A DNA stretch of 59,805 bases. Source: Ilumatobacteraceae bacterium (GTDB taxonomy: Bacteria > Actinomycetota > Acidimicrobiia > Acidimicrobiales > Ilumatobacteraceae). The stretch is from NCBI GenBank assembly GCA_017859785.1, contig JAFMMJ010000004.1, positions 1-59,805 on the forward strand, given 5' to 3'. Both the position numbers and the translations under genes were made by a program. Shown here in pieces: positions 1 to 59,805 of the stretch (within the stretch, counting starts at the first letter, position 1; each line of letters opens with the position of its first letter). The notes beneath the pieces are model-generated. The model worked only from the letters and a program-made list of their open reading frames with translations, had not been told where the DNA came from and made no database searches.

Positions 1-279
1 TCACTTTCCGTTGAGGTTTGCCTTCAGCGTCGAGGAGGCGCTGAACTTCATCGCCGTCGAGGCGGCGATCTGGACGGGTGCACCGGTGCGCGGGTTGCGG
101 CCGGTACGGGCAGGGCGCTTCGAGGTGCTGAACGAACCGAAGCCCGGCCACGCGACCTTGTCACCCTTCTTGGCGTTTGCGACGACGGTGTCGAAGAAGG
201 CGCCGATCGTGCGCTCGGCGTCCGCCTTCGAGACGTTGGCCGCGCTAGCGACGGCGTCGATGAGTTCTGACTTGGTCAT
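1..279 (-). CDS. hup: HU family DNA-binding protein
   Basis: Histone-like protein that bends and compacts DNA as a dimer in the nucleoid. The 92-residue product matches the length of plain bacterial HU; it begins MTKSELIDAV, has the GDKVAWPGFGSF turn and the DNA-binding arm with RTGRNPRTGAPV near residues 58-70. It lacks the long Lys/Ala-rich tail of mycobacterial HupB. I chose the ATG at 277-279 because AGGAAAAGGATC precedes it on the minus strand and because the HU family starts there; the open frame runs upstream to 441 but that part is not HU-like. Its stop codon is bases 1-3, so the gene is complete at the window edge. It is divergent from the PhoH gene across 390 bases. Confidence 0.95.
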   Translation of the reverse strand: MTKSELIDAVASAANVSKADAERTIGAFFDTVVANAKKGDKVAWPGFGSFSTSKRPARTGRNPRTGAPVQIAASTAMKFSASSTLKANLNGK

Positions 280-357
280 GCAAGATCCTTTTCCTGTGAT
301 CGACGGGACGCCGGATTGCGACCCGGTCACCACTCCGAGACCCGGCCCCGGCAGACC

Positions 358-372
358 CGGACGCTTCGTCCG
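358..372 (-). other. hairpin in the presumed hup leader
   Basis: CGGACG and CGTCCG (358-363 and 367-372) are perfect inverted repeats around a three-base loop. On the hup transcript this stem lies about 80-95 bases before the start codon. No T-run follows, so it is not an intrinsic terminator; it may stabilise or regulate the leader, or mean nothing. Confidence 0.3.
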
Positions 373-440
373 TGAACACCGATGACAACGCCTCGTTGCG
401 ATGACGACTCCATACAACGACTCCAAATGACATCCGTGCA

Positions 441-470
441 ACTATCAATCTAATTGCATCTGCAAGTGAA
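441..470 (-). promoter_or_regulatory. candidate promoter of hup
   Basis: On the minus strand TTCACT (465-470) and GATAGT (441-446) are separated by 18 bases inside the most AT-rich part of the gap. If used, the hup transcript would carry a leader of roughly 155 bases. Both hexamers are imperfect, so this is only a candidate. Confidence 0.3.
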
Positions 471-669
471 CTTGACCCTCACCCTTACGGCACAACAGAT
501 CCGCCTCGACAAATGCGACTCGGAAGCGCTCGGCATCCACCACCACCACCTTCGGCCCGGCTACAACAACAGCCGTTGACGTCCGACGCCGCACCCAGCT
601 TCGTTCAACCATGACCGACGCCGTCCGCCGTCGACCGACCGCCGCCACCGCCGCGAACGGAGGAGTCCG

Positions 670-2112
670 ATGACCGACCTGGGACGCCGGGATCTGCCCC
701 TCGGCGACCACGCCCGTGAACTCGACGATCTCGAGATCGCCTCAAACAGAGTTCCCGCCGCCCAACGCGTGGTGCTCGACACCTCGGTGCTCGTCGCGGA
801 CCCCGCCTGCCTCGGCAACCTCGGCGCGGTCGACGTCGTCATCCCGCTGACGGTGATCGAGGAGCTCGACGGGCTGAAGACCCGGCCCGACGACGTCGGT
901 CGATCCGCCCGAGCGGCCCTGCGCACCATCGAGGAGATGCGTCTCCGCCACGGCGGGTCGCTCGCGGCCGCCGTTCCTCTCGGGGAGGGTTCCCTGCAGA
1001 TTGAGGTGAACGGCATCCAACGTCACCTTCTCGTGGAGCACGGCCTCGATCCCGAGAAACCCGACAACCGGATCATCGGTGCCGCACTTGGCCAGCGCAA
1101 CATCGGCCCGACCGTCATGGTCTCCAACGACGCGGCTCTGCGGATCAAGGCTGCCCATCTCGGCGTCGACGCCCGCGAGCACCGGCCGTCCCGAGCGGCT
1201 CGCGAAGTCCAGGCGATGGGTTGGCGCGTCATCGACGTCGACCACACCACCGTCGACAACCTCTACTCCGACGGTTTGGTGGACGTGGCTGAGATCCCCG
1301 CCCTTGCCGACGGTCTCATCGATCCCACTCCGACCGGCCAACCCGGCCAGCCGCGCCTCCGCGAGAACGAGTTCGTCGTGTTGCGGGCGGGCTCGCAATC
1401 GGCGCTCGCACGCCGTCGCTCCGATGAACTGCAGTTGCTCCCCCCGAGTCCTCCCGAACCGTGGGGTCTGCACCCGAGGTCCAAGGAGCAGAGGTTCGCG
1501 CTCGAGTTGCTCCTCGACCCGGAGGTGACCGTCGTCGCTCTCGACGGCCGGGCCGGCACGGGCAAGACGATCCTCGCGATCGCCGCAGCTCTCGAGCAGG
1601 TCGTGGAGGACCAGCGCTACGAACGGGTCGCCGTGTACCGACCGTTGGTGCCCGTCGGGCGAGCCGACGTCGGATTCCTGCCCGGTGGACTCGACGAGAA
1701 ACTCGATCCGTGGATGTCGGCCATCCACGACGCCGTGGTCGCCCTGACCGACCGTCGGAGCAGCAGCGACGCGCGTCGAATGGTGGAAGAGTTCACCGAG
1801 CGCGGGAAGCTCTCGCTCGAATCGGTCACCTTCCTTCGCGGTCGGTCGCTCCAGCGCCAGATGGTGGTGATCGATGAGGCCCAGAACCTCGAGCCGGCGA
1901 CACTACGAACGATCCTGACCCGAGTGGGCGAGGGCACCAAAGTCGTGTTCACCGGCGACACGAGTCAGATCGACGCGCCATACCTCGGCGAATCGAATAA
2001 CGCCCTCTCGGTGCTCACCAGCGCGTTCGCCGGGCAACCGTGCTTCGGCCACGTGACGCTGCAGTCCTGCGAGCGCAGCGGTGTGGCCAGCTTGGCCGCC
2101 GAACTCCTCTGA
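670..2112 (+). CDS. phoH2: PIN domain-PhoH ATPase fusion (PhoH2 type)
   Basis: Toxin-like RNase domain joined to an ATPase; relatives unwind and cleave RNA. The N-terminal PIN domain (about residues 33-165) shows VLDTSVLVADP, the acidic TVIEELDGLK and the late SNDAALRIKA motif. The PhoH ATPase follows from about 255, with Walker A GRAGTGKT near 291-298 and Walker B VVIDEAQNL, then FTGDTSQID. The length, 480 residues, is normal for the fused family. Start is ATG with GGAGGAG four bases upstream. It stands alone: hup diverges upstream and whiB follows after 78 bases that hold an inverted repeat. Related mycobacterial genes can be partnered by a small antitoxin; no such small gene is visible directly upstream here. 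Confidence 0.93.
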   Translation: MTDLGRRDLPLGDHARELDDLEIASNRVPAAQRVVLDTSVLVADPACLGNLGAVDVVIPLTVIEELDGLKTRPDDVGRSARAALRTIEEMRLRHGGSLAAAVPLGEGSLQIEVNGIQRHLLVEHGLDPEKPDNRIIGAALGQRNIGPTVMVSNDAALRIKAAHLGVDAREHRPSRAAREVQAMGWRVIDVDHTTVDNLYSDGLVDVAEIPALADGLIDPTPTGQPGQPRLRENEFVVLRAGSQSALARRRSDELQLLPPSPPEPWGLHPRSKEQRFALELLLDPEVTVVALDGRAGTGKTILAIAAALEQVVEDQRYERVAVYRPLVPVGRADVGFLPGGLDEKLDPWMSAIHDAVVALTDRRSSSDARRMVEEFTERGKLSLESVTFLRGRSLQRQMVVIDEAQNLEPATLRTILTRVGEGTKVVFTGDTSQIDAPYLGESNNALSVLTSAFAGQPCFGHVTLQSCERSGVASLAAELL

Positions 2113-2131
2113 GTACCGGCCCGCCCGGGCA

Positions 2132-2157
2132 CCCCAACGATTTCCGGAGGGTTGGGG
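2132..2157. repeat. inverted repeat between the PhoH gene and whiB
   Basis: CCCCAAC (2132-2138) and GTTGGGG (2151-2157) form a perfect 7-base dyad around 12 bases. It lacks a T-run. It could be an end-of-transcript stem for the PhoH gene or an operator for whiB, since it lies 33 bases before the whiB start. Confidence 0.45.
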
Positions 2158-2169
2158 AATAGCTTCCGA

Positions 2170-2187
2170 CCATTTAGTGTTAAATGG
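2170..2187. promoter_or_regulatory. inverted repeat overlapping the candidate whiB -10 element
   Basis: CCATTTA (2170-2176) and TAAATGG (2181-2187) form a perfect dyad around four bases. The hexamer TAGTGT at 2175-2180 sits in the dyad, ten bases before the whiB ATG, and fits the TAnnnT -10 pattern seen repeatedly in this window. A protein bound to the dyad would block the promoter. No Shine-Dalgarno precedes the ATG, so the mRNA may be (nearly) leaderless. Confidence 0.45.
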
Positions 2188-2190
2188 CAT

Positions 2191-2505
2191 ATGTCGGCAA
2201 TTGAGACCCTCGAAATCCGCTCCAACAACGACCTCCCCCGCGGCGTCGACTGGCGTGAATACGCGATGTGCAAGGGTCGACTCGAACTCTTCTTCGCTAA
2301 GAAGGCTGAACGACCCCAAGCCCGCGCCCGCCGTGAGGCTCGGGCGAACCTCCTGTGCAGTGCCTGCCCGGTGAGGATCCCCTGTCGCGAGTTCGCCCGC
2401 GAGAACCACGAGTACGGCTACTGGGGTGGCGAGAACGAAGAGGACCGCCACCTCCTCGGCTACACCGTGGCCGCGCCCATCGGCATTCGCGCCCGCAACT
2501 CCTAA
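2191..2505 (+). CDS. whiB: WhiB family iron-sulfur transcription factor
   Basis: Small redox- or NO-sensing regulator that binds a [4Fe-4S] cluster and usually acts with the housekeeping sigma factor. The 104-residue protein has the four ligands Cys27, Cys56, Cys59 and Cys65 (C-x28-CxxC-x5-C) and the YGYWGG turn at 75-80, followed by a short basic tail (IRARNS). I took ATG 2191; an in-frame TTG at 2152 would add 13 unrelated residues, has its GGAGG only one base away, and would place a regulatory dyad inside the gene. The paralogue group (WhiB1, WhiB2 and so on) cannot be settled by eye. Confidence 0.92.
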   Translation: MSAIETLEIRSNNDLPRGVDWREYAMCKGRLELFFAKKAERPQARARREARANLLCSACPVRIPCREFARENHEYGYWGGENEEDRHLLGYTVAAPIGIRARNS

Positions 2506-2578
2506 GTTCCCCGAACAGCCGGCGGCCTCCTCCCCCCGGACGGCCGCCGGCGAATCGGGCTGGCGGACACCCCCGACC

Positions 2579-2591
2579 TAGGTTGGCAGCG
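2579..2591 (+). promoter_or_regulatory. leaderless-type -10 element of the exonuclease gene
   Basis: TAGGTT at 2579-2584 followed by seven bases and then the ATG at 2592. No Shine-Dalgarno is present. Confidence 0.6.
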
Positions 2592-3188
2592 ATGCCACTC
2601 GCCGACGGCCCCCGCGCCTGCACCGTGCTCGACCTCGAGACCTCGGGCCTCGATCCGCACAGCGACCACATCCTCCAGATCGCAGCCGTCGACGTCACCC
2701 TCACCGAAGCCGCCGGCACCGTGACCGCTGAACCAACCGGCGAATGGTCGACGCTCGTCAAACTCCCCCGACCATGGACCCGCGTCGGAGCCCGCGAGAT
2801 CCACGGCATCACCCGCCGCCGCCTGCTCCGAGGCATCCCACTCCAAGAAGCGATCTCCGAACTCGACCGGCGCCTCGAAGGACGCATCGCGATCGCCCAC
2901 AACCTCGACTTCGACTGGGGTTTCCTCGAGACCGCCCGCGAACGAGAAGGTCTGCCGGCGTCGAACTCACCGAGAGCGTGCACTCTCAAGATCTCCCGAA
3001 GCCTCGACCCCGACCGACAGCGCTCGCACCGCCTCGGCGACCTTTGTCGCGAGCACGGCATCGCGCTCGTGAACGCCCACGACGCGCTGGCCGACGCCGA
3101 AGCGACAGCGGCGCTGCTTCCCCTCCTGCTCAGCCGAGCGGGCGGCCTCGGAGCGCTACAAGCCGCCGTCGATCAGCCGGCTTCATAA
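2592..3188 (+). CDS. DEDDh-family 3'-5' exonuclease (DnaQ/epsilon-like)
   Basis: A 198-residue protein made only of the RNase T/DnaQ exonuclease fold. All acidic motifs are visible: Exo I VLDLETSGL (Asp, Glu near residues 13-15), Exo II AHNLDFDWGF (near 102-111) and Exo III with HDALADAEAT (His, Asp near 162-168). This fits a stand-alone proofreading or nucleic-acid-trimming nuclease rather than a full polymerase subunit. Start ATG 2592 is supported by the hexamer TAGGTT seven bases before it; the open frame extends farther upstream but into whiB. Its last 16 bases overlap the 3' end of pafC, which runs the other way. Confidence 0.88.
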   Translation: MPLADGPRACTVLDLETSGLDPHSDHILQIAAVDVTLTEAAGTVTAEPTGEWSTLVKLPRPWTRVGAREIHGITRRRLLRGIPLQEAISELDRRLEGRIAIAHNLDFDWGFLETAREREGLPASNSPRACTLKISRSLDPDRQRSHRLGDLCREHGIALVNAHDALADAEATAALLPLLLSRAGGLGALQAAVDQPAS

Positions 3189-4123
3189 CGCTCAAGCACT
3201 CGAAGCGCGGCATCGCGGCCGACTTCGCGCATCGAGTCAGGACCGATCACCTCGACCTGGTCACCGAGCCGTAGCAGCAGCCTGGCCAGCCAGCCCTCAC
3301 CAGTCACCGCCATGCGGGCCGTCACCCATCCCTCAGCATCCGGTTCCGTCACCGAGTCGACCGGATACCGCTCGACCACCCAACGACCGGTCGGGCCGAT
3401 CCGAAGTTCGACCCGCTCGATATCTGCGTCGACGAACCAGGTGCCCGGAGCGCCAAGGTCGTCGGGCGGACGCCGGTCGGACGGACCACCGACTCCGAGC
3501 GCTTCGATCCGGTCGACGCGGAAGTCGCGCACCTCATCGCTCAACGAGTCGTGAGCGGTCACATACCAACGTCCGAAGTCTTGGAACGTTCTGAACGGGG
3601 TGAGCACCCGCTCGGTCGCTTCCTCTCGCGTGCGCGACCGATAAATGACCGACACCTCTCTGCCCTCCCGGGCGGCTTCAACGAGTTGTGTCACCTCTGC
3701 CGGGTTCGGGCTGATCACGAGCACCCCGGTGTCGTCCTCGCCGAGACCGACCGCCAGCTTCCGAAGCCCGCGGTTGAGAGCGCCCTCCGGATCGGCTCCG
3801 GGCAACTGCATTGCCGCCCGTCCCGCCGCGAGCAGCTCGAAGGCCTCCTCCTCGGTGAGTCGCAGCGGACGGAGGAACAGACGGGGAACGCCGACGTTGA
3901 TCGTGCCCTCATCGATCCACAGGTCGATGAGCTCGTCGACATAGGGCGGCAGCCCGCACATCGCCACCAGCTCGAGATCGCGCACCAGGTCGTTCTCAGA
4001 GACCGCGAAACGGGCCGCAGTCTCGGCGACCGAGGCAGCCCCTCGCTCCATGAGCCACGGGAGGACCACCAGCAGACGACTGAGTCGCCCCTCAGCCGAC
4101 TTCGGTGAATGCGCGCCACTCAC
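3173..4123 (-). CDS. pafC: PafC, WYL-domain transcriptional regulator
   Basis: Second half of the PafBC heterodimer, which in mycobacteria activates a LexA/RecA-independent DNA damage response. The 316-residue protein has an N-terminal winged helix-like part (about 10-75, LSRLLVVLPWLMERG), a WYL domain (about 140-235, with VSVIYRSRTREEATERVLTPFRTFQDFGRWYVTAHD) and a C-terminal WCX extension ending near LRVLERYEAG. Starts with GTG at 4121-4123, whose GTGA overlaps the pafB stop, so the two are translationally coupled. In mycobacteria pafBC follows pafA of the Pup-proteasome system; no pup or pafA gene is near here. Confidence 0.9.
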   Translation of the reverse strand: MSGAHSPKSAEGRLSRLLVVLPWLMERGAASVAETAARFAVSENDLVRDLELVAMCGLPPYVDELIDLWIDEGTINVGVPRLFLRPLRLTEEEAFELLAAGRAAMQLPGADPEGALNRGLRKLAVGLGEDDTGVLVISPNPAEVTQLVEAAREGREVSVIYRSRTREEATERVLTPFRTFQDFGRWYVTAHDSLSDEVRDFRVDRIEALGVGGPSDRRPPDDLGAPGTWFVDADIERVELRIGPTGRWVVERYPVDSVTEPDAEGWVTARMAVTGEGWLARLLLRLGDQVEVIGPDSMREVGRDAALRVLERYEAG

Positions 4124-5052
4124 GACGCCACCTGCCGGAGTCGTGCGATGACCTCATCGCGGACATCGTCCGGTTCGAGCACTACCGCGTGCTCGAGAAA
4201 CCCGAGCACCCACGACACGAGCGCATCGAGACTCGCGAATGGCACCGCGACCTCAACTGAGCCGTCATCGTGATGGGCGAGCACTCGCTCAGGACCGAGC
4301 TCGCGCACCGCGGTGAACGCGCGGAATCGGTCGATGAGGATCCGGGCGGAACGCACCGTGTGTTGATCCGCCCCCAACATCATCGGATCCTCAGGAAGGG
4401 CGGTGCGAACTTCGAAGCCCTCGGGCACCTCGATCGGCTCGTCGAGCACCGAAACCTTGTCGCCGACGATGCGATCCACCCGGAACGTGCGGCGGTCACC
4501 TCGCGACCTGTCGTGGCCGACGAGATACCAGAAGCCATCCCGCAGCAGCAGGCCCCAGGGTTCAACGACGCGGTCGACGCCGCCATAGGAGAACCCGACC
4601 GCCCGACGATCGGAGAGCGCGCCTCGCAGAGCGGGCAGCGCCTCGGAGGTGGGCACGCTCATCGCGACGAACACTCGACCGTCGTCGACGCCGGCACCGA
4701 GTTTCCAGAGGGCATCGCGGCCGCTCTCGGAACCGGGACGGGTGGCCGCGAGGGCGAGTTGCAGCGCCCGCAACTCCTCGTCGTCGAGTCCGAGGTCGGG
4801 GATCTCCATCTCGCGGCGGATCACCCAATACCCCATCTGACCGGCCCGGTCACCGGTGAGGGTCTCCGACGAGATCTCAACACCAATATCGCGCAGCGCC
4901 GCCTTATCGCGCTCGAACGCAGCCCGTCGCGCGTCGTGCCCGTCGGGGTACTGGCCGCGGAGTTCCGACGCGATGACGTCGAGGGTGACCGGCTCGCGCG
5001 TCTCGAGCAGTAGCGCGAGCAGATTCGTGAGGCGCTCGACCCGGTCGGCCAT
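4120..5052 (-). CDS. pafB: PafB, WYL-domain transcriptional regulator
   Basis: Partner of PafC. The 310-residue protein opens with the winged helix segment MADRVERLTNLLALLLETREPVTLDVIASEL, continues with the typical linker containing RDKAALRDIGVEI, then the WYL domain (about 135-215; VGFSYGGVDRVVEPWGLLLRDGFWYLVGHDRSRGDRRTFRVDRI) and a WCX tail. WYL domains are thought to bind single-stranded DNA or nucleotides as damage signals. Its ATG overlaps the stop of the upstream dehydrogenase gene by one base (TGATG), and its own stop overlaps pafC, so hbd-pafB-pafC look like one transcript. Confidence 0.92.
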   Translation of the reverse strand: MADRVERLTNLLALLLETREPVTLDVIASELRGQYPDGHDARRAAFERDKAALRDIGVEISSETLTGDRAGQMGYWVIRREMEIPDLGLDDEELRALQLALAATRPGSESGRDALWKLGAGVDDGRVFVAMSVPTSEALPALRGALSDRRAVGFSYGGVDRVVEPWGLLLRDGFWYLVGHDRSRGDRRTFRVDRIVGDKVSVLDEPIEVPEGFEVRTALPEDPMMLGADQHTVRSARILIDRFRAFTAVRELGPERVLAHHDDGSVEVAVPFASLDALVSWVLGFLEHAVVLEPDDVRDEVIARLRQVAS

Positions 5053-5912
5053 CAGCGGCGGTACTCGTAGAAGCCGCGACCCGCCTTGCGCCCGAGGAGA
5101 CCCGCGTCGACCATGCGCGACAGCAACGGCGGAGGGGCGTACAGGGGCTCTTTGAACTCCTCGTAGAGACTCTCAGCCACCGCGAGCGTGGTGTCGAGAC
5201 CGATCAGGTCGGTGAGACGGAGCGGTCCCATCGGATGGCTACACCCCTCGACCATGCCGATGTCGATGTCGTCGCGGGAGGCGAAGCCCGACTCCATCAT
5301 CCGGATCGCCGAGAGTAGATACGGGATGAGCAGCGCGTTGACCACGAACCCTGCCCGATCTTGTGAGCGAATCACCCGCTTGTCGAGGGCCCCCGTGGCG
5401 AACTCCTCGGCGCGCGCGATGGTGTCAGGCCCTGTCATGAGGCTGGTGACGATCTCCACGAGCCGGAGCACCGGCACCGGGTTGAAGAAGTGCACGCCGA
5501 TGACCTGCTCCGGCCGAGCGGTCACGGTGCCGAGCTTCATGATCGGGATCGACGAGGTGTTGCTCGCGAGGATCGCCGAGTCGTCGACGAGCACCCGATC
5601 GAGCTCTTTGAAGATGTCGACCTTCATTCCTTCGTCCTCCACGACCGCCTCGATGACGATCTGGCGATCGGCGAGGTCGTCGATCGCCGTGGTGAACGAG
5701 AGCCGTCCGAGCGCCTCATCGCGCGCGGACTCCGTGAGCTTGCCGGCCGCGAGACCGCGATCGAGCGAGGTGACCAGACGCTGGCGCCCGGCTTCAGCGG
5801 CCTCAGCGTTCACCTCGCGGACGGTGACATCGAGGCCCGCTCGGGCGCATACCTCCGCGATACCCGACCCCATCAGGCCGCAACCGATCACACCGACCCG
5901 CTCGATTCCCAT
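5052..5912 (-). CDS. hbd: 3-hydroxybutyryl-CoA dehydrogenase
   Basis: NAD(P)-dependent oxidoreductase interconverting acetoacetyl-CoA and 3-hydroxybutyryl-CoA (fatty acid, butyrate or PHB metabolism) in the cytoplasm. The 286-residue protein has the Rossmann motif VGVIGCGLMGSGIAEVCARAG (7-27), the VIEAVVED and ASNTSSIPI segments, the catalytic His in GVHFFNPVPVLRLVEIV, and C-terminal MGPLRLTDLIGLD. Length matches single-domain FadB2/PaaH/Hbd enzymes. ATG at 5910-5912 was chosen because GGAGGA lies five bases upstream; an in-frame GTG at 5930 is possible. First gene of the hbd-pafBC unit, an unexpected partner for DNA-damage regulators. Confidence 0.92.
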   Translation of the reverse strand: MGIERVGVIGCGLMGSGIAEVCARAGLDVTVREVNAEAAEAGRQRLVTSLDRGLAAGKLTESARDEALGRLSFTTAIDDLADRQIVIEAVVEDEGMKVDIFKELDRVLVDDSAILASNTSSIPIMKLGTVTARPEQVIGVHFFNPVPVLRLVEIVTSLMTGPDTIARAEEFATGALDKRVIRSQDRAGFVVNALLIPYLLSAIRMMESGFASRDDIDIGMVEGCSHPMGPLRLTDLIGLDTTLAVAESLYEEFKEPLYAPPPLLSRMVDAGLLGRKAGRGFYEYRR

Positions 5913-6058
5913 CCGTTCCTCCGTGCTCACTCGCGTCGCGTCATCGATCGACTCGACGACGAGCACATTGTGGCCGATCGCGTGGGCCCTCGGACAGCGA
6001 TGCCGACCCGTCAGAGCGGATTCGTCCTGAGGTCGCAACCGGAGGGCAGACTTACCCG

Positions 6059-8196
<2,138 letters not shown>

Positions 8197-8209
<13 letters not shown>

Positions 8210-9732
8210 GCCCGATACCAAGCAAGTCCGGCCGCGGTGGACGGGTCGGCCACCGCGATCGACGGGTCGCCAATGGCGTCACCGAGTGACCCAGCGAGCT
8301 CCTTGCCGAGCTCGACCCCCCACTGATCAAACGAGGACACACCCCACAGCGCGCCCTGGAAGATGACCACCCACTCATAGAGGGCGATCAACTGGCCGAG
8401 CACCGACGGGGTGAGCCGTTCAGCGAGCACCAACGTGCTCGGCCGTCCGCCCGGGAAACGCCGATGCGGTTCAGCGGCATCGGGCCGACCGAGGGCGAGG
8501 GCCTCAACCTGAGCGAACAGGTTGGCCATCAACAGATCGTGCTGGTCGAGGAGGTCGTGCTCTGGGCGGGCGAACCCGATCACATCCACCGGGATGACGT
8601 CGGTGCCCTGATGCAGGAGTTGGAAGAAGGCGTGCTGGCCGTTGGTGCCCGGCTCACCCCACACCACGGGACCGGTCGGCCCGTCCACCGGCGAGCCGTC
8701 GATCCGGACCGACTTTCCGTTCGACTCCATGTCGAGTTGCTGGAGGTAGGCCGGGAAGCGGTCGAGGAGGGCCGAGTAGGGCAGCACCGCCTTCGACGGT
8801 CGGCCGAGCAAGTTGCGATGCATCACCCCGACGAGCGCCATCAGCAACGGGGCGTTCGCGCGCGCCGGAGCGCTCATCACATGCTCATCGACCGCGCGCC
8901 CACCGGCGAGGAACTCGGTGAACAACTCGGGTCCGATCGCGAGCATCACAGCGAAGCCGACCGCCGACCACACCGAGTAGCGGCCACCCACCCAATCCCA
9001 GAAGCCGAGCACCCGATCGGCCGGTATCCCGAAGTCGGCGGCGCGATCGAGGGCCGTCGACACGGCGACGAAATGCTCGGCCACCGCCCCCTCACCGAGC
9101 GCGTCGACCAACCAGGCTCGCGCGGTGCGCGCGTTGGCAAGCGTCTCAACTGTGGTGAACGTCTTGGACACGACAACGAAGAGGGTCGACTCGGGTCGGC
9201 AGCGGTCGAGGACGGCGGAGATCTCCGCGCCGTCGACGTTCGACACGAAATGCGAACGCAATCCCGGTCGAGCGAAAGGAGCGAGCGCTCTGGTCGCCAT
9301 GGCCGGGCCGAGGTCGGAGCCACCGATACCGATGTTGACGACATCGGTGATGCGGCCGTCGGCGCGCACCCGGTCAGCGAGGGAGGACATCTGCTCGAGC
9401 ACCCGATGCACCTCAGGCACGACGTCGCGCCCATCGACGGGCATCGCCGTGCCGTACGGGGCTCGCAGCGCTGGATGGGCGACCGCGCGGTCCTCTGTTC
9501 GGTTGACGCGCTCACCAGCGAGGAGCTCGTCGCGGAACGCGGTGACACCGCGCCCCTCTGCGACCTCCACCAGATCGTCGAGGGTCTCATCGGTCACCGG
9601 CTGGCGGGAAAGGTCGACTCTCAGGTCGCCAACGCCCAACACGAGGCGCTCAGCCCGATCCGGGTCGCGGCGCATCAACTCGGCGAGCCCGACGTCGGGC
9701 AGCCGAACCTGCTCGAGAGAACGATGACCCAT
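8197..9732 (-). CDS. pgi: glucose-6-phosphate isomerase
   Basis: Interconverts glucose 6-phosphate and fructose 6-phosphate (glycolysis, gluconeogenesis). The product shows NIGIGGSDLGP, SKTFTTVET for phosphate binding, the PGI signature DWVGGRYSVWSAVG, the catalytic DMESNGK with GEPGTNGQHAFFQLLHQG, and the second signature SSFDQWGVELGK. Length 511 residues is close to the usual 540-550. I chose ATG 9732 because TATGGT lies seven bases upstream, matching the leaderless pattern of this genome; ATG 9744 four codons earlier is the main alternative and has no ribosome binding site at proper distance. Divergent from rarD with about 50 bases between starts. Confidence 0.95.
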
Positions 9733-9745
9733 CGCGAGGACCATA
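9733..9745 (-). promoter_or_regulatory. leaderless-type -10 element of pgi
   Basis: On the minus strand TATGGT (9740-9745) stands seven bases before the ATG at 9732. It decides the start codon over ATG 9744. Confidence 0.55.
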
Positions 9746-9769
9746 CCGAGCGGTGGACACCTCCCGTCG

Positions 9770-9782
9770 TAGCCTCGGCGCC
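9770..9782 (+). promoter_or_regulatory. leaderless-type -10 element of rarD
   Basis: TAGCCT at 9770-9775, seven bases before GTG 9783. It supports GTG 9783 over the earlier in-frame GTG 9753, which would overlap the pgi promoter. Confidence 0.55.
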
Positions 9783-10724
9783 GTGAGCGACCGGGTCGAG
9801 CACGATGACCCCCGAGGCGAGTTGTCATCGGGGATCCGGTCGGCCGTGCTCGCCTACAGCATGTGGGGCGGCTTCACCGCCTACTGGAAGCTCCTCTCCG
9901 ACTTTGCCCCGGTCGACCTGGTCGGCTGGCGAATCGCATCAGCCACCCTCGTGCTCGTTGTGCTGCTGGTCGCCCGAGGCACCTGGGGGAACGTCGCCGG
10001 CGCGCTCGCCAACCGCCAGACCCGTCGCCGACTCGCCCTCGCGAGCGCCCTGTTGGCGGTCAACTGGTCGACCTACGTCTTCGCCGTAGTGAGCGATCGG
10101 GTGCTCGAGACCGCGCTCGGCTACTTCCTCGCCCCGCTCATCACCATGGCCATCGGCGTGCTCGTGCTCGGCGAACGCCTCACGCCGATGAAACGCGCGG
10201 CCGCTGTGCTCGCGATCGCGTCGATCCTCATCACCTCGATCTCCTACGGCGCCGTGCCGTGGGTCGCTGTGTTCCTCGGGGGCAGTTGGGCCTGGTACGG
10301 CTTGACGAAGCGCCGTGTTCCCCTTGGACCCGTCGACAGCCTCGGCTCGGAGGTGCTCCTCCTCCTGCCGCTGGCCTCGGTGGTGGTGGTCGTCAGCCTG
10401 GTTCGCGATGGAGGGGTGGTCGATTCCGCCGGTTCGGGCGTGTGGCCTTGGCTCGGGTTGCTCGGCACCGGTGTGGTTACCGCCGCTCCCCTGCTCCTGT
10501 TCGCCCACGCCGCCAAGCGCGTGCCCTTCACCCTCTTCGGTCCGATCGGTTGGCTCGTGCCGATCATCAACTTGCTCCTCGGCTGGGTCGCCTACGGCGA
10601 GAGCATGCCGGCCCTCCGGCTCATCGGTTTTGCGCTGGTATGGGGAGCGCTCGTCGGTATCGCCATCGAGACCGTGCGCTCGGAGCGATCCCGATCGGCC
10701 GCGCTGAGCACCGACGGCCGGTGA
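9783..10724 (+). CDS. rarD: RarD-type EamA family transporter
   Basis: Inner membrane protein of the drug/metabolite transporter superfamily. The 313-residue sequence has about ten hydrophobic segments, beginning SGIRSAVLAYSMWGGFTAYWKLL and including LLAVNWSTYVFAV and ALGYFLAPLITMAIGVLVLGERLT, which are typical of RarD and its chloramphenicol-sensitivity relatives. The substrate of RarD proteins is not established. Short cytoplasmic tail rich in Arg and Ser. DUF305 gene follows after 16 bases, with a candidate -10 element of its own. Confidence 0.9.
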   Translation: MSDRVEHDDPRGELSSGIRSAVLAYSMWGGFTAYWKLLSDFAPVDLVGWRIASATLVLVVLLVARGTWGNVAGALANRQTRRRLALASALLAVNWSTYVFAVVSDRVLETALGYFLAPLITMAIGVLVLGERLTPMKRAAAVLAIASILITSISYGAVPWVAVFLGGSWAWYGLTKRRVPLGPVDSLGSEVLLLLPLASVVVVVSLVRDGGVVDSAGSGVWPWLGLLGTGVVTAAPLLLFAHAAKRVPFTLFGPIGWLVPIINLLLGWVAYGESMPALRLIGFALVWGALVGIAIETVRSERSRSAALSTDGR

Positions 10725-10740
10725 CTGCCACAATGAGGAC

Positions 10741-11451
10741 GTGTCACGTGAGCCCGGCATCCCCCTCAGCCGACTGATCGACCTTCAAGAGGCCCCGGAC
10801 ACCTCGAGCCGTCCCGCGCCCGCCGCCGAGGCGCCGGTGAGCGAGCAGCCCCACGAACCCGGTCCGCCGTGGTGGCGTCGGCCGGTCAACGTGGTGGCCC
10901 TGATCATCACGTGCAGCCTCGTGTTCGGAATGGTCGGCTTCATGGTCGGCCAAGAATCGGTCGGCGTCGAGCACAACGAGGTCGACACCGGCTTCCTGCA
11001 GGACATGCGCGGCCACCACGAGCAGGCGGTTGCGATGAGTTTCATCTTCCTCGCCGCTGAGGGAACCCACCCGGGCCTGCGCACGATCGCGCGAAGCATC
11101 ATCTTCGGTCAGGGCATCGAGATCGGCCGCATGATCCAGATGCTGCGCGACCTCGACGAGTTCGAGGCGAACATGTCGGGGGTGGCGATGAACTGGATGG
11201 GCATGTCATCCGACGTGGATGACATGCCGGGAATGGCCACCGATGACGACATCGACCGTCTCGCGAACTCCTCGGGGGTCGAGGCCGACGAGGTCTTCGT
11301 CGAGCTGATGATCGAGCACCACCTCGGAGGCATCGAGATGGCCGAGTTCGCCGCTGAGCGCGCCCTCTCGCCTGAGGTGAGGGCGATGGCCTCCTCGATG
11401 GCCGGCGCCCAGACCGACGAGATCACCGAGATGCGCCTGCTGGCGCCCTAA
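10741..11451 (+). CDS. membrane-anchored DUF305 protein
   Basis: The 236-residue protein has a proline-rich cytoplasmic start, one membrane segment (about 50-72, VVALIITCSLVFGMVGFMVG) and an extracytoplasmic DUF305 domain with MRGHHEQAVAMSFIFL, a Met-rich middle (MNWMGMSSDVDDMPGMAT) and VELMIEHHLGGIEMAEFA. DUF305 proteins are four-helix bundles related to ferritin-like folds, and the paired His and the Met residues suggest metal, perhaps copper, binding; that role is inference. GTG 10741 is preceded by CACAAT at six bases. The next gene, a secreted metallopeptidase, starts three bases after its stop. Confidence 0.82.
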   Translation: MSREPGIPLSRLIDLQEAPDTSSRPAPAAEAPVSEQPHEPGPPWWRRPVNVVALIITCSLVFGMVGFMVGQESVGVEHNEVDTGFLQDMRGHHEQAVAMSFIFLAAEGTHPGLRTIARSIIFGQGIEIGRMIQMLRDLDEFEANMSGVAMNWMGMSSDVDDMPGMATDDDIDRLANSSGVEADEVFVELMIEHHLGGIEMAEFAAERALSPEVRAMASSMAGAQTDEITEMRLLAP

Positions 11452-11453
11452 GG

Positions 11454-12995
11454 GTGATGCGCCGCACGGTCCTGCTCGGCCTCATCATCACGGCGACCGC
11501 CTGCGCTCCGGCGCCACTCGCCGTCATCCGTGAGGCGAGCACGACCCCACCGCCGGCGGCCATCCCCGATGACGTCGAGGCGACGTCTCCAGAAGACGCG
11601 GGAGCCGGCGGCGCCGACGAGTCCGCCACCGCCGAGTCAGCAGCCGAGCCCGAAGCCATCGAGGTCCCCGAATCCGACGAGGACCGCCTCATGGTCGATG
11701 TCGACATGGCAGCGACCTTCGAATTGCAGGGAGAGCGCGAGCCCCGCTCGTATGACCGCCTGCTCGCCGCCTCGGCGATCGACGTCGAGGAATGGCTGGC
11801 AACCGAATTCGTCACCCCGGAGGGCATTCAATGGGACGGGCTCCGAGGGGGCCGGATCGCCGCCGGCCCCGGCGCCCGCGACATCCCCGGATGCGGCGGT
11901 GCGCCGGTCACCGCATATGAGGACCTCACCCTCTACGTCGCCTTCTACTGTCCGATCGACGATGTGATCGTCCTCGATGACGGCCCCGACGGACTTCTTG
12001 AGCATCTCAGCCGCGAGCACGGTGCCGCGGCGACCGCCGTTGTGCTCGCGCACGAGTACGGGCACGCCCTTCAGGAGCGCATGGGTCTGCTCGACGGGTC
12101 GGTGCCGACGATCCTCCTCGAGCAGCAGGCCGACTGCGTCGCCGGAGCCTGGCTCGGCCGAGCGGCCTCCGGAGGATCGAATGTGCTCCAACTCGACGAG
12201 TCGGATGTTCGCACTTCGCTCATCGCGATTCTCAACGTGCGCGACCCGGCCGGGGTCGACCAGTTCGAACCGAATGGGCACGGGTCCGGCTTCGACCGAA
12301 TCGGCGCGTTCCAGGTCGGTTTCGAAGAGGGACTCGACACCTGCCTCACCCTGATCGACGCCCCGCTCGACCTCATGCCAAACCGCTTCCTCAGCTACGA
12401 CGACTACGTGCGCGGCGGCAACGCCCCGTACGACTGCGCCTTCGACCCCGACCCGGCGTGCCGACCCTCGTGGGAGTTTCTCGGCGAGGACCTCGAGGAG
12501 TTCTGGTCGCTGGTGATCGGCGAGCCGATCGGCTTGACCTCATCGCCCGCCCCCGGCCGCGCGAGCATCGACTGTCCGAGAGCGATCCCTCTCAACGACA
12601 TCGTGACGCTCTGCCCCGGAGAGGTCGTTTTCGATGAGACCGCGGTGCTTCCGACCTATGACGAGGTCGGCGACTTCATCCTCGGCTATCTCCTCGCCCT
12701 CGGATGGGTCGAGGAGACGCTGGCCCGAGTGGGTTCGCCCGCGGTCAGCGAGGATCGCGTGTTGCTCTCCGACTGCCTCATCGGCGCGTGGGTCAGCGAC
12801 ATCACCCTCGGCCTCGATCGTGATCCGGCGAGAACCAGCACCGTCGGCACGTCGCCCGGCGACCTCGACGAGGCCCTCGAGATGATCATTCGACTCTCCG
12901 ACCCGTCGACGGCCACCGATCGCTCAGGCACGGCCTTCGACAAGATCGCCGCGTTTCGAACCGGGGTGCTCGGCGGGCTCGACGCCTGCGTCTGA
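11454..12995 (+). CDS. secreted zinc metallopeptidase with a degenerate second domain copy
   Basis: The 513-residue protein starts with a signal peptide ending at TATAC-APA, a weak lipobox, so it may be a lipoprotein. After an acidic, Ala/Glu-rich linker (about 30-80) comes a neutral zinc metallopeptidase-like domain with HEYGH at 200-204 (zinc ligands and catalytic Glu) and a probable third ligand in LLEQQADCVAGAWLGRA (222-236), followed by FDRIGAFQVGFEEGLDTC (280-297). The C-terminal part repeats the latter two blocks: DCLIGAWVSD at 440-449 and FDKIAAFRTGVLGGLDAC at 495-512, at nearly the same spacing, but has no HExxH. It is most likely an internal duplication with loss of the active site. 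Start GTG 11454 or ATG 11457; neither has a good ribosome binding site. Confidence 0.75.
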   Translation: MMRRTVLLGLIITATACAPAPLAVIREASTTPPPAAIPDDVEATSPEDAGAGGADESATAESAAEPEAIEVPESDEDRLMVDVDMAATFELQGEREPRSYDRLLAASAIDVEEWLATEFVTPEGIQWDGLRGGRIAAGPGARDIPGCGGAPVTAYEDLTLYVAFYCPIDDVIVLDDGPDGLLEHLSREHGAAATAVVLAHEYGHALQERMGLLDGSVPTILLEQQADCVAGAWLGRAASGGSNVLQLDESDVRTSLIAILNVRDPAGVDQFEPNGHGSGFDRIGAFQVGFEEGLDTCLTLIDAPLDLMPNRFLSYDDYVRGGNAPYDCAFDPDPACRPSWEFLGEDLEEFWSLVIGEPIGLTSSPAPGRASIDCPRAIPLNDIVTLCPGEVVFDETAVLPTYDEVGDFILGYLLALGWVEETLARVGSPAVSEDRVLLSDCLIGAWVSDITLGLDRDPARTSTVGTSPGDLDEALEMIIRLSDPSTATDRSGTAFDKIAAFRTGVLGGLDACV

Positions 12996-13021
12996 GACTC
13001 GGGCCCCGACGGCACCAGCCC

Positions 13022-14314
13022 TCAGGGCTCGGTGGTCGATGTCACCGACGGTGTGGTGGTCGAGGTCGGTTCCGTCGTCGAAGTCGTCGTCGCGGTCGGC
13101 ACCGTCGTCGAGGTGGTGGACGGCGCCGTGGTCGTCGTGGAGGGCATGAACGCCCCCGCGGGAATGATCAGCACACCTCCGATCGGGAAGGTGCGGTAGT
13201 CGGCGTTCTCCGCGTTCGCCTCGCTGAGGAGCGCCAGGGTGATCCCGTACATCTCAGCGATCCGCGACGGATTGTCGCCTCGCGTGATGATGTGCTCGAT
13301 CGGGGCTCCGATCTGGCCGGGCAGGGTCGACGAGGTCGTGGTGGACGGTGGGGCGACGCTTCCGTCGAACGACGGCAGGCTGTCGAGATCCGACACATCC
13401 TCGGGCTCCTGCTCGCCGTTCCACACGAGCACCTTGTCACCGAGGTCGATCAAGCCCTGGAAGTACTCCGAGATGTGCATCGGGATGCGAACGCATCCAT
13501 GCGAGGCAGGTTCGAGAGGGACGTTGAGTGCCCCGTGCACCGCGATCCCGTAGTTGAAGTAGACGGGGTTCCACATATCGCCGAGAGGGCCGTTGCGAGT
13601 GCCTTCGATCATCCGCCGATAGGTGAAGACCCCACCCGGGGTCTTCGAGTAGGCGCAGATGTCACGAGTGATCGGCTCCTCGAGCAGGTTGCCGCTCGAA
13701 TCGGTGTCGTAGGTGACGGTCTCGCAGTAGAGCGCCGGCTCTCCGAACTCGTCCAGCTCGCCGGAGGAGATGTGGGTGATCAGCACGGGCACATCGGCTT
13801 GGAAGACCGCGAGCACCTGCTCGGGAAGGTAGATCTCGGTGTGGTCGGTGACACCGCCGGTTGGTCGCCGAGGCCGGATACCCGATGGCTCCTGCATGCG
13901 GTCCCACATCTCAGGGGTCACCGAGCCGGTCGCCTCGGCGCGGGGCACGCCGAGCACGAGTTTCTCGTACGCCCAGATCGCCTGGGCGGTCATCGTGCCC
14001 ATCACCCCGTCGATCGGCCCCGGGTCGAAGCCCATCTCCGCGAGCCGGGTCTGCACCATCCGCACGTCCTCGCCGGCGAGCCCCCTCACCAGGGTGCGGG
14101 CGATCGGCACCTTGGGAACGGTGGTCGTCGGAGCGGCCACGACGGTGTCGGCGACGATCGCCGTGGTGGAGGTCGCCTCGACCGCGCCGTTGTCGGCGCC
14201 CCCGGAGCGGGAGAGCGCGATCACCGCGACCAGCACGACGAGGGCGAGCGCGATTGGCGCCCAGCGGTGCCAGTCGGGGACGTGGGGGGTGTCTCGGGGA
14301 GGGGTGCTGTTCAC
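13022..14314 (-). CDS. L,D-transpeptidase with PG-binding and LysM domains
   Basis: Cell wall enzyme that makes 3-3 peptidoglycan cross-links. Order in the 430-residue protein: short cytoplasmic start, one membrane anchor (about 22-38, IALALVVLVAVIAL), Thr-rich stalk, PG_binding_1 repeat (about 75-115, GEDVRMVQTRLAEMGFDPGPIDG), YkuD domain with the catalytic motif HGALNVPLEPASHGCVRIP, a LysM-like motif (HIITRGDNPSRIAEMYGITL) and a Thr/Ser-rich tail of about 40 residues. GTG at 14312-14314 is the start: GGAGGTCA lies six bases upstream, while the longer frame to 14341 lacks such a site. A TAGCCT hexamer at 14332-14337 (minus strand) may be the -10. The preceding gene is a glycosyltransferase. 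Confidence 0.93.
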   Translation of the reverse strand: MNSTPPRDTPHVPDWHRWAPIALALVVLVAVIALSRSGGADNGAVEATSTTAIVADTVVAAPTTTVPKVPIARTLVRGLAGEDVRMVQTRLAEMGFDPGPIDGVMGTMTAQAIWAYEKLVLGVPRAEATGSVTPEMWDRMQEPSGIRPRRPTGGVTDHTEIYLPEQVLAVFQADVPVLITHISSGELDEFGEPALYCETVTYDTDSSGNLLEEPITRDICAYSKTPGGVFTYRRMIEGTRNGPLGDMWNPVYFNYGIAVHGALNVPLEPASHGCVRIPMHISEYFQGLIDLGDKVLVWNGEQEPEDVSDLDSLPSFDGSVAPPSTTTSSTLPGQIGAPIEHIITRGDNPSRIAEMYGITLALLSEANAENADYRTFPIGGVLIIPAGAFMPSTTTTAPSTTSTTVPTATTTSTTEPTSTTTPSVTSTTEP

Positions 14315-14371
14315 GGCCTGACCTCCGCTCGAGGCTACCAACGGGTTACCGGTGGGTCGCCGGCAGGACCG

Positions 14372-15136
14372 CTAGTCGCGGGAGACGGGCCGCACGCGGG
14401 CGAGATCGCGACGCAGCGCCCACATCTCGCGCAGGATCGTCACGATGACCCCCGGTGACGACAAGGTCGACTCGCCTCTCGTGCGCGGGAAGTAGTCGAC
14501 CCCCGCCTGCACGACCTCGAAGCCGCTCCGCGTCGCCTTGATGATCAACTCGGCGTCGATGAAAGATCCCTCCGAGCGGAGCTCGACATGGTCGAGGACC
14601 CGCCGGCGCACGAGCTTGCAGGCGAAGTTGATATCGCGGATGCGCACTCCGAACAGGGCCTTGATGATCGCGTTGTACACGAAGGTGTAGACGGCCCGAA
14701 GCACGCCCTCGCCGGTGCGGTCGAACCGGTAGGCGCTGATGATGTCGGCGTCGTATTCGCGAAGCAGTCGAACCAGCCGCGGCAACTCGGTCATGTCGAA
14801 GGGCAGATCGGCGTCGGTGTAGAGGACGACATCGCCGGTCGCGGTGGCGAGTCCGGTTCGGATCGAGCCACCGAGCTTGCGGTTGCGAGTGTGGTGCACC
14901 ACCCGTATCCGTGGATCGGCCGCTGCGAGCTCATCGGCCCGACGACCTGTCGAATCGGTTGAGCAGTCGTCGACGATGATCAGTTCGTAGTCAGCGATGT
15001 CGCCGGCGGCGAGGAGACGCTCGCAGGCTCGACGCCCAAAGGTGATCGCCCGGTCGATGTACTCCTCCTCGTTCCACATCGGGTAGAAGACCGAGAGCCT
15101 CTCGAACGGAGGGCCAGCCGCTGCAGCGCCGGACAT
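14372..15136 (-). CDS. family 2 glycosyltransferase, polyprenol-phosphate mannose/glucose synthase-like
   Basis: The 254-residue soluble or membrane-associated enzyme has the GT-A fold motifs FYPMWNEEEYI, ELIIVDDCSTDSTG, the DXD-like DADLPFD and YNAIIKALFGVRIRDINFACKLVRRRVL, as in the DPM1/Ppm group that loads a sugar onto a polyprenyl phosphate carrier. It lacks C-terminal membrane helices. Product most likely a lipid-linked mannose or glucose used for wall polymers or protein glycosylation. ATG 15136 is preceded by TACCCT at seven bases. Its neighbour on the same strand is an L,D-transpeptidase with Thr-rich segments, a possible glycosylation target (inference). Confidence 0.85.
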   Translation of the reverse strand: MSGAAAAGPPFERLSVFYPMWNEEEYIDRAITFGRRACERLLAAGDIADYELIIVDDCSTDSTGRRADELAAADPRIRVVHHTRNRKLGGSIRTGLATATGDVVLYTDADLPFDMTELPRLVRLLREYDADIISAYRFDRTGEGVLRAVYTFVYNAIIKALFGVRIRDINFACKLVRRRVLDHVELRSEGSFIDAELIIKATRSGFEVVQAGVDYFPRTRGESTLSSPGVIVTILREMWALRRDLARVRPVSRD

Positions 15137-15149
15137 GCGTCGCAGGGTA
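15137..15149 (-). promoter_or_regulatory. leaderless-type -10 element of the glycosyltransferase gene
   Basis: TACCCT on the minus strand at 15144-15149, seven bases before the ATG at 15136. Confidence 0.55.
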
Positions 15150-15201
15150 GCGGCGACCGCCTCTCGGGCCGCCGGGGCGGACCGCCCGGAGAGTCGACCC
15201 G

Positions 15202-15213
15202 TAGAGTCGACGC
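15202..15213 (+). promoter_or_regulatory. leaderless-type -10 element of the small membrane protein gene
   Basis: TAGAGT at 15202-15207, six bases before GTG 15214, with no Shine-Dalgarno. Confidence 0.55.
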
Positions 15214-16931
<1,718 letters not shown>

Positions 16932-16932
16932 C

Positions 16933-18027
16933 TCAGGCGCAGCAGCCGGCGACCACCGCGGCGACGAGTCGCGCGCGCTCCGGCATCGTCGACACGAGCA
17001 CATGCTCGTGATCGGCGTGGGCGCCGCCGCCGACGGCACCCATCCCGTCGAGGGTGGGCACGCCGAGGGCGGCGGTGAAGTTGCCATCGCTTCCGCCACC
17101 GACGACCACCGCCCCGATCTCCTCATCGTGCGACCGCGCGATGTCGAGGAGATATCCGGCGGAGCCCTCAGGCATCGGCGGCCGGCCGACCGAACCGGAC
17201 ACCTCGATCGAGGCGTCGGGGTTGACCGGTGTCAGCGAGGCCATGGCCGCCTCGATTCGGGCCGCCTCCTCCGGGCCGGTGACCCGCACGTCGACGCGGA
17301 TCGTGGTCTCGGCGGGGACGACATTGTCGGCGGTGCCGGCCCGAGCGACGGTCGGCGTGACCGTCGTGCCGCGGTCGGCGTCGCCGAGAGCGGCGATCGC
17401 GAGCACCTGATGTGCGGCCTCGATCAGCGAGTTGGTCCCCTTCTCCGGCTCGAGGCCAGCGTGAGAGGCCCGGCCGTGGATCACCACCTGGAAGGTGCCG
17501 GTTCCCTTGCGACCGACCTTCAACGCGCCCCCATCAGCGCTCGGCTCCAGCACGAGCACCGATCCACAGGCGACGGCCCGCTCCTCGATAAGGGCCCGCG
17601 AGGTGATCGAACCGACTTCCTCGTCACAGGAGAAAAGCAGTTCGGCTGATTCGGCGCGCCCGCTCGCCGCGACCCCCCAGATCGCTTGGACGATGCCCGC
17701 CTTCATGTCGAACACACCCGGTCCGGTCGCTCGCCCCGCCTCCACCTCGAAGGGGCGCCGCTCGAGGGTGCCCATCGGGAAGACGGTGTCGTGGTGGCCG
17801 AGCACCAGCACCTTCGGCTCGTTCGAGCCTCGCCATCGGACATGGGGTCCGGCGGGTCCGTCGATCAGCTCGACACCCGGACCGAGTCGCTCGGTAAGGA
17901 TCTGAGCGAGCACCTCAGCCGAGCGGGTCAACGCCTCCCGGTCATCAGAAGGCGACTCCGTCTCGACGAGACGGCGCAGGTCCTCGAGCATCGCGTCGAG
18001 CATTCCGTCCGTTACTTCCGCGCTCAC
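16933..18027 (-). CDS. M20 family metallopeptidase
   Basis: Di-zinc amidohydrolase of the ArgE/DapE/carboxypeptidase G2 group; 364 residues. Ligands are visible in order: His in VLGHHDTVFPMG (about 77-83), Asp in GVFDMKAG, the catalytic Glu pair SCDEEVGS, a later acidic ligand in LEPSAD, and the C-terminal GGGAHADHEHVLV His. The dimerisation (lid) domain lies between (about 170-280). The GHHDTVFP and GPGVFDMKAG wording is closest to glutamate carboxypeptidases; the substrate cannot be fixed by sequence alone. GTG 18027 is preceded at six bases by TAGCGT. Convergent with argG. Confidence 0.88.
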   Translation of the reverse strand: MSAEVTDGMLDAMLEDLRRLVETESPSDDREALTRSAEVLAQILTERLGPGVELIDGPAGPHVRWRGSNEPKVLVLGHHDTVFPMGTLERRPFEVEAGRATGPGVFDMKAGIVQAIWGVAASGRAESAELLFSCDEEVGSITSRALIEERAVACGSVLVLEPSADGGALKVGRKGTGTFQVVIHGRASHAGLEPEKGTNSLIEAAHQVLAIAALGDADRGTTVTPTVARAGTADNVVPAETTIRVDVRVTGPEEAARIEAAMASLTPVNPDASIEVSGSVGRPPMPEGSAGYLLDIARSHDEEIGAVVVGGGSDGNFTAALGVPTLDGMGAVGGGAHADHEHVLVSTMPERARLVAAVVAGCCA

Positions 18028-18039
18028 GTCTCCACGCTA
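18028..18039 (-). promoter_or_regulatory. leaderless-type -10 element of the M20 peptidase gene
   Basis: TAGCGT on the minus strand at 18034-18039, six bases before GTG 18027. Confidence 0.55.
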
Positions 18040-18056
18040 ACGAGCGTCCAAGCCGG

Positions 18057-19019
18057 TCACGGCCACAGTTCGTCGGCGAGCTGGCTGAGGCGGGGAGGAT
18101 CAGCCCCGCGGCGCCCGCAGACCATCGCGGAAACCGCGACTCCTGCGCCGACCGCCGATGTCAGCAGTTCGAGGTGGCCGAGTGCCTCGCGATCAGCACC
18201 GGCGCGGATCCAATACGCAATCAGCCCGGCATCGAACGCGTCACCGGCGCCGATGGTGTCGACCACCTCAACGGCCGGCACCTCCACCTGCGCGCGTCCC
18301 GAGGCGGTCGCGACGAGAACAGAATCGCCACCCGCGGTCACGACGACCGCTCGTGCGCCGAGGTTGAGCAACTCGTCAACGATCTGCTCGACGGCACCAC
18401 CGGTACCAGTGCCTGGGTCGGCCATCCATCTCGCGTCCTCATCGGAGATCTTCACGAGATCGGAGCGGGCCGCAAACCGGTGAACACGGTCGAGGAACGC
18501 GGAACGGTCGTCGATCAGCGCGGGACGGCAGTTCACATCCAAGAAGAGTGGGAGCCCGCTGTCGAGGAGGGACTCGATCGATCGGGCGACCTTCGGAAGG
18601 GCGAGGGCGAGGCCGCCCGTCATCGCGGCCACTGGGCCATCACCCACCTCGATTGGGGTCACATCGAGGATCGAGGTGCCCTCCACGTAGAAGCGGTAGG
18701 AGGCGGAGCCATCGACGGAGAGCGTCGCCGCGGCGAGGGTGGTCGGTGCTTCGGTTCGCGCCGCTCGCGCGATGTCGACACCGGCGTCGGTGAGAGAGGC
18801 GGCGAGGAGCTCCCCGAAGCGATCGGTGGAGATCGGAGAGGCGAACTCGGTGGGCACACAGAGCCGACCGAGCGCGCGGGCGGTGTTGTACGGGGCGCCT
18901 CCGAGCGCCGAGGTGACCGAGCCGTCGACGTCGATGACCAGATCGCAGAGGGCCTCGCCGAGCACGAGAACAGACCCGGGCTTCCTCGGGGTCACCGAAC
19001 CGTCGTCGTCGCCGCGCAT
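18057..19019 (-). CDS. PfkB family sugar kinase, fructokinase-like
   Basis: ATP-dependent kinase of the ribokinase fold, 320 residues. The N-terminal signature is VLVLGEALCDLVIDVDGSVTSALGGAPYNTARALGRLCVPTEF and the C-terminal one DTIGAGDAFDAGLIAYW, containing the anion hole and catalytic Asp. The GGAPYN start resembles fructokinases. No sugar transporter or hydrolase is adjacent, so the true substrate is open. A CACCAT hexamer six bases before the ATG weakly resembles the leaderless promoters here. Confidence 0.85.
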   Translation of the reverse strand: MRGDDDGSVTPRKPGSVLVLGEALCDLVIDVDGSVTSALGGAPYNTARALGRLCVPTEFASPISTDRFGELLAASLTDAGVDIARAARTEAPTTLAAATLSVDGSASYRFYVEGTSILDVTPIEVGDGPVAAMTGGLALALPKVARSIESLLDSGLPLFLDVNCRPALIDDRSAFLDRVHRFAARSDLVKISDEDARWMADPGTGTGGAVEQIVDELLNLGARAVVVTAGGDSVLVATASGRAQVEVPAVEVVDTIGAGDAFDAGLIAYWIRAGADREALGHLELLTSAVGAGVAVSAMVCGRRGADPPRLSQLADELWP

Positions 19020-19082
19020 GCCGACATGGTGTCAGGTCGGCGGGGTTTCGAGCGGCCCCGCGCACTGCGATGCTGTGAGCCC

Positions 19083-20225
19083 ATGAGCCCCCTCGCCGCC
19101 GTCTGGTTCGTTGTCGGCGTGGTGGCTCTCGTGGTGGGCGCTGAGTCGCTCGTTCGAGGGTCGTCGCGTCTTGCGGCCCGCAGCGGACTCTCGCCGGTGA
19201 TCATCGGCCTGACGGTGGTCGCGTTCGGCACGAGCGCACCCGAGCTTGCCGTCAGCATCGGCGCGGCCGCCGGTGGAGAGAGCGAGATAGCGCTCGGCAA
19301 CGTGGTCGGCAGCAACATCGCCAACGTCCTGCTCGTGCTCGGTCTCTCAGCGGTCGTCGGTGGTGGGCTCGCGGTCGCGCAGCGGATCGTTCGCGTCGAC
19401 GTTCCCATCATGATCGTCCTGTCTGCCCTCGTGTTGGTGCTCGGACTCGACGGCCGCATCGGTCGCGTCGACGGAACGCTGTTCGTCGGGGTGCTCGCCA
19501 TCTATCTCGTGTGGACGGTCCGCTCAGCGCTCGGCGATCCCAAGGCAGATGACGACCAGGACGGGGTGCCCGACGCCGCGGAGCTCGCCAGCGAGTACTC
19601 CTCGGCGCTCGGTCGAGAGAAGATCCGAGGCTCCTCGTGGTGGCGCGATCTCGTCTACGTGCTGGGCGGACTCGGCCTCCTCGTCGTCGGCGCGAGAGCT
19701 CTGGTGACCGCGGCCACCGACATCGCCCGAGCCTTCGACATCAGCGAACTTGTCATCGGGTTGACCGTCGTGGCGGTCGGCACCTCACTGCCCGAGATCG
19801 CCACCTCCGTGGTCGCCGCGGCCCGGGGTCAACGCGACATGGCGGTCGGCAACGCGATTGGCTCGAATCTCTTCAACATCCTCGCCGTCCTCGGCATCAC
19901 CGGAGTTCTGTCTCCCATCACGGTCTCGAGCGGAGCCCGTGGATTCGACCTTCCGTTCATGCTCGCGGTGGCCATCGCCTGCGTCCCGATCTTCGCTGAC
20001 GGCTTCGTCTTGCGGCGCTGGCAGGGCGGGGTGTTCCTCGGCTACTACGGCGCCTATCTCATCTGGCTCGGTCTCGACTCGGCCGACCACGACCTGCACC
20101 CGACGTACGCGGTCGCGATGGGGTACTTCGTGGTGCCGCTCACCGTGCTCACCCTCGTCGTCGTCGGCTACCGAGCCGCGACCCAAGGGCGAACCGGGGC
20201 GTCAACTGACGGAATCGTCGGCTGA
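19083..20225 (+). CDS. calcium/cation antiporter (CaCA family, YrbG-like)
   Basis: Inner membrane exchanger of Na+ or H+ for Ca2+. The 380-residue protein has about ten or eleven membrane segments and the two inverted alpha repeats: first FGTSAPELAVSIGAAAGGESEIALGNVVGSNIANVLLVLG, second VGTSLPEIATSVVAAARGQRDMAVGNAIGSNLFNILAVLG. Between the halves lies a charged cytoplasmic loop (DPKADDDQDGVPDAAEL) whose D-x-D-x-DG pattern looks like an EF-hand or dockerin-like calcium loop. An additional hydrophobic tail follows. ATG 19083 is chosen because the family begins there. It ends directly against ppgK. Confidence 0.92.
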   Translation: MSPLAAVWFVVGVVALVVGAESLVRGSSRLAARSGLSPVIIGLTVVAFGTSAPELAVSIGAAAGGESEIALGNVVGSNIANVLLVLGLSAVVGGGLAVAQRIVRVDVPIMIVLSALVLVLGLDGRIGRVDGTLFVGVLAIYLVWTVRSALGDPKADDDQDGVPDAAELASEYSSALGREKIRGSSWWRDLVYVLGGLGLLVVGARALVTAATDIARAFDISELVIGLTVVAVGTSLPEIATSVVAAARGQRDMAVGNAIGSNLFNILAVLGITGVLSPITVSSGARGFDLPFMLAVAIACVPIFADGFVLRRWQGGVFLGYYGAYLIWLGLDSADHDLHPTYAVAMGYFVVPLTVLTLVVVGYRAATQGRTGASTDGIVG

Positions 20226-20969
20226 TCAGACCGCGGCCATCGCCGCGCCGACAACGCCAGCGTGGTTCGCCATAGCGGCGATCACGGTCTCGAATCGGGT
20301 GTCGATCCGGTGGAACCAACGCTCGGGTTCCCGGCTGACCCCGCCGCCGAGGATGACCATGTCGGGGGAGAACAACCGGTCGACCATGTCGAGGAACTCG
20401 CCGACGCGATCGGCCCAGTCCTCCCAGTCGAGTTCCTCTCGCTCCATCGCCGAGGCGGCGGCGTAGCGCTCGACCGACTCCCCGCGGAACTCGAGATGCC
20501 CGAACTCGGTGTTCGGCACGAGCACCCCATCCATGAACATCCCCGAGCCGATCCCGGTCCCGAGGGTCAACGTGATGACGAGCCCGGAGCGCCCCCGCCC
20601 GGCGCCGAACGACATCTCGGCGATACCGGCGGCGTCGGCGTCGTTCACGACCACCACCGGTCGACCGACCGCCTCGGAGAAGGCGGAGGCAGCGTCCGCT
20701 CCCATCCACGACGAGTCGATGTTCGCGGCGCTGTGCACCACCCCGGCTCGCACCACCGCCGGAAAGGCGACGCCGACCGGCCCGCTGCCTCCGGTGATGT
20801 CGGTGAAGTGACGGTCGAGATCGCGCACCACGTTGGCCATCGCCTCGGGGGTCGAGGGCTGAGGTGTTGGAATGCGGAATCGCTCGCCGAGGAGACGGCC
20901 GGTGGCCACATCTACCGGCGCCGCCTTCATGCCGGTTCCACCGATGTCGATACCGAGGGCGACGTCCAC
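20226..20969 (-). CDS. ppgK: polyphosphate glucokinase
   Basis: ROK-family kinase that phosphorylates glucose with polyphosphate (and usually ATP). The 247-residue protein shows [41 protein letters not shown] with [42 protein letters not shown] and [12 protein letters not shown], wording characteristic of actinobacterial PPGK. GTG 20969 is preceded by TATCGT at six bases. With pgi and glgX in the window it fits use of glucose freed from glycogen. Immediately convergent with the antiporter gene (no bases between). Confidence 0.93.
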
Positions 20970-20981
20970 GGCGCGACGATA
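20970..20981 (-). promoter_or_regulatory. leaderless-type -10 element of ppgK
   Basis: TATCGT on the minus strand at 20976-20981, six bases before GTG 20969. Confidence 0.55.
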
Positions 20982-20988
20982 GCGACGC

Positions 20989-22224
20989 TCAGGCCCGGGC
21001 GCGGGTGCGCCGCAGCAGCGGATCCGCGACGCCGAGCAGGCGGTCAGCGACCCGGAGAACGCGCCCCGAGGCGCCGGGTGTGTCGGCGTCGACGAGGTTG
21101 CCCATCACCTGGAGGGTGATCCCAGCGATCGCCTGAGTGCCGACGGCAAGACGGAGACCCGGTCGAAGCAGCGCCGGGTGACCGATGACAAAGGCGAACC
21201 GTCGCCCGGTGCGCAAAAAGGCGTCGAACCGCTCGCCGATCAAACGGTCGTACACCTCGGGGGCGCTGGCCGGATCGGCGAGGAACCGCTCAGCGGCGAG
21301 CATGCCCGACTCCAGCCCGTAGTCGATGCCCTCTCCGTTCATCGGGTTAACGAGGCCAGCCGCATCCCCGATAGCCACCCAGCCAGGGCCGTGACGACGA
21401 ACGGTGCTCATCGGAAGTCTCCAAGCTCGCGGCCGCTCGAGGTTCGGCCCGAGCGACCAGGCGTCACCGACTACTCCCCGGTACGACTCGAGCAGAGTGT
21501 TCAAGTTGAGTTTCTTGAAGCCCTTCATCGTCGACAGCGCGCCGACGCCGATGTTCACCGTGCCGTCGCCGCAGGGGAACATCCACCCGTAGCCGGGCAC
21601 CGCTCGACCGTCGGTATCGCGAAGCGTGAGGCAGGCCTCAAGCATGTCCTCGGCGTGTCGCGGCGTCTCGGCGTAGGTCCTGATAGCGAGGCCGAACGGC
21701 TCGTCGGGATCTCGGGTCGCTCCAACGAGACGGGCGACGGCTCCGGGCGCGCCAGCGGCGACGACCACCATCCCGGCATCGATCTCCTCAGTTCCCGAGG
21801 ACGTCTCGACGGTGACCCCAGTGACGCGGTCGCCGTCGAGCACGGGCTGCGCCGATGAGGAGAACCTGACATCGGCTCCGGCCTCGGCAGCCGCGTCGAT
21901 CAGGGCAGCGTCGAGACGGCGACGGGGCCACACGGCCCCATGGTCGGGGAAACGTCCCGATGCCGGCCAAGGCAACTCGCGAACCTGGCGTCCGGCCATC
22001 ATGCGAAGACCGGCGATCCGGTGCGCTCCATCGAGCGGCACGCCGAGGGCGTCCATCGCCGCGACGGCGCGGGGAGTCAATCCATCACCGCAGATCTTGT
22101 CGCGACCGCGCTCGCCCTGTTCCAGGAGTACCACCGAGGCACCGCCACGGGCCGCGGTCATCGCCGCCGCGGAACCAGCAGGGCCACCACCGATAACGGC
22201 GACGTCGACCCGTCGACGACTCAC
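20989..22224 (-). CDS. geranylgeranyl reductase family flavoprotein (MenJ-like)
   Basis: FAD enzyme that saturates isoprenoid chains of quinones or lipids; mycobacterial MenJ reduces one double bond of menaquinone. The 411-residue protein has the FAD Rossmann motif [21 protein letters not shown] (8-28), [22 protein letters not shown] typical of the family, and the second FAD motif [27 protein letters not shown] 22224 overlaps the chorismate mutase stop (GTGA), so translation is coupled. Which isoprenoid is reduced is not shown by the sequence. Confidence 0.87.
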
Positions 22225-22532
22225 GACGATTCGGCGGGCGCGCCGGACGGATCGGCCTCCGCGATCCGGCGGTGGTGCTGGATGACCTCAGCAACCACGA
22301 AACGCAGGAACTTCTCGGTGAAGGCTGGATCGAGTCCAGCCCGCTCGGCGAGGGAACGCAATCGCGCCACCTGCTCGCGTTCCCGCTGCTCGTCGGCTGG
22401 AGGGAGGCCGACTGCCGCCTTGTGCTCACCGACGGCCTTGGTGATCTTGAACCGTTCGGCGAGCATGTGCACGACGGCGGCGTCGATGTTGTCGATGCTC
22501 GCCCGGAGGCTCTCGAGTCGATCGTCGCTCAT
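22221..22532 (-). CDS. chorismate mutase, AroQ type
   Basis: Converts chorismate to prephenate for Phe and Tyr. The 103-residue all-helical protein has the AroQ pattern: RLESLRASIDNIDAAVVHMLAERFKITKAVGEHKA (Arg, Asp and Lys of the active site) and EREQVARLRSLAERAGLDPAFTEKFLRFVVAEVIQHHR. Length is right for a free-standing monofunctional mutase or one that works with a DAHP synthase partner as in mycobacteria. Coupled to the downstream reductase gene. The upstream gap holds a TAGCGT-like element about 40 bases before the ATG and a GGTGGA purine tract. Confidence 0.85.
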   Translation of the reverse strand: MSDDRLESLRASIDNIDAAVVHMLAERFKITKAVGEHKAAVGLPPADEQREREQVARLRSLAERAGLDPAFTEKFLRFVVAEVIQHHRRIAEADPSGAPAESS

Positions 22533-22639
22533 CAGTCATCCACCGTCGTCATCCCCAGCATCTCCGGGGTGACCCGACGCTACCGGAGGCCGAGACCGGG
22601 TGCCCCTCCCAGCCCCCGATCCGCGGGACCGTCGACGGT

Positions 22640-22651
22640 TATGGTTCGAGC
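22640..22651 (+). promoter_or_regulatory. leaderless-type -10 element of the hydroxyacid dehydrogenase gene
   Basis: TATGGT at 22640-22645, six bases before GTG 22652; same hexamer as in front of pgi. Confidence 0.55.
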
Positions 22652-23569
22652 GTGAGCGCTCTGCCGGTGGTGTACTTCGACACCCCCCTCCCCGACGCCT
22701 ACCGGGATCTCGTCGACGGTCGCCTCGAGGTCGTCGGCCCGGACACCGGACTCGAAGCCGCGGTGGCGGTTATCGCCGGGGCGAGGGTCCAATGGAACGG
22801 CGAGCTGCTCGACCAGGCGCCCGAGGTGAGGGTCGTGTCGCGCACCGGTATCGGTTACGACAACGTCGATGTGGCGGCCGCCGCCGAGCGCGGGGTCGTC
22901 GTCTGCAACGCTCCCGAAGCGCCCTCTGTGTCGACCGCGGAACACACCGTTGCCCTGCTCATGGCGGTGACCAAGCATCTCCGGACAACAACGGCGATCG
23001 CCGATCGCGGAGAGAAGGCTCCGTCGGTCGGGATCGCCCTCGAACTCGACGGACGTCGTCTCGGTCTCGTCGGACTTGGTCGTATCGCCCGACGGGTGGC
23101 GGCAGCCGCGACCGCGCTCGGCATGGAGGTCATCGCCCACGACCCGTTCATCCAAGCTGATTCGGTCGACGGTGTCCGATTGGTCAGCCTCGACGAGGTC
23201 TTCTCCGAATCCGATGTCGTGTCGCTCCATGCGCCGGGAGGCGAAGCCACGAAGCATCTCGTCGATGCGAGCCGACTCGCGGCGATGCGCCCCGGCGCCT
23301 ATCTGGTGAACTGCGCCCGGGGGAGCCTGGTCGACCAGGAGGCCCTGCTCGCCGCGCTCGACTCGGGCCAGCTCGCTGGAGCGGCCCTCGACGTCACCGA
23401 GCCAGAGCCGCTGCCCGAGGGCCATCCGCTCCTCGGCCGGGAGGATGTTCTGGTCACACCCCACGTCGCCTCGTCGACCGCGGCGGGAAGACGGCGACTC
23501 TACGAACACGCGATCGACAACGCCCTGGCCGTGCTCGAGGGCCGACCGGCGACCACCGTCACCCCATAA
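22652..23569 (+). CDS. D-isomer 2-hydroxyacid dehydrogenase
   Basis: NAD-dependent enzyme of the phosphoglycerate dehydrogenase superfamily, 305 residues. It shows VVSRTGIGYDNVDVAAAAERGV, NAD-binding LGLVGLGRIARRVAAAATALGMEVIAHDP, the catalytic Arg in NCARGSLVDQEALL, the Glu in DVTEPEPLPEGHPLL and the His in VTPHVASST. It lacks the ACT/ASB regulatory domains of full-length SerA, so phosphoglycerate is not assured; glyoxylate, hydroxypyruvate or sugar-derived acids are equally possible. The aldolase gene follows after 23 bases, suggesting a two-gene catabolic unit. Confidence 0.88.
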   Translation: MSALPVVYFDTPLPDAYRDLVDGRLEVVGPDTGLEAAVAVIAGARVQWNGELLDQAPEVRVVSRTGIGYDNVDVAAAAERGVVVCNAPEAPSVSTAEHTVALLMAVTKHLRTTTAIADRGEKAPSVGIALELDGRRLGLVGLGRIARRVAAAATALGMEVIAHDPFIQADSVDGVRLVSLDEVFSESDVVSLHAPGGEATKHLVDASRLAAMRPGAYLVNCARGSLVDQEALLAALDSGQLAGAALDVTEPEPLPEGHPLLGREDVLVTPHVASSTAAGRRRLYEHAIDNALAVLEGRPATTVTP

Positions 23570-23592
23570 TCCGCGCGGAGAAACGGAGCGAG

Positions 23593-24399
23593 ATGACCGA
23601 CCACGGACCGACCCCAGCGAGGAGCCTGCGCCAGAGATGGGTCGCTGGCGAGGAGACCCTCGGCGCCTGGCTCACGCTCGCCAATACCCATAGCGCCGAG
23701 GCAGTGGCGACGATGGGTTTCGCCTTCGTCTGCGTCGATACCCAACACGGGTTGATCGATCATGCGGCGGCGATGGGCATGGCGCAAGCCATCGACCTCG
23801 CCGGGGGCCACCCGATCGCCCGGGTGCCGTGGAACGAGCCCGGGATCATCGGTCGGACACTCGACGCCGGTTTCCACGGTGTCGTCGTGCCCATGGTGAA
23901 CGACGCCGAGGCGGCCGCCGCGGTGGTGGATGCCGTGCGCTATGCCCCGGCCGGGTCGCGCAGTTGGGGTCCGAACGGCTCGCTTCTTCGAAATCCGGAC
24001 TACCGGTCTTGGGCGACGGACAACGTCGCGGTGATCCCGATGATCGAGACCGTGGAGGCGATCGACAACCTCGACGAGATCGTCTCCACCCCCGGTGTCG
24101 ACGCTGTGTACGTCGGACCCGCCGATCTCGGCATCACCATGGGGCTCGGCCCGACCGGATCGGATGGGAATGAGCAGTTCGACAGCGCACTCGCGGCGGT
24201 GGTCGATGCCTGTCGACGCCACAACGTCGTGCCCGGCATCCACGCGACGGCGGCCCTCGCAGCACGACGTCGCGAGCAAGGGTTCCGGATGATCACCGTC
24301 TCGAACGATCTGCTCGCGATCAAGTCGACGATGCCAGATGACCTCTCCACCGCCTCCGGCGCGAGTTCCGAGGCGAGCGGCGAGGATCGGCTCTACTGA
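23593..24399 (+). CDS. HpcH/HpaI family aldolase
   Basis: Class II pyruvate aldolase that cleaves 2-keto-3-deoxy or 4-hydroxy-2-oxo acids to pyruvate plus an aldehyde. The 268-residue protein has LGAWLTLANTHSAEAVATMGFAFVCVDTQHGLIDH (catalytic His), the metal ligands in PMIETVEAIDNLDEIV and DAVYVGPADLGITMG, and VVPGIHATA. GGAG lies shortly before the ATG. It probably acts with the upstream hydroxyacid dehydrogenase, which could reduce or supply the keto acid (inference). Its end overlaps the convergent prmC by seven bases. Confidence 0.88.
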   Translation: MTDHGPTPARSLRQRWVAGEETLGAWLTLANTHSAEAVATMGFAFVCVDTQHGLIDHAAAMGMAQAIDLAGGHPIARVPWNEPGIIGRTLDAGFHGVVVPMVNDAEAAAAVVDAVRYAPAGSRSWGPNGSLLRNPDYRSWATDNVAVIPMIETVEAIDNLDEIVSTPGVDAVYVGPADLGITMGLGPTGSDGNEQFDSALAAVVDACRRHNVVPGIHATAALAARRREQGFRMITVSNDLLAIKSTMPDDLSTASGASSEASGEDRLY

Positions 24400-25244
24400 G
24401 CGGACCGAGCAACGAGCATTCGGTCGTGTCCGGCGGGGTCGGGTTCCACCGAGATATCAAGAAGACCGGCTGAGCGGGCGAGGTCGGCAACAGCGGCGCC
24501 TTGGTCCGAGCCGATCTCGCACACCAGCCAGCCGCCCGGTCGAAGGTGCCCCGACGCTCCCGCGATGATCTCTCGGAGATCGTCGAGCCCATCCGGTCCA
24601 GCGAAGAGCGCGTGTGCCGGTTCCCAGTCGAGGACATTCGCCTCGAGAGCCGGATCGCCCACCGCGACATACGGCGGATTCGAGACGATGACATCAGCGC
24701 GAAAGCCCTCCGGGAGCGCGGCGAACCATCGGCCCTCAGAGATGGTCACGTTTCGCGCGGCTCGTCCGATACCAGCCAGGTTTGCCCGAGCGACCTCGAG
24801 CGCCGCCGGGTCGGCATCGGTCAACCACACGGAGGTCCCGTCGAGAGGGAGTTCATCGGCGAGGGCGAGGCCGATCGCACCGGACCCCGTTCCGAGGTCG
24901 ACGACGCGACGATCGCCATCGACCGCGAGCGCGAGGTCGATGGCTCGGCCGGCTACCCATTCGGTCTCGGGCCGCGGGATGAGCACACGTTGGTCGACAG
25001 CGAGATCAAGCCGCCGAAAGGACCACTCACCGAGCACGTATTGGAGCGGTTCTCCGGAGCGACGCCGAGCGACCATCGCGTCGAGGTGAGCCACCATCCG
25101 CTCGGTCACCGTCTCGTGGAGGATGTCGGTGAGAGGACGGTGGGCGAACGCGACCTCACAGATCCAGCGGGCCTCGGAGGCGTCGCCGAGCACCTGCTCG
25201 GTGGAGGCGCGTAACGAGGCGACCGTCGGCTGCTCGGGTGGCAC
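24393..25244 (-). CDS. prmC: release factor glutamine methyltransferase
   Basis: Methylates the Gln of the GGQ motif in RF1 and RF2. The 283-residue protein has the N-terminal helical domain (about 1-80, ending GEPLQYVLGEWSFRRLDLAVDQRVLIPRPETE), the AdoMet site VVDLGTGSGAIGLALA and the substrate motif VIVSNPPYVAV. It follows prfA, its substrate gene, after three bases: the usual pairing. GTG start. Confidence 0.95.
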   Translation of the reverse strand: MPPEQPTVASLRASTEQVLGDASEARWICEVAFAHRPLTDILHETVTERMVAHLDAMVARRRSGEPLQYVLGEWSFRRLDLAVDQRVLIPRPETEWVAGRAIDLALAVDGDRRVVDLGTGSGAIGLALADELPLDGTSVWLTDADPAALEVARANLAGIGRAARNVTISEGRWFAALPEGFRADVIVSNPPYVAVGDPALEANVLDWEPAHALFAGPDGLDDLREIIAGASGHLRPGGWLVCEIGSDQGAAVADLARSAGLLDISVEPDPAGHDRMLVARSAQ

Positions 25245-25247
25245 CGC

Positions 25248-26342
25248 TCAGGCCCCACCCTCGGCGAGGAGCCGTTCGCCTTCATCGGCGATCAGCGCGT
25301 CGACGACGGGGTCGAGATCACCGGCGAGCACCTCGGGGAGGCGATGGATCGTGAGGCCGATGCGGTGGTCGGTGACCCGGCCCTCCTTGAAGTTGTAGGT
25401 GCGGATCTTCTCGCTCCGCCCTCCCCCGCCCACCTGCGAGCGACGATCAGCCGAGCGTTCACCATCCACCCGCGCGCGCTCCAGTTCGTACACCCGCGAC
25501 CGCAACACCTGCAGCGCGCGAGCGCGGTTCTGAAGTTGGCTGCGCTGGTCCTGCATCGTCACCACGATTCCGGTCGGTCGATGGGTGATGCGCACCGCGG
25601 AGTCGGTGGTGTTGACGTGCTGGCCACCCGCTCCGGATGAGCGGTACACGTCGATGTCGAGATCGGCCTCGTCGATCCGCACATCGACCTCGTCGGCCTC
25701 GGGCAGCACGGCCACGGTCGCCGAGGAGGTGTGCACCCGCCCTTGGCTCTCGGTGACGGGCACTCGTTGGACCCGGTGGGGACCTCCCTCGTGCTTGAGC
25801 CGTCGCCATGCATCGTCGCCTCGGATTACCAGCGTGACCTGGTTGACCCCTCCAAGATCGCTCTCGTCGTGGTCGAGCACCTCCACCCCCCAGCCGTGGC
25901 GCTGGGCGTAGGCGCGGTACATCGCGAGCAGGTCGCCGGCGAACAGGTTGGCTTCCTCGCCGCCTTCGGCTCCGCGGATCTCCATGATCACCGCCCGCCC
26001 GGCATCGGGATCGGGAGGAATCAGCAGGGCGCGCATCTCGAGGGCGAGGGCGCCGAGTCGTTCACGTGCGATATCGATCTCGTCGGTGAGTTGGCCGCGC
26101 TCGCCATCGTCAGCCGACTCGATGAGGGATTCGGCCGCTGCGACATCGCCGACGAGTCGGTCGTGCTCGGCGAGAGCGGCCACCACCGGCTCGAGCGCGC
26201 GATAGCGACGCGCGACCTCGGTTAGACGCGCGGGGTCGGCGGCGGTGGCGGGATCAGCGAGCCGCGCCTCGAGTTCCCGATACTCGTCAGCGAGCAGGCC
26301 GAGCCGCGCGATCACCGCGGCGGAAGGACCCGGGGAACTCAC
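25248..26342 (-). CDS. prfA: peptide chain release factor 1
   Basis: Terminates translation at UAA and UAG. The 364-residue protein has the PVT recognition tripeptide in [20 protein letters not shown], which separates RF1 from RF2 (SPF), and the GGQ loop [21 protein letters not shown]-terminal [15 protein letters not shown] is typical. GTG start overlaps the stop of the upstream unknown gene by four bases (GTGA), so its translation is coupled to that gene rather than directly to rpmE as in mycobacteria. Confidence 0.97.
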
Positions 26343-27325
26343 CGAAACTCCAGGATCTCGACCGAGGCGACAGCGGCCTCCGCCAGGCGATCGAGCACCG
26401 GGAGACGATTGCGGCTCGGCACGACCACGGTGAGCGCCGGATCCGACATCTCCCCGGTGGCGATCATCGCGTCAAGGGTGTCGAGAGCGTCGGGCATCGC
26501 GCCGAGATCGACACCGGTGGTGCACGCGAAGAGGCGCCCACCGCCCATGAGCATCGCCGGTCCCGCATCGACAGCCCCGATGGGGGCCACCGCCGACCCA
26601 GTGAGGACGAGGGTGCCGACCCCGGCTGCTGCCGGATCGGCGCGGAGCGCGGAAGCCAGATACCCCTCGGGCGACATCGTGTTGAACGGATGAGGTCGCG
26701 CTCCATCGAGTCGGTGCTCGGCGACCGCAGCCACCACACGGGCGAGCGAGGCCTCGGGGGTCTCACCGATGTGCAATTCGCGGAAGGCCTCGCGATCGTT
26801 GGCGCCGACCCCGACCTCGAGGCGCGCTCCGTCGCCGTCATCGACCACTCTCGCGATCTCGAGGCCGCGAAAGTGTGCGGTCACCACACCGTGGGCCACC
26901 ACCGGATCGGCGCCAGCGGCGGCGATCATCTCGGTGAACGCCAGATGCTCCTCGGGCACCGTCGGAGTCGACCGGTGCGCCGCGGGTTCGACGGCGACCG
27001 GAGTCCGCTCATCGAGGTGGTGAACCGAGATCGGGAGGTGCCATTGCCGAGCGCGTCGAGCGACGACGGGGGCAGCGTCACGGTCGCCAACGAGGATCTC
27101 GAGCCGTTCGGTTCCCTCGCGCAGGGCGAGGGCGATCACCGCTCCAAGTGAACGATGGGGCCGGTCGTCGAGTCGCGCCCAGAGGGTGTCGTCTCGCACG
27201 AGCCAGGCGCCACCAGGCACATCGGAGACGGCGAGATCGGTGTGATCTCCAGTGAGGTCGGAGACGACTGCCCGCAGCGACAGACGGAGGAGTTGCTGGC
27301 GACGGTCGGGGGCGGTGGTGTTCAC
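26339..27325 (-). CDS. unknown protein coupled to prfA
   Basis: I do not recognise the family. The 328-residue protein is soluble, with no signal or membrane segment and no obvious catalytic motif. The N-terminal part ([29 protein letters not shown]) could be helical; the middle includes [19 protein letters not shown] and [47 protein letters not shown], with mixed alpha/beta pattern; the C-terminus is [30 protein letters not shown] chose GTG 27325, ten bases after the rpmE stop, because the longer frame reads back through rpmE. It lies in the rho-rpmE-prfA-prmC operon and its stop overlaps the prfA start, so it should be made together with RF1. A role around translation is inference only. Confidence 0.75.
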
Positions 27326-27335
27326 CGCTCCGGGG

Positions 27336-27548
27336 TCACTTCTTGTCGCGGCGGCCGTAGCGCTTGTTGAAGCGCTCGACGCGACCACCCGAGTCGACGA
27401 GCTTCTGCTTGCCGGTGAAGAACGGGTGGCACTCGTTGCAGAGTTCGAGCGAAATCTCGCCACGGAGGGTCGAACGGGTCTCGAAGGTGTTGCCGCAGGT
27501 GCAGCGGACCGAGATCGTGTCGTAGTTGGGGTGCGTGTCAGCCTTCAT
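27336..27548 (-). CDS. rpmE: 50S ribosomal protein L31 (zinc form)
   Basis: The 70-residue ribosomal protein carries the zinc ligands Cys16, Cys18, Cys37 and Cys40 (CTC, CNEC), which marks the C+ type that zinc-replete cells use, and ends in the basic [16 protein letters not shown]. Ribosome binding site AGGAG is six bases before the ATG. It lies between rho and the unknown gene as in the mycobacterial rho-rpmE-prfA order. The 60-base gap to rho contains TACCAT and may hold its own promoter. Confidence 0.97.
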
Positions 27549-27608
27549 GTCAACTCCTGCCGTACGGACGGCGAAATGGTATCGGGGCGCGCGGGTGGAT
27601 GCTCCGGG

Positions 27609-29321
27609 TCACATACCCGGCTGTTTGGCCACCTCGGCGAGGAACTCGTCGTTGGAACGGAAGGTCTTCAACCGGTCGACCAGCAACTCGAGGCCCGGTG
27701 CCGCGTTGCCGTCGGCGGCGAGACCGGAGAGCACTCGCCGCAGCTTCCACACCATCTGGAGCTGCTTGCGGTCGAAGAGCAACTCCTCGTGGCGGGTGCT
27801 CGAGGCGTCCACGTCGATCGCCGGGTAGATGCGACGCTCGGCCATGCGACGGTCGAGGCGAAGCTCCATGTTGCCGGTGCCCTTGAACTCCTCGAACACC
27901 GCTTCGTCCATGCGCGAGTTCGTCTCGACCAAAGCGGTGGCGAGGATGGTGAGCGAGCCACCCTCCTCGATGTTGCGCGCGGCACCGAAGAATCGCTTGG
28001 GCGGGTAGAGCGCTCCGGCGTCGATACCACCGGAGAGGATCCGGCCACTCGCCGGGGCGGCGAGGTTGTAGGCGCGGCTCAGGCGGGTGATGCCGTCGAG
28101 GATGACCACAACATCCTCGCCGTACTCGACCATTCGCTTCGCCTTCTCGATGGCCATCTCAGCCACTTGGGTGTGCTGGTCGCTCGGTTTGTCGAAGGTC
28201 GACGCGATCACCTCGCCGCGGACATGCCGCTGCATGTCGGTGACCTCTTCGGGCCGCTCGTCGATCAGCAGGACGATGAGCCGGACCTCGGGGTTGTTCC
28301 GCTCGATCGAGGTCGCGATCGTCTTCATAATCGTCGTCTTGCCGGCCTTGGGGGGTGAGACGATGAGACCGCGCTGTCCCTTACCGATGGGGCAGATCAG
28401 GTCGATGATCCGAGAGGTCATGTCGGTCGGATCGTCAGGATTCTCCATCCGCAGTTTCTCGTCGGGGAAGAGGGCGGTCATGTCCTCGAACTTCAGCCGC
28501 TTCTTCGCTTCCTCGGGCTTGCGGTCGTTGATGGTGTGGATCTCGAGGAGCGCCGGGTTCTTCTCGTTGCGTCCGGCGGGCCGCATCAGCCCGGTGACGC
28601 GGTCGCCCTTTCGGAGGCCGAACTGCCGGGAGAGGCGCACCGGCACGTAGGCGTCCTGTTTGGAGGCGAGGTAGTTGTTGACCCGGATGAACCCGTAGCC
28701 CTCGTCGCGCATGTCGACGTAGCCGTCGACCTTCACCGGCTCGTTACTGGTGGGCTGCGCGTCATCGTCGTCGTCGAAAAGCTCACGGTCCTCACCCTGG
28801 GGGCCTTCGAACCCTCGCTGACCGGTGCCGCCCTTGCGTCGGCGGCGACGACGCTTGTTCCGGCTCTCGCTGTCGTCGCGCTGGCTGTCACGGTTCTGCT
28901 GGCCATCTCGATTCTGACCGTCGCGGTTCTGCTGGCCGCGCGACTGATCGCGGCCCTGTCCCGACGAGCGCTGACCGCGGTGGTCGCCCGACGGTCGATC
29001 CCCGTCGACCTCGCGGGCGCGGAGCCCGGCCGCGGCGGGATCGCCGTCATCAGCGAGCTCGACCTCCCAGGCAGCTGGAGGCTCAAGGTCGTCGGAGGCG
29101 GCCTCTGGGGCGGGCGCGGGGGCCGGAGCGGGCGCCGGAGCCGGAGCCGGAGCAGCGGCCGGGGCGTTCGACGAACCCGAGGTCGTGTCGAGGATCTGAT
29201 CGATGATCTCCGACTTCTTGAGCCGAGCGGAGGCCTTCAGACCGAGCGCTTTGGCGATCGCCAAGAGCTGTTCTTTGTCTTTGGTCTCGAGAGCGGATTG
29301 TTCGAGTGCCTGTGCGGTCAC
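27609..29321 (-). CDS. rho: transcription termination factor Rho with extended disordered insert
   Basis: Hexameric RNA helicase that ends transcription. The 570-residue protein has a Rho_N helical domain (about 8-48), then a 140-residue low-complexity insert: an Ala-Pro repeat (54-70), a Q/N/R/D/G-rich tract (113-150) and an RRRRRR block followed by an acidic DDDDD (153-185), then the RNA-binding cold-shock domain (about 193-262, [21 protein letters not shown]) and the ATPase with Walker A PPKAGKTT near 321-328. Actinobacterial Rho often has an insert, but this composition is notable. GTG start with GGAAGGTG upstream; a 61-codon frame ends on the same GTGA. Confidence 0.96.
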
Positions 29322-29503
29322 GGGTCACCTTCCTTGTTCCTTGTTCGGAACGTCTGGATACTCGCCAACCGGCGGTGGACAGCCGGCGGGTCGCGATCGC
29401 GGACCACCGACGTGAAGAACTCACCGGAGAGGAGTTGCCCGATCCGGGGACGCGGCGACTGCCGGGACCTAACGGAACTTGGGGCGGGTCTGCCGGGAGA
29501 CAT
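29318..29503 (-). CDS. possible leader ORF of rho
   Basis: A 61-codon frame in the 230-base rho leader starts at ATG 29503 and stops with TGA at 29318-29320, so its stop overlaps the rho GTG as GTGA. The peptide (MSPGRPAPSSVRSRQSPRPR at its start) has no domain, is Arg/Pro-rich, and its third-base GC looks lower than that of the neighbouring genes. E. coli has a short rhoL leader gene, so translational coupling would not be unprecedented, but chance is a serious alternative. Confidence 0.25.
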   Translation of the reverse strand: MSPGRPAPSSVRSRQSPRPRIGQLLSGEFFTSVVRDRDPPAVHRRLASIQTFRTRNKEGDP

Positions 29504-29551
29504 CCCGACGCCTGAACCGTATCACCGGTGCGCGGAGGAGACAATCACCCG
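29322..29551 (-). other. rho leader region and site where thrB would be expected
   Basis: This 230-base gap separates thrC from rho. No recognisable thrB fragment is present. It contains the possible leader ORF, and directly before rho a short tandem repeat of GGAACAA that merges with the GGAAGG ribosome binding site. Long leaders before rho are usual where Rho controls its own transcription. Confidence 0.5.
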
Positions 29552-30919
29552 TCAGATCGGGCAGCGCTCGGCGACCAGCGCCTCAACGGCCGCGAGATCG
29601 TTCGCGACCGGGGTGATCCGTTCCGGCCGGTCGAAAAGGTCAGCGAGCTCGTCGGGCAGTTCGGGATGCACGCCCGTCGCCTGTCGAACAGCGTCGGGGA
29701 ACTTGGCCGGATGCGCCGTCGCGAGCGTCACGACGGGTCGATTCCCGGCGAGTCGGCGTGCGACAACGGTGCCCGTGGCGGTGTGCGGGTCGATGAGCGT
29801 CCCGGTCTCGCGATGCACCCGAGCAATCTCGGCGAGGGTCTCGGCGTCGTCGACGCTGCTCGAATCGAAGACCGGGCGGATCCATCGATCGAAGGCCTCT
29901 GGGGAGGTGTCGAGATGTCCGTCCGAGCGGAACTGAGCGAGGTCGGCTGCGGTGCGCTCCCCGTCGCGGTCGTTCATCTCGAAGAGGAGCCGCTCGAAGT
30001 TCGATGAGACCTGAATGTCCATGCTCGGGCTGAGCGTCGGCACGACCCCTGCGGTCGTCATGTCGCGCGAGCGGATGAAGCGGGTGAGGATGTCGTTGGA
30101 GTTGGTGGCCACCAACAGCCGATCGATCTCGGCGCCGGTGTGCCGGGCGATCCAACCGGCGAGCACATTGCCGAAGTTGCCAGTCGGGACGCAGATGTCG
30201 ATCGGGCGACCCATACGGCTCGCCGCGCTGGCGTGGTAGGCGGTCTGGGCGATGATCCTCGCCCAGTTGATCGAGTTCACCGCCGAGAGTCGCTGTGATT
30301 CCCGGAAGCGACGGTCCGCGAACATCGCCTTGACGAGGTCCTGGCAATCGTCGAAGGTGCCATCGACGGCCAGGGTGTGCACATTCGGCGCGTCGACCGT
30401 GGTCATCTGCCGCCGCTGCACCTCGCTGGTACGGCCCTCGGGGTAGAGGATGACGATCTGCACCCGTTCGCAGCCGCGAACGCCCTCGATAGCGGCCGAG
30501 CCGGTGTCTCCGCTCGTGGCCCCGACGATGGTGATGCGCTCGTCGCGACGCTCGAGCAGCCGATCGAACATGCGGCCCACCAGCTGGAGGGCCATGTCCT
30601 TGAAGGCGAGCGTCGGGCCGTGGAAGAGCTCGAGGAGCCATTGGTCGTCGCCGATCTCGACAAGCGGGGCGACCTCGGGATGCCGAAAGCCGGCGTAGGA
30701 GTCGCGGCACAGCTGCACGAGTTCGGCCTCGGTGAGGTCCGGGGCGACATAGGGCGCGAGCACTGAGGCGGCGACATCGGCGTACTCGTCGGACGGGCCG
30801 GTGTCGATCGCCGGCCACTCGACCGGCACATAGAGACCCCCATCGTCGGCCAGACCGGCGAGGAGCACATCCCCGAAGCCGAGCTCGGGGGCAGCGCCCC
30901 GGGTCGAGACGTACCTCAC
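29552..30919 (-). CDS. thrC: threonine synthase
   Basis: PLP enzyme converting O-phosphohomoserine to threonine. The 455-residue protein is the long type I form: it begins MRYVSTRGAAPELGFGDVLLAGLADDGGLYVP and carries the PLP lysine in FHGPTLAFKDMALQLVGRM, then GATSGDTGSAA and the phosphate-binding PTGNFGNVLAG. GTG start overlaps the hom stop by one base (TAGTG). The next pathway-related gene downstream in mycobacteria, thrB, is missing here although its product makes the substrate. Confidence 0.96.
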   Translation of the reverse strand: MRYVSTRGAAPELGFGDVLLAGLADDGGLYVPVEWPAIDTGPSDEYADVAASVLAPYVAPDLTEAELVQLCRDSYAGFRHPEVAPLVEIGDDQWLLELFHGPTLAFKDMALQLVGRMFDRLLERRDERITIVGATSGDTGSAAIEGVRGCERVQIVILYPEGRTSEVQRRQMTTVDAPNVHTLAVDGTFDDCQDLVKAMFADRRFRESQRLSAVNSINWARIIAQTAYHASAASRMGRPIDICVPTGNFGNVLAGWIARHTGAEIDRLLVATNSNDILTRFIRSRDMTTAGVVPTLSPSMDIQVSSNFERLLFEMNDRDGERTAADLAQFRSDGHLDTSPEAFDRWIRPVFDSSSVDDAETLAEIARVHRETGTLIDPHTATGTVVARRLAGNRPVVTLATAHPAKFPDAVRQATGVHPELPDELADLFDRPERITPVANDLAAVEALVAERCPI

Positions 30920-32250
30920 TACTCCCCGATCACGCGGAGCAGACCACCGACGCGGCCAACGACATCGAGGTCGCGGAGCTCGGAGACGGTCGCTTGCACA
31001 TCGGCCTCCCGGGCCGAGTGGGTGATGAACACGAGGCGGGCTTCAGGCCCATGACCCTCTTGCTCGGCGGCCCGGATGCTGACGCCGTGGCGGGCGAACA
31101 CGCCGGTGACCTGGTGAAGCACGCCGGGACGGTCAGCCACATCGAGGGCGAGCAGGTACTCCGAACTCGTCTCGTCGATGGGGAGGGCCTTCGCCCGCTC
31201 GAACGAGCCGAGGGAGCCGTGGGTGCCGTTCACCAGGTTGACCGCCGCGTCGACGAGATCACCGAGGACCGCGCTCGCCGTCGGGGCGCCACCGGCTCCG
31301 CGGCCAAAGAACATCAGCGAGCCGACGGCGTCACCTTCGACGAACACCGCGTTGTAGGAGTCGCGCACCGAGGCGAGCGGGTGATCGAGCGGAACCATCG
31401 TCGGGTGAACCCGGACGGCGATGGCGCCGGTCGAGCGGTCCTGCTCGGCGATGCCGAGGAGCTTGACGGCGTAGCCGAGCCGGGCCGCGATCGCGATATC
31501 GCTCGCGGTGATGCCGCTGATTCCCTCGTGGTAGACGTCGCCAGCGACGACCTTGGCGCCGAAGGCGACCGTGGCGATGATGGCCGCCTTCGCCCCCGCG
31601 TCGTAGCCCTCGACATCGGCCGTTGGGTCGCGCTCGGCGTAGCCGAGCCGCTGGGCCTCGCTAAGCGCGTCGGCGTAGTCAGCACCCTCGTTCGACATCT
31701 TCGAGAGGATGAAGTTGGTGGTCCCGTTCAGAATGCCCATCACTCTCGAGACGGGCTCTCCTCGGAGGCTCTCGCGGAGCGGACGGATGAGCGGGATACC
31801 TCCGGCGACCGCCGCCTCGAACAGGAGGTCCACGCCGTTGTCATCGGCGAGGCCGAACAGCTCGACGCCGACGTTGGCGAGGAGTTCCTTGTTGCCGGTG
31901 ATCACCGGTTTGCCGGAGCGGAGCGCGGTGGCGATGAGTTCACGGGCCGGCTCGATGCCGCCGATCACCTCGATCACGACGTCGATCTCGGGATCGGTCA
32001 CCACCGCCATGGCGTCGTGGGTGAGCACCCCGTCGCCGAAGTCGATTCCCCGGTCGCGAGCGGTGTTGCGCACGGCAACTCGGGTGATGGAGAGCCGCAC
32101 TCCGGTGCGGCGGGCGATCTCGTCGGCGCGCTCGGCGACAAGCGGCACGAGCGCCCCGCCGACATTGCCGCAGCCGAGCAGGCCGACCCGGATCTCGCGC
32201 TGGTGTTCACTCACCGGGCCGAGGCTATCCACGGCCTCGGGTTCGGGCAT
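30919..32250 (-). CDS. hom: homoserine dehydrogenase
   Basis: Reduces aspartate semialdehyde to homoserine. The 443-residue protein has the NAD(P) motif RVGLLGCGNVGGALVPLV (21-38), the catalytic region FEAAVAGGIPLIRPLRESL, GILNGTTNFIL and the Lys in YDAGAKAAIIA, and a C-terminal ACT domain (about 365-443, VADRPGVLHQVTGVFARHGVSIR) for threonine feedback. I kept ATG 32250 with GAGG six bases upstream; GTG 32214 (SEHQREIRVG) is an alternative. Coupled to thrC downstream. Its 5' end is 43 bases from the divergent crotonase gene that separates it from lysA. Confidence 0.95.
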   Translation of the reverse strand: MPEPEAVDSLGPVSEHQREIRVGLLGCGNVGGALVPLVAERADEIARRTGVRLSITRVAVRNTARDRGIDFGDGVLTHDAMAVVTDPEIDVVIEVIGGIEPARELIATALRSGKPVITGNKELLANVGVELFGLADDNGVDLLFEAAVAGGIPLIRPLRESLRGEPVSRVMGILNGTTNFILSKMSNEGADYADALSEAQRLGYAERDPTADVEGYDAGAKAAIIATVAFGAKVVAGDVYHEGISGITASDIAIAARLGYAVKLLGIAEQDRSTGAIAVRVHPTMVPLDHPLASVRDSYNAVFVEGDAVGSLMFFGRGAGGAPTASAVLGDLVDAAVNLVNGTHGSLGSFERAKALPIDETSSEYLLALDVADRPGVLHQVTGVFARHGVSIRAAEQEGHGPEARLVFITHSAREADVQATVSELRDLDVVGRVGGLLRVIGE

Positions 32251-32293
32251 CCGCGCCTCGTTCCAGCGGCGCCGTCGGTGGTGAGATGGAGCG

Positions 32294-33094
32294 ATGTCCG
32301 ATCACTCCACACCGACGCTCTCCACCCTTCGAATCGAGCACGACGCCGGGGAGCCGGTGGCGCGGCTCCTCCTCAATCGACCGGATCGCCTGAACGCCCT
32401 CTCGACGGTGCTCCTCGCCGAGTTGATCGAGGCCTGCGCCTGGGTGAGTTCCCGTGAGGACGTGAAGGTCCTCGTGGTCACGGGCGACGGGCCGAATTTC
32501 TCCGCTGGTTTCGACCTTGACGACTTCCGTGGACTCGACTCGTCATCGACCGATCGTCGGGCGACCGCCGACCTCGGTCGTCGAGCCGCTGAGGCGCTCA
32601 CCAATGTGGACGCGCTGACGATCGCCGCGGTTCGCGGCCACTGCGTTGGTGGAGGCCTCGTGCTGGTGGCTGCCTGCGACCTTCGGGTTGCGGCGGCGGG
32701 GACGCGGTTCGCGATTCCCGAGGTCGACCTCGGTATCCCCCTCGCCTGGGGTGGGATACCGCGGTTGGTGCGCGAGATCGGGCCGGCGAGAACGAAAGAG
32801 CTCGTGTTGTCGTGTCGCCCCTTCGGAGCCGAGGAGGCCGCCGCGATCGGGATGGTCAACCGGGTGATCGACGATGCGGCGTTCGACACGGAGGTCGCAA
32901 CCTGGGCCGTCGAGTTGGCCGCCAAGCCGATGTTCGCCATTCGGGCGACGAAATCTCAGGTGAACGCCGTGATGGAGGAGATCGCCGGCACGGGTCGCAA
33001 CGCGAATGACGCTGACACGCTCCTCGCGGCGCTGGCCGATCCCGAGTCCCGGCAGGCCAGCCGCGACTATCTGGCCTCGCGTGGGCGGCGCTGA
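32294..33094 (+). CDS. enoyl-CoA hydratase/isomerase (crotonase) family protein
   Basis: The 266-residue crotonase-fold enzyme shows the oxyanion-hole segments VVTGDGPNFSAGFDLDDF (about 55-72) and VRGHCVGGGLVLVAACDLRVAA (about 114-135), and FAIPEVDLGIPLAWGGIPRLVREIG, where PEVDLG could carry one catalytic acid. The specific acyl-CoA is unknown. It lies on the plus strand between lysA and hom, breaking what is a continuous operon in mycobacteria; it ends four bases from the lysA stop. Base composition does not look foreign. Confidence 0.88.
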   Translation: MSDHSTPTLSTLRIEHDAGEPVARLLLNRPDRLNALSTVLLAELIEACAWVSSREDVKVLVVTGDGPNFSAGFDLDDFRGLDSSSTDRRATADLGRRAAEALTNVDALTIAAVRGHCVGGGLVLVAACDLRVAAAGTRFAIPEVDLGIPLAWGGIPRLVREIGPARTKELVLSCRPFGAEEAAAIGMVNRVIDDAAFDTEVATWAVELAAKPMFAIRATKSQVNAVMEEIAGTGRNANDADTLLAALADPESRQASRDYLASRGRR

Positions 33095-33097
33095 CCT

Positions 33098-34375
33098 TCA
33101 GCCGACGTCGGTGGCGAGGAGATCGTCGAAGGTCTCCCGACGCACCACAAGCCGCGCTGACCCACCCGAGGTGAACACGACAGCCGGCCGGCGGATGCGG
33201 TTGTAGTTGGATCCCATCGACTGGCCGTAGGCGCCGGTCACCGGCGTGACCAGCACATCGCCGACCGCCAGATCAGCGGGCACATCAGCCTCGTTGAGCA
33301 GCACGTCACCACTCTCGCAGTGCTTGCCAACAACGCGCACCCGGCGGGTCCGCTCGGCGAACGGCGCCCGGGCGAGCAGCGCCTCGTAGCCCGAGCCGTA
33401 CAGCACCGGCCTCGGATTGTCGCTCATGCCGCCGTCGACGGCCACATAGGTGCGCACCCCCGGGATGTCCTTGATGGTGCCAACGGTGTAGGCGGTCACC
33501 GCGGCATCGGCGACGATCGATCGTCCAGGCTCGACGTAGACATCGGCCCGCACCCCAAGCGCCCGGCAGGCGTCGAGCAGCACCGACGCCCACGTCGAGA
33601 TAGAGGGAGCCTCCTCGTCGGAGGTGTATGCGACACCGAGCCCTCCACCGAGCACCAGTTGCGGCAGGTCGACCTCGGCGGCGAAGGCGGCCATCACCTC
33701 AGCAGCACGGGCGAAACTGTCGGCGCGGAACACGTTGGAGCCGATATGGCAGTGGGTACCGACCAGGTTGACCGCTTCGGAGGCCGCTGCCCGGGCGACG
33801 GCGCGGGCGGCGTCGCCGTTGCCGAGGTTGAAACCGAACTTCGAGTCGTCTTGACCGGTCGAGATGAACTCGTGGGTGTGCGCGTGCACCCCTGGGGTGA
33901 CGCGGATGAGCACATCGGGCACCGGACCGAGACCGGCTTGGTGAAGGTGCTCGAGTCGATCGAGCTCGTCGAAGGAGTCGACGATGATGCGCCCGATCCC
34001 CGCCTCGATCGCGAAACGGAGTTCCTCCTCGCTCTTGTTGTTGCCATGAAGCACGCAGGCCGAGGCGGGCACCCCAGCCGCGAGAGCGACGTGCAGCTCG
34101 CCGCCGGTCGACACGTCGAGCAGCAAGCCCTCCTCGTAGGCGAGGCGGGCCATGGCCCGGCAGAGGAACGCCTTGGTGGCGTAGATGACGCGTCCCGCGC
34201 CGAAAGCGGCGACGGCCTCGCGGCAACGACCGCGCAGATGATCCTCGTCGTAGACGAAGAGCGGCGTTCCGAACTCCTCCACGAGCGCCCCGAGATGGCA
34301 ACCGCCGATGGTGAGCCAACCATCGTCGGCGAGAGCCGCCGATTCGGGTAGGAGCCGACGGGCGACGGCGCTCAC
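33098..34375 (-). CDS. lysA: diaminopimelate decarboxylase
   Basis: PLP enzyme for the last lysine step. The 425-residue protein has the PLP lysine in RVIYATKAFLCRAMARL, the His in VGTHCHIGSNV, the glycine loop LGGGLGVAYTSDE, YVEPGRSIVADAAV and the dimer-interface active-site Cys in GKHCESGDVL. The open frame extends 131 codons upstream, but that is the argS region in another frame; GTG 34375 overlaps the argS stop by four bases (GTGA), so I take it as the start. argS-lysA is a classic actinobacterial pair. Confidence 0.95.
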   Translation of the reverse strand: MSAVARRLLPESAALADDGWLTIGGCHLGALVEEFGTPLFVYDEDHLRGRCREAVAAFGAGRVIYATKAFLCRAMARLAYEEGLLLDVSTGGELHVALAAGVPASACVLHGNNKSEEELRFAIEAGIGRIIVDSFDELDRLEHLHQAGLGPVPDVLIRVTPGVHAHTHEFISTGQDDSKFGFNLGNGDAARAVARAAASEAVNLVGTHCHIGSNVFRADSFARAAEVMAAFAAEVDLPQLVLGGGLGVAYTSDEEAPSISTWASVLLDACRALGVRADVYVEPGRSIVADAAVTAYTVGTIKDIPGVRTYVAVDGGMSDNPRPVLYGSGYEALLARAPFAERTRRVRVVGKHCESGDVLLNEADVPADLAVGDVLVTPVTGAYGQSMGSNYNRIRRPAVVFTSGGSARLVVRRETFDDLLATDVG

Positions 34376-36117
34376 ATCCGCTCCGGGGCCTCGATGCCGA
34401 GGAGGTCGAGGCCGGTCGACAGCGTTCGGGCAGTCAGATCGCACAGGGCGAGCCGCGATCCACGGACGGGCTCGTCGACCTTCAACACGGGGCAGTGCTC
34501 GTAGAAGCCTGTGAACGCTTGGGCGAGGTCGAACAGGTGGGTGCAGAGCCGGTGGGGTGACTGTGAGGAGGTGGCCTCGGCGATCACCGACGGGGTCGCG
34601 AGGATCCGCAGCGCGAGTTCCCGCTCGGCCGGTTCGACCAACGAGATTGCCGATGGGTCGACCGAGCTCGGATCCACGCCCGCTCGACGGAAGATCGACC
34701 GGATGCGCGCGTGTGCGTATTGAAGGTAGGGGGCGGTGTTGCCGTCGAAGGAGAGCATCCGGTCCCAATCGAAGACGTAGTCGCGCACCCGATCCGTGGA
34801 CAGGTCGGCGTACTTGACCGCGCCGATCCCGACCGCGCGGGCCACAGCCGCCCGTTCGTCATCGTCGAGGTCGGGGTTCTTCTCAGCGACGAGCGCCCCC
34901 GCCCGTTCGATGGCCTCGTCGAGCAGGTCGACGAGCTTCACCGAGTCTCCCGAGCGACTCCGGAGCATCTTGCGGTCCTCGCCGAGCACGTTGCCGAAGG
35001 CGACGTGGACGGCGTCGACGCCCTCAGGAAGCCATCCGGCCATCCGAGCGACGGCGAACACCATGTCGAGATGTTGTTGTTGGGGGGCGCCCACCACATA
35101 CAACATGAGGTCAGCGCCCAGTCGCTCGACGCGATCGATGACGCAGGTGAGATCGCTCGTGGCGTAGTTGAACCCGCCGGTTCGGGCGCGGATGATGAGG
35201 GGCAACGGCTCGCCGTCGCGGTTGGTGAAACCGGGCGGGAACACCACGCTCGCCCCGTCGCTCTCCTCAAGGAGTCCGGCGGCGCCAAGCCGGTCGATCG
35301 TCGCCTGCATGCCGGGCTGGTACATGCTCTCCCCAGCCAAGTCATCGTCGTTGAGCAGCACCCCGAGCTTGGAGTAGACGGTGTTGAAGTACTCGGTGGA
35401 CATGGCGACCAGGCGGCGCCAGAGGGCCGCCGTGTCCGGATCGCCTCCCTGCAGCGCGACGACGCGCTCACGGGATCGTTCTTGGAACTCCTCCGACTCG
35501 GAGAACTTCACGTTGGCCTGCTTGTAGAAGCCGTCGAGGTCGCCTTGGCCGAGACCGGCGGCGGCGACATCCTCGCCGAGATCGAGAAGGTGCTCGATGA
35601 GCATGCCGAACGGTCGACCCCAGTCACCGATGTGGTTCTCGCGAATCACCTTGTCGCCAGCGAAGAGGTGAAGGCGAGCGAGGGCGTCGCCGATGACGGT
35701 CGATCGGAGGTGGCCGACGTGCATCTCCTTGGCCACGTTCGGCGCGGAGTAGTCGATGACGACGGTTCGCGGATCCGAGGTCGCGAGACCGAGCCGTTCG
35801 TGGCGCGCCGCGTCAGCGGCGAGGCCGGACAGGAAGTCGTCGGAAAACACGAGGTTCACGAACCCCGGTCCGGCGACCTCTACCGAGGAGCAGACCCCGT
35901 CGAGGGCTCCGCTCGCGATGATCTCCTCGGCCACCTCGCGGGGGTTGCGCCCGAGCGCCTTGGCGAGCGGCAGTGCGCCGTTGACCTGGGCGTCGGCGCG
36001 GTCGGAGGGACGCACCACCGGGTCGGCCGACTCCCCAGCGATCGAGGCGAACACCGGCGCGAGCAGTTCGGCCACCCGCTGCAACGGGTCGATACTTCGG
36101 GAGATTGGCTCGGACAT
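34372..36117 (-). CDS. argS: arginyl-tRNA synthetase
   Basis: Class I synthetase, 581 residues. It has the N-terminal additional domain that recognises the tRNA D-loop (about 1-110), the HIGH-like HVGH in SAPNVAKEMHVGHLRSTVIGDALAR, the degenerate KMSKS-like KMLRSRSGDSVKLVDLLDEA and the C-terminal anticodon-binding helices ending GLDLLGIEAPERM. The ATG is preceded by CACAAT nine bases upstream. First gene of argS-lysA and, before the insertion of the crotonase gene, of the whole aspartate-family operon. Confidence 0.96.
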   Translation of the reverse strand: MSEPISRSIDPLQRVAELLAPVFASIAGESADPVVRPSDRADAQVNGALPLAKALGRNPREVAEEIIASGALDGVCSSVEVAGPGFVNLVFSDDFLSGLAADAARHERLGLATSDPRTVVIDYSAPNVAKEMHVGHLRSTVIGDALARLHLFAGDKVIRENHIGDWGRPFGMLIEHLLDLGEDVAAAGLGQGDLDGFYKQANVKFSESEEFQERSRERVVALQGGDPDTAALWRRLVAMSTEYFNTVYSKLGVLLNDDDLAGESMYQPGMQATIDRLGAAGLLEESDGASVVFPPGFTNRDGEPLPLIIRARTGGFNYATSDLTCVIDRVERLGADLMLYVVGAPQQQHLDMVFAVARMAGWLPEGVDAVHVAFGNVLGEDRKMLRSRSGDSVKLVDLLDEAIERAGALVAEKNPDLDDDERAAVARAVGIGAVKYADLSTDRVRDYVFDWDRMLSFDGNTAPYLQYAHARIRSIFRRAGVDPSSVDPSAISLVEPAERELALRILATPSVIAEATSSQSPHRLCTHLFDLAQAFTGFYEHCPVLKVDEPVRGSRLALCDLTARTLSTGLDLLGIEAPERM

Positions 36118-36159
36118 CAGCCGACCATTGTGTCCGAGGGCGGGCGCGAAGCCACCGAC

Positions 36160-36873
36160 TCAGACCGAGGTCGAGCAGAAGGTGTCGCCGCGAGCGACGC
36201 TCGCCTCGGTGACAACGTCGACGCTCTCAGCGTCGTAGAGGGCGCCGAGCATTCCACGCACCATGCCGCGATCCACCGCGCAGATGACCGGATGCTCGGT
36301 CGCGACATCACCGAATGGGCAGTGGGTGTTGATGATCCGGAGACCGTCGTTGCGGTTCTCGGCGTGGGCCGCGAATCCGTGGGCCGTCAAGGCGTCGGCG
36401 ACCGCTTGGATCGCGGCGCGAAGCGACCGGTGCCCCTGTTCGAGGGCCTCGCCGTTCAACCCGACTGCCATGGCGCGCCCGTACTCGGTGCCAACCTCCT
36501 CGGCGAGGCGCTCGGCCTCATCAGCGGGCAGGCGGTCGAGAGCGCGTCCTAAGAGCGACAGCACGAGGTCGTCGCTGCGCACGGGGAACTCGGTGAGGCG
36601 GTCGGCGACGGCTCGATACCGCTTCGACGGCCGGCCGGCCCCTCCGCCGTCGATCCTCGCGGTGCTGACCTCGAGGTACCCGCCCGCCGAGAGCTTCTCG
36701 AGATGGTGTCGGGCGACGTTCGGATGAACGCCAACCTGCTCGGCGACCGAGGCGGTGGTGAGGCCCTCATCGCCAGATTCGCGCACGAGGAGATAGACGC
36801 GCCGACGGGTGGGGTCGCCGAAAGCGTCGGTGATCGCGGACACCGTGGCGGTGAACGACGCGGAGGCGGACAT
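36160..36873 (-). CDS. SufR-like iron-sulfur transcriptional regulator
   Basis: The 237-residue protein has an N-terminal winged helix (about 10-90; DAFGDPTRRRVYLLVRESGDEGLTTASVAEQVGVHPNVARHHLEKL, then the wing with GGGAGRPSKRYRAV) and a C-terminal domain with three cysteines, Cys185 (HCPFG), Cys198 (VICAVD) and Cys233 (TFCS), arranged as in the [Fe-S]-sensing SufR repressors. ATG 36873 has TACACT six bases upstream. It is divergent from mrp, an Fe-S cluster carrier, across 63 bases with a strong dyad. That pairing supports an Fe-S homeostasis role. SufR proteins usually sit beside suf operons, which are not in this window. Confidence 0.82.
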   Translation of the reverse strand: MSASASFTATVSAITDAFGDPTRRRVYLLVRESGDEGLTTASVAEQVGVHPNVARHHLEKLSAGGYLEVSTARIDGGGAGRPSKRYRAVADRLTEFPVRSDDLVLSLLGRALDRLPADEAERLAEEVGTEYGRAMAVGLNGEALEQGHRSLRAAIQAVADALTAHGFAAHAENRNDGLRIINTHCPFGDVATEHPVICAVDRGMVRGMLGALYDAESVDVVTEASVARGDTFCSTSV

Positions 36874-36885
36874 GGGCTGAGTGTA
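36874..36885 (-). promoter_or_regulatory. leaderless-type -10 element of the SufR-like gene
   Basis: TACACT on the minus strand at 36880-36885, six bases before the ATG at 36873. It overlaps the dyad at 36883-36902. Confidence 0.55.
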
Positions 36886-36902
36886 GGCGGCTTTTCTCCT
36901 AC
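36883..36902. promoter_or_regulatory. candidate shared operator between the SufR-like gene and mrp
   Basis: GTAGG (36883-36887) and CCTAC (36898-36902) form a perfect dyad around ten bases, and a further GTAG follows at 36907. The dyad overlaps the TACACT element of the regulator gene and touches TACCGT (36900-36905), the likely -10 of mrp. Occupancy would shut both promoters. Confidence 0.45.
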
Positions 36903-36936
36903 CGTCGTAGTGCAAACCCTGAGGGCGTTCGCCAGA

Positions 36937-38091
36937 ATGGAAGCCATGGCCCCCACCAGCGATCAACTCGTCGAAGCCCTGCGCCCTGTGGAGGACCCGG
37001 AACTCCACCGCTCCATCGTCGATCTCGGCATGCTTCGTCGGGCGGAGATGTCAGGTGACGGTGTGGCCCACATCCTCGTCGCCCTGACGGTCGCGGGATG
37101 TCCACTGCGCAACGAGATCCAGAATCGCGTCTCCACTGCTGTCACCGCCCTCGACGGTGTGTCATCGGTCGACCTCGAGTTCACCGTCATGACCGACGAG
37201 GAGCGCGCCGCGCTCCGAGAGATGCTGCACGGCTCGCCCGGGGCGACGGCCGGGTCGGGCCATGCGCACGGCCACGCCGAGGGACGCGCGATCCCGTTTT
37301 CTCAACCCGGCTCCAAGACCCGGCCGCTGCTGATCTCCTCCGGCAAGGGCGGCGTCGGCAAGTCCAGCGTGACCACCAACCTCGCGGTCGCTCTGGCCGC
37401 GCGAGGTCATTCGGTCGGCGTGGTCGACGCCGACATCTACGGCTACTCGATCCCGCGGATGCTCGGCACCGACCGCAAGCCGGTCGTGATCGACGAGATG
37501 CTCATCCCGCCCGAGCAGTGGGGAGTGCGATGCATCTCGATCGGCTACTTCGTCCCCGAGGGCGAGGCGGTCGTGTGGCGTGGGCCGATGCTTCACAAGG
37601 CCCTCGAGCAGTTCCTGACCGACGTGTACTGGGATGAGCCCGACTTCCTCCTCATCGACATGCCGCCCGGAACCGGCGATATCGCCCTCAGCTTGAGCCA
37701 GTACCTCCCGCGAGGCGAGGTGTTCGTGGTGACCACACCTCAGCCCGCGGCGCAGAAGGTCGCTCGTCTTTCCGCGGCGATGGCCGAGAAGGTCAACCTC
37801 CCGGTGCGGGGCGTCATCGAGAACATGTCTTGGTTCACCGGTGACGACGGCAAGCGCTACGAGATCTTCGGCTCTGGAGGCGGCGCCGAACTCGCTGCCG
37901 AGCTCGACGTGCCGTTGCTCGGCCGGCTCCCCTTGGTGCCAGCGCTCCGCGAGGGCGGCGACGACGGACGTCCGATCACCGCTATCGATCCTGATTCCGA
38001 GGCCGCCCTCACCTTTGCCGAGATCGCCCGCGCCGTCGCCGAGGATCTCCGCCCGAAGAAGGTCTTCAACCCCGAGCTCCGGGTCATCTGA
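36937..38091 (+). CDS. mrp: Mrp/NBP35 family Fe-S cluster carrier ATPase
   Basis: P-loop protein that holds and delivers Fe-S clusters. The 384-residue protein begins with a MIP18/DUF59 domain (about 8-85, PVEDPELHRSIVDLGMLRRAEM), a His-rich linker (GSGHAHGHAEG) and the ParA-like domain with the deviant Walker A SSGKGGVGKSSVTTNLA and VVDADIYGYSIPRMLG. The CPxC motif found in many Mrp proteins after ENMSWF is absent: here the sequence is ENMSWFTGDDGKRYEIFGSGGG. I believe actinobacterial Mrp proteins commonly lack it. ATG 36937 has GAGGG 11 bases upstream; ATG 36946 is the alternative. Divergent from the SufR-like regulator. Confidence 0.92.
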   Translation: MEAMAPTSDQLVEALRPVEDPELHRSIVDLGMLRRAEMSGDGVAHILVALTVAGCPLRNEIQNRVSTAVTALDGVSSVDLEFTVMTDEERAALREMLHGSPGATAGSGHAHGHAEGRAIPFSQPGSKTRPLLISSGKGGVGKSSVTTNLAVALAARGHSVGVVDADIYGYSIPRMLGTDRKPVVIDEMLIPPEQWGVRCISIGYFVPEGEAVVWRGPMLHKALEQFLTDVYWDEPDFLLIDMPPGTGDIALSLSQYLPRGEVFVVTTPQPAAQKVARLSAAMAEKVNLPVRGVIENMSWFTGDDGKRYEIFGSGGGAELAAELDVPLLGRLPLVPALREGGDDGRPITAIDPDSEAALTFAEIARAVAEDLRPKKVFNPELRVI

Positions 38092-38095
38092 CCGG

Positions 38096-38434
38096 TTGGA
38101 CCCGCTCCCCCGCTACCGGTTCGAGCGTCTCGTCGATGAGGCGCTCGCCTCGCTTCCCGCCGAGTTGGCGCCGGTACTCGACAACGTCGTCATCCGCGTG
38201 GTCGACCGCGACCCCGACGAGCCCGACCTCCTCGGTCTCTACGAGGGGGTTCCCCACACCGAGCGCTCCGGAGCCGAAGGGCCCGACGTGGTATCGATCT
38301 TCCGGCTGGCGCTCTGCGACGCCTGTGACGACCTCGACGAGCTGACCCGAGAGGTCCGCATCACCGTCATCCACGAACTCGCCCACGCCGCGGGCATCGA
38401 CGACGACCGGCTGCACGACCTCGGCTGGGGCTGA
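38096..38434 (+). CDS. small zincin-like metallopeptidase family protein
   Basis: The 112-residue protein matches the minimal zincin family by its start, DPLPRYRFERLVDEALASLPAELAPVLDNVVIRV, and its zinc motif VIHELAHAAGIDDDRLHDLGW, which has HExxH and a downstream His in place of the third ligand. The only start compatible with family length is TTG 38096, four bases after the mrp stop, so it is probably translated by coupling with mrp. Physiological substrates of this family are unknown. Confidence 0.78.
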   Translation: MDPLPRYRFERLVDEALASLPAELAPVLDNVVIRVVDRDPDEPDLLGLYEGVPHTERSGAEGPDVVSIFRLALCDACDDLDELTREVRITVIHELAHAAGIDDDRLHDLGWG

Positions 38435-38466
38435 GGCCGACGGTTCCGATCCGGTCGACCCCCGAC

Positions 38467-38478
38467 TAGGTTCGTCGC
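38467..38478 (+). promoter_or_regulatory. leaderless-type -10 element of the DUF4328 gene
   Basis: TAGGTT at 38467-38472, six bases before GTG 38479. Confidence 0.6.
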
Positions 38479-39234
38479 GTGACCGACGGACCCGAACGGC
38501 CCGGCGACCGCCCGCCTCCCCCGCCCCCTCCGGATCTGCTTCCGCCTCCCGGGACGGTACCGACCCGGCGCATCGGCGGGATCGCGACAGCGTCCACCGT
38601 CCTCGTCGCCATCACCGCCCTGTTCGGCCTCGCCTACGCGGTGATGAACGCGTTCGCCGTCGACGATGCGCGGGCCTATCTCGACGGTGTCACCACCGAG
38701 GATGAGTTCATCGGCGCCTACGGCGGCGCCCTCACGGTCCAACTACTCCAGACCCTCTCCCAGGTGGCCGCTGGCGTGCTCTCCGTGCTGTGGATGTTTC
38801 GGGTGACCTCGAATCACCGAGACCTCGGCCGCGATTCCTTCTGGGGGCCGGCCTGGGCGGTGGCTGGCTGGTTCGTTCCGCCGCTCATCCTCTACGTGAT
38901 CCCGTTCCTCGTGTTGCGACAGATGTGGAAGGCCTCCGAACCGGGTGCGGACTGGCGATCGAGCCGTGTCCCGCCGGTGGTCGGCATCTGGTTCGTCCTC
39001 TATGGAATCGCCCCGCTCGCCGTCGTCGCCGCCCAAGGCTTCGGCGGAATGGGAGGGGTCGGCGCTGGGACCGACTCGGTGGCTGAACTCGTGGTCGACC
39101 AACAGTCGGCGATCTGGGGTGCAGGAGTGCTCGGCCTGCTCGGTGCCGTCGCGTGGATCGTGATGGTGCGAGCGATCACCGAGCGCCATACCGCGCTGAC
39201 CGGCGAGCGGACCGCGACCGGCGGGGTGTCCTGA
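38479..39234 (+). CDS. DUF4328 membrane protein
   Basis: The 251-residue protein has a Pro-rich cytoplasmic start (PPPPPPPDLLPPPG) and about four to five membrane segments: ATASTVLVAITALFGLAYAVM, LLQTLSQVAAGVLSVLWMFRV, WGPAWAVAGWFVPPLILYVIPFLVL, and VVGIWFVLYGIAPLAVVAAQG. The WAVAGWFVPP...VLRQMW wording is that of DUF4328 proteins found across Actinobacteria; no function is known. Three bases separate it from the phosphatase gene downstream. Confidence 0.78.
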   Translation: MTDGPERPGDRPPPPPPPDLLPPPGTVPTRRIGGIATASTVLVAITALFGLAYAVMNAFAVDDARAYLDGVTTEDEFIGAYGGALTVQLLQTLSQVAAGVLSVLWMFRVTSNHRDLGRDSFWGPAWAVAGWFVPPLILYVIPFLVLRQMWKASEPGADWRSSRVPPVVGIWFVLYGIAPLAVVAAQGFGGMGGVGAGTDSVAELVVDQQSAIWGAGVLGLLGAVAWIVMVRAITERHTALTGERTATGGVS

Positions 39235-39237
39235 GCA

Positions 39238-39705
39238 ATGGCGATCTACCTGGTTCGACACGCCAAGGCCGGCGAGCGGCGCATCTGGGACGGTGACGAC
39301 CGCGATCGCCCCCTGAGCGGAAAGGGACAAGACCAGGCGTCAGCGCTCGCCGCGCGACTGCACCCTTACGATCCGCCCCTGCTGCTCTCAAGCCCCTATC
39401 TGCGCTGCGTTCAAACCTTGGAGCCGCTCGCCGAACTGTGCGGGATCCCCGTCACCGTTGAGTCGCGCCTCACCGAGGACGAGCCGTTCGAGCCGGTGCT
39501 CGAGCTGCTGGGTGAGGTTCCGGACCACACCGTGTTGTGCAGCCACGGCGACATCATCCCGGCCACGATCGTCGCCCTCGAGCGGCGTGGCCTGGAGGTG
39601 CTGTCGACACCCGACTGGCGTAAGGCCTCGGTGTGGGGGCTGAAGCGTTCGAAGAGTGGACGGCTGTCGAAGGCCAAGTGCTGGCCACCGCCCGGCAAGG
39701 GCTGA
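39238..39705 (+). CDS. SixA-like histidine phosphatase
   Basis: Histidine phosphatase of the phosphoglycerate mutase-like superfamily, 155 residues. The catalytic motif is YLVRHAKAGERRIW (RHA with His near residue 8), the acidic region and second His lie in VLCSHGDIIPA. SixA dephosphorylates phosphohistidine on HPt domains in E. coli; in Actinobacteria its partner is unclear. Expressed with the DUF4328 gene, ends four bases from the convergent TPR gene. Confidence 0.85.
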   Translation: MAIYLVRHAKAGERRIWDGDDRDRPLSGKGQDQASALAARLHPYDPPLLLSSPYLRCVQTLEPLAELCGIPVTVESRLTEDEPFEPVLELLGEVPDHTVLCSHGDIIPATIVALERRGLEVLSTPDWRKASVWGLKRSKSGRLSKAKCWPPPGKG

Positions 39706-39709
39706 GCGA

Positions 39710-40435
39710 TCAGTCCGGCAACTCGGCGAGCTCGGCGGCGAGACCTTCCACCAGACCGCGAACCTCTCCTGGCGGATCGGCTGCGAGACATCCGTCGATG
39801 AGCGGCCGGGCGGTTGTTGCGTCACCAACGAATCGGAACTGGATGATCCCGAGAAAGCAGAAGGGGTCCGGATACGTGGGATCGGACTCGATGGCGGCAA
39901 CGAGATCGTCGACCCCCGAGCGCAGGAGTTCCTCGGCGCGGTCCGCGTCCTCGGCACCGCGGGCGAGCAGTGCCCGCGTCCAACCTCGATAGGTGAGCGC
40001 TTCGGGCTGGCCGGGCTCGATGGCGAGCACTCGGTCGTAGGCGTCGACCGCCGCGTCGAGGTCACCCATACCGGTCTGCCGGGCGGCCACAAGCAGTCGG
40101 GTCACCTCGTCGCGCGGGTCGAGGCCGGTGATCTGCTCCCCGGGCAACCGCTGGCCGGAGGAGGAGGCGACGAACCACGAGGCGAGGACGGCGACCGCGA
40201 CCACGGCGATCGCGACGACCGGCCGCCGGCGCCGACCAGTCGATTCTGACGTCGACGGCGGCGCGGGATCCTCGAGGAGGCGGGCGATGCGGGCGGCTCG
40301 GGCGGTGTAGCCGTCGAGAAGTCGCCGGTGGTCCTCCTCGTCGACGTCGCCGGCCTCATGCTCGCGTTCGAGGTCATCGATCGAGGCGAGCAGGAACTCG
40401 AGTTCGTCGCGAAGGGCCTGTTCGTCGGTCGTCAC
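39710..40435 (-). CDS. CcmI-like TPR protein of cytochrome c maturation
   Basis: Last gene of the ccm operon. The 241-residue protein starts with a helical segment (LRDELEFLLASIDDLEREHEAGDVDEEDHRRLLDGYTARAARIARLLE), has one membrane helix (about 72-90, PVVAIAVVAVAVLASWFVA) and a periplasmic TPR domain (about 110-235). This layout, cytoplasmic coiled coil, helix and TPR, is that of the half of CcmI/CcmH that delivers apocytochrome c. GTG start overlaps the ccmH stop (GTGA). Confidence 0.78.
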   Translation of the reverse strand: MTTDEQALRDELEFLLASIDDLEREHEAGDVDEEDHRRLLDGYTARAARIARLLEDPAPPSTSESTGRRRRPVVAIAVVAVAVLASWFVASSSGQRLPGEQITGLDPRDEVTRLLVAARQTGMGDLDAAVDAYDRVLAIEPGQPEALTYRGWTRALLARGAEDADRAEELLRSGVDDLVAAIESDPTYPDPFCFLGIIQFRFVGDATTARPLIDGCLAADPPGEVRGLVEGLAAELAELPD

Positions 40436-40914
40436 GGCTCCTCCGCCGCGTCGTCGGCCGAGGCGCGGAGCCGTTCGACGATGCGACGGTCCTCCTCGGT
40501 CGCCTCACCGATCGCCGCCGACTCAGCCCTCCAGCGCCGGAAGGTCGCCCCAAGCGCGGCGATCGCGACCACGGCCGCGGTGACTGGCAACGCCCATGCC
40601 AACGCGTCGAGACCCGTGGCTCTCGGCACGAGGAGCACTTGGGCCCCGTACGCCTCGGCCACGCCGGCGATCACGGTGTCGTCGTCGAGCGCGCCGGCGC
40701 GAACTCCTTCTCGGATCGCGGAGCGGATGGCCTCCGAAGCCGGGTTCCGCGACTCGTAGACGCTCTCGCCGTCGCAGACGGGGCAAGCGATACGTCGACT
40801 GATGGCGTCGATCCGGTCGCCCGGATCGAGCGGCCCGCGGTCCCGAGTGGCGCCGACGGCAAGGGCGCCGACTCCAACGAAGAGGACGAGTAACCAGGAG
40901 AGCCGCCGGCTCAT
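40432..40914 (-). CDS. ccmH: cytochrome c maturation thiol reductase CcmH
   Basis: Reduces or holds the heme-binding cysteines of apocytochrome c outside the membrane. The 160-residue protein has a signal anchor (4-23), the redox motif CPVC in RRIACPVCDGESVYESRNPASEAIRSAIREGVRAG (about 40-75), and a second membrane helix (about 105-125). The sequence follows CcmH/CycL closely. ATG overlaps the stop of ccmG; downstream it is coupled to the TPR gene. Confidence 0.92.
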   Translation of the reverse strand: MSRRLSWLLVLFVGVGALAVGATRDRGPLDPGDRIDAISRRIACPVCDGESVYESRNPASEAIRSAIREGVRAGALDDDTVIAGVAEAYGAQVLLVPRATGLDALAWALPVTAAVVAIAALGATFRRWRAESAAIGEATEEDRRIVERLRASADDAAEEP

Positions 40915-41456
40915 ACGCCCTGCCTTAGGCGCTGGATCGTGGTCGAGAGGAACTCGGCGGTGACCTCACCGATCGCGCGGGCCCGAACGATCCCCGAGGG
41001 GTCGATGATCCAGGTCTCGGGCACCTGAGCCACCCCAAAGGAGTTCTGGAACTTGAACGCGTCGTCGAACACGATCGGCCAGTCTCCTCCGTTCTCGGCG
41101 AAGAACCGTTCGACGGCCTCGCGGTCGTCGTGCTGCACGATGGTGTGCAGTTCGGCGCCGAGTGCCCCGAGTCGCTCCTGGTCCTCAGCGAAAGCGACCA
41201 GTTCGGGGTGCTCGCGTTGGCACGGGATGCACGTCGAGGTGAAGAAGTTAAGCACCACCCATGATCCCCGCCGGCGGGCCAGTTCGAAGGTCGACCCATC
41301 AGCGGTGGTTCCAACCACGGCGGGGGCGGGCTGGTCGAGGAGCGTCGTCGACGCTGTCGGCCCACTGTCGGGTGCGGCGCGCACGAGCACAACGAGCAGT
41401 CCGAGCACCACGAACGCGGTGACGAGAGCGGCGAGACGAGCCGGACGGGCGGTCAC
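40911..41456 (-). CDS. ccmG: thiol-disulfide oxidoreductase CcmG/ResA-like
   Basis: Membrane-anchored thioredoxin that keeps apocytochrome c cysteines reduced. The 181-residue protein has a signal anchor (about 8-27, LVTAFVVLGLLVVLVRAA) and a thioredoxin fold with FFTSTCIPCQREHPEL (CIPC active site, about 77-91) and the cis-Pro loop VAQVPETWIIDPSG. GTG 41456 is the start because its GTGA overlaps the ccmF stop; the longer frame runs into ccmF. Confidence 0.92.
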   Translation of the reverse strand: MTARPARLAALVTAFVVLGLLVVLVRAAPDSGPTASTTLLDQPAPAVVGTTADGSTFELARRRGSWVVLNFFTSTCIPCQREHPELVAFAEDQERLGALGAELHTIVQHDDREAVERFFAENGGDWPIVFDDAFKFQNSFGVAQVPETWIIDPSGIVRARAIGEVTAEFLSTTIQRLRQGV

Positions 41457-43429
41457 CGGTCGGTCGCTCCCAACACCACCGAGGTCGGATCGGTCGGTCG
41501 ACGATGGAGCCGAGCGGGGATCGCGCTCATGATCGTGCCGATCGCCATCAATGCCCCGCCGATCCACAACCAGAGGATCATCGGCTTCACGAACACCCGC
41601 AGGACGACGGTCGACGCGTCCGGCGACGGCGGGTTCGTGCCGTCGATGGTGAGGTAGACGTCTTTGGCGAGGCCGGTTCGCACACTCGGGGTGCCGATGG
41701 TCATACCCATTTGGAGGTAGGTCGTCACAGCGGGCCCGTAGACCTTGGTGCGGTCGAGCAAGACGTTGGCCCTTGCCGTGTCGGTGCGCTCATCGCGCTC
41801 GTTCACAACCTCGACGAGTTCGAAGGTGTGCCCTCCCCAGGCGACCTCGCGGCCAGGTTCGAGTTCGATGGTCGCCGAGTGGGTGTGCGAGTTCGAAGCG
41901 GCGAGCGCGACGGCGAGAAGGATGACACCGAGGTGGACCACCATGCCGCCGTTCGCCCGTCCGACGAGACCGCGCCATCCGTGCCGGCGGGTGGCGAGGG
42001 CGATCTGACGGAGCGCGGCGCCAGCGGCGAAACCGCCGAGGCCGAAGGCGAGGAGCGGTGCCCAGCCGTCCGCTCCGGTCAACACGGCGACGACGAGGGT
42101 CGCCACACCGATCCGCGCGGGCCAGAGCAGTCTGGTTGACAGCAGTTCGGTGGACGCGGTGCGCCACGGCAGCACCGGGGCGACCGCCATCAAGAAGAGC
42201 AGGGTCAACCCGATCGGCATCGACAATCGGTCGAAGTACGGCGCCCCGACGACGGTCTGACGCCCTTGGACGACCTCGATGATCAGCGGGAAGACGGTGC
42301 CGAGGAGCACGATGAACGCGAAGAGCGCGAACACGACGTTGTTGGCGAGGAAGGCGCCTTCACGGGAGATCGGTGAGTCGATCGTGCCGGGGGCGCGCAG
42401 GCGATCGCCTCTCCAGCCGATCAGCCCGATCGACACGGCGACGACGAGGGCGAAGAACCCGAGCAGGTAACCGTCGACTTCGCCGGCGGCGAAGGCGTGG
42501 ACGCTGTTGATGATGCCTGAGCGGGTTAAGAAGGTGCCGAGGATCGTCAGCGAGAAGGTGGCAACGAGCAGCGAGAGGTTCCAGACGCGCAGCATTCCGC
42601 GTCGCTGCTGAACGAGGACCGAATGGATGTACGCGGTGCCGGTGAGCCAGGGAAGCAGGCTCGCGTTCTCGACCGGGTCCCAAGCCCACACGCCGCTCCA
42701 TCCGAGCACCTCGTAGCTCCACCAGCCGCCGAGGAGGATGCCAATGGTGAGGAAGCCCCATGAGAACAGTGCCCATCTCCGGGTCTCGAGCAACCAGCCT
42801 TCGCCAACTCGGCCGGTGACCAGCGCCGCGATCGCGAAGGCGAACGGCACGGTGAAGCCGACATAGCCGAGGTACAGGATCGGCGGGTGGAAGAGCACGA
42901 GGATGTGGTTCTGAAGGAGGGGGTTCGGCCCAGGGCCGTCGAAGCCGATCGGCACCCCGGGACCTTCCCGGAACGGTGAGGCCGGACCGAAGGAGATCAG
43001 CGCGAAGAACGTGGTGACCGCGTACATCACGACGAGCGCCCAGGCCACGAGCGGGTCGTCGCGGCGCGCCCGGAAGCGCAGGGCAACCGCCGCCGTGAAG
43101 GCCGCGAGCACGAGCACCCACAGCAGGATCGATCCCTCAAGGGCGCTCCACATCGCGGCGACGTTGTAGAGCGTCGGTGTCGTCGATGATCCGACCTGTT
43201 GGACGAACTCGATCGAGTAGTCGCGCTGGGCGAGCGCTCTCTGCATCATCACCACCGACAGCACGGTGCCGATGAGCACCGGCCAGGCGAAGAGGTAGGT
43301 CTGAGCAACCGCGCGACGGTTGCCTCCGATGAGCGCCACGGCCCCGGCTGCGGCCCCGACCGAGGCGGCCACGAGGGTGATGAGGAGCCCGGCGTTCCCG
43401 AGGGCGAGGTTCAGGCTGAGGGCTGGCAC
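41453..43429 (-). CDS. ccmF: cytochrome c heme lyase subunit CcmF
   Basis: Large polytopic membrane protein that attaches heme to apocytochrome c. The 658-residue product has about 15 membrane segments and the WWD-type heme motif WWSYEVLGWSGVWAWDPVENASLLPW, with conserved His residues in HPPILYLGYVGF and in AYIHSVLV. The start is GTG 43427-43429: GGGAG lies five bases before it and family similarity begins at LSLNLALGNAGLL. It therefore overlaps the end of ccmE by 19 bases. The longer open frame upstream is a shadow of ccmE. Confidence 0.95.
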   Translation of the reverse strand: MPALSLNLALGNAGLLITLVAASVGAAAGAVALIGGNRRAVAQTYLFAWPVLIGTVLSVVMMQRALAQRDYSIEFVQQVGSSTTPTLYNVAAMWSALEGSILLWVLVLAAFTAAVALRFRARRDDPLVAWALVVMYAVTTFFALISFGPASPFREGPGVPIGFDGPGPNPLLQNHILVLFHPPILYLGYVGFTVPFAFAIAALVTGRVGEGWLLETRRWALFSWGFLTIGILLGGWWSYEVLGWSGVWAWDPVENASLLPWLTGTAYIHSVLVQQRRGMLRVWNLSLLVATFSLTILGTFLTRSGIINSVHAFAAGEVDGYLLGFFALVVAVSIGLIGWRGDRLRAPGTIDSPISREGAFLANNVVFALFAFIVLLGTVFPLIIEVVQGRQTVVGAPYFDRLSMPIGLTLLFLMAVAPVLPWRTASTELLSTRLLWPARIGVATLVVAVLTGADGWAPLLAFGLGGFAAGAALRQIALATRRHGWRGLVGRANGGMVVHLGVILLAVALAASNSHTHSATIELEPGREVAWGGHTFELVEVVNERDERTDTARANVLLDRTKVYGPAVTTYLQMGMTIGTPSVRTGLAKDVYLTIDGTNPPSPDASTVVLRVFVKPMILWLWIGGALMAIGTIMSAIPARLHRRPTDPTSVVLGATDR

Positions 43430-43896
43430 GCCGACTCCCGTGCCTCGGTGAGGCGCGCGTCGTTCACGCTGACGTACTCGTCGGAGTGCTTCACCTCGAC
43501 GCGGTCGCCCATGAAGCGATCGTTCGAGGAGTCGAAATAGCCGTGGACCACGACCGGGATGCACTCTTTGAAGATCCCGCCGGGTTCGCCGTCGTAATCG
43601 ACGCCGATGGTGACGTCGTCGAACTCGATGTCGAAGCTGGTGGTGAGCCCGTCGGTCTCGACCGATCCCTCGGTGACGGTTCCTTGCAGGCGGAGGCGTC
43701 GATCGCGGTCGCATCCCTCACGAAGCCCGACCTCATCGACGTTGCAGTAGTAGTCGACGGCCGAGGTGAGGAAACGGGTCACGACGACCCCACCGGCGAG
43801 GATCGCGGCGACGAGCACGAGAGAGGGCAACACCCGCCGACGGCGGCGTCCAACGACGGGTTCGACCGGCCGGGGGGACAGGTCGGGCGAAGTCAC
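43411..43896 (-). CDS. ccmE: heme chaperone CcmE with four extra cysteines
   Basis: Binds heme covalently outside the membrane and hands it to CcmF. The 161-residue protein has a basic start, a signal anchor (about 22-43) and the OB-fold with RRLRLQGTVTEGSVE and the heme attachment motif KHSDEY, His137 and Tyr141, matching the His-x3-Tyr of standard CcmE. Unusual are Cys51 (DYYCNVDEV), Cys62, Cys112 (FKECIPVV) and Cys157, in an oxidising compartment. GTG start overlaps the ccmD stop. Confidence 0.93.
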   Translation of the reverse strand: MTSPDLSPRPVEPVVGRRRRRVLPSLVLVAAILAGGVVVTRFLTSAVDYYCNVDEVGLREGCDRDRRLRLQGTVTEGSVETDGLTTSFDIEFDDVTIGVDYDGEPGGIFKECIPVVVHGYFDSSNDRFMGDRVEVKHSDEYVSVNDARLTEARESACQPSA

Positions 43897-44045
43897 GTCC
43901 AGTACTTCTCCTCATCGTCGACGAGCCGACCTGAGCGTCGGCCGGCGCGCAGCACCCAGAGGGCGAACGAGCCGATCACCACGACCGTGGCGGCGTAGGC
44001 GCCGAGAATGAAGCCGGCGTCGCGCATGGCGAGCACAGCGGTCAC
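43893..44045 (-). CDS. ccmD: small membrane protein CcmD
   Basis: A 50-residue frame exactly filling the gap between ccmC and ccmE: it starts GTG at 44043-44045, overlapping the ccmC stop, and ends TGA at 43893-43895, overlapping the ccmE GTG. The product has one membrane helix (FILGAYAATVVVIGSFALWVL, about 12-32) with a Tyr before its middle, then the basic RAGRRSG and acidic LVDDEEKYWT. Position, size, single helix and charged tail all fit CcmD, which releases holo-CcmE from the CcmABC complex. Confidence 0.88.
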   Translation of the reverse strand: MTAVLAMRDAGFILGAYAATVVVIGSFALWVLRAGRRSGRLVDDEEKYWT

Positions 44046-44824
44046 GATCCGCCTCCGATGGATCCGCTCGAGGTCACCTCGGAGCGGCGCTCGGCGATCG
44101 CTCGGTCGAGGCCGCGGCTGGCGAGGAGGTCATCGAGGGCGATGGTGCGGGTGCGGTGGAGCAGCAGCCAAACGAACAGCAGGGTGAACGCGACCACACC
44201 GCTGAAAAGCGTGAACAGCATGAGACCATCGATATCGACATCGAGGTCGGTGTCGAGGATGGTCGCCTCCTGATGGAGGCTCCTCCAGAGACGGACACTC
44301 CAGTGCACGAGGGGGATCTCGACGACGGCGAGCAGGCCGATCACCGCGCTCCGGCGCGCGCGACGCTCCCTGGTGCCTTCGAGTCCTCGCACAGCGAGAT
44401 AGCCGATGTAGGTGACGAAGAGCAGGGCGGTCGTGGTGAGCCGCGCGTCCCACTGCCAGTAGACGCCCCAGGTGATGCGACCCCAGAGCGATCCGCTGAT
44501 GAGGGTGAGTGCCATGAACACGACGCCGATCTCGGCGCTCGCCCCGGCGACGCGGTCGAATCCGAGAGAGTGACGTCGGCCGAAGAGATAGAGGCCCGAG
44601 CACACCGCGGTCACGATGAAGGCGAGGTAGGCGAGCCAGACCGTCGGGACGTGCACGTACATGATGCGTACGGCGTCGCCCTGGTCGATATCGGCGGGCG
44701 AGAGGACGAGCCCGAAGAGGAGCAGCCAGCCGAGCATCACCAACGTGACAATGCCGAGCACTCGGGTCGCTCGGGTTCCGGTGGCGCGACGAGCGGTTGG
44801 CTGCGGGGAGGTGGTGGGGGTCAT
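44042..44824 (-). CDS. ccmC: heme handling protein CcmC
   Basis: Transfers heme to CcmE. The 260-residue membrane protein has six membrane helices and the WWD-type heme motif in GRITWGVYWQWDARLTTTALLFV, preceded by YVHVPTVWLAYLAF (a conserved His) and followed by IPLVHWSVRLWRSLHQEA (second His). Length is normal. Sixteen bases separate it from ccmB upstream. Confidence 0.95.
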   Translation of the reverse strand: MTPTTSPQPTARRATGTRATRVLGIVTLVMLGWLLLFGLVLSPADIDQGDAVRIMYVHVPTVWLAYLAFIVTAVCSGLYLFGRRHSLGFDRVAGASAEIGVVFMALTLISGSLWGRITWGVYWQWDARLTTTALLFVTYIGYLAVRGLEGTRERRARRSAVIGLLAVVEIPLVHWSVRLWRSLHQEATILDTDLDVDIDGLMLFTLFSGVVAFTLLFVWLLLHRTRTIALDDLLASRGLDRAIAERRSEVTSSGSIGGGS

Positions 44825-44840
44825 CGGTTTCTCTCGCTGC

Positions 44841-45530
44841 TCAGTCCTCGATCAGGGTTCCGAAGGCGAGAGCCCCGCTCACCCCAACCGCCACGGCAAA
44901 GACGGTGAGCAGCCCTACCCAGGGCCACCCCTCCGACACCGCCGTCCGGTCGGTTCCGAGCGCTGCCTCAACACCTCTCGTCGCCCCGATCAGGACGGGC
45001 GCCGCCACCGGAAGGATGAGCAGGGGGAGCAGTGTCTCCCGGCCCGGACCACCGGCTGCGAGGCCTCCGTAGATGGTACCGAGGGCGGCCAGTCCGCACG
45101 TTGCCGAGATCGCGGTTGTGACGAGTAGCACGACTCCCTCCGCCCGGGGTTCCGCGCCGTAGAGGACGACCGCGAGGCCGAGGAGCACGGTGATCAGCGC
45201 AATGAGCTCCACGGCGAGGGCCGCGGCCTTGCCGAGGAACAGCGCCACGGGGTCGATACCGGCGACGCGGAGTGACTCGAGAGCGCCGTCGGCCGTCTCG
45301 ATGGCGAACGATCGCTGCACGGTGATCAGCGTCGAGAAGAGGACGGCGAGCCACATGAGTCCGGGGGCGGCCCGTTCGAGCACGCCGCCGGTCCCGAGGG
45401 CGAAGGCGAACACGACCATCACGAGACCAGAAAATGGGAGCACCTGGTTCACGAGCACCCGTGACCGCCGTTCCACGAGGAGATCCTTGACGGCGATCCT
45501 CCTCGCCGCTCGGAGACGACCCGCGCTCAT
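44841..45530 (-). CDS. ccmB: heme exporter subunit CcmB
   Basis: Membrane half of the CcmAB ABC complex that releases holo-CcmE using ATP. The 229-residue protein has about six helices, with ARRIAVKDLLVERRSR at the start, SFAIETADGALESLRVAGIDPVALFLGKA in the middle and LLPLLILPVAAPVLIGATRG in the typical fifth segment. Its ATG overlaps the ccmA stop. Confidence 0.94.
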   Translation of the reverse strand: MSAGRLRAARRIAVKDLLVERRSRVLVNQVLPFSGLVMVVFAFALGTGGVLERAAPGLMWLAVLFSTLITVQRSFAIETADGALESLRVAGIDPVALFLGKAAALAVELIALITVLLGLAVVLYGAEPRAEGVVLLVTTAISATCGLAALGTIYGGLAAGGPGRETLLPLLILPVAAPVLIGATRGVEAALGTDRTAVSEGWPWVGLLTVFAVAVGVSGALAFGTLIED

Positions 45531-46213
45531 GCCGCCTCCACCACGGCGCCGCCGACCACAGTGATCTCGCGGTCAGCGAGGTCACGGCTCCGATCGAGGT
45601 CGTGGCTCGCGAGCATGACGGTCACACCGGACGTGGCGGCGAGCCGGATGAGCGCATCGAGCTCGCCTCGGCCGTCCGGGTCGAGGCCGGCGTGTGGTTC
45701 GTCGAGCAACCAGAGTTCGGCACGGCGGATGAGCAGCACGGCGAGGGCGGTACGGCGCCGTTGTCCGGCGGAGAGCGCCGTCACCTTGACGTCGGCGAGC
45801 CTCCCGGCAAGGCCGGCGGCTTCGACCGAGCGGGCGGTCTCCTCGGGGGTCGCCCCGACGAGATCGGACCAGAACGTGAGGTTCTCCGAGACGGTGAGGT
45901 CGCCGTACAGGCCGTTGCGGTGGCCGAGGAGGCCAACGCGATGCCGGAGGGCAGCGCGGTCGCCGGTGAGGTCGACGCCGAGCACATGCGCGCTGCCTCG
46001 CGCCACCGGCACCAGTCCCCCGCAGACGTTGAGCAAGGTGGTCTTCCCCGCGCCGTTGGGCCCCGCCACGAGCACCACCTCACCGTGTGCGACGGTGAGG
46101 TCAAGCCCCGAGAGGGCGGGGAAGCCTCCGAGCAGAGCGATCACGCCGTTCATCTCGACCGCCGCAGCGCCCGATGTCGCGTCGCCCGCTGGAGTCCCGC
46201 CGGATCCGTCCAT
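45527..46213 (-). CDS. ccmA: heme exporter ATP-binding protein CcmA
   Basis: ATPase of the CcmAB complex, 228 residues. Walker A is GPNGAGKTTLLNV, the signature motif reads LSAGQRRRTAL and Walker B LWLLDEPHAGLD. First gene of the nine-gene ccm operon. A TAGCGT hexamer lies nine bases before the ATG and no clear Shine-Dalgarno is present. It is divergent from a sortase gene. Confidence 0.93.
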   Translation of the reverse strand: MDGSGGTPAGDATSGAAAVEMNGVIALLGGFPALSGLDLTVAHGEVVLVAGPNGAGKTTLLNVCGGLVPVARGSAHVLGVDLTGDRAALRHRVGLLGHRNGLYGDLTVSENLTFWSDLVGATPEETARSVEAAGLAGRLADVKVTALSAGQRRRTALAVLLIRRAELWLLDEPHAGLDPDGRGELDALIRLAATSGVTVMLASHDLDRSRDLADREITVVGGAVVEAA

Positions 46214-46228
46214 GGTCCCGTCACGCTA
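46214..46228 (-). promoter_or_regulatory. candidate -10 element of the ccm operon
   Basis: TAGCGT on the minus strand at 46223-46228, nine bases before the ccmA ATG; slightly longer spacing than the other leaderless-type elements. Confidence 0.45.
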
Positions 46229-46275
46229 CGCCGACCCCGCCCCGCCGGCACTCCAGACCGGTGGGCGCTCACCGG

Positions 46276-46288
46276 TAGGTTCGATTCC
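46276..46288 (+). promoter_or_regulatory. leaderless-type -10 element of the first sortase gene
   Basis: TAGGTT at 46276-46281, seven bases before GTG 46289. Confidence 0.6.
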
Positions 46289-47659
46289 GTGAACCGGCGG
46301 TCCCAGCGACGGCTCGAACCGAACCGGCGTCCGACGCCGCCTCCGAGAGAACTCGCCGTGCGCGCTGTCCGACGGGGTCACCGATCTCGAGGCGCCGATC
46401 TGTGGCGGTCGTGGCGGGCGTCTCGTCGCGCCCGTTGGGATCTCCCGCCGGAACCTCACGACTGGCGTTGGGCGGTCGGCCTTCTCGGACGCACCCTGGT
46501 GGTGGTTGGTCTCCTCATGCTCGGGTTCGTCGGCTACCAGCTCTGGGGAACCGGTATCGAGACAGCCCGCGCCCAAGCCGATCTCCGTGAGCGTCTCGAC
46601 GAGCGGTTCGCGCCGGTCGAGGTGGACGAGGTTGCCCCGGTGGCGACGGTTGACGAGACGGTTGTCCCGACATCCACCGGCGCCCCAACTCCGACGAGCA
46701 TCACTCAGGACATCACGGGGGCTGAGACGAGCACGACGTCAACCGAGGTACCGGTGACAGCCGCTGTTGGACCGAGCGTCACCGTGACCCCAGTCGAACC
46801 GTTCCTGCCCGGCGATCCGCTCGCACGGCTCGAGATGCCGACGATCGGAACCGACCACATCGTGGTGGCGGGAATTGGCGTCGAGGAGCTTCGCCTCGGG
46901 CCCGGTCACTTCCCCGACACCCCGTTACCGGGCCAGTTCGGCAACGCGGCGATCGCCGGCCACCGCACGACCTACGGCCAGCCCTTTCATGACGTCGACC
47001 AGTTGGTGGTCGGCGACGACATCGTTGTGACGACCGATCAAGGACGCTTCACCTATGTGGTGAGTGACATCAACATCGTGCTGCCCTCCGATTACCAGGT
47101 GGTCTCAACGGTCGATCGTTCGCGAGCCACGCTGACCCTCACCTCCTGTCATCCGAAATGGTCGGCGGCGCAGCGGATCATCGTCCACGCCGAACTCGAT
47201 CCTGAACGCTCAGACGCGGTCGGATTTGCCACCGATTACCGCGGGACCGCGCTGTGGGGTGACCCTGTCGCGGTCGCCTCGGAGGAGCCGGTTCCCGTCG
47301 CCTCGATCACGGCACCCGCCAACGCGAACCCGACCAGCAACATCGCGACGAGCACGACGCTCGCCAGCGCAACGCCCACCAGCACGACACCGGCTGTGGC
47401 GCCATCGATCTCCGACTCCACCCCTCCCCCAGCACCGATCGCCGATGCCTTCGCCCGCGGCTGGTTCCATGATCCGGCCGCCCTCTGGCACGTCGCGGCC
47501 TGGGGCGCTGCCTTGGCCGTCCTCGTCTGGATGGTGCTGAGGATCAGTCGTCGGCGCAGGAGCCATCTGGTGGGTCTCGCCTATGGCCTGATCCCCGGAC
47601 TGGTCCTGCTCTATTTCGTCTACGAGAACGTCAACCGGCTGCTCCCGCCAGATCTCTGA
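46289..47659 (+). CDS. class E-like sortase with two membrane anchors
   Basis: Transpeptidase that attaches or cross-links surface proteins. The 456-residue protein has a basic cytoplasmic start, a membrane helix (about 72-92), a Thr/Pro-rich stalk, and the sortase domain (about 165-320) with LPGQFGNAAIAGHRTTYGQPFHDVDQL (catalytic His) and TLTLTSCHPKWSAAQRIIVHAEL (Cys and Arg). A second Thr/Ser/Pro-rich stretch follows, then another helix and WMVLRISRRRRSHLVGLAYGLIPGLVLLYFVYENV. A C-terminal anchor in addition to the N-terminal one is uncommon. GTG 46289 fits the promoter spacing; the longer frame is a shadow of ccmA. Confidence 0.88.
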   Translation: MNRRSQRRLEPNRRPTPPPRELAVRAVRRGHRSRGADLWRSWRASRRARWDLPPEPHDWRWAVGLLGRTLVVVGLLMLGFVGYQLWGTGIETARAQADLRERLDERFAPVEVDEVAPVATVDETVVPTSTGAPTPTSITQDITGAETSTTSTEVPVTAAVGPSVTVTPVEPFLPGDPLARLEMPTIGTDHIVVAGIGVEELRLGPGHFPDTPLPGQFGNAAIAGHRTTYGQPFHDVDQLVVGDDIVVTTDQGRFTYVVSDINIVLPSDYQVVSTVDRSRATLTLTSCHPKWSAAQRIIVHAELDPERSDAVGFATDYRGTALWGDPVAVASEEPVPVASITAPANANPTSNIATSTTLASATPTSTTPAVAPSISDSTPPPAPIADAFARGWFHDPAALWHVAAWGAALAVLVWMVLRISRRRRSHLVGLAYGLIPGLVLLYFVYENVNRLLPPDL

Positions 47660-47673
47660 GCGCGTTGGCGTGA

Positions 47674-48405
47674 TCAGCGGCCGGTGAAGCGCGCGGGGCG
47701 GCGCTCAGCGAACGCGGTGCGCCCCTCGACCGCGTCCTCACTGGCCCAGGCGAGCGCCCGAATCGCGTCGACCGCGAGGTCGCGAGCGGGCCGACGACGA
47801 GCCTCGAGAAGGGCCGCGCGATGCGCGTCGAGCGACAGCGGGGCGAGTCGAACGATCTCCTCCGCCCAGCCCACAGCATCGTCGAGCGATCCGAGTCGGT
47901 GGATCGCGCCCATCCGATGGAGCGTCTCAGCATCCACCCGTTCAGCGGTGAGCAGGATCGACCGCGCGACCGGCCAACCGAACTCATCGACCAGACGATC
48001 AACCGTCCACTGATCGACCGCCAGGCCGAGCCGAGCGGCGGGTATCCCGAGCTCGCTGCCCGCCGACGCGACCCGCAGATCGCAGACGAGCGCGAGTTGA
48101 GTTCCAGCCCCCAGGGCGGGGCCATCAATCGCCGCGATACGAACCGCCGGCCAGCGGTCCCATGCCTCGAGCATGGCGCTCAACTCGCCGCCGAACTCCT
48201 CGGAGTCGACGCCGGTCAGGTCGGCGCCTGCGCAGAACGCCGGTGGCGCACCGGTCAGCACCACCGCTCCCACGGTCGTATCGCCGGCCACCGCCCGAAG
48301 TTCGCGAACGGTCGTGAGGTCGAGGGCGTTGCGGCGCTCCGGACGATCGACGGTGACCACCAACACGTCGCGCACAGGTCCCGGTCTCCGTTCGGTCCGT
48401 AGCAT
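47674..48405 (-). CDS. enoyl-CoA hydratase/isomerase family protein, atypical active site
   Basis: The 243-residue crotonase-fold protein has oxyanion-hole segments VVLTGAPPAFCAGADLTGV (about 48-66) and AIDGPALGAGTQLALVCDLRVASAGSELGIPAARLGLAVDQWTVDRL. The usual catalytic Glu after the second segment (as in PEvxxGxxPxxGG) is not evident; AARLGLAVDQWT stands there. It may act as an isomerase, hydrolase or non-catalytic member. ATG 48405 is preceded at six bases by TAGGGT. Only 11 bases separate its ATG from that of the divergent gene. Confidence 0.82.
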   Translation of the reverse strand: MLRTERRPGPVRDVLVVTVDRPERRNALDLTTVRELRAVAGDTTVGAVVLTGAPPAFCAGADLTGVDSEEFGGELSAMLEAWDRWPAVRIAAIDGPALGAGTQLALVCDLRVASAGSELGIPAARLGLAVDQWTVDRLVDEFGWPVARSILLTAERVDAETLHRMGAIHRLGSLDDAVGWAEEIVRLAPLSLDAHRAALLEARRRPARDLAVDAIRALAWASEDAVEGRTAFAERRPARFTGR

Positions 48406-48417
48406 GATCGAACCCTA
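48406..48417 (-). promoter_or_regulatory. leaderless-type -10 element of the crotonase gene
   Basis: TAGGGT on the minus strand at 48412-48417, six bases before ATG 48405. Its outermost base is the first base of the divergent ATG at 48417. Confidence 0.65.
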
Positions 48418-48710
48418 TGTCCGAACGAGTCGAACCGCCGACGCCCGAGGATCCCGTCCTGCGCCGCCGGCGCGCGGTGGAACGGTGGACCCTGCTGGCG
48501 AACCGCGTCGGTTATCTCGTGCTCGCGCTCTCGGTAGCGCTCTTCGTCATCGCCTTCGCGGTCGGTTTCTCCTCCGCGCTGGCCGGTGCCGTTATCGCCT
48601 CGCTCCTCGTGTCGTTCGTGCTGCTCGCCCCCTCGATCGTGCTCGGCTACGCGGTGAAGGCCGCCGACCGCGAGGACGCCGAGCGGGCGGCTGAGACCCC
48701 TCCCTCGTAG
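48417..48710 (+). CDS. small two-helix membrane protein of unknown function
   Basis: The 97-residue protein has a charged start (PEDPVLRRRRAVERWTLLANRVGY), two membrane helices (about 34-52, LVLALSVALFVIAFAVGFS, and 54-76, ALAGAVIASLLVSFVLLAPSIVL) and an acidic tail with AADREDAERAAE. I know no function; similar small proteins precede TetR genes in other Actinobacteria as far as I recall. TAGCAT at 48400-48405, 11 bases before ATG 48417, could be its -10. The TetR gene follows after 12 bases. Confidence 0.72.
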   Translation: MSERVEPPTPEDPVLRRRRAVERWTLLANRVGYLVLALSVALFVIAFAVGFSSALAGAVIASLLVSFVLLAPSIVLGYAVKAADREDAERAAETPPS

Positions 48711-48722
48711 CATGGCCACCTC

Positions 48723-49334
48723 ATGAGTTCGACCCGTCTGCCGGCCATCGAGCGCCGCGAGCAGATCCTCGCCTGCGCCCTCGAGGTGTTCGCCCGATCC
48801 GGGTTCCATGGGGCCTCGATGAACGATGTGGCCGAGGCGGCCGGGGTCACCAAGCCGGTGCTCTACCAGCACTTCGATTCCAAGCAGGAGCTCTTCACCG
48901 CGCTCCTCGACGAGGTGGGCCACCGGATGCACACGGCGATCACCGCGGCCACCTCAGTCGAGAGCGACGGGCGCTCGCAGACCGTCGCCGGGTTCCGCGC
49001 CTACTTCCGATGGGTCGCCGACGACCACGACGGCTTCCGGCTGCTCTTCGGCGGCACCGCCCGCCACGAGGACGCGTTCAGCGACCGGGTGCGTCGCATC
49101 ACCTCCGAGGTGGCCACGGCGATCATCCCGCTGATCGCTGTCGACATGCCCGATGAGCACCGGCGAACGGTCGCCCACGGGATCGTCGGCCTCGCTGAGG
49201 GGGTGAGCCGACGGCTCATCGATCACGGCGATGACTTCGATCCGGACGTGATCGCCACCGTGGTCGCCGGCCTCGCTTGGGGTGGGCTGCGCTCGATCGA
49301 CCAGTCGAGCCCCGTCGGCGCCGACGCGCTCTGA
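48723..49334 (+). CDS. TetR family transcriptional regulator
   Basis: The 203-residue one-component regulator has the TetR helix-turn-helix at about 12-58: RREQILACALEVFARSGFHGASMNDVAEAAGVTKPVLYQHFDSKQELFTALLDEV. The ligand domain (about 60-203) is not recognisable; such regulators in Actinobacteria often control lipid or fatty-acid genes. TAGCAT at 48708-48713, nine bases before the ATG, overlaps the stop codon of the previous gene. A crotonase gene lies two genes away on the other strand and could be a target (inference). Confidence 0.9.
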   Translation: MSSTRLPAIERREQILACALEVFARSGFHGASMNDVAEAAGVTKPVLYQHFDSKQELFTALLDEVGHRMHTAITAATSVESDGRSQTVAGFRAYFRWVADDHDGFRLLFGGTARHEDAFSDRVRRITSEVATAIIPLIAVDMPDEHRRTVAHGIVGLAEGVSRRLIDHGDDFDPDVIATVVAGLAWGGLRSIDQSSPVGADAL

Positions 49335-49373
49335 GCGACGCTGCTCGGGTGACCCCTCTCAGCCGACCCGGTC

Positions 49374-49385
49374 TAGGCTCGCACC
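49374..49385 (+). promoter_or_regulatory. leaderless-type -10 element of the DtxR-family gene
   Basis: TAGGCT at 49374-49379, six bases before ATG 49386. Confidence 0.6.
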
Positions 49386-50045
49386 ATGCCGGCGCCGGGT
49401 GAGCACCATCCCGCGTTCGAGGAGTACTGCGAGTGCATCTTCGAACTCCATGAGGATGACGTCGAGGTCATTCAGGCTCGAATCGCCGAGCGCCTGAACG
49501 TGAGCCGTCCAGCGGTCAGCGAGATGATCCGTCGGCTTTCCGCCGAGGGCTTGATCGACACCGATGGTGGAATCGCGCTCACACCAAGCGGAGTTGAATT
49601 GGCCCAGCGGGTGGTGCGTCGTCATCGGCTCGCGGAGCGGTTCCTCACCGACACGCTCGGTCTGTCGTGGGCCGAGGCCCACCACGAGGCCGGTAAATGG
49701 GAGCACATCATGTCCGACAGCGTGGAGGAGGCCCTCGACCGCCTCCTCGGTTCGCCGACGACCTGCCCGCACGGCAACCCGATCCCCGGCTCTGACTATG
49801 TGGCTCCCGATGTGCGCCCCCTCGCTGAGGCGTCGGTCGGCACGCGGTTCACCGTTCGGCGGATCCCTGAGGAACTCGAGTTCACCCCCGGTCTGCTCGA
49901 GTTCTTAGAGGAGAGCTCAATCCAGCCGGGCTACAGCGGCACGGTGACGGCTACCTCTCCCGACGGCACGATCACCATCGAGATCGAGGGGCGCCACGTT
50001 GGCGTCGGCGCGTTCGCCTCCGAGCGCATCCTCGTCACTGGCTGA
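49386..50045 (+). CDS. DtxR/IdeR/MntR family metal-dependent regulator
   Basis: Iron- or manganese-dependent repressor, 219 residues. Winged helix about 10-75 (IQARIAERLNVSRPAVSEMIRRLSAEGLIDTDGGIALTPSG), dimerisation and metal-binding domain about 76-145 with HRLAERFLTDTLGLSWAEAHHEAGKWEHIMSDSVEEAL and CPHGNPIPGS, and a C-terminal SH3/FeoA-like domain about 150-219. CPHGNPIP, with a Cys at the primary site, is the wording of iron-type DtxR/IdeR. It lies close to heme and cytochrome c genes. I found no perfect iron box in the window. Confidence 0.92.
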   Translation: MPAPGEHHPAFEEYCECIFELHEDDVEVIQARIAERLNVSRPAVSEMIRRLSAEGLIDTDGGIALTPSGVELAQRVVRRHRLAERFLTDTLGLSWAEAHHEAGKWEHIMSDSVEEALDRLLGSPTTCPHGNPIPGSDYVAPDVRPLAEASVGTRFTVRRIPEELEFTPGLLEFLEESSIQPGYSGTVTATSPDGTITIEIEGRHVGVGAFASERILVTG

Positions 50046-50052
50046 TCCCAGC

Positions 50053-50505
50053 ATGTCGCGCTCACCCCTCCTCCTCGTGTTCGCGCTCGCGCTCGGACCG
50101 GTCGCGGCCTGCGGCGAGACGTACATCGACACGAGCCTGATCGACTCCGTTCCCGACGAGAACACCGACAGCGCCGACACTTCAGCCGAAACGCCGGACC
50201 CAGCTCCGACGGACGAGAGCGGATCACGCGATTTCGTGGCCACCCTCGAACTCTTCGCACTCCATGCCCGTGAGATCTCTGAGGTCGTCGCCGATGACCG
50301 AGAGCGCGCCGCCTCCATGCTCGACGACCTCGAGGCCGACTGGTCGCTCATCGAGGACATCATCCGCGCCGAGCAACCCGACCGACTTTTCGGGTTTTCC
50401 CAAGCGGTCGATCTCGTTCGCAGCGGTGTCGAGCGGAACCGTCCGGCCGATGTCAGCAAAGGCTGGAAACTGCTCGACGACCTGAGCGCCGATTACCCGG
50501 CCTGA
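50053..50505 (+). CDS. small putative lipoprotein
   Basis: I do not recognise a family. The 150-residue protein has a signal peptide with lipobox PVAAC (Cys near residue 20), an Asp/Ser/Thr-rich linker (to about 57) and a helical domain (about 58-150; DFVATLELFALHAREISEVVADDRERAASMLDDLEADWSLIEDIIRAEQPDRLFGFSQAVDLVRSGVERN). ATG 50053 follows the DtxR stop by seven bases, suggesting cotranscription with the regulator. Overlaps helD by 13 bases at the 3' ends. Confidence 0.7.
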   Translation: MSRSPLLLVFALALGPVAACGETYIDTSLIDSVPDENTDSADTSAETPDPAPTDESGSRDFVATLELFALHAREISEVVADDRERAASMLDDLEADWSLIEDIIRAEQPDRLFGFSQAVDLVRSGVERNRPADVSKGWKLLDDLSADYPA

Positions 50506-52664
50506 GCGGCGAGCGAGGAGAACCCCATCTCGAGCGATGGCGGGATCGGCTCGGAATGGACCACCGCGAGCCGGCGGGTCGATCGAGTGAGTCCGACGTA
50601 GAGCGCGCGAAGGCCGAGATGGGTCTCCGACACGATGAGCGACGGCTCAACCACGATCACCGAGTCGAGTTCGAGACCCTTGGCCACCGACACCGGAACG
50701 ACGGTGACTTGGCGATCGAGGCCGGACACTCCCGCTCGGCCGTGCTCCAGCCCCGCTGAGTCGAGGGCCTCAGCGATCCGATCGACGAGGGAATCGGGGG
50801 TGACCACCGCGATCGAGCCGTTCGGAAGGGAGGCGAGTGATGCCCCAACCTCGTCGGCAACGGCGGATCCGAGGTCGCCGACGGCTGGCACGAGCCTCGG
50901 ATGCTCCCCTCCGGAGCGCACTGACTCAGGTCGTCGGAGACCGGGCGCGGCCGCCTCCATCACCACATCAGCGACAGCCATGATCTCGCGCGGAATTCGG
51001 TAGCCAACCGACAGCCCGATGACTCGAGCCGGCCGGCGATCCGGAAGGTGCTCGAGCACGTCTTCCCAGACGCCCGGGGCGAGGGCGCCGGTCGCCTGGG
51101 CGAGATCGCCAACGACCGTCATCGATCCGTTGAGCGAGCGACGCGACACCATGCGCAGCGCCATCGGGGTCAGGTCTTGGACCTCGTCGACCACGATGTG
51201 CCCGTACGTCCTGATCTCGTCGGCCGGGTCGATCTCTCCACGGTGCGGGATCGGTCCGAGCACTTCGCGGGCGTCGTCGAGCAGCGGGATGTCGGCATCA
51301 GTCCACGGCACTTCGGCCGGGGAGGCCGAACGCGGTCGGTGAAGCAGATCGACGAGGCGCTCGACCTCGTCGGCCTCGACCGCGCCGGTGAGGGCGGAGC
51401 GGAGCAGCGCTCGCGAGCCGAGCAGATCGTGAAGGAGTTGCCCGGGGGTGAGCACGGGCCACATCCGCTCAAGCGCTTCGCGCACCTCGGGGAGGCGCCG
51501 GATCGCCTCTCGCACCTCCGACGGGCTCGCGTCACCGGCGCGCCATCCAGCGGCCATGGTCTCCCACATCTCGTTCTCGACGATGCGCCGGCTCGCGTTG
51601 TGCCGGCGGTTCCGCCGCCGTGCCTGACGGATGATCCGCCGCGATTCCTCGACGCTGACCCGCAGGTAGCCCGATCGGAACGGAACCACGAGGTCGTCGC
51701 GCAGCGCTCGCTCACGGTCGTCGACCGCGCGGTCGATCAACCGCGACATGCGGGCATCACCCTTCACGGCGGCGACCTCGGCGGAATCCCTCGCCGAGAC
51801 ACCGATGCCGGGCACCAGGTCGGAGAGCACGACCTGTTCGACCCCCGCTTCGCCGAGCGACGGCAGCACGCGCTCGATGTAGCGGAGGAAGACGCGGTTC
51901 GGGCCGATCACGAGCACGCCCTGGTCCTCGAGGGGGAACCGATGGGTGTAGAGCAGATAGGCGGCTCGGTGGAGCGCGACGACGGTTTTCCCGGTGCCTG
52001 GTCCACCCTGCACCACGAGCACCCCCGCCTGAGGCGACCGGATGATCTCGTCCTGCTCGGCTTGGATGGTGGCGACGATGTCGCCAAGGGCGCCGGTGCG
52101 ACCACGCTCGAGAGAGGCGATCAGGGTCGAGTAACCCCGGAGCGTGGGCCCTCCGCCGTTGGTCTCGGAGCTGAGATCGCCGTCGAGGCCATCGTCGTGT
52201 CCGAGTCCGAGGTGTCCCTCACCAAAGAGTTCGTCCTCGAGTCCGAGCAGGGTGCGACCCTCCACCACGAAGTGCCGGCGGCGGAGCAATCCCATCGGCT
52301 CGCGGCCGGTCGCCCGGTAGAACGGCTCGGCCACTGGCGCGCGCCAGTCGATCACCACCGGCTCGCTCTGGTCGTCGGCGACGGCGAGGCGGCCGATGCG
52401 GAAACTCTCGGTGCCCTCCTGCTCGTCGTTCCGGTCGATGCGGCCGAATACGAGGGCGACATCGCCGAGGTCGAGGTCGGTGAGCCGTTTCACCAGCGCC
52501 TCATCGAAGGCGTTTCGCTCGAATCGCGCTTGGAAGGTGCCGCCGAGGTCGGCCTCGTTGAGGTCTCGCAGGCGCCAAGCGGCTTGGCGAGAGTTCTCGA
52601 GGCAGTCGTAGGCGTGGTCGATGAACGCCTGTTCCTCGGGGAGGTCGGGGTGTCGTGCGGTCAT
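50493..52664 (-). CDS. helD: HelD-like superfamily 1 helicase, RNA polymerase recycling factor type
   Basis: The roughly 723-residue protein has the N-terminal coiled coil (PEEQAFIDHAYDCLENSRQAAWRLRD), an insertion before motif I, Walker A QGGPGTGKTVVALHRAAYLLYTHR, Walker B IVVDEVQDLTPMALRM, and the C-terminal motif VAKGLELDSVIVVEPS with LYVGLTRSTRRLAVV. HRAAYLLYTHR and the coiled coil are typical of HelD, which removes stalled RNA polymerase from DNA and in mycobacteria contributes to rifampicin tolerance. ATG 52664 is chosen; the frame reaches TTG 52721, beyond a dyad. Divergent from hemE. Confidence 0.87.
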   Translation of the reverse strand: MTARHPDLPEEQAFIDHAYDCLENSRQAAWRLRDLNEADLGGTFQARFERNAFDEALVKRLTDLDLGDVALVFGRIDRNDEQEGTESFRIGRLAVADDQSEPVVIDWRAPVAEPFYRATGREPMGLLRRRHFVVEGRTLLGLEDELFGEGHLGLGHDDGLDGDLSSETNGGGPTLRGYSTLIASLERGRTGALGDIVATIQAEQDEIIRSPQAGVLVVQGGPGTGKTVVALHRAAYLLYTHRFPLEDQGVLVIGPNRVFLRYIERVLPSLGEAGVEQVVLSDLVPGIGVSARDSAEVAAVKGDARMSRLIDRAVDDRERALRDDLVVPFRSGYLRVSVEESRRIIRQARRRNRRHNASRRIVENEMWETMAAGWRAGDASPSEVREAIRRLPEVREALERMWPVLTPGQLLHDLLGSRALLRSALTGAVEADEVERLVDLLHRPRSASPAEVPWTDADIPLLDDAREVLGPIPHRGEIDPADEIRTYGHIVVDEVQDLTPMALRMVSRRSLNGSMTVVGDLAQATGALAPGVWEDVLEHLPDRRPARVIGLSVGYRIPREIMAVADVVMEAAAPGLRRPESVRSGGEHPRLVPAVGDLGSAVADEVGASLASLPNGSIAVVTPDSLVDRIAEALDSAGLEHGRAGVSGLDRQVTVVPVSVAKGLELDSVIVVEPSLIVSETHLGLRALYVGLTRSTRRLAVVHSEPIPPSLEMGFSSLAAQAG

Positions 52665-52696
52665 ATTCGGGGGTTCCGGAGCGGGCCCTCGGTGGT

Positions 52697-52717
52697 CGGA
52701 CCCGTTTCGGGGGTCCG
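52697..52717. promoter_or_regulatory. dyad between helD and hemE
   Basis: CGGACCC (52697-52703) and GGGTCCG (52711-52717) form a perfect 7-base inverted repeat around seven bases. It lies 33 bases upstream of the helD start and about 36 bases before the hemE start, placed to act on both promoters. Confidence 0.45.
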
Positions 52718-52753
52718 TCAACTCTACCGGCAGGGGTATCGTCCACCTTCCCC

Positions 52754-53845
52754 ATGTCTGAGCCCACCGTCTCCGAGTCGCTGGGTGTCCCCTTCCTCGA
52801 CGCGGCCACGGGACGCCGGCCCCGACGCACTCCCGTCTGGTTCATGCGCCAAGCCGGCCGCCACCTTCCCGAGTACCGCGATGTCCGCGGCCCCGGCTCG
52901 ATCCTCGACGCGATCGGGCGGCCAGATGACGCGGCGGCGATCACCCTGCAGCCGGTGCGCCGCTACGGGGTCGACGCGGCGGTGCTGTACTCCGACATCG
53001 TCGTGCCCGCCCACGCGGTCGGGTTCGGCATCGATGTGGCTCCGGGTACGGGGCCCGTCGCCGAGCAGCCGTTCCGTTCAGTCAGTGATCTCGACCGCCT
53101 GCCGCCGTTGACCCCGGATCTCGTCGAGCACGTCGCCGAGACGGTGAGGATTCTCACCCGGGAACTCGATCCCGCGGTGCCCTTGCTCGCCTTCGCCGGG
53201 GCTCCGTTCACCGTCGGGAGCTATCTCATCGAGGGAGCGCCAAGCCGTACGTGGCGCCACACGAAAGCGTTGATGCACGGCGACCCGGCGCTTTGGCACC
53301 GCCTCATGGAGCGTCTCGCTCAGTCGGCGGTCGCCTTCATCGATACCCAAATCTCTCATGGGGCGCGGGCGTTCCAACTCTTCGACTCCTGGGCGGGAGC
53401 GCTCTCCCCCGCTGACTACCGGAATTTCGTGGCGCCGCACTCGACCGAGGTCTTCTCGCGACTCGCCGAGACGCATCCGGGGGTGCCTGGCATCCACTTC
53501 GGTATCGGTTGCGACCACCTGCTTGAGGACATGGCGGCCTGTGGCGCGTCGGTCATCGGTCTCGACTGGCGTACAGGAATCGCCGATGCCCGTCGACGTC
53601 TCGGCCCCGAGACGGTGATTCAGGGGAACCTCGATCCAGCGCTCGTCCTGGCTGGACACGACGTGGCCCTCGCTGGCGCCCGGTCGGTGCTCGCCGACAA
53701 CGCCGGTCACCCCGGTCACATCTTCAACCTCGGTCACGGTGTCCAGCCCGACACCGATCCCGCGGTGCTCGCCGCAGTGGTTGATCTCGTGCACTCGGGC
53801 AGCGGTGGACCCTCGACCCTCGACGATGGGACGATCAACGGATGA
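52754..53845 (+). CDS. hemE: uroporphyrinogen decarboxylase
   Basis: Decarboxylates uroporphyrinogen III to coproporphyrinogen III. The 363-residue protein has PVWFMRQAGRHLPEYRDVR (about 26-44, substrate-binding Arg residues), the catalytic Asp in LYSDIVVPAHAVGFGIDV, FAGAPFTVGSYLIEG and HIFNLGHGVQPDTDP. ATG 52754 is chosen from family similarity; TATCGT 11 bases upstream is a possible -10. First gene of hemE-cpfC-cgoX, each overlapping or close to the next. Confidence 0.96.
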   Translation: MSEPTVSESLGVPFLDAATGRRPRRTPVWFMRQAGRHLPEYRDVRGPGSILDAIGRPDDAAAITLQPVRRYGVDAAVLYSDIVVPAHAVGFGIDVAPGTGPVAEQPFRSVSDLDRLPPLTPDLVEHVAETVRILTRELDPAVPLLAFAGAPFTVGSYLIEGAPSRTWRHTKALMHGDPALWHRLMERLAQSAVAFIDTQISHGARAFQLFDSWAGALSPADYRNFVAPHSTEVFSRLAETHPGVPGIHFGIGCDHLLEDMAACGASVIGLDWRTGIADARRRLGPETVIQGNLDPALVLAGHDVALAGARSVLADNAGHPGHIFNLGHGVQPDTDPAVLAAVVDLVHSGSGGPSTLDDGTING

Positions 53846-54756
53846 GCCGAACCACCGCTGTCCTCCTTATGGCCTACGGCACGCCGAGGCATCCCGAGGA
53901 GATCGAGGCCTACTACACCGACATCCGTCGGGGGCGACCGCCGACCCCGGAGGCTCTCGCCGACCTCGTGGCCCGATACGACGCGATCGGTGGGATCTCC
54001 CCGCTCGCCCAACTCACCGAAGCGCAGCGCGATGCGTTGCAGGCAGCGCTCGACGAGCGGGCCCCTGACACGTATCGGGTCGATCTCGGACTCAAGCACG
54101 CGGACCCCAAGATCGAGGAGGCCACCGAGGCACTCCTCGCTGACGGTGTCGAACGAATCGTCGGCCTTGTCCTCGCCCCGCACTACTCGAGTTACTCGAT
54201 CGGCCAGTATCTCGGCCGCGCACGAGCGGTCGCCGAACCGGCTGGGGTGCCGGTTGGCGGGGTCGATTCGTGGGCGACCGAACCGGCGTTCATCGACTTC
54301 ATCTCGGCCGATCTCGAACGGCGACTCGAGGCGGTTCCCACCGGGTCACGGGTGCTCTTCACCGCTCACTCCTTGCCGCAGAGGATCATCGACGGCGGCG
54401 ATCCGTATCCCGACGAGTTGCGCGCCACGGCTGTCGCCGTGGCCGAGCGCCTCGGCCTCGAGGAGGGGCGCGACTGGTCGATCGCCTGGCAGAGCGCCGG
54501 TCGGACGCCCGAGCCGTGGATCGGCCCCGACATCCTCGAGGTGATCGACTCGCTCGCCGATGAGGGTTCGGTCCCCGGTGTGGTGGTGAGCGCCGTCGGT
54601 TTCGTCGCCGACCACCTCGAAGTGCTGTACGACCTCGACATCGAGGCGGCGAATCGAGCGGCGGCGCGAGGATTGGCCTTCGCTCGGACCGCTTGTGTGA
54701 ACGACGATGCCGCGGTGATGGGCGCTCTCGCCGACCGCGTCATCTCGGTGGGCTGA
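53842..54756 (+). CDS. cpfC: ferrochelatase, probably coproporphyrin III type
   Basis: Inserts Fe2+ into the porphyrin ring. The 304-residue protein has VLLMAYGTPRHPEEIEAYYTDIRRGRPP at the start, LAPHYSSYSIGQY, the catalytic His in LFTAHSLPQRI and the Glu in VGFVADHLEVLYDLDIEA. In Gram-positive and actinobacterial lineages this enzyme works on coproporphyrin III. Only one cysteine (RTACVND) lies near the C-terminus, so a [2Fe-2S] cluster is unlikely. Its ATG overlaps the hemE stop (ATGA). Confidence 0.94.
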   Translation: MSRTTAVLLMAYGTPRHPEEIEAYYTDIRRGRPPTPEALADLVARYDAIGGISPLAQLTEAQRDALQAALDERAPDTYRVDLGLKHADPKIEEATEALLADGVERIVGLVLAPHYSSYSIGQYLGRARAVAEPAGVPVGGVDSWATEPAFIDFISADLERRLEAVPTGSRVLFTAHSLPQRIIDGGDPYPDELRATAVAVAERLGLEEGRDWSIAWQSAGRTPEPWIGPDILEVIDSLADEGSVPGVVVSAVGFVADHLEVLYDLDIEAANRAAARGLAFARTACVNDDAAVMGALADRVISVG

Positions 54757-54776
54757 GCCGGGCGGGGAACAGCCGG

Positions 54777-56171
54777 ATGAGCGGATCGCCGTCGCGGATC
54801 GCCGTCATCGGCGCCGGCATCACCGGCCTCTCCGCGGCCCATGAGGCTGCGGTCGCTGGTGGCGACCGGGTGGAGGTGACGCTCTTCGACGGCTCGGGAC
54901 GCGCCGGCGGGCTCATCAAAACCTCGACCTTCGCCGGGCTGCGCGTCGACGAGGGGGCCGATGCGTTCCTCCGACGGGTTCCCGAGGCGCTAACTCTCGC
55001 CCGATCGGTCGGCCTTGACGAGCGACTCACCTCACCGACGGCTGGATCGGCGGCCGTCTGGGTCGACGGCCTCCGCCGACTTCCCGAGGGGCTCGTGCTC
55101 GGCGTGCCGACGTCGACTATCTCGCTCGCGAGGAGCCGACTCGTCTCCCCGGTTGGAGCCGCGCGAGCGCTGGCCGATCTCGTGTTGCCGCGACGCGCTC
55201 TCGATCACGACTCGATCGGCGCGTGGGTGCGGGGACGCCTCGGTGAGGAGGTCCACGACCGCTTGACCGATGCCCTCGTCGGAAGCATCTACGCCGCCGA
55301 CACCGACCGATTCAGCTTGGCCGCGGTGCCTCAACTCGACGCGCTCGCGCGTGGCGGGCGTTCGGCGATTCTCACCGCGCTACGCCAGCGGCGACCGAGC
55401 GACAGCGGGCCGGTGTTCGCCGCGCCGAGCGATGGCATGGGTTCGTTGGCCGACGCGGTGTTGACCGCCGCGGTTGCGGCCGGCGCGATGACCCGACTCG
55501 AAGCGCCAGTGGAGGCTGTCGAGGCCGGCGGCGGCGGTGTGCTCATCGACGGGGAGCGCTTCGAGGCCGCGATCCTCGCGACACCGGCCAGGGTGTCGGC
55601 GCGGCTCCTCGCCTCATCGGCCCCGGCCGCCGCAGCGGGTCTCGGCTCGATCGAGACGGCCGGCGTGGTGATGGTGACCCTCGCGATCCCCGGCGACTCG
55701 CTACCGGAGGCCTGTTCGGGTCTGAGCGGTTATCTGGTGCCGAAGTCCCGCCAACAGCGGGTGACCGCGGTGTCGTTCGCCTCCAACAAGTGGTCGCATC
55801 TCCGTCCGGCCGACGGGAGCCAGATCCTCCGAGTGTCCCTCGGCCGCGACGGCATGGACGTCAGCGACCTCGATGACGGGGAGGTGGTCGATTCGGTCGT
55901 TAGTGAGGTGTCGGATCATCTCGGCGCGCAGCTCGCGCCGAACGAGGTCCGAGTGACCCGCTGGCCATCCTCGTTCCCGCAGTATCGGCCCCATCACGGC
56001 GCGCTGGTGGCCACGATAGAGCGATCGCTTCCAGCGACGATCGTCGCCGCCGGAGCCTCCTTGCACGGCATTGGAGTGCCGGCGTGCGTCGGGAGCGGTC
56101 GCCGCGCCGCTCAGTCGGTGCTGAGCCGACTCGGCATCGACGGGCATCGGCCGGAACCGGTGCCAGACTGA
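54777..56171 (+). CDS. cgoX: coproporphyrinogen III oxidase (HemY/CgoX type)
   Basis: FAD enzyme oxidising coproporphyrinogen III (or protoporphyrinogen IX) to the porphyrin. The 464-residue protein has the FAD motif IAVIGAGITGLSAAHEA (9-25), GRAGGLIKTSTFAGLRVDEGADAF and ends AASLHGIGVPACVGSGRRAAQSVLSRLG, where the second FAD contact lies. With hemE and cpfC it covers steps of the coproporphyrin-dependent branch; the final decarboxylase ChdC is not in the window. ATG 54777 has GGGGAA 9 bases upstream. Confidence 0.93.
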   Translation: MSGSPSRIAVIGAGITGLSAAHEAAVAGGDRVEVTLFDGSGRAGGLIKTSTFAGLRVDEGADAFLRRVPEALTLARSVGLDERLTSPTAGSAAVWVDGLRRLPEGLVLGVPTSTISLARSRLVSPVGAARALADLVLPRRALDHDSIGAWVRGRLGEEVHDRLTDALVGSIYAADTDRFSLAAVPQLDALARGGRSAILTALRQRRPSDSGPVFAAPSDGMGSLADAVLTAAVAAGAMTRLEAPVEAVEAGGGGVLIDGERFEAAILATPARVSARLLASSAPAAAAGLGSIETAGVVMVTLAIPGDSLPEACSGLSGYLVPKSRQQRVTAVSFASNKWSHLRPADGSQILRVSLGRDGMDVSDLDDGEVVDSVVSEVSDHLGAQLAPNEVRVTRWPSSFPQYRPHHGALVATIERSLPATIVAAGASLHGIGVPACVGSGRRAAQSVLSRLGIDGHRPEPVPD

Positions 56172-56178
56172 TTCGGCG

Positions 56179-56895
56179 ATGGTCGCTGACAACCCCTCCC
56201 CCCGCCGTCGTTCGTTCCTCGTGCTGGCGCTCGCCTCGGTGTCGACCGCGGGCCTCGTCGGTTACGCGGCGGCCCGCGAGTCGGGTGGCGAACAATCCGC
56301 GATCGAGTCGGCGGCCGAGTCGGTGACGACGCTTTCTCCGCCGACGACCACCACGGCGGCGAGCACCTCCACGACCAGCACGACGATTCCGCCTACGACG
56401 AGCACCACCAGCACGACCGCTCCGCCCACCACCAGCACGACGAGCAGCACGACACTTCCGGCTCCCGAGCCGCCACCCACCGATGAGCGGGCTCCAGAGC
56501 CGGTGATCGAACTCGGCACGATCGAGATCCCGAAGATCGATGTGTCGATGACGATGTACGAGGGAATCCGTCTCTCCACCCTCGATCGTGGTCCGGGTCA
56601 TTGGCCGGGGACCGCGATGCCCGGCCAGGTCGGCAACGTGGTGGTCGCCGGCCACCGCACGAGCGGCCATCAGGTGTTCCGCAATATCGACGCGCTCGTC
56701 GAAGGTGACGAGATCTTGTTCACCGACACCGACGGCTCGGTGCATCGATATCGCGTGACGAGCTCGCGAATCGTCGTGCCGACGGAGGTCTGGATCGTCG
56801 ACCAGACGCCGACACCGACGGCGACGCTCTTCGCCTGTCATCCGCCCGGCTCGGTGCGCGAGCGCTACGTCGTGTTCGCCGAACTGGTGGCGTGA
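56179..56895 (+). CDS. sortase with Thr-rich stalk, coupled to lnt
   Basis: The 238-residue protein has a signal anchor (about 12-31), a long Thr/Ser/Pro stalk (about 48-100) and a sortase domain (about 110-238) with GQVGNVVVAGHRTSGHQVFRNIDAL (catalytic His) and TATLFACHPPGSVRERYVVFAEL (Cys and Arg). The sequence around the Cys (FACH) differs from the first sortase (TSCH), so the two probably have different substrates. TGA overlaps the lnt GTG, coupling wall anchoring to lipoprotein processing. Confidence 0.88.
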   Translation: MVADNPSPRRRSFLVLALASVSTAGLVGYAAARESGGEQSAIESAAESVTTLSPPTTTTAASTSTTSTTIPPTTSTTSTTAPPTTSTTSSTTLPAPEPPPTDERAPEPVIELGTIEIPKIDVSMTMYEGIRLSTLDRGPGHWPGTAMPGQVGNVVVAGHRTSGHQVFRNIDALVEGDEILFTDTDGSVHRYRVTSSRIVVPTEVWIVDQTPTPTATLFACHPPGSVRERYVVFAELVA

Positions 56896-58388
56896 GACGA
56901 CTGCTCGCCGGTCTGACGGCCGGCCTGGCCGTCGCGGCATCGATGCCGCCGTGGGGGTTCTGGCCACTCGGACTCATCGGCGTGATCATCCTGGGTGCCG
57001 CGACCACCGGCGGACGACGATCCCGTGCGGTCACCACCTTGTGGTTCGGCATCGCCTGGTTCGGTGTCGGCATGGTGTGGATGTGGTTCCTCACCCCGCC
57101 GGGCTACCTCTTCACCACTGCGCTCTTCGCCGGAGCCCACGCCCTCGCCGCGTTGACGACACCTCAAGCGCCGATTCCGCGTGCTCTCGCGCACACCCTC
57201 GTGGAAGCGGCCCGACTGGTGGCGCCCTTTGGCGGTGTTCCGTTAGCGACTATCGCGATCGGCCAGGCGGGAGGTCCGCTCCTCGGCATCGCGCGGGTGG
57301 GTGGGGTGATCGCCATCACCTGGGTCGTCTTCCACCTCGGGCTGTCGATCGGAACACGGCTGACGGCGGTGATCCGAGGTGACGCCATCCCCTCCTCGTG
57401 GGCGGCGATCCTCATCGCGCCTGCGACGCTCGTGGTGCTGGCCGCTATCGCGCCATCAGGTCGCGATCTCGGCGACGGTCTCACGATCGCTGCGGTGCAG
57501 GGTGGGGGACGGCAGGGAACCTCGGCGCTCGAGGTCCCGTCGAGGCTCGTGACCGAGGCGCACCTCGCCGCGACGGCCGAGATCGAGGACTCAGCTGATC
57601 TCGATCTGGTCGTCTGGCCCGAGAACACGATCGACGTCAACGGTATGGCGTTCGCCGATAGCCAGCAAGCCGTCGAGGTCGCCCTTGAGGCGAGCCGTCT
57701 TGGCGTTCCGTTGTTGGTCGGGGTGACCGAGGACGTGGCGACCGCCCGGGCGCTTGATCTCACCGACAACGACGGCCGGGGGTTCGTGAACGCCCAGTAT
57801 GTGGTGACTGGCTCGGGGGCCGCCGAGGGCGCCTATGTCAAGGTGCGCCGCGTCCCCTATGGCGAGTACGTGCCGCTCCGCTCCCTGCTCGAATCGCTCG
57901 GTGCCCCGGTCGGTCAAATCCCCCGTGACGCGGTCGCGGGTGCCGGCCCCGCCGTCTTGGATCTGCCGGATGGTCAGCGGGTCGGCGTCGCAATCTCTTG
58001 GGAGATCTTTTTCGGTGATCGGGTCCGCGATGGCGTGCGTGAGGGAGGCTCGCTCGTCATCAACCCGACGAACGGCGCGAGCTACACGTGGACCGTGCTC
58101 CAGACCCAGCAGATCGCGTCCAGTCGTCTTCGGGCCGTGGAGTCGGCGCGATGGGTCGTGCAGGCGGCACCAACGGGCTTCTCCGCGGTGATCGATCCCG
58201 AGGGGCAGGTGCTCGAGCGGACCGACGTGTCTGAGCGTCGGGTGATCGTGGCCGAGGTTCGTCTGCGCGAGGGCCTCACGTGGTACTCGCGTCTCGGTGA
58301 CGCGCCGCTCGCGGTGCTGCTGGTGCTCGGACTGCTGGTGACGTCGGGGGCGAGTCGGCGATCTGCGAGCGTCACACCTCGAGCATGA
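56892..58388 (+). CDS. lnt: apolipoprotein N-acyltransferase-like protein, catalytic Cys replaced by Ser
   Basis: Lnt adds the third acyl chain to lipoproteins. The 498-residue protein has an N-terminal membrane bundle of about six helices (to about 186), a nitrilase-like periplasmic domain and a last helix (about 470-488). The catalytic triad is Glu-Lys-Cys in the family. Here Glu244 (VVWPENT) and Lys317 (KVRRVPYGEYVPL) are kept, but the nucleophile position is Ser369 in GVAISWEIFF (family: AICYE). The codon is TCT at 57996-57998, one base from TGT. The enzyme may be inactive, or an odd serine acyltransferase. Start GTG 56892 overlaps the sortase stop. Confidence 0.87.
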   Translation: MRRLLAGLTAGLAVAASMPPWGFWPLGLIGVIILGAATTGGRRSRAVTTLWFGIAWFGVGMVWMWFLTPPGYLFTTALFAGAHALAALTTPQAPIPRALAHTLVEAARLVAPFGGVPLATIAIGQAGGPLLGIARVGGVIAITWVVFHLGLSIGTRLTAVIRGDAIPSSWAAILIAPATLVVLAAIAPSGRDLGDGLTIAAVQGGGRQGTSALEVPSRLVTEAHLAATAEIEDSADLDLVVWPENTIDVNGMAFADSQQAVEVALEASRLGVPLLVGVTEDVATARALDLTDNDGRGFVNAQYVVTGSGAAEGAYVKVRRVPYGEYVPLRSLLESLGAPVGQIPRDAVAGAGPAVLDLPDGQRVGVAISWEIFFGDRVRDGVREGGSLVINPTNGASYTWTVLQTQQIASSRLRAVESARWVVQAAPTGFSAVIDPEGQVLERTDVSERRVIVAEVRLREGLTWYSRLGDAPLAVLLVLGLLVTSGASRRSASVTPRA

Positions 58389-58821
58389 GGGTGCACGGAC
58401 CGTCGTTGACGATCAACACCTCCATATCGGTCCGGAACCTTCCGGTGGCGACGTCGATTCCGCGACCTTGAAGACCGGCGACCACCGCTTCCACGAGGGG
58501 CTCAGCGTGTTCGGGTCGAGCGGCGGCTGACCAACCGGGACGGCGACCTCGGGTGGTGTCGCCGTAGAGGGTGAACTGGGAGACGACGAGGGCAGCGCCG
58601 CCGGCGTCGGCGAGCGAAAGGTTCATTACTCCTTCGGCATCGGGGAAGATTCGGAGGTCGACGATTTTCTCGGCGAGACGCGCCGCCTCGGCCTCGGTGT
58701 CGTCGTGGGTCACACCGACGAGCACACACACTCCCGGGCCAACCTGTCCGACACGCTCTCGAGACTCACCGTCGATCACGTCAACGTGGGCCTCGCGGAC
58801 CCGCTGAACCAGTGCGCGCAC
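58372..58821 (-). CDS. dtd: D-aminoacyl-tRNA deacylase
   Basis: Removes D-amino acids from tRNA. The 149-residue protein is full length: MRALVQRVREAHVDV, the catalytic SQFTLYGDTTRGRRPGW, and the C-terminal VNDGPCTLMLEV that corresponds to the cross-subunit Gly-Pro motif. GTG start with GAGGCT six bases upstream. It overlaps lnt by 17 bases at the 3' ends. Confidence 0.94.
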   Translation of the reverse strand: MRALVQRVREAHVDVIDGESRERVGQVGPGVCVLVGVTHDDTEAEAARLAEKIVDLRIFPDAEGVMNLSLADAGGAALVVSQFTLYGDTTRGRRPGWSAAARPEHAEPLVEAVVAGLQGRGIDVATGRFRTDMEVLIVNDGPCTLMLEV

Positions 58822-58980
58822 GCGTTGAGCCTCGCAGGTCTCCGAGCCTGACGGGAAGCCCGTTTCCTGAAGGTCGTTAGAATTCGGCTACTCCGACGAC
58901 TTGTTCGGACAAAACTGCGAGACATCGGTCGCATCGACCTCTTGGACACCAGAGGCCGATGACGATGTATGGACAGAACG
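58822..58980. other. intergenic region between dtd and the sigma factor gene
   Basis: The gap holds a short hairpin, ACGGG and CCCGT (58851-58855, 58859-58863), a TAGAAT hexamer at 58878-58883 that would suit a -10 for the sigma gene (leader about 90 bases) and a near-palindrome TTGTTCGGACAA at 58901-58912. No gene is evident. Confidence 0.4.
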
Positions 58981-59805
58981 ATGACGAACGACGACTCTCG
59001 AGCGGCGTCAGCCGGCGCGGCGGATGCGACCACGGTCGCCGCCTACCTCGCAGGGGATCGCTCGGCGCTCGCGACTATCTGGGATCGCTACGGGGACACG
59101 CTCTACGACACGGCCGCGGCGATGACGGGCAACCGAGAGGACGCTGCGGACATGGTCCAGGACGTCTTCGTTTTGGCCGCGGAGAAACTCGGCCAACTGC
59201 GCGATCCCACGCGCTTGAAGCCGTGGCTCTTCGCCATCCTGCGCAACGAGGTCTATCGACGTTCGCGTCGACGTTCGAAGTCGGTCGTGACCGACTTCTC
59301 CGAGGCGGGCGGTGAGGTCATGCTCCCCCCGACCCCCTCAGAGACCGACGCGGTGGAGGACGCGGCCGAGTTCGATGATCTCGCCGAATTGCTCCGCGGC
59401 GCCGCCCGCGGGCTCGACTCTCGCGATCAGCTCGTGCTCGAACTGACGATGCGCCAAGACCTGTCCGGCAACGACCTCGCCGATGCCCTCGGGGTGACGC
59501 CACAACAGAGTTACGGGCTCGTGCATCGGATGCGCGAGCGCACCGAGCGGAGCCTCGGCGCGTATTGCGTGGCACGCCGCGGCCGGAAGGAGTGCGAGGA
59601 GCTCGCGTCGATCCTGTCCGACTGGGATGGCGAGTTCTCCGTGCTGGTCCGCAAGCGCGTCGCTCGACACGTCGATGCCTGCTCCACGTGTGAGCGCACT
59701 CGTCGGCGTTTCGCCCCGCTCGCCCTCATCGGCGCCGCCCCCGCCTTCGCCGCGCCTCCGGGACTTCGGGATCGCGTCCTCGACCTGCTCGGCGCGTCGG
59801 GTGCG
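58981..59805 (+). CDS. ECF-like sigma-70 factor with C-terminal anti-sigma zinc motif (cut by window end)
   Basis: The first 275 residues are visible; no stop appears before the window end. Region 2 (about 18-93) shows AYLAGDRSALATIWDRYGDTLYDTAAAMTGNREDAADMVQDVFVLAAEKLGQLRDPTRLKPWLFAILRNEVYRR; region 4 (about 130-196) has LDSRDQLVLELTMRQDLSGNDLADALGVTPQQSYGLVHRMRERTERSLG. Then comes a zinc anti-sigma-like motif: Cys205 (CEELASILSDWDGEFSVLVRKRVARHVDACSTC), His230, Cys234 and Cys237. Such Cys/His-x3-Cys-x2-Cys motifs normally belong to separate ZAS anti-sigma factors. The start ATG 58981 is preceded by a weak GGAC. Confidence 0.87.
   Translation, partial: MTNDDSRAASAGAADATTVAAYLAGDRSALATIWDRYGDTLYDTAAAMTGNREDAADMVQDVFVLAAEKLGQLRDPTRLKPWLFAILRNEVYRRSRRRSKSVVTDFSEAGGEVMLPPTPSETDAVEDAAEFDDLAELLRGAARGLDSRDQLVLELTMRQDLSGNDLADALGVTPQQSYGLVHRMRERTERSLGAYCVARRGRKECEELASILSDWDGEFSVLVRKRVARHVDACSTCERTRRRFAPLALIGAAPAFAAPPGLRDRVLDLLGASGA

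Follow-up and report, generated by a model that had tools for sequence, protein, structure and literature searches.

Serine at the nucleophile position of Lnt-like proteins throughout an actinobacterial order: a probable serine-ester acyltransferase

Introduction

The mechanism proposed for Lnt in the consulted passages of PMC5500888 proceeds through a thiolate and a thioester. In the window analyzed here (the whole stretch of 59,805 nucleotides, from an Ilumatobacteraceae bacterium), a full-length Lnt homologue carries serine where that catalytic cysteine should be. Is the serine an error, the mark of a dying or inactive relative, or the nucleophile of an enzyme that works through an oxygen ester? 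The analysis presented below suggests that the protein is probably a functional, Lnt-like, serine-ester membrane acyltransferase of the lipoprotein pathway, where we infer the activity, the ester and the lipoprotein-amine acceptor alike.

Results

The gene and its catalytic residues

In the predicted protein (Table 1), the membrane domain LNT_N (PF20154) is followed by the nitrilase domain CN_hydrolase (PF00795), both above cut-off. The protein scored 180.6 bits against the TIGR00546 lnt equivalog cut-off of 132.9, and an initial sequence-only reading, which had described a full-length gene without signs of decay, was borne out. The nucleophile motif is AISWE. When aligned to solved E. coli Lnt, AISWEIFFGD falls on AICYEIILGE (6q3a) and on AISYEIILGE (C387S chains), which places Ser369 on Cys387, as that reading had claimed. 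The remaining catalytic residues of Lnt (Glu267, Lys335 and Glu343) are present as Glu244, Lys317 and Glu325, and the catalytic cysteine itself is replaced by Ser369. By sequence, the top solved chain was 8b0m_A, the entry of a C387S mutant. An AlphaFold2 model built on 6 alignment rows had a mean pLDDT of 61.3, too poor for active-site geometry; using this low-confidence model, the best solved matches in Foldseek were Lnt structures (E ∼1e-20, TM ∼0.49).

Table 1. Coordinates in the window of the Lnt homologue, its upstream genes and the residues discussed.
Feature	Position	Strand	Basis
hemE, hemH and hemG-type genes upstream of lnt	52886..56171	+	PF01208, PF00762, PF01593
Sortase gene, overlaps lnt start	56179..56895	+	PF04203, 115.5 bits
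Lnt homologue, serine nucleophile	56892..58388	+	498 aa, GTG start; TIGR00546, LNT_N and CN_hydrolase
Glu244, putative general base (E. coli Glu267)	57621..57623	+	Invariant in 265/265 rows
Lys317 (E. coli Lys335)	57840..57842	+	Invariant in 265/265 rows
Glu325 (E. coli Glu343)	57864..57866	+	Invariant in 265/265 rows
Ser369 codon TCT, nucleophile position (E. coli Cys387)	57996..57998	+	Sequence, alignment and tree clade
Glu371 (E. coli Glu389)	58002..58004	+	Glu in 259/265 rows, Asp in 6/265
Gly395 (E. coli Asp413, by alignment and counting)	58074..58076	+	Asn/Asp in 105/117 Cys rows and 1/146 Ser rows
Gln407 (E. coli His425, by alignment and counting)	58110..58112	+	His in 95/117 Cys rows and 13/146 Ser rows

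Serine and cysteine in the order, class and phylum

The lnt loci sampled came from relatives, from evenly spread draws of both the class and the phylum, and from named records (seven loci, two of which were identical in the Lnt segment to loci already sampled). The nucleophile column was read by profile alignment, and identical segments entered the counts a single time; a score limit excluded L109, a nitrilase outside the Lnt family. One lnt in the source genome (1.96 Mb, 114 contigs, 98.8% complete) exceeds the TIGR00546 cut-off, and three weak matches fall below it. A second lnt with an intact cysteine, which had been suggested as something to look for, was not found above the family cut-off in this genome by profile search.

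Within the order, 83 genomes were searched and 62 had a readable Lnt, with serine in all 62. Serine was the only form in 61 of these, and one genome (G055, loci L086 and L005) was the sole order genome read to carry a serine and a cysteine Lnt together. The other 21 of the 83, some of them incomplete, had no Lnt match above cut-off. Elsewhere in the class, 104 of the 111 genomes searched were readable, 65 with serine and 39 with cysteine. Outside the class, family f56 had serine in 13/13 readable genomes (at least 16 were searched, and three listed ones had no Lnt above cut-off). Rows from the phylum outside the class numbered 74 with cysteine and 15 with serine (13 from f56 and two second copies in f78), counts that are not a random sample, since only part of the matches was read: the 30 best-scoring ones and 59 that we selected. 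Across all 265 distinct segments the site was serine in 146, cysteine in 119, and nothing else.

Several individual genomes are described here in their own right. Two adjacent serine-type Lnt genes, with motifs ISFEGSF and LSYEATV, occur in G083 (L094), the second being divergent. One f40 genome (G084, L127) has an ISWE Lnt of the S1 type defined below, the other seven f40 rows read having cysteine; horizontal transfer or a foreign contig may be responsible. In G003, which belongs to the window's genus and is about 92% complete, neither an Lgt match nor an Lnt above cut-off was found.

History of the two forms

Serine rows were placed in four groups: S1 (66 rows: the order, three named records and the f40 genome G084), S2 (65 rows from f30, f33, f35, f38, f41, f46, f49 and f50), S3 (the 13 f56 rows) and S4 (the two f78 second copies). 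In a 234-row tree the window protein sits in a 65-row clade with a support of 100, every row of which has serine. Five Ser/Cys changes were needed on both the FastTree (234 rows) and quick IQ-TREE (153 rows) topologies, and four on an IQ-TREE of 51 rows from which the motif and column 395 had been removed, where starred branches force at least three. S1 grouped with Cys-Lnts of other actinobacteria (98, starred) and S4 with an f73 Cys-Lnt (100, starred). Run on this smaller set, the AU test did not reject S1 and S2 as a single clade (p 0.188), and the number of serine origins is therefore not fixed. Change counts carry no direction; cysteine is the general state of Lnt, and for this reason we place cysteine first. 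A reversion from serine to cysteine in f44, to which the trees and a Glu395 in both f44 rows point, is not claimed, since a single clade of that group's serine rows was not rejected (AU p 0.386, likewise on a reduced set of rows). The two f78 second copies, presumably counterparts of the mycobacterial protein BCG_2279c, fall in a different group from the window protein on the best trees, a comparison made with the f78 rows.

Conservation and selection

Equivalents of Glu267, Lys335 and Glu343 were kept in 265/265 segments (146 Ser and 119 Cys), so that the preservation of Glu244 and Lys317 first noticed in the window extends to the entire sample. In S1, 24 positions besides 369 are invariant, among them 244, 317, 325 and 371; position 369 is invariant there by construction, because S1 rows were picked by family and by serine. 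Overall, dN/dS was mostly near 0.14. It did not exceed 0.151 in the 12 close pairs taken from families other than f33 (seven of f1, plus a single pair from each of five further families), and 90 f33 pairs had a median of 0.137 and a maximum of 0.835. Purifying selection combined with an intact catalytic set looks like the picture of a gene in use.

Switching between TCN and AGY at codon 369 (at least 8 changes on the 234-row tree) was considered as proof of an active serine and dropped, because two serines used as controls, 397 and 411, switched 13 and 8 times, respectively, in fewer rows.

Nine f22 genomes of the order, at 96–97% completeness, contain Lgt and no Lnt above cut-off, and some lineages of the order may have lost Lnt. 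If Lnt is dispensable for some members, its retention elsewhere suggests use. Genomes with Lgt matches and no Lnt found above cut-off occur in both f22 (e.g. G112, G116 and G145) and f26 (G067 and G178).

Columns that change with the swap

A column was counted as separating when the residues that together make up 85% or more of its Cys rows occurred in no more than 15% of the rows in three or more of the four Ser groups; columns 369 and 395 alone separated in this way. For these comparisons the Cys rows number 117, as two f44 rows, both with Glu at 395, were set apart. Among Ser rows, Asp at 395 occurs once, in L086 of G055, the order genome with copies of both kinds. Eight f73 rows and three f91 rows are among the 12 Cys exceptions, and on the larger trees f73 lies near S4 and f91 near f56 (with weak support for f91–f56); judged from these sequences, the f73 and f91 exceptions would fit a permissive change before the swap. 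On starred branches there were 4 independent pairs, with an average of 2.5 concordant, none discordant and a median p of 0.25. Column 395 is thus treated as a lead only, the independent events being too few for significance. By counting, it lies two residues past the equivalent of E. coli Ser411, which, in passages of PMC5500888, is within hydrogen-bonding distance of Cys387.

The equivalent of His425, a residue that the same passages propose to raise the nucleophilic character of Cys387 (PMC5500888), is His among Ser rows only in f56; in the other three Ser groups different residues take its place. Column 118, aligned to E. coli Trp148, has Trp in 111/117 Cys rows and Leu in the window protein; no S1 row has Trp there (65 have another residue and one has a gap). 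At position 370, which follows the nucleophile, Trp is found in 54/66 S1 rows. In E. coli, Gly145 of the loop that holds Trp148 contacts Tyr388 (PMC5500888, same passages). A looser scan returned further columns where two or more Ser groups have in common a residue that is infrequent among Cys rows. Taken as sequence patterns, the changes at 118, 370, 395 and 407 are compatible with either retuning or degradation of the active site.

Gene neighborhood and the lipoprotein pathway

The lnt GTG overlaps the sortase stop codon at 56893–56895. The coupling to a sortase gene seen in the sequence-only reading is therefore real in the window, but it is not general: of the 65 order and named loci, many of which have short flanks, 27 have a sortase homologue beside lnt, and in L197, L198 and L199 hemG is followed directly by lnt. 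Of the 35 S1 loci that span 5.5 kb or more, 21 have a hemG-type gene upstream of lnt and in the same orientation, and the arrangement hemE-hemH-hemG-(sortase)-lnt is frequent. None of the 17 listed S2 rows gave a hem match near lnt. A dtd gene was found in 32/65 of the order and named loci. In many relatives, as in the window (52886–58388), lnt ends the hemE-hemH-hemG cluster. Beyond lnt, at 58969–59805, is a sigma-70 region 2 protein that runs off the contig end and has a C-terminal His-Cys-Cys motif, which we take to resemble the zinc-finger part of an anti-sigma factor; a homologue of it lies near lnt in G009, G014, G027 and G036.

In seven relatives' loci lgt lies at most about 6 kb from lnt (L197 to L200, L068, L023 and L017), four of which, L197 to L200, were chosen because the two genes were already known to be close on one contig. 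The two genes are far apart or on different contigs in 6/10 other f1 genomes covered by both the lnt and the Lgt searches of the class, and apart where seen in the window's genus. Lgt matches were obtained in 143/148 class genomes and in 12/16 genomes of the window's genus, and LspA was found in the source genome. Neither a family search for Lgt, which also missed Bacillus subtilis among the controls, nor a search with a 62-aa Lgt piece, run without a positive control, gave a match in the source genome. Since 12 of the 16 genus members do have an Lgt match, the missing lgt is likely an assembly gap. The idea that lgt lies just past the contig end was dropped, because lgt and lnt are apart in this genus. 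On the evidence of these matches, the lipoprotein substrate pathway is present in the group, and in the source genome Lgt is missing from either the assembly or the organism. A simple pattern scan identified one lipobox-type ORF in the window (49999–50502).

Discussion

A serine ester as the preferred explanation

By alignment and tree position, the window protein belongs to a known enzyme family and represents a genuine variant shared across its clade; the swap appears to reflect an actual shift in chemistry, not a mistake in the sequence or a gene in decay. An inactive protein, a serine ester and another role had all been put forward from the sequence; we favor the ester because the serine is conserved together with the rest of the catalytic set. 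In the mechanism envisaged, which is modeled on that of Lnt, Glu244 would deprotonate Ser369, and a phospholipid would donate an acyl chain to this serine, forming an oxygen ester. The oxyanion would be stabilized by helix amides and by Lys317, itself held by Glu325, and the chain would pass to the amino group of a lipoprotein's N-terminal cysteine. We refer to the protein as an Lnt-like serine variant and not as a proven Lnt, because the catalytic cysteine is absent and we only infer the activity. Counted against a serine-ester Lnt are the inactive C387S control, the failure of BCG_2279c to act as a replacement, the changes at His425, the unfound Lgt, the distance between lgt and lnt, the f33 maximum dN/dS of 0.835 and the AU p of 0.188.

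More broadly, and more tentatively, it is quite conceivable that several actinobacterial lineages, including nearly the whole order, separately swapped the Lnt cysteine, which is supposed to be indispensable, for serine together with a change after the active-site Thr-Asn, and that they use an oxygen ester to acylate lipoproteins or for a related acyl transfer. These would be natural serine-nucleophile acyltransferases of the nitrilase superfamily.

Alternative explanations

A pseudoenzyme that transfers nothing and is retained as a partner that binds lipids or lipoproteins, or to assist another enzyme, is in our view unlikely. It has a precedent in BCG_2279c, which according to sections of PMC3850990 fails to replace the functional BCG_2070c; in those sections the authors judge N-acylation unlikely and favor a contributive role, while leaving activity under other conditions or on other lipoproteins possible. 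The E. coli C387S enzyme likewise does not complete transfer (excerpts of PMC6828757), and the His425 position is altered in three Ser groups. However, the source genome has no Cys-Lnt above cut-off to be helped, and 61 of the 62 readable order genomes have serine only. Moreover, across the 146 Ser rows the general base, the Lys and the second Glu stay fixed, and in the whole sample only Ser or Cys occupies the nucleophile site.

We consider it rather improbable that the enzyme is active on a different acceptor or with a different outcome, e.g. as a phospholipase or a transacylase to alcohol or water, and not on the lipoprotein amine. Oxygen esters pass acyl groups to amines less readily than thioesters do, and this chemistry, along with the changed positions 395 and 407, speaks for such an enzyme; yet lgt is near lnt in seven relatives' loci, and the sequence passes the Lnt equivalog cut-off.

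Lastly, an error of sequencing or assembly at one base (TCT for TGT), raised at the outset because TCT is one base from a Cys codon, has a negligible chance of being correct and is refuted as a general explanation, since serine is common to the whole clade, stands at that column in 146 rows from many assemblies, and is written with all four TCN and both AGY codons among 138 Ser entries.

Implications

If the serine-ester reading is true, a thioester would not be obligatory for Lnt, given a whole order in which the sole Lnt homologue found uses serine. The order would also offer natural enzymes in which to study how an ester can serve as acyl donor to an amine, and whether lipoproteins of these bacteria are tri- or diacylated would become a testable question. 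Lnt has been discussed as an antibacterial target (parts of PMC8048626), and thiol-reactive Lnt inhibitors could then meet naturally insensitive targets.

Comparison with known systems

Our full-text literature searches, with most subscription papers outside their coverage, did not turn up any lineage described as having a serine Lnt for its sole copy, and gave only BCG_2279c (with Rv2262c/Rv2261c) as a natural Cys-to-Ser Lnt in print. E. coli Lnt (TIGR00546; 5n6h, 5vrh and 8b0m) shares the membrane and nitrilase domains and the Glu-Lys-Glu set with the window protein, which differs in having Ser for the catalytic Cys, Trp370, Leu118, Gly395 and Gln407. The C387S mutant (5vrh and 8b0m) has, like the window protein, a Ser nucleophile and an intact Glu-Lys. 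In the excerpts seen, it forms an oxygen-ester acyl-enzyme and serves as an inactive control for N-acyl transfer (PMC6828757), is cited as forming the acyl-enzyme without detectable activity (PMC3850990), and is credited with 'low activity' (PMC10313180). It is, however, a laboratory mutant with inactive or low transfer and does not carry the natural changes at 118, 370, 395 and 407. The second mycobacterial homologue, BCG_2279c or Rv2262c/Rv2261c, has Ser in place of Cys387 (PMC3850990, sections consulted) and is thus, like the window protein, a natural Cys387-to-Ser change in an actinobacterial Lnt homologue; but BCG_2279c sits beside a functional Cys-Lnt, whereas the serine Lnt of the window is the only copy found in its genome.
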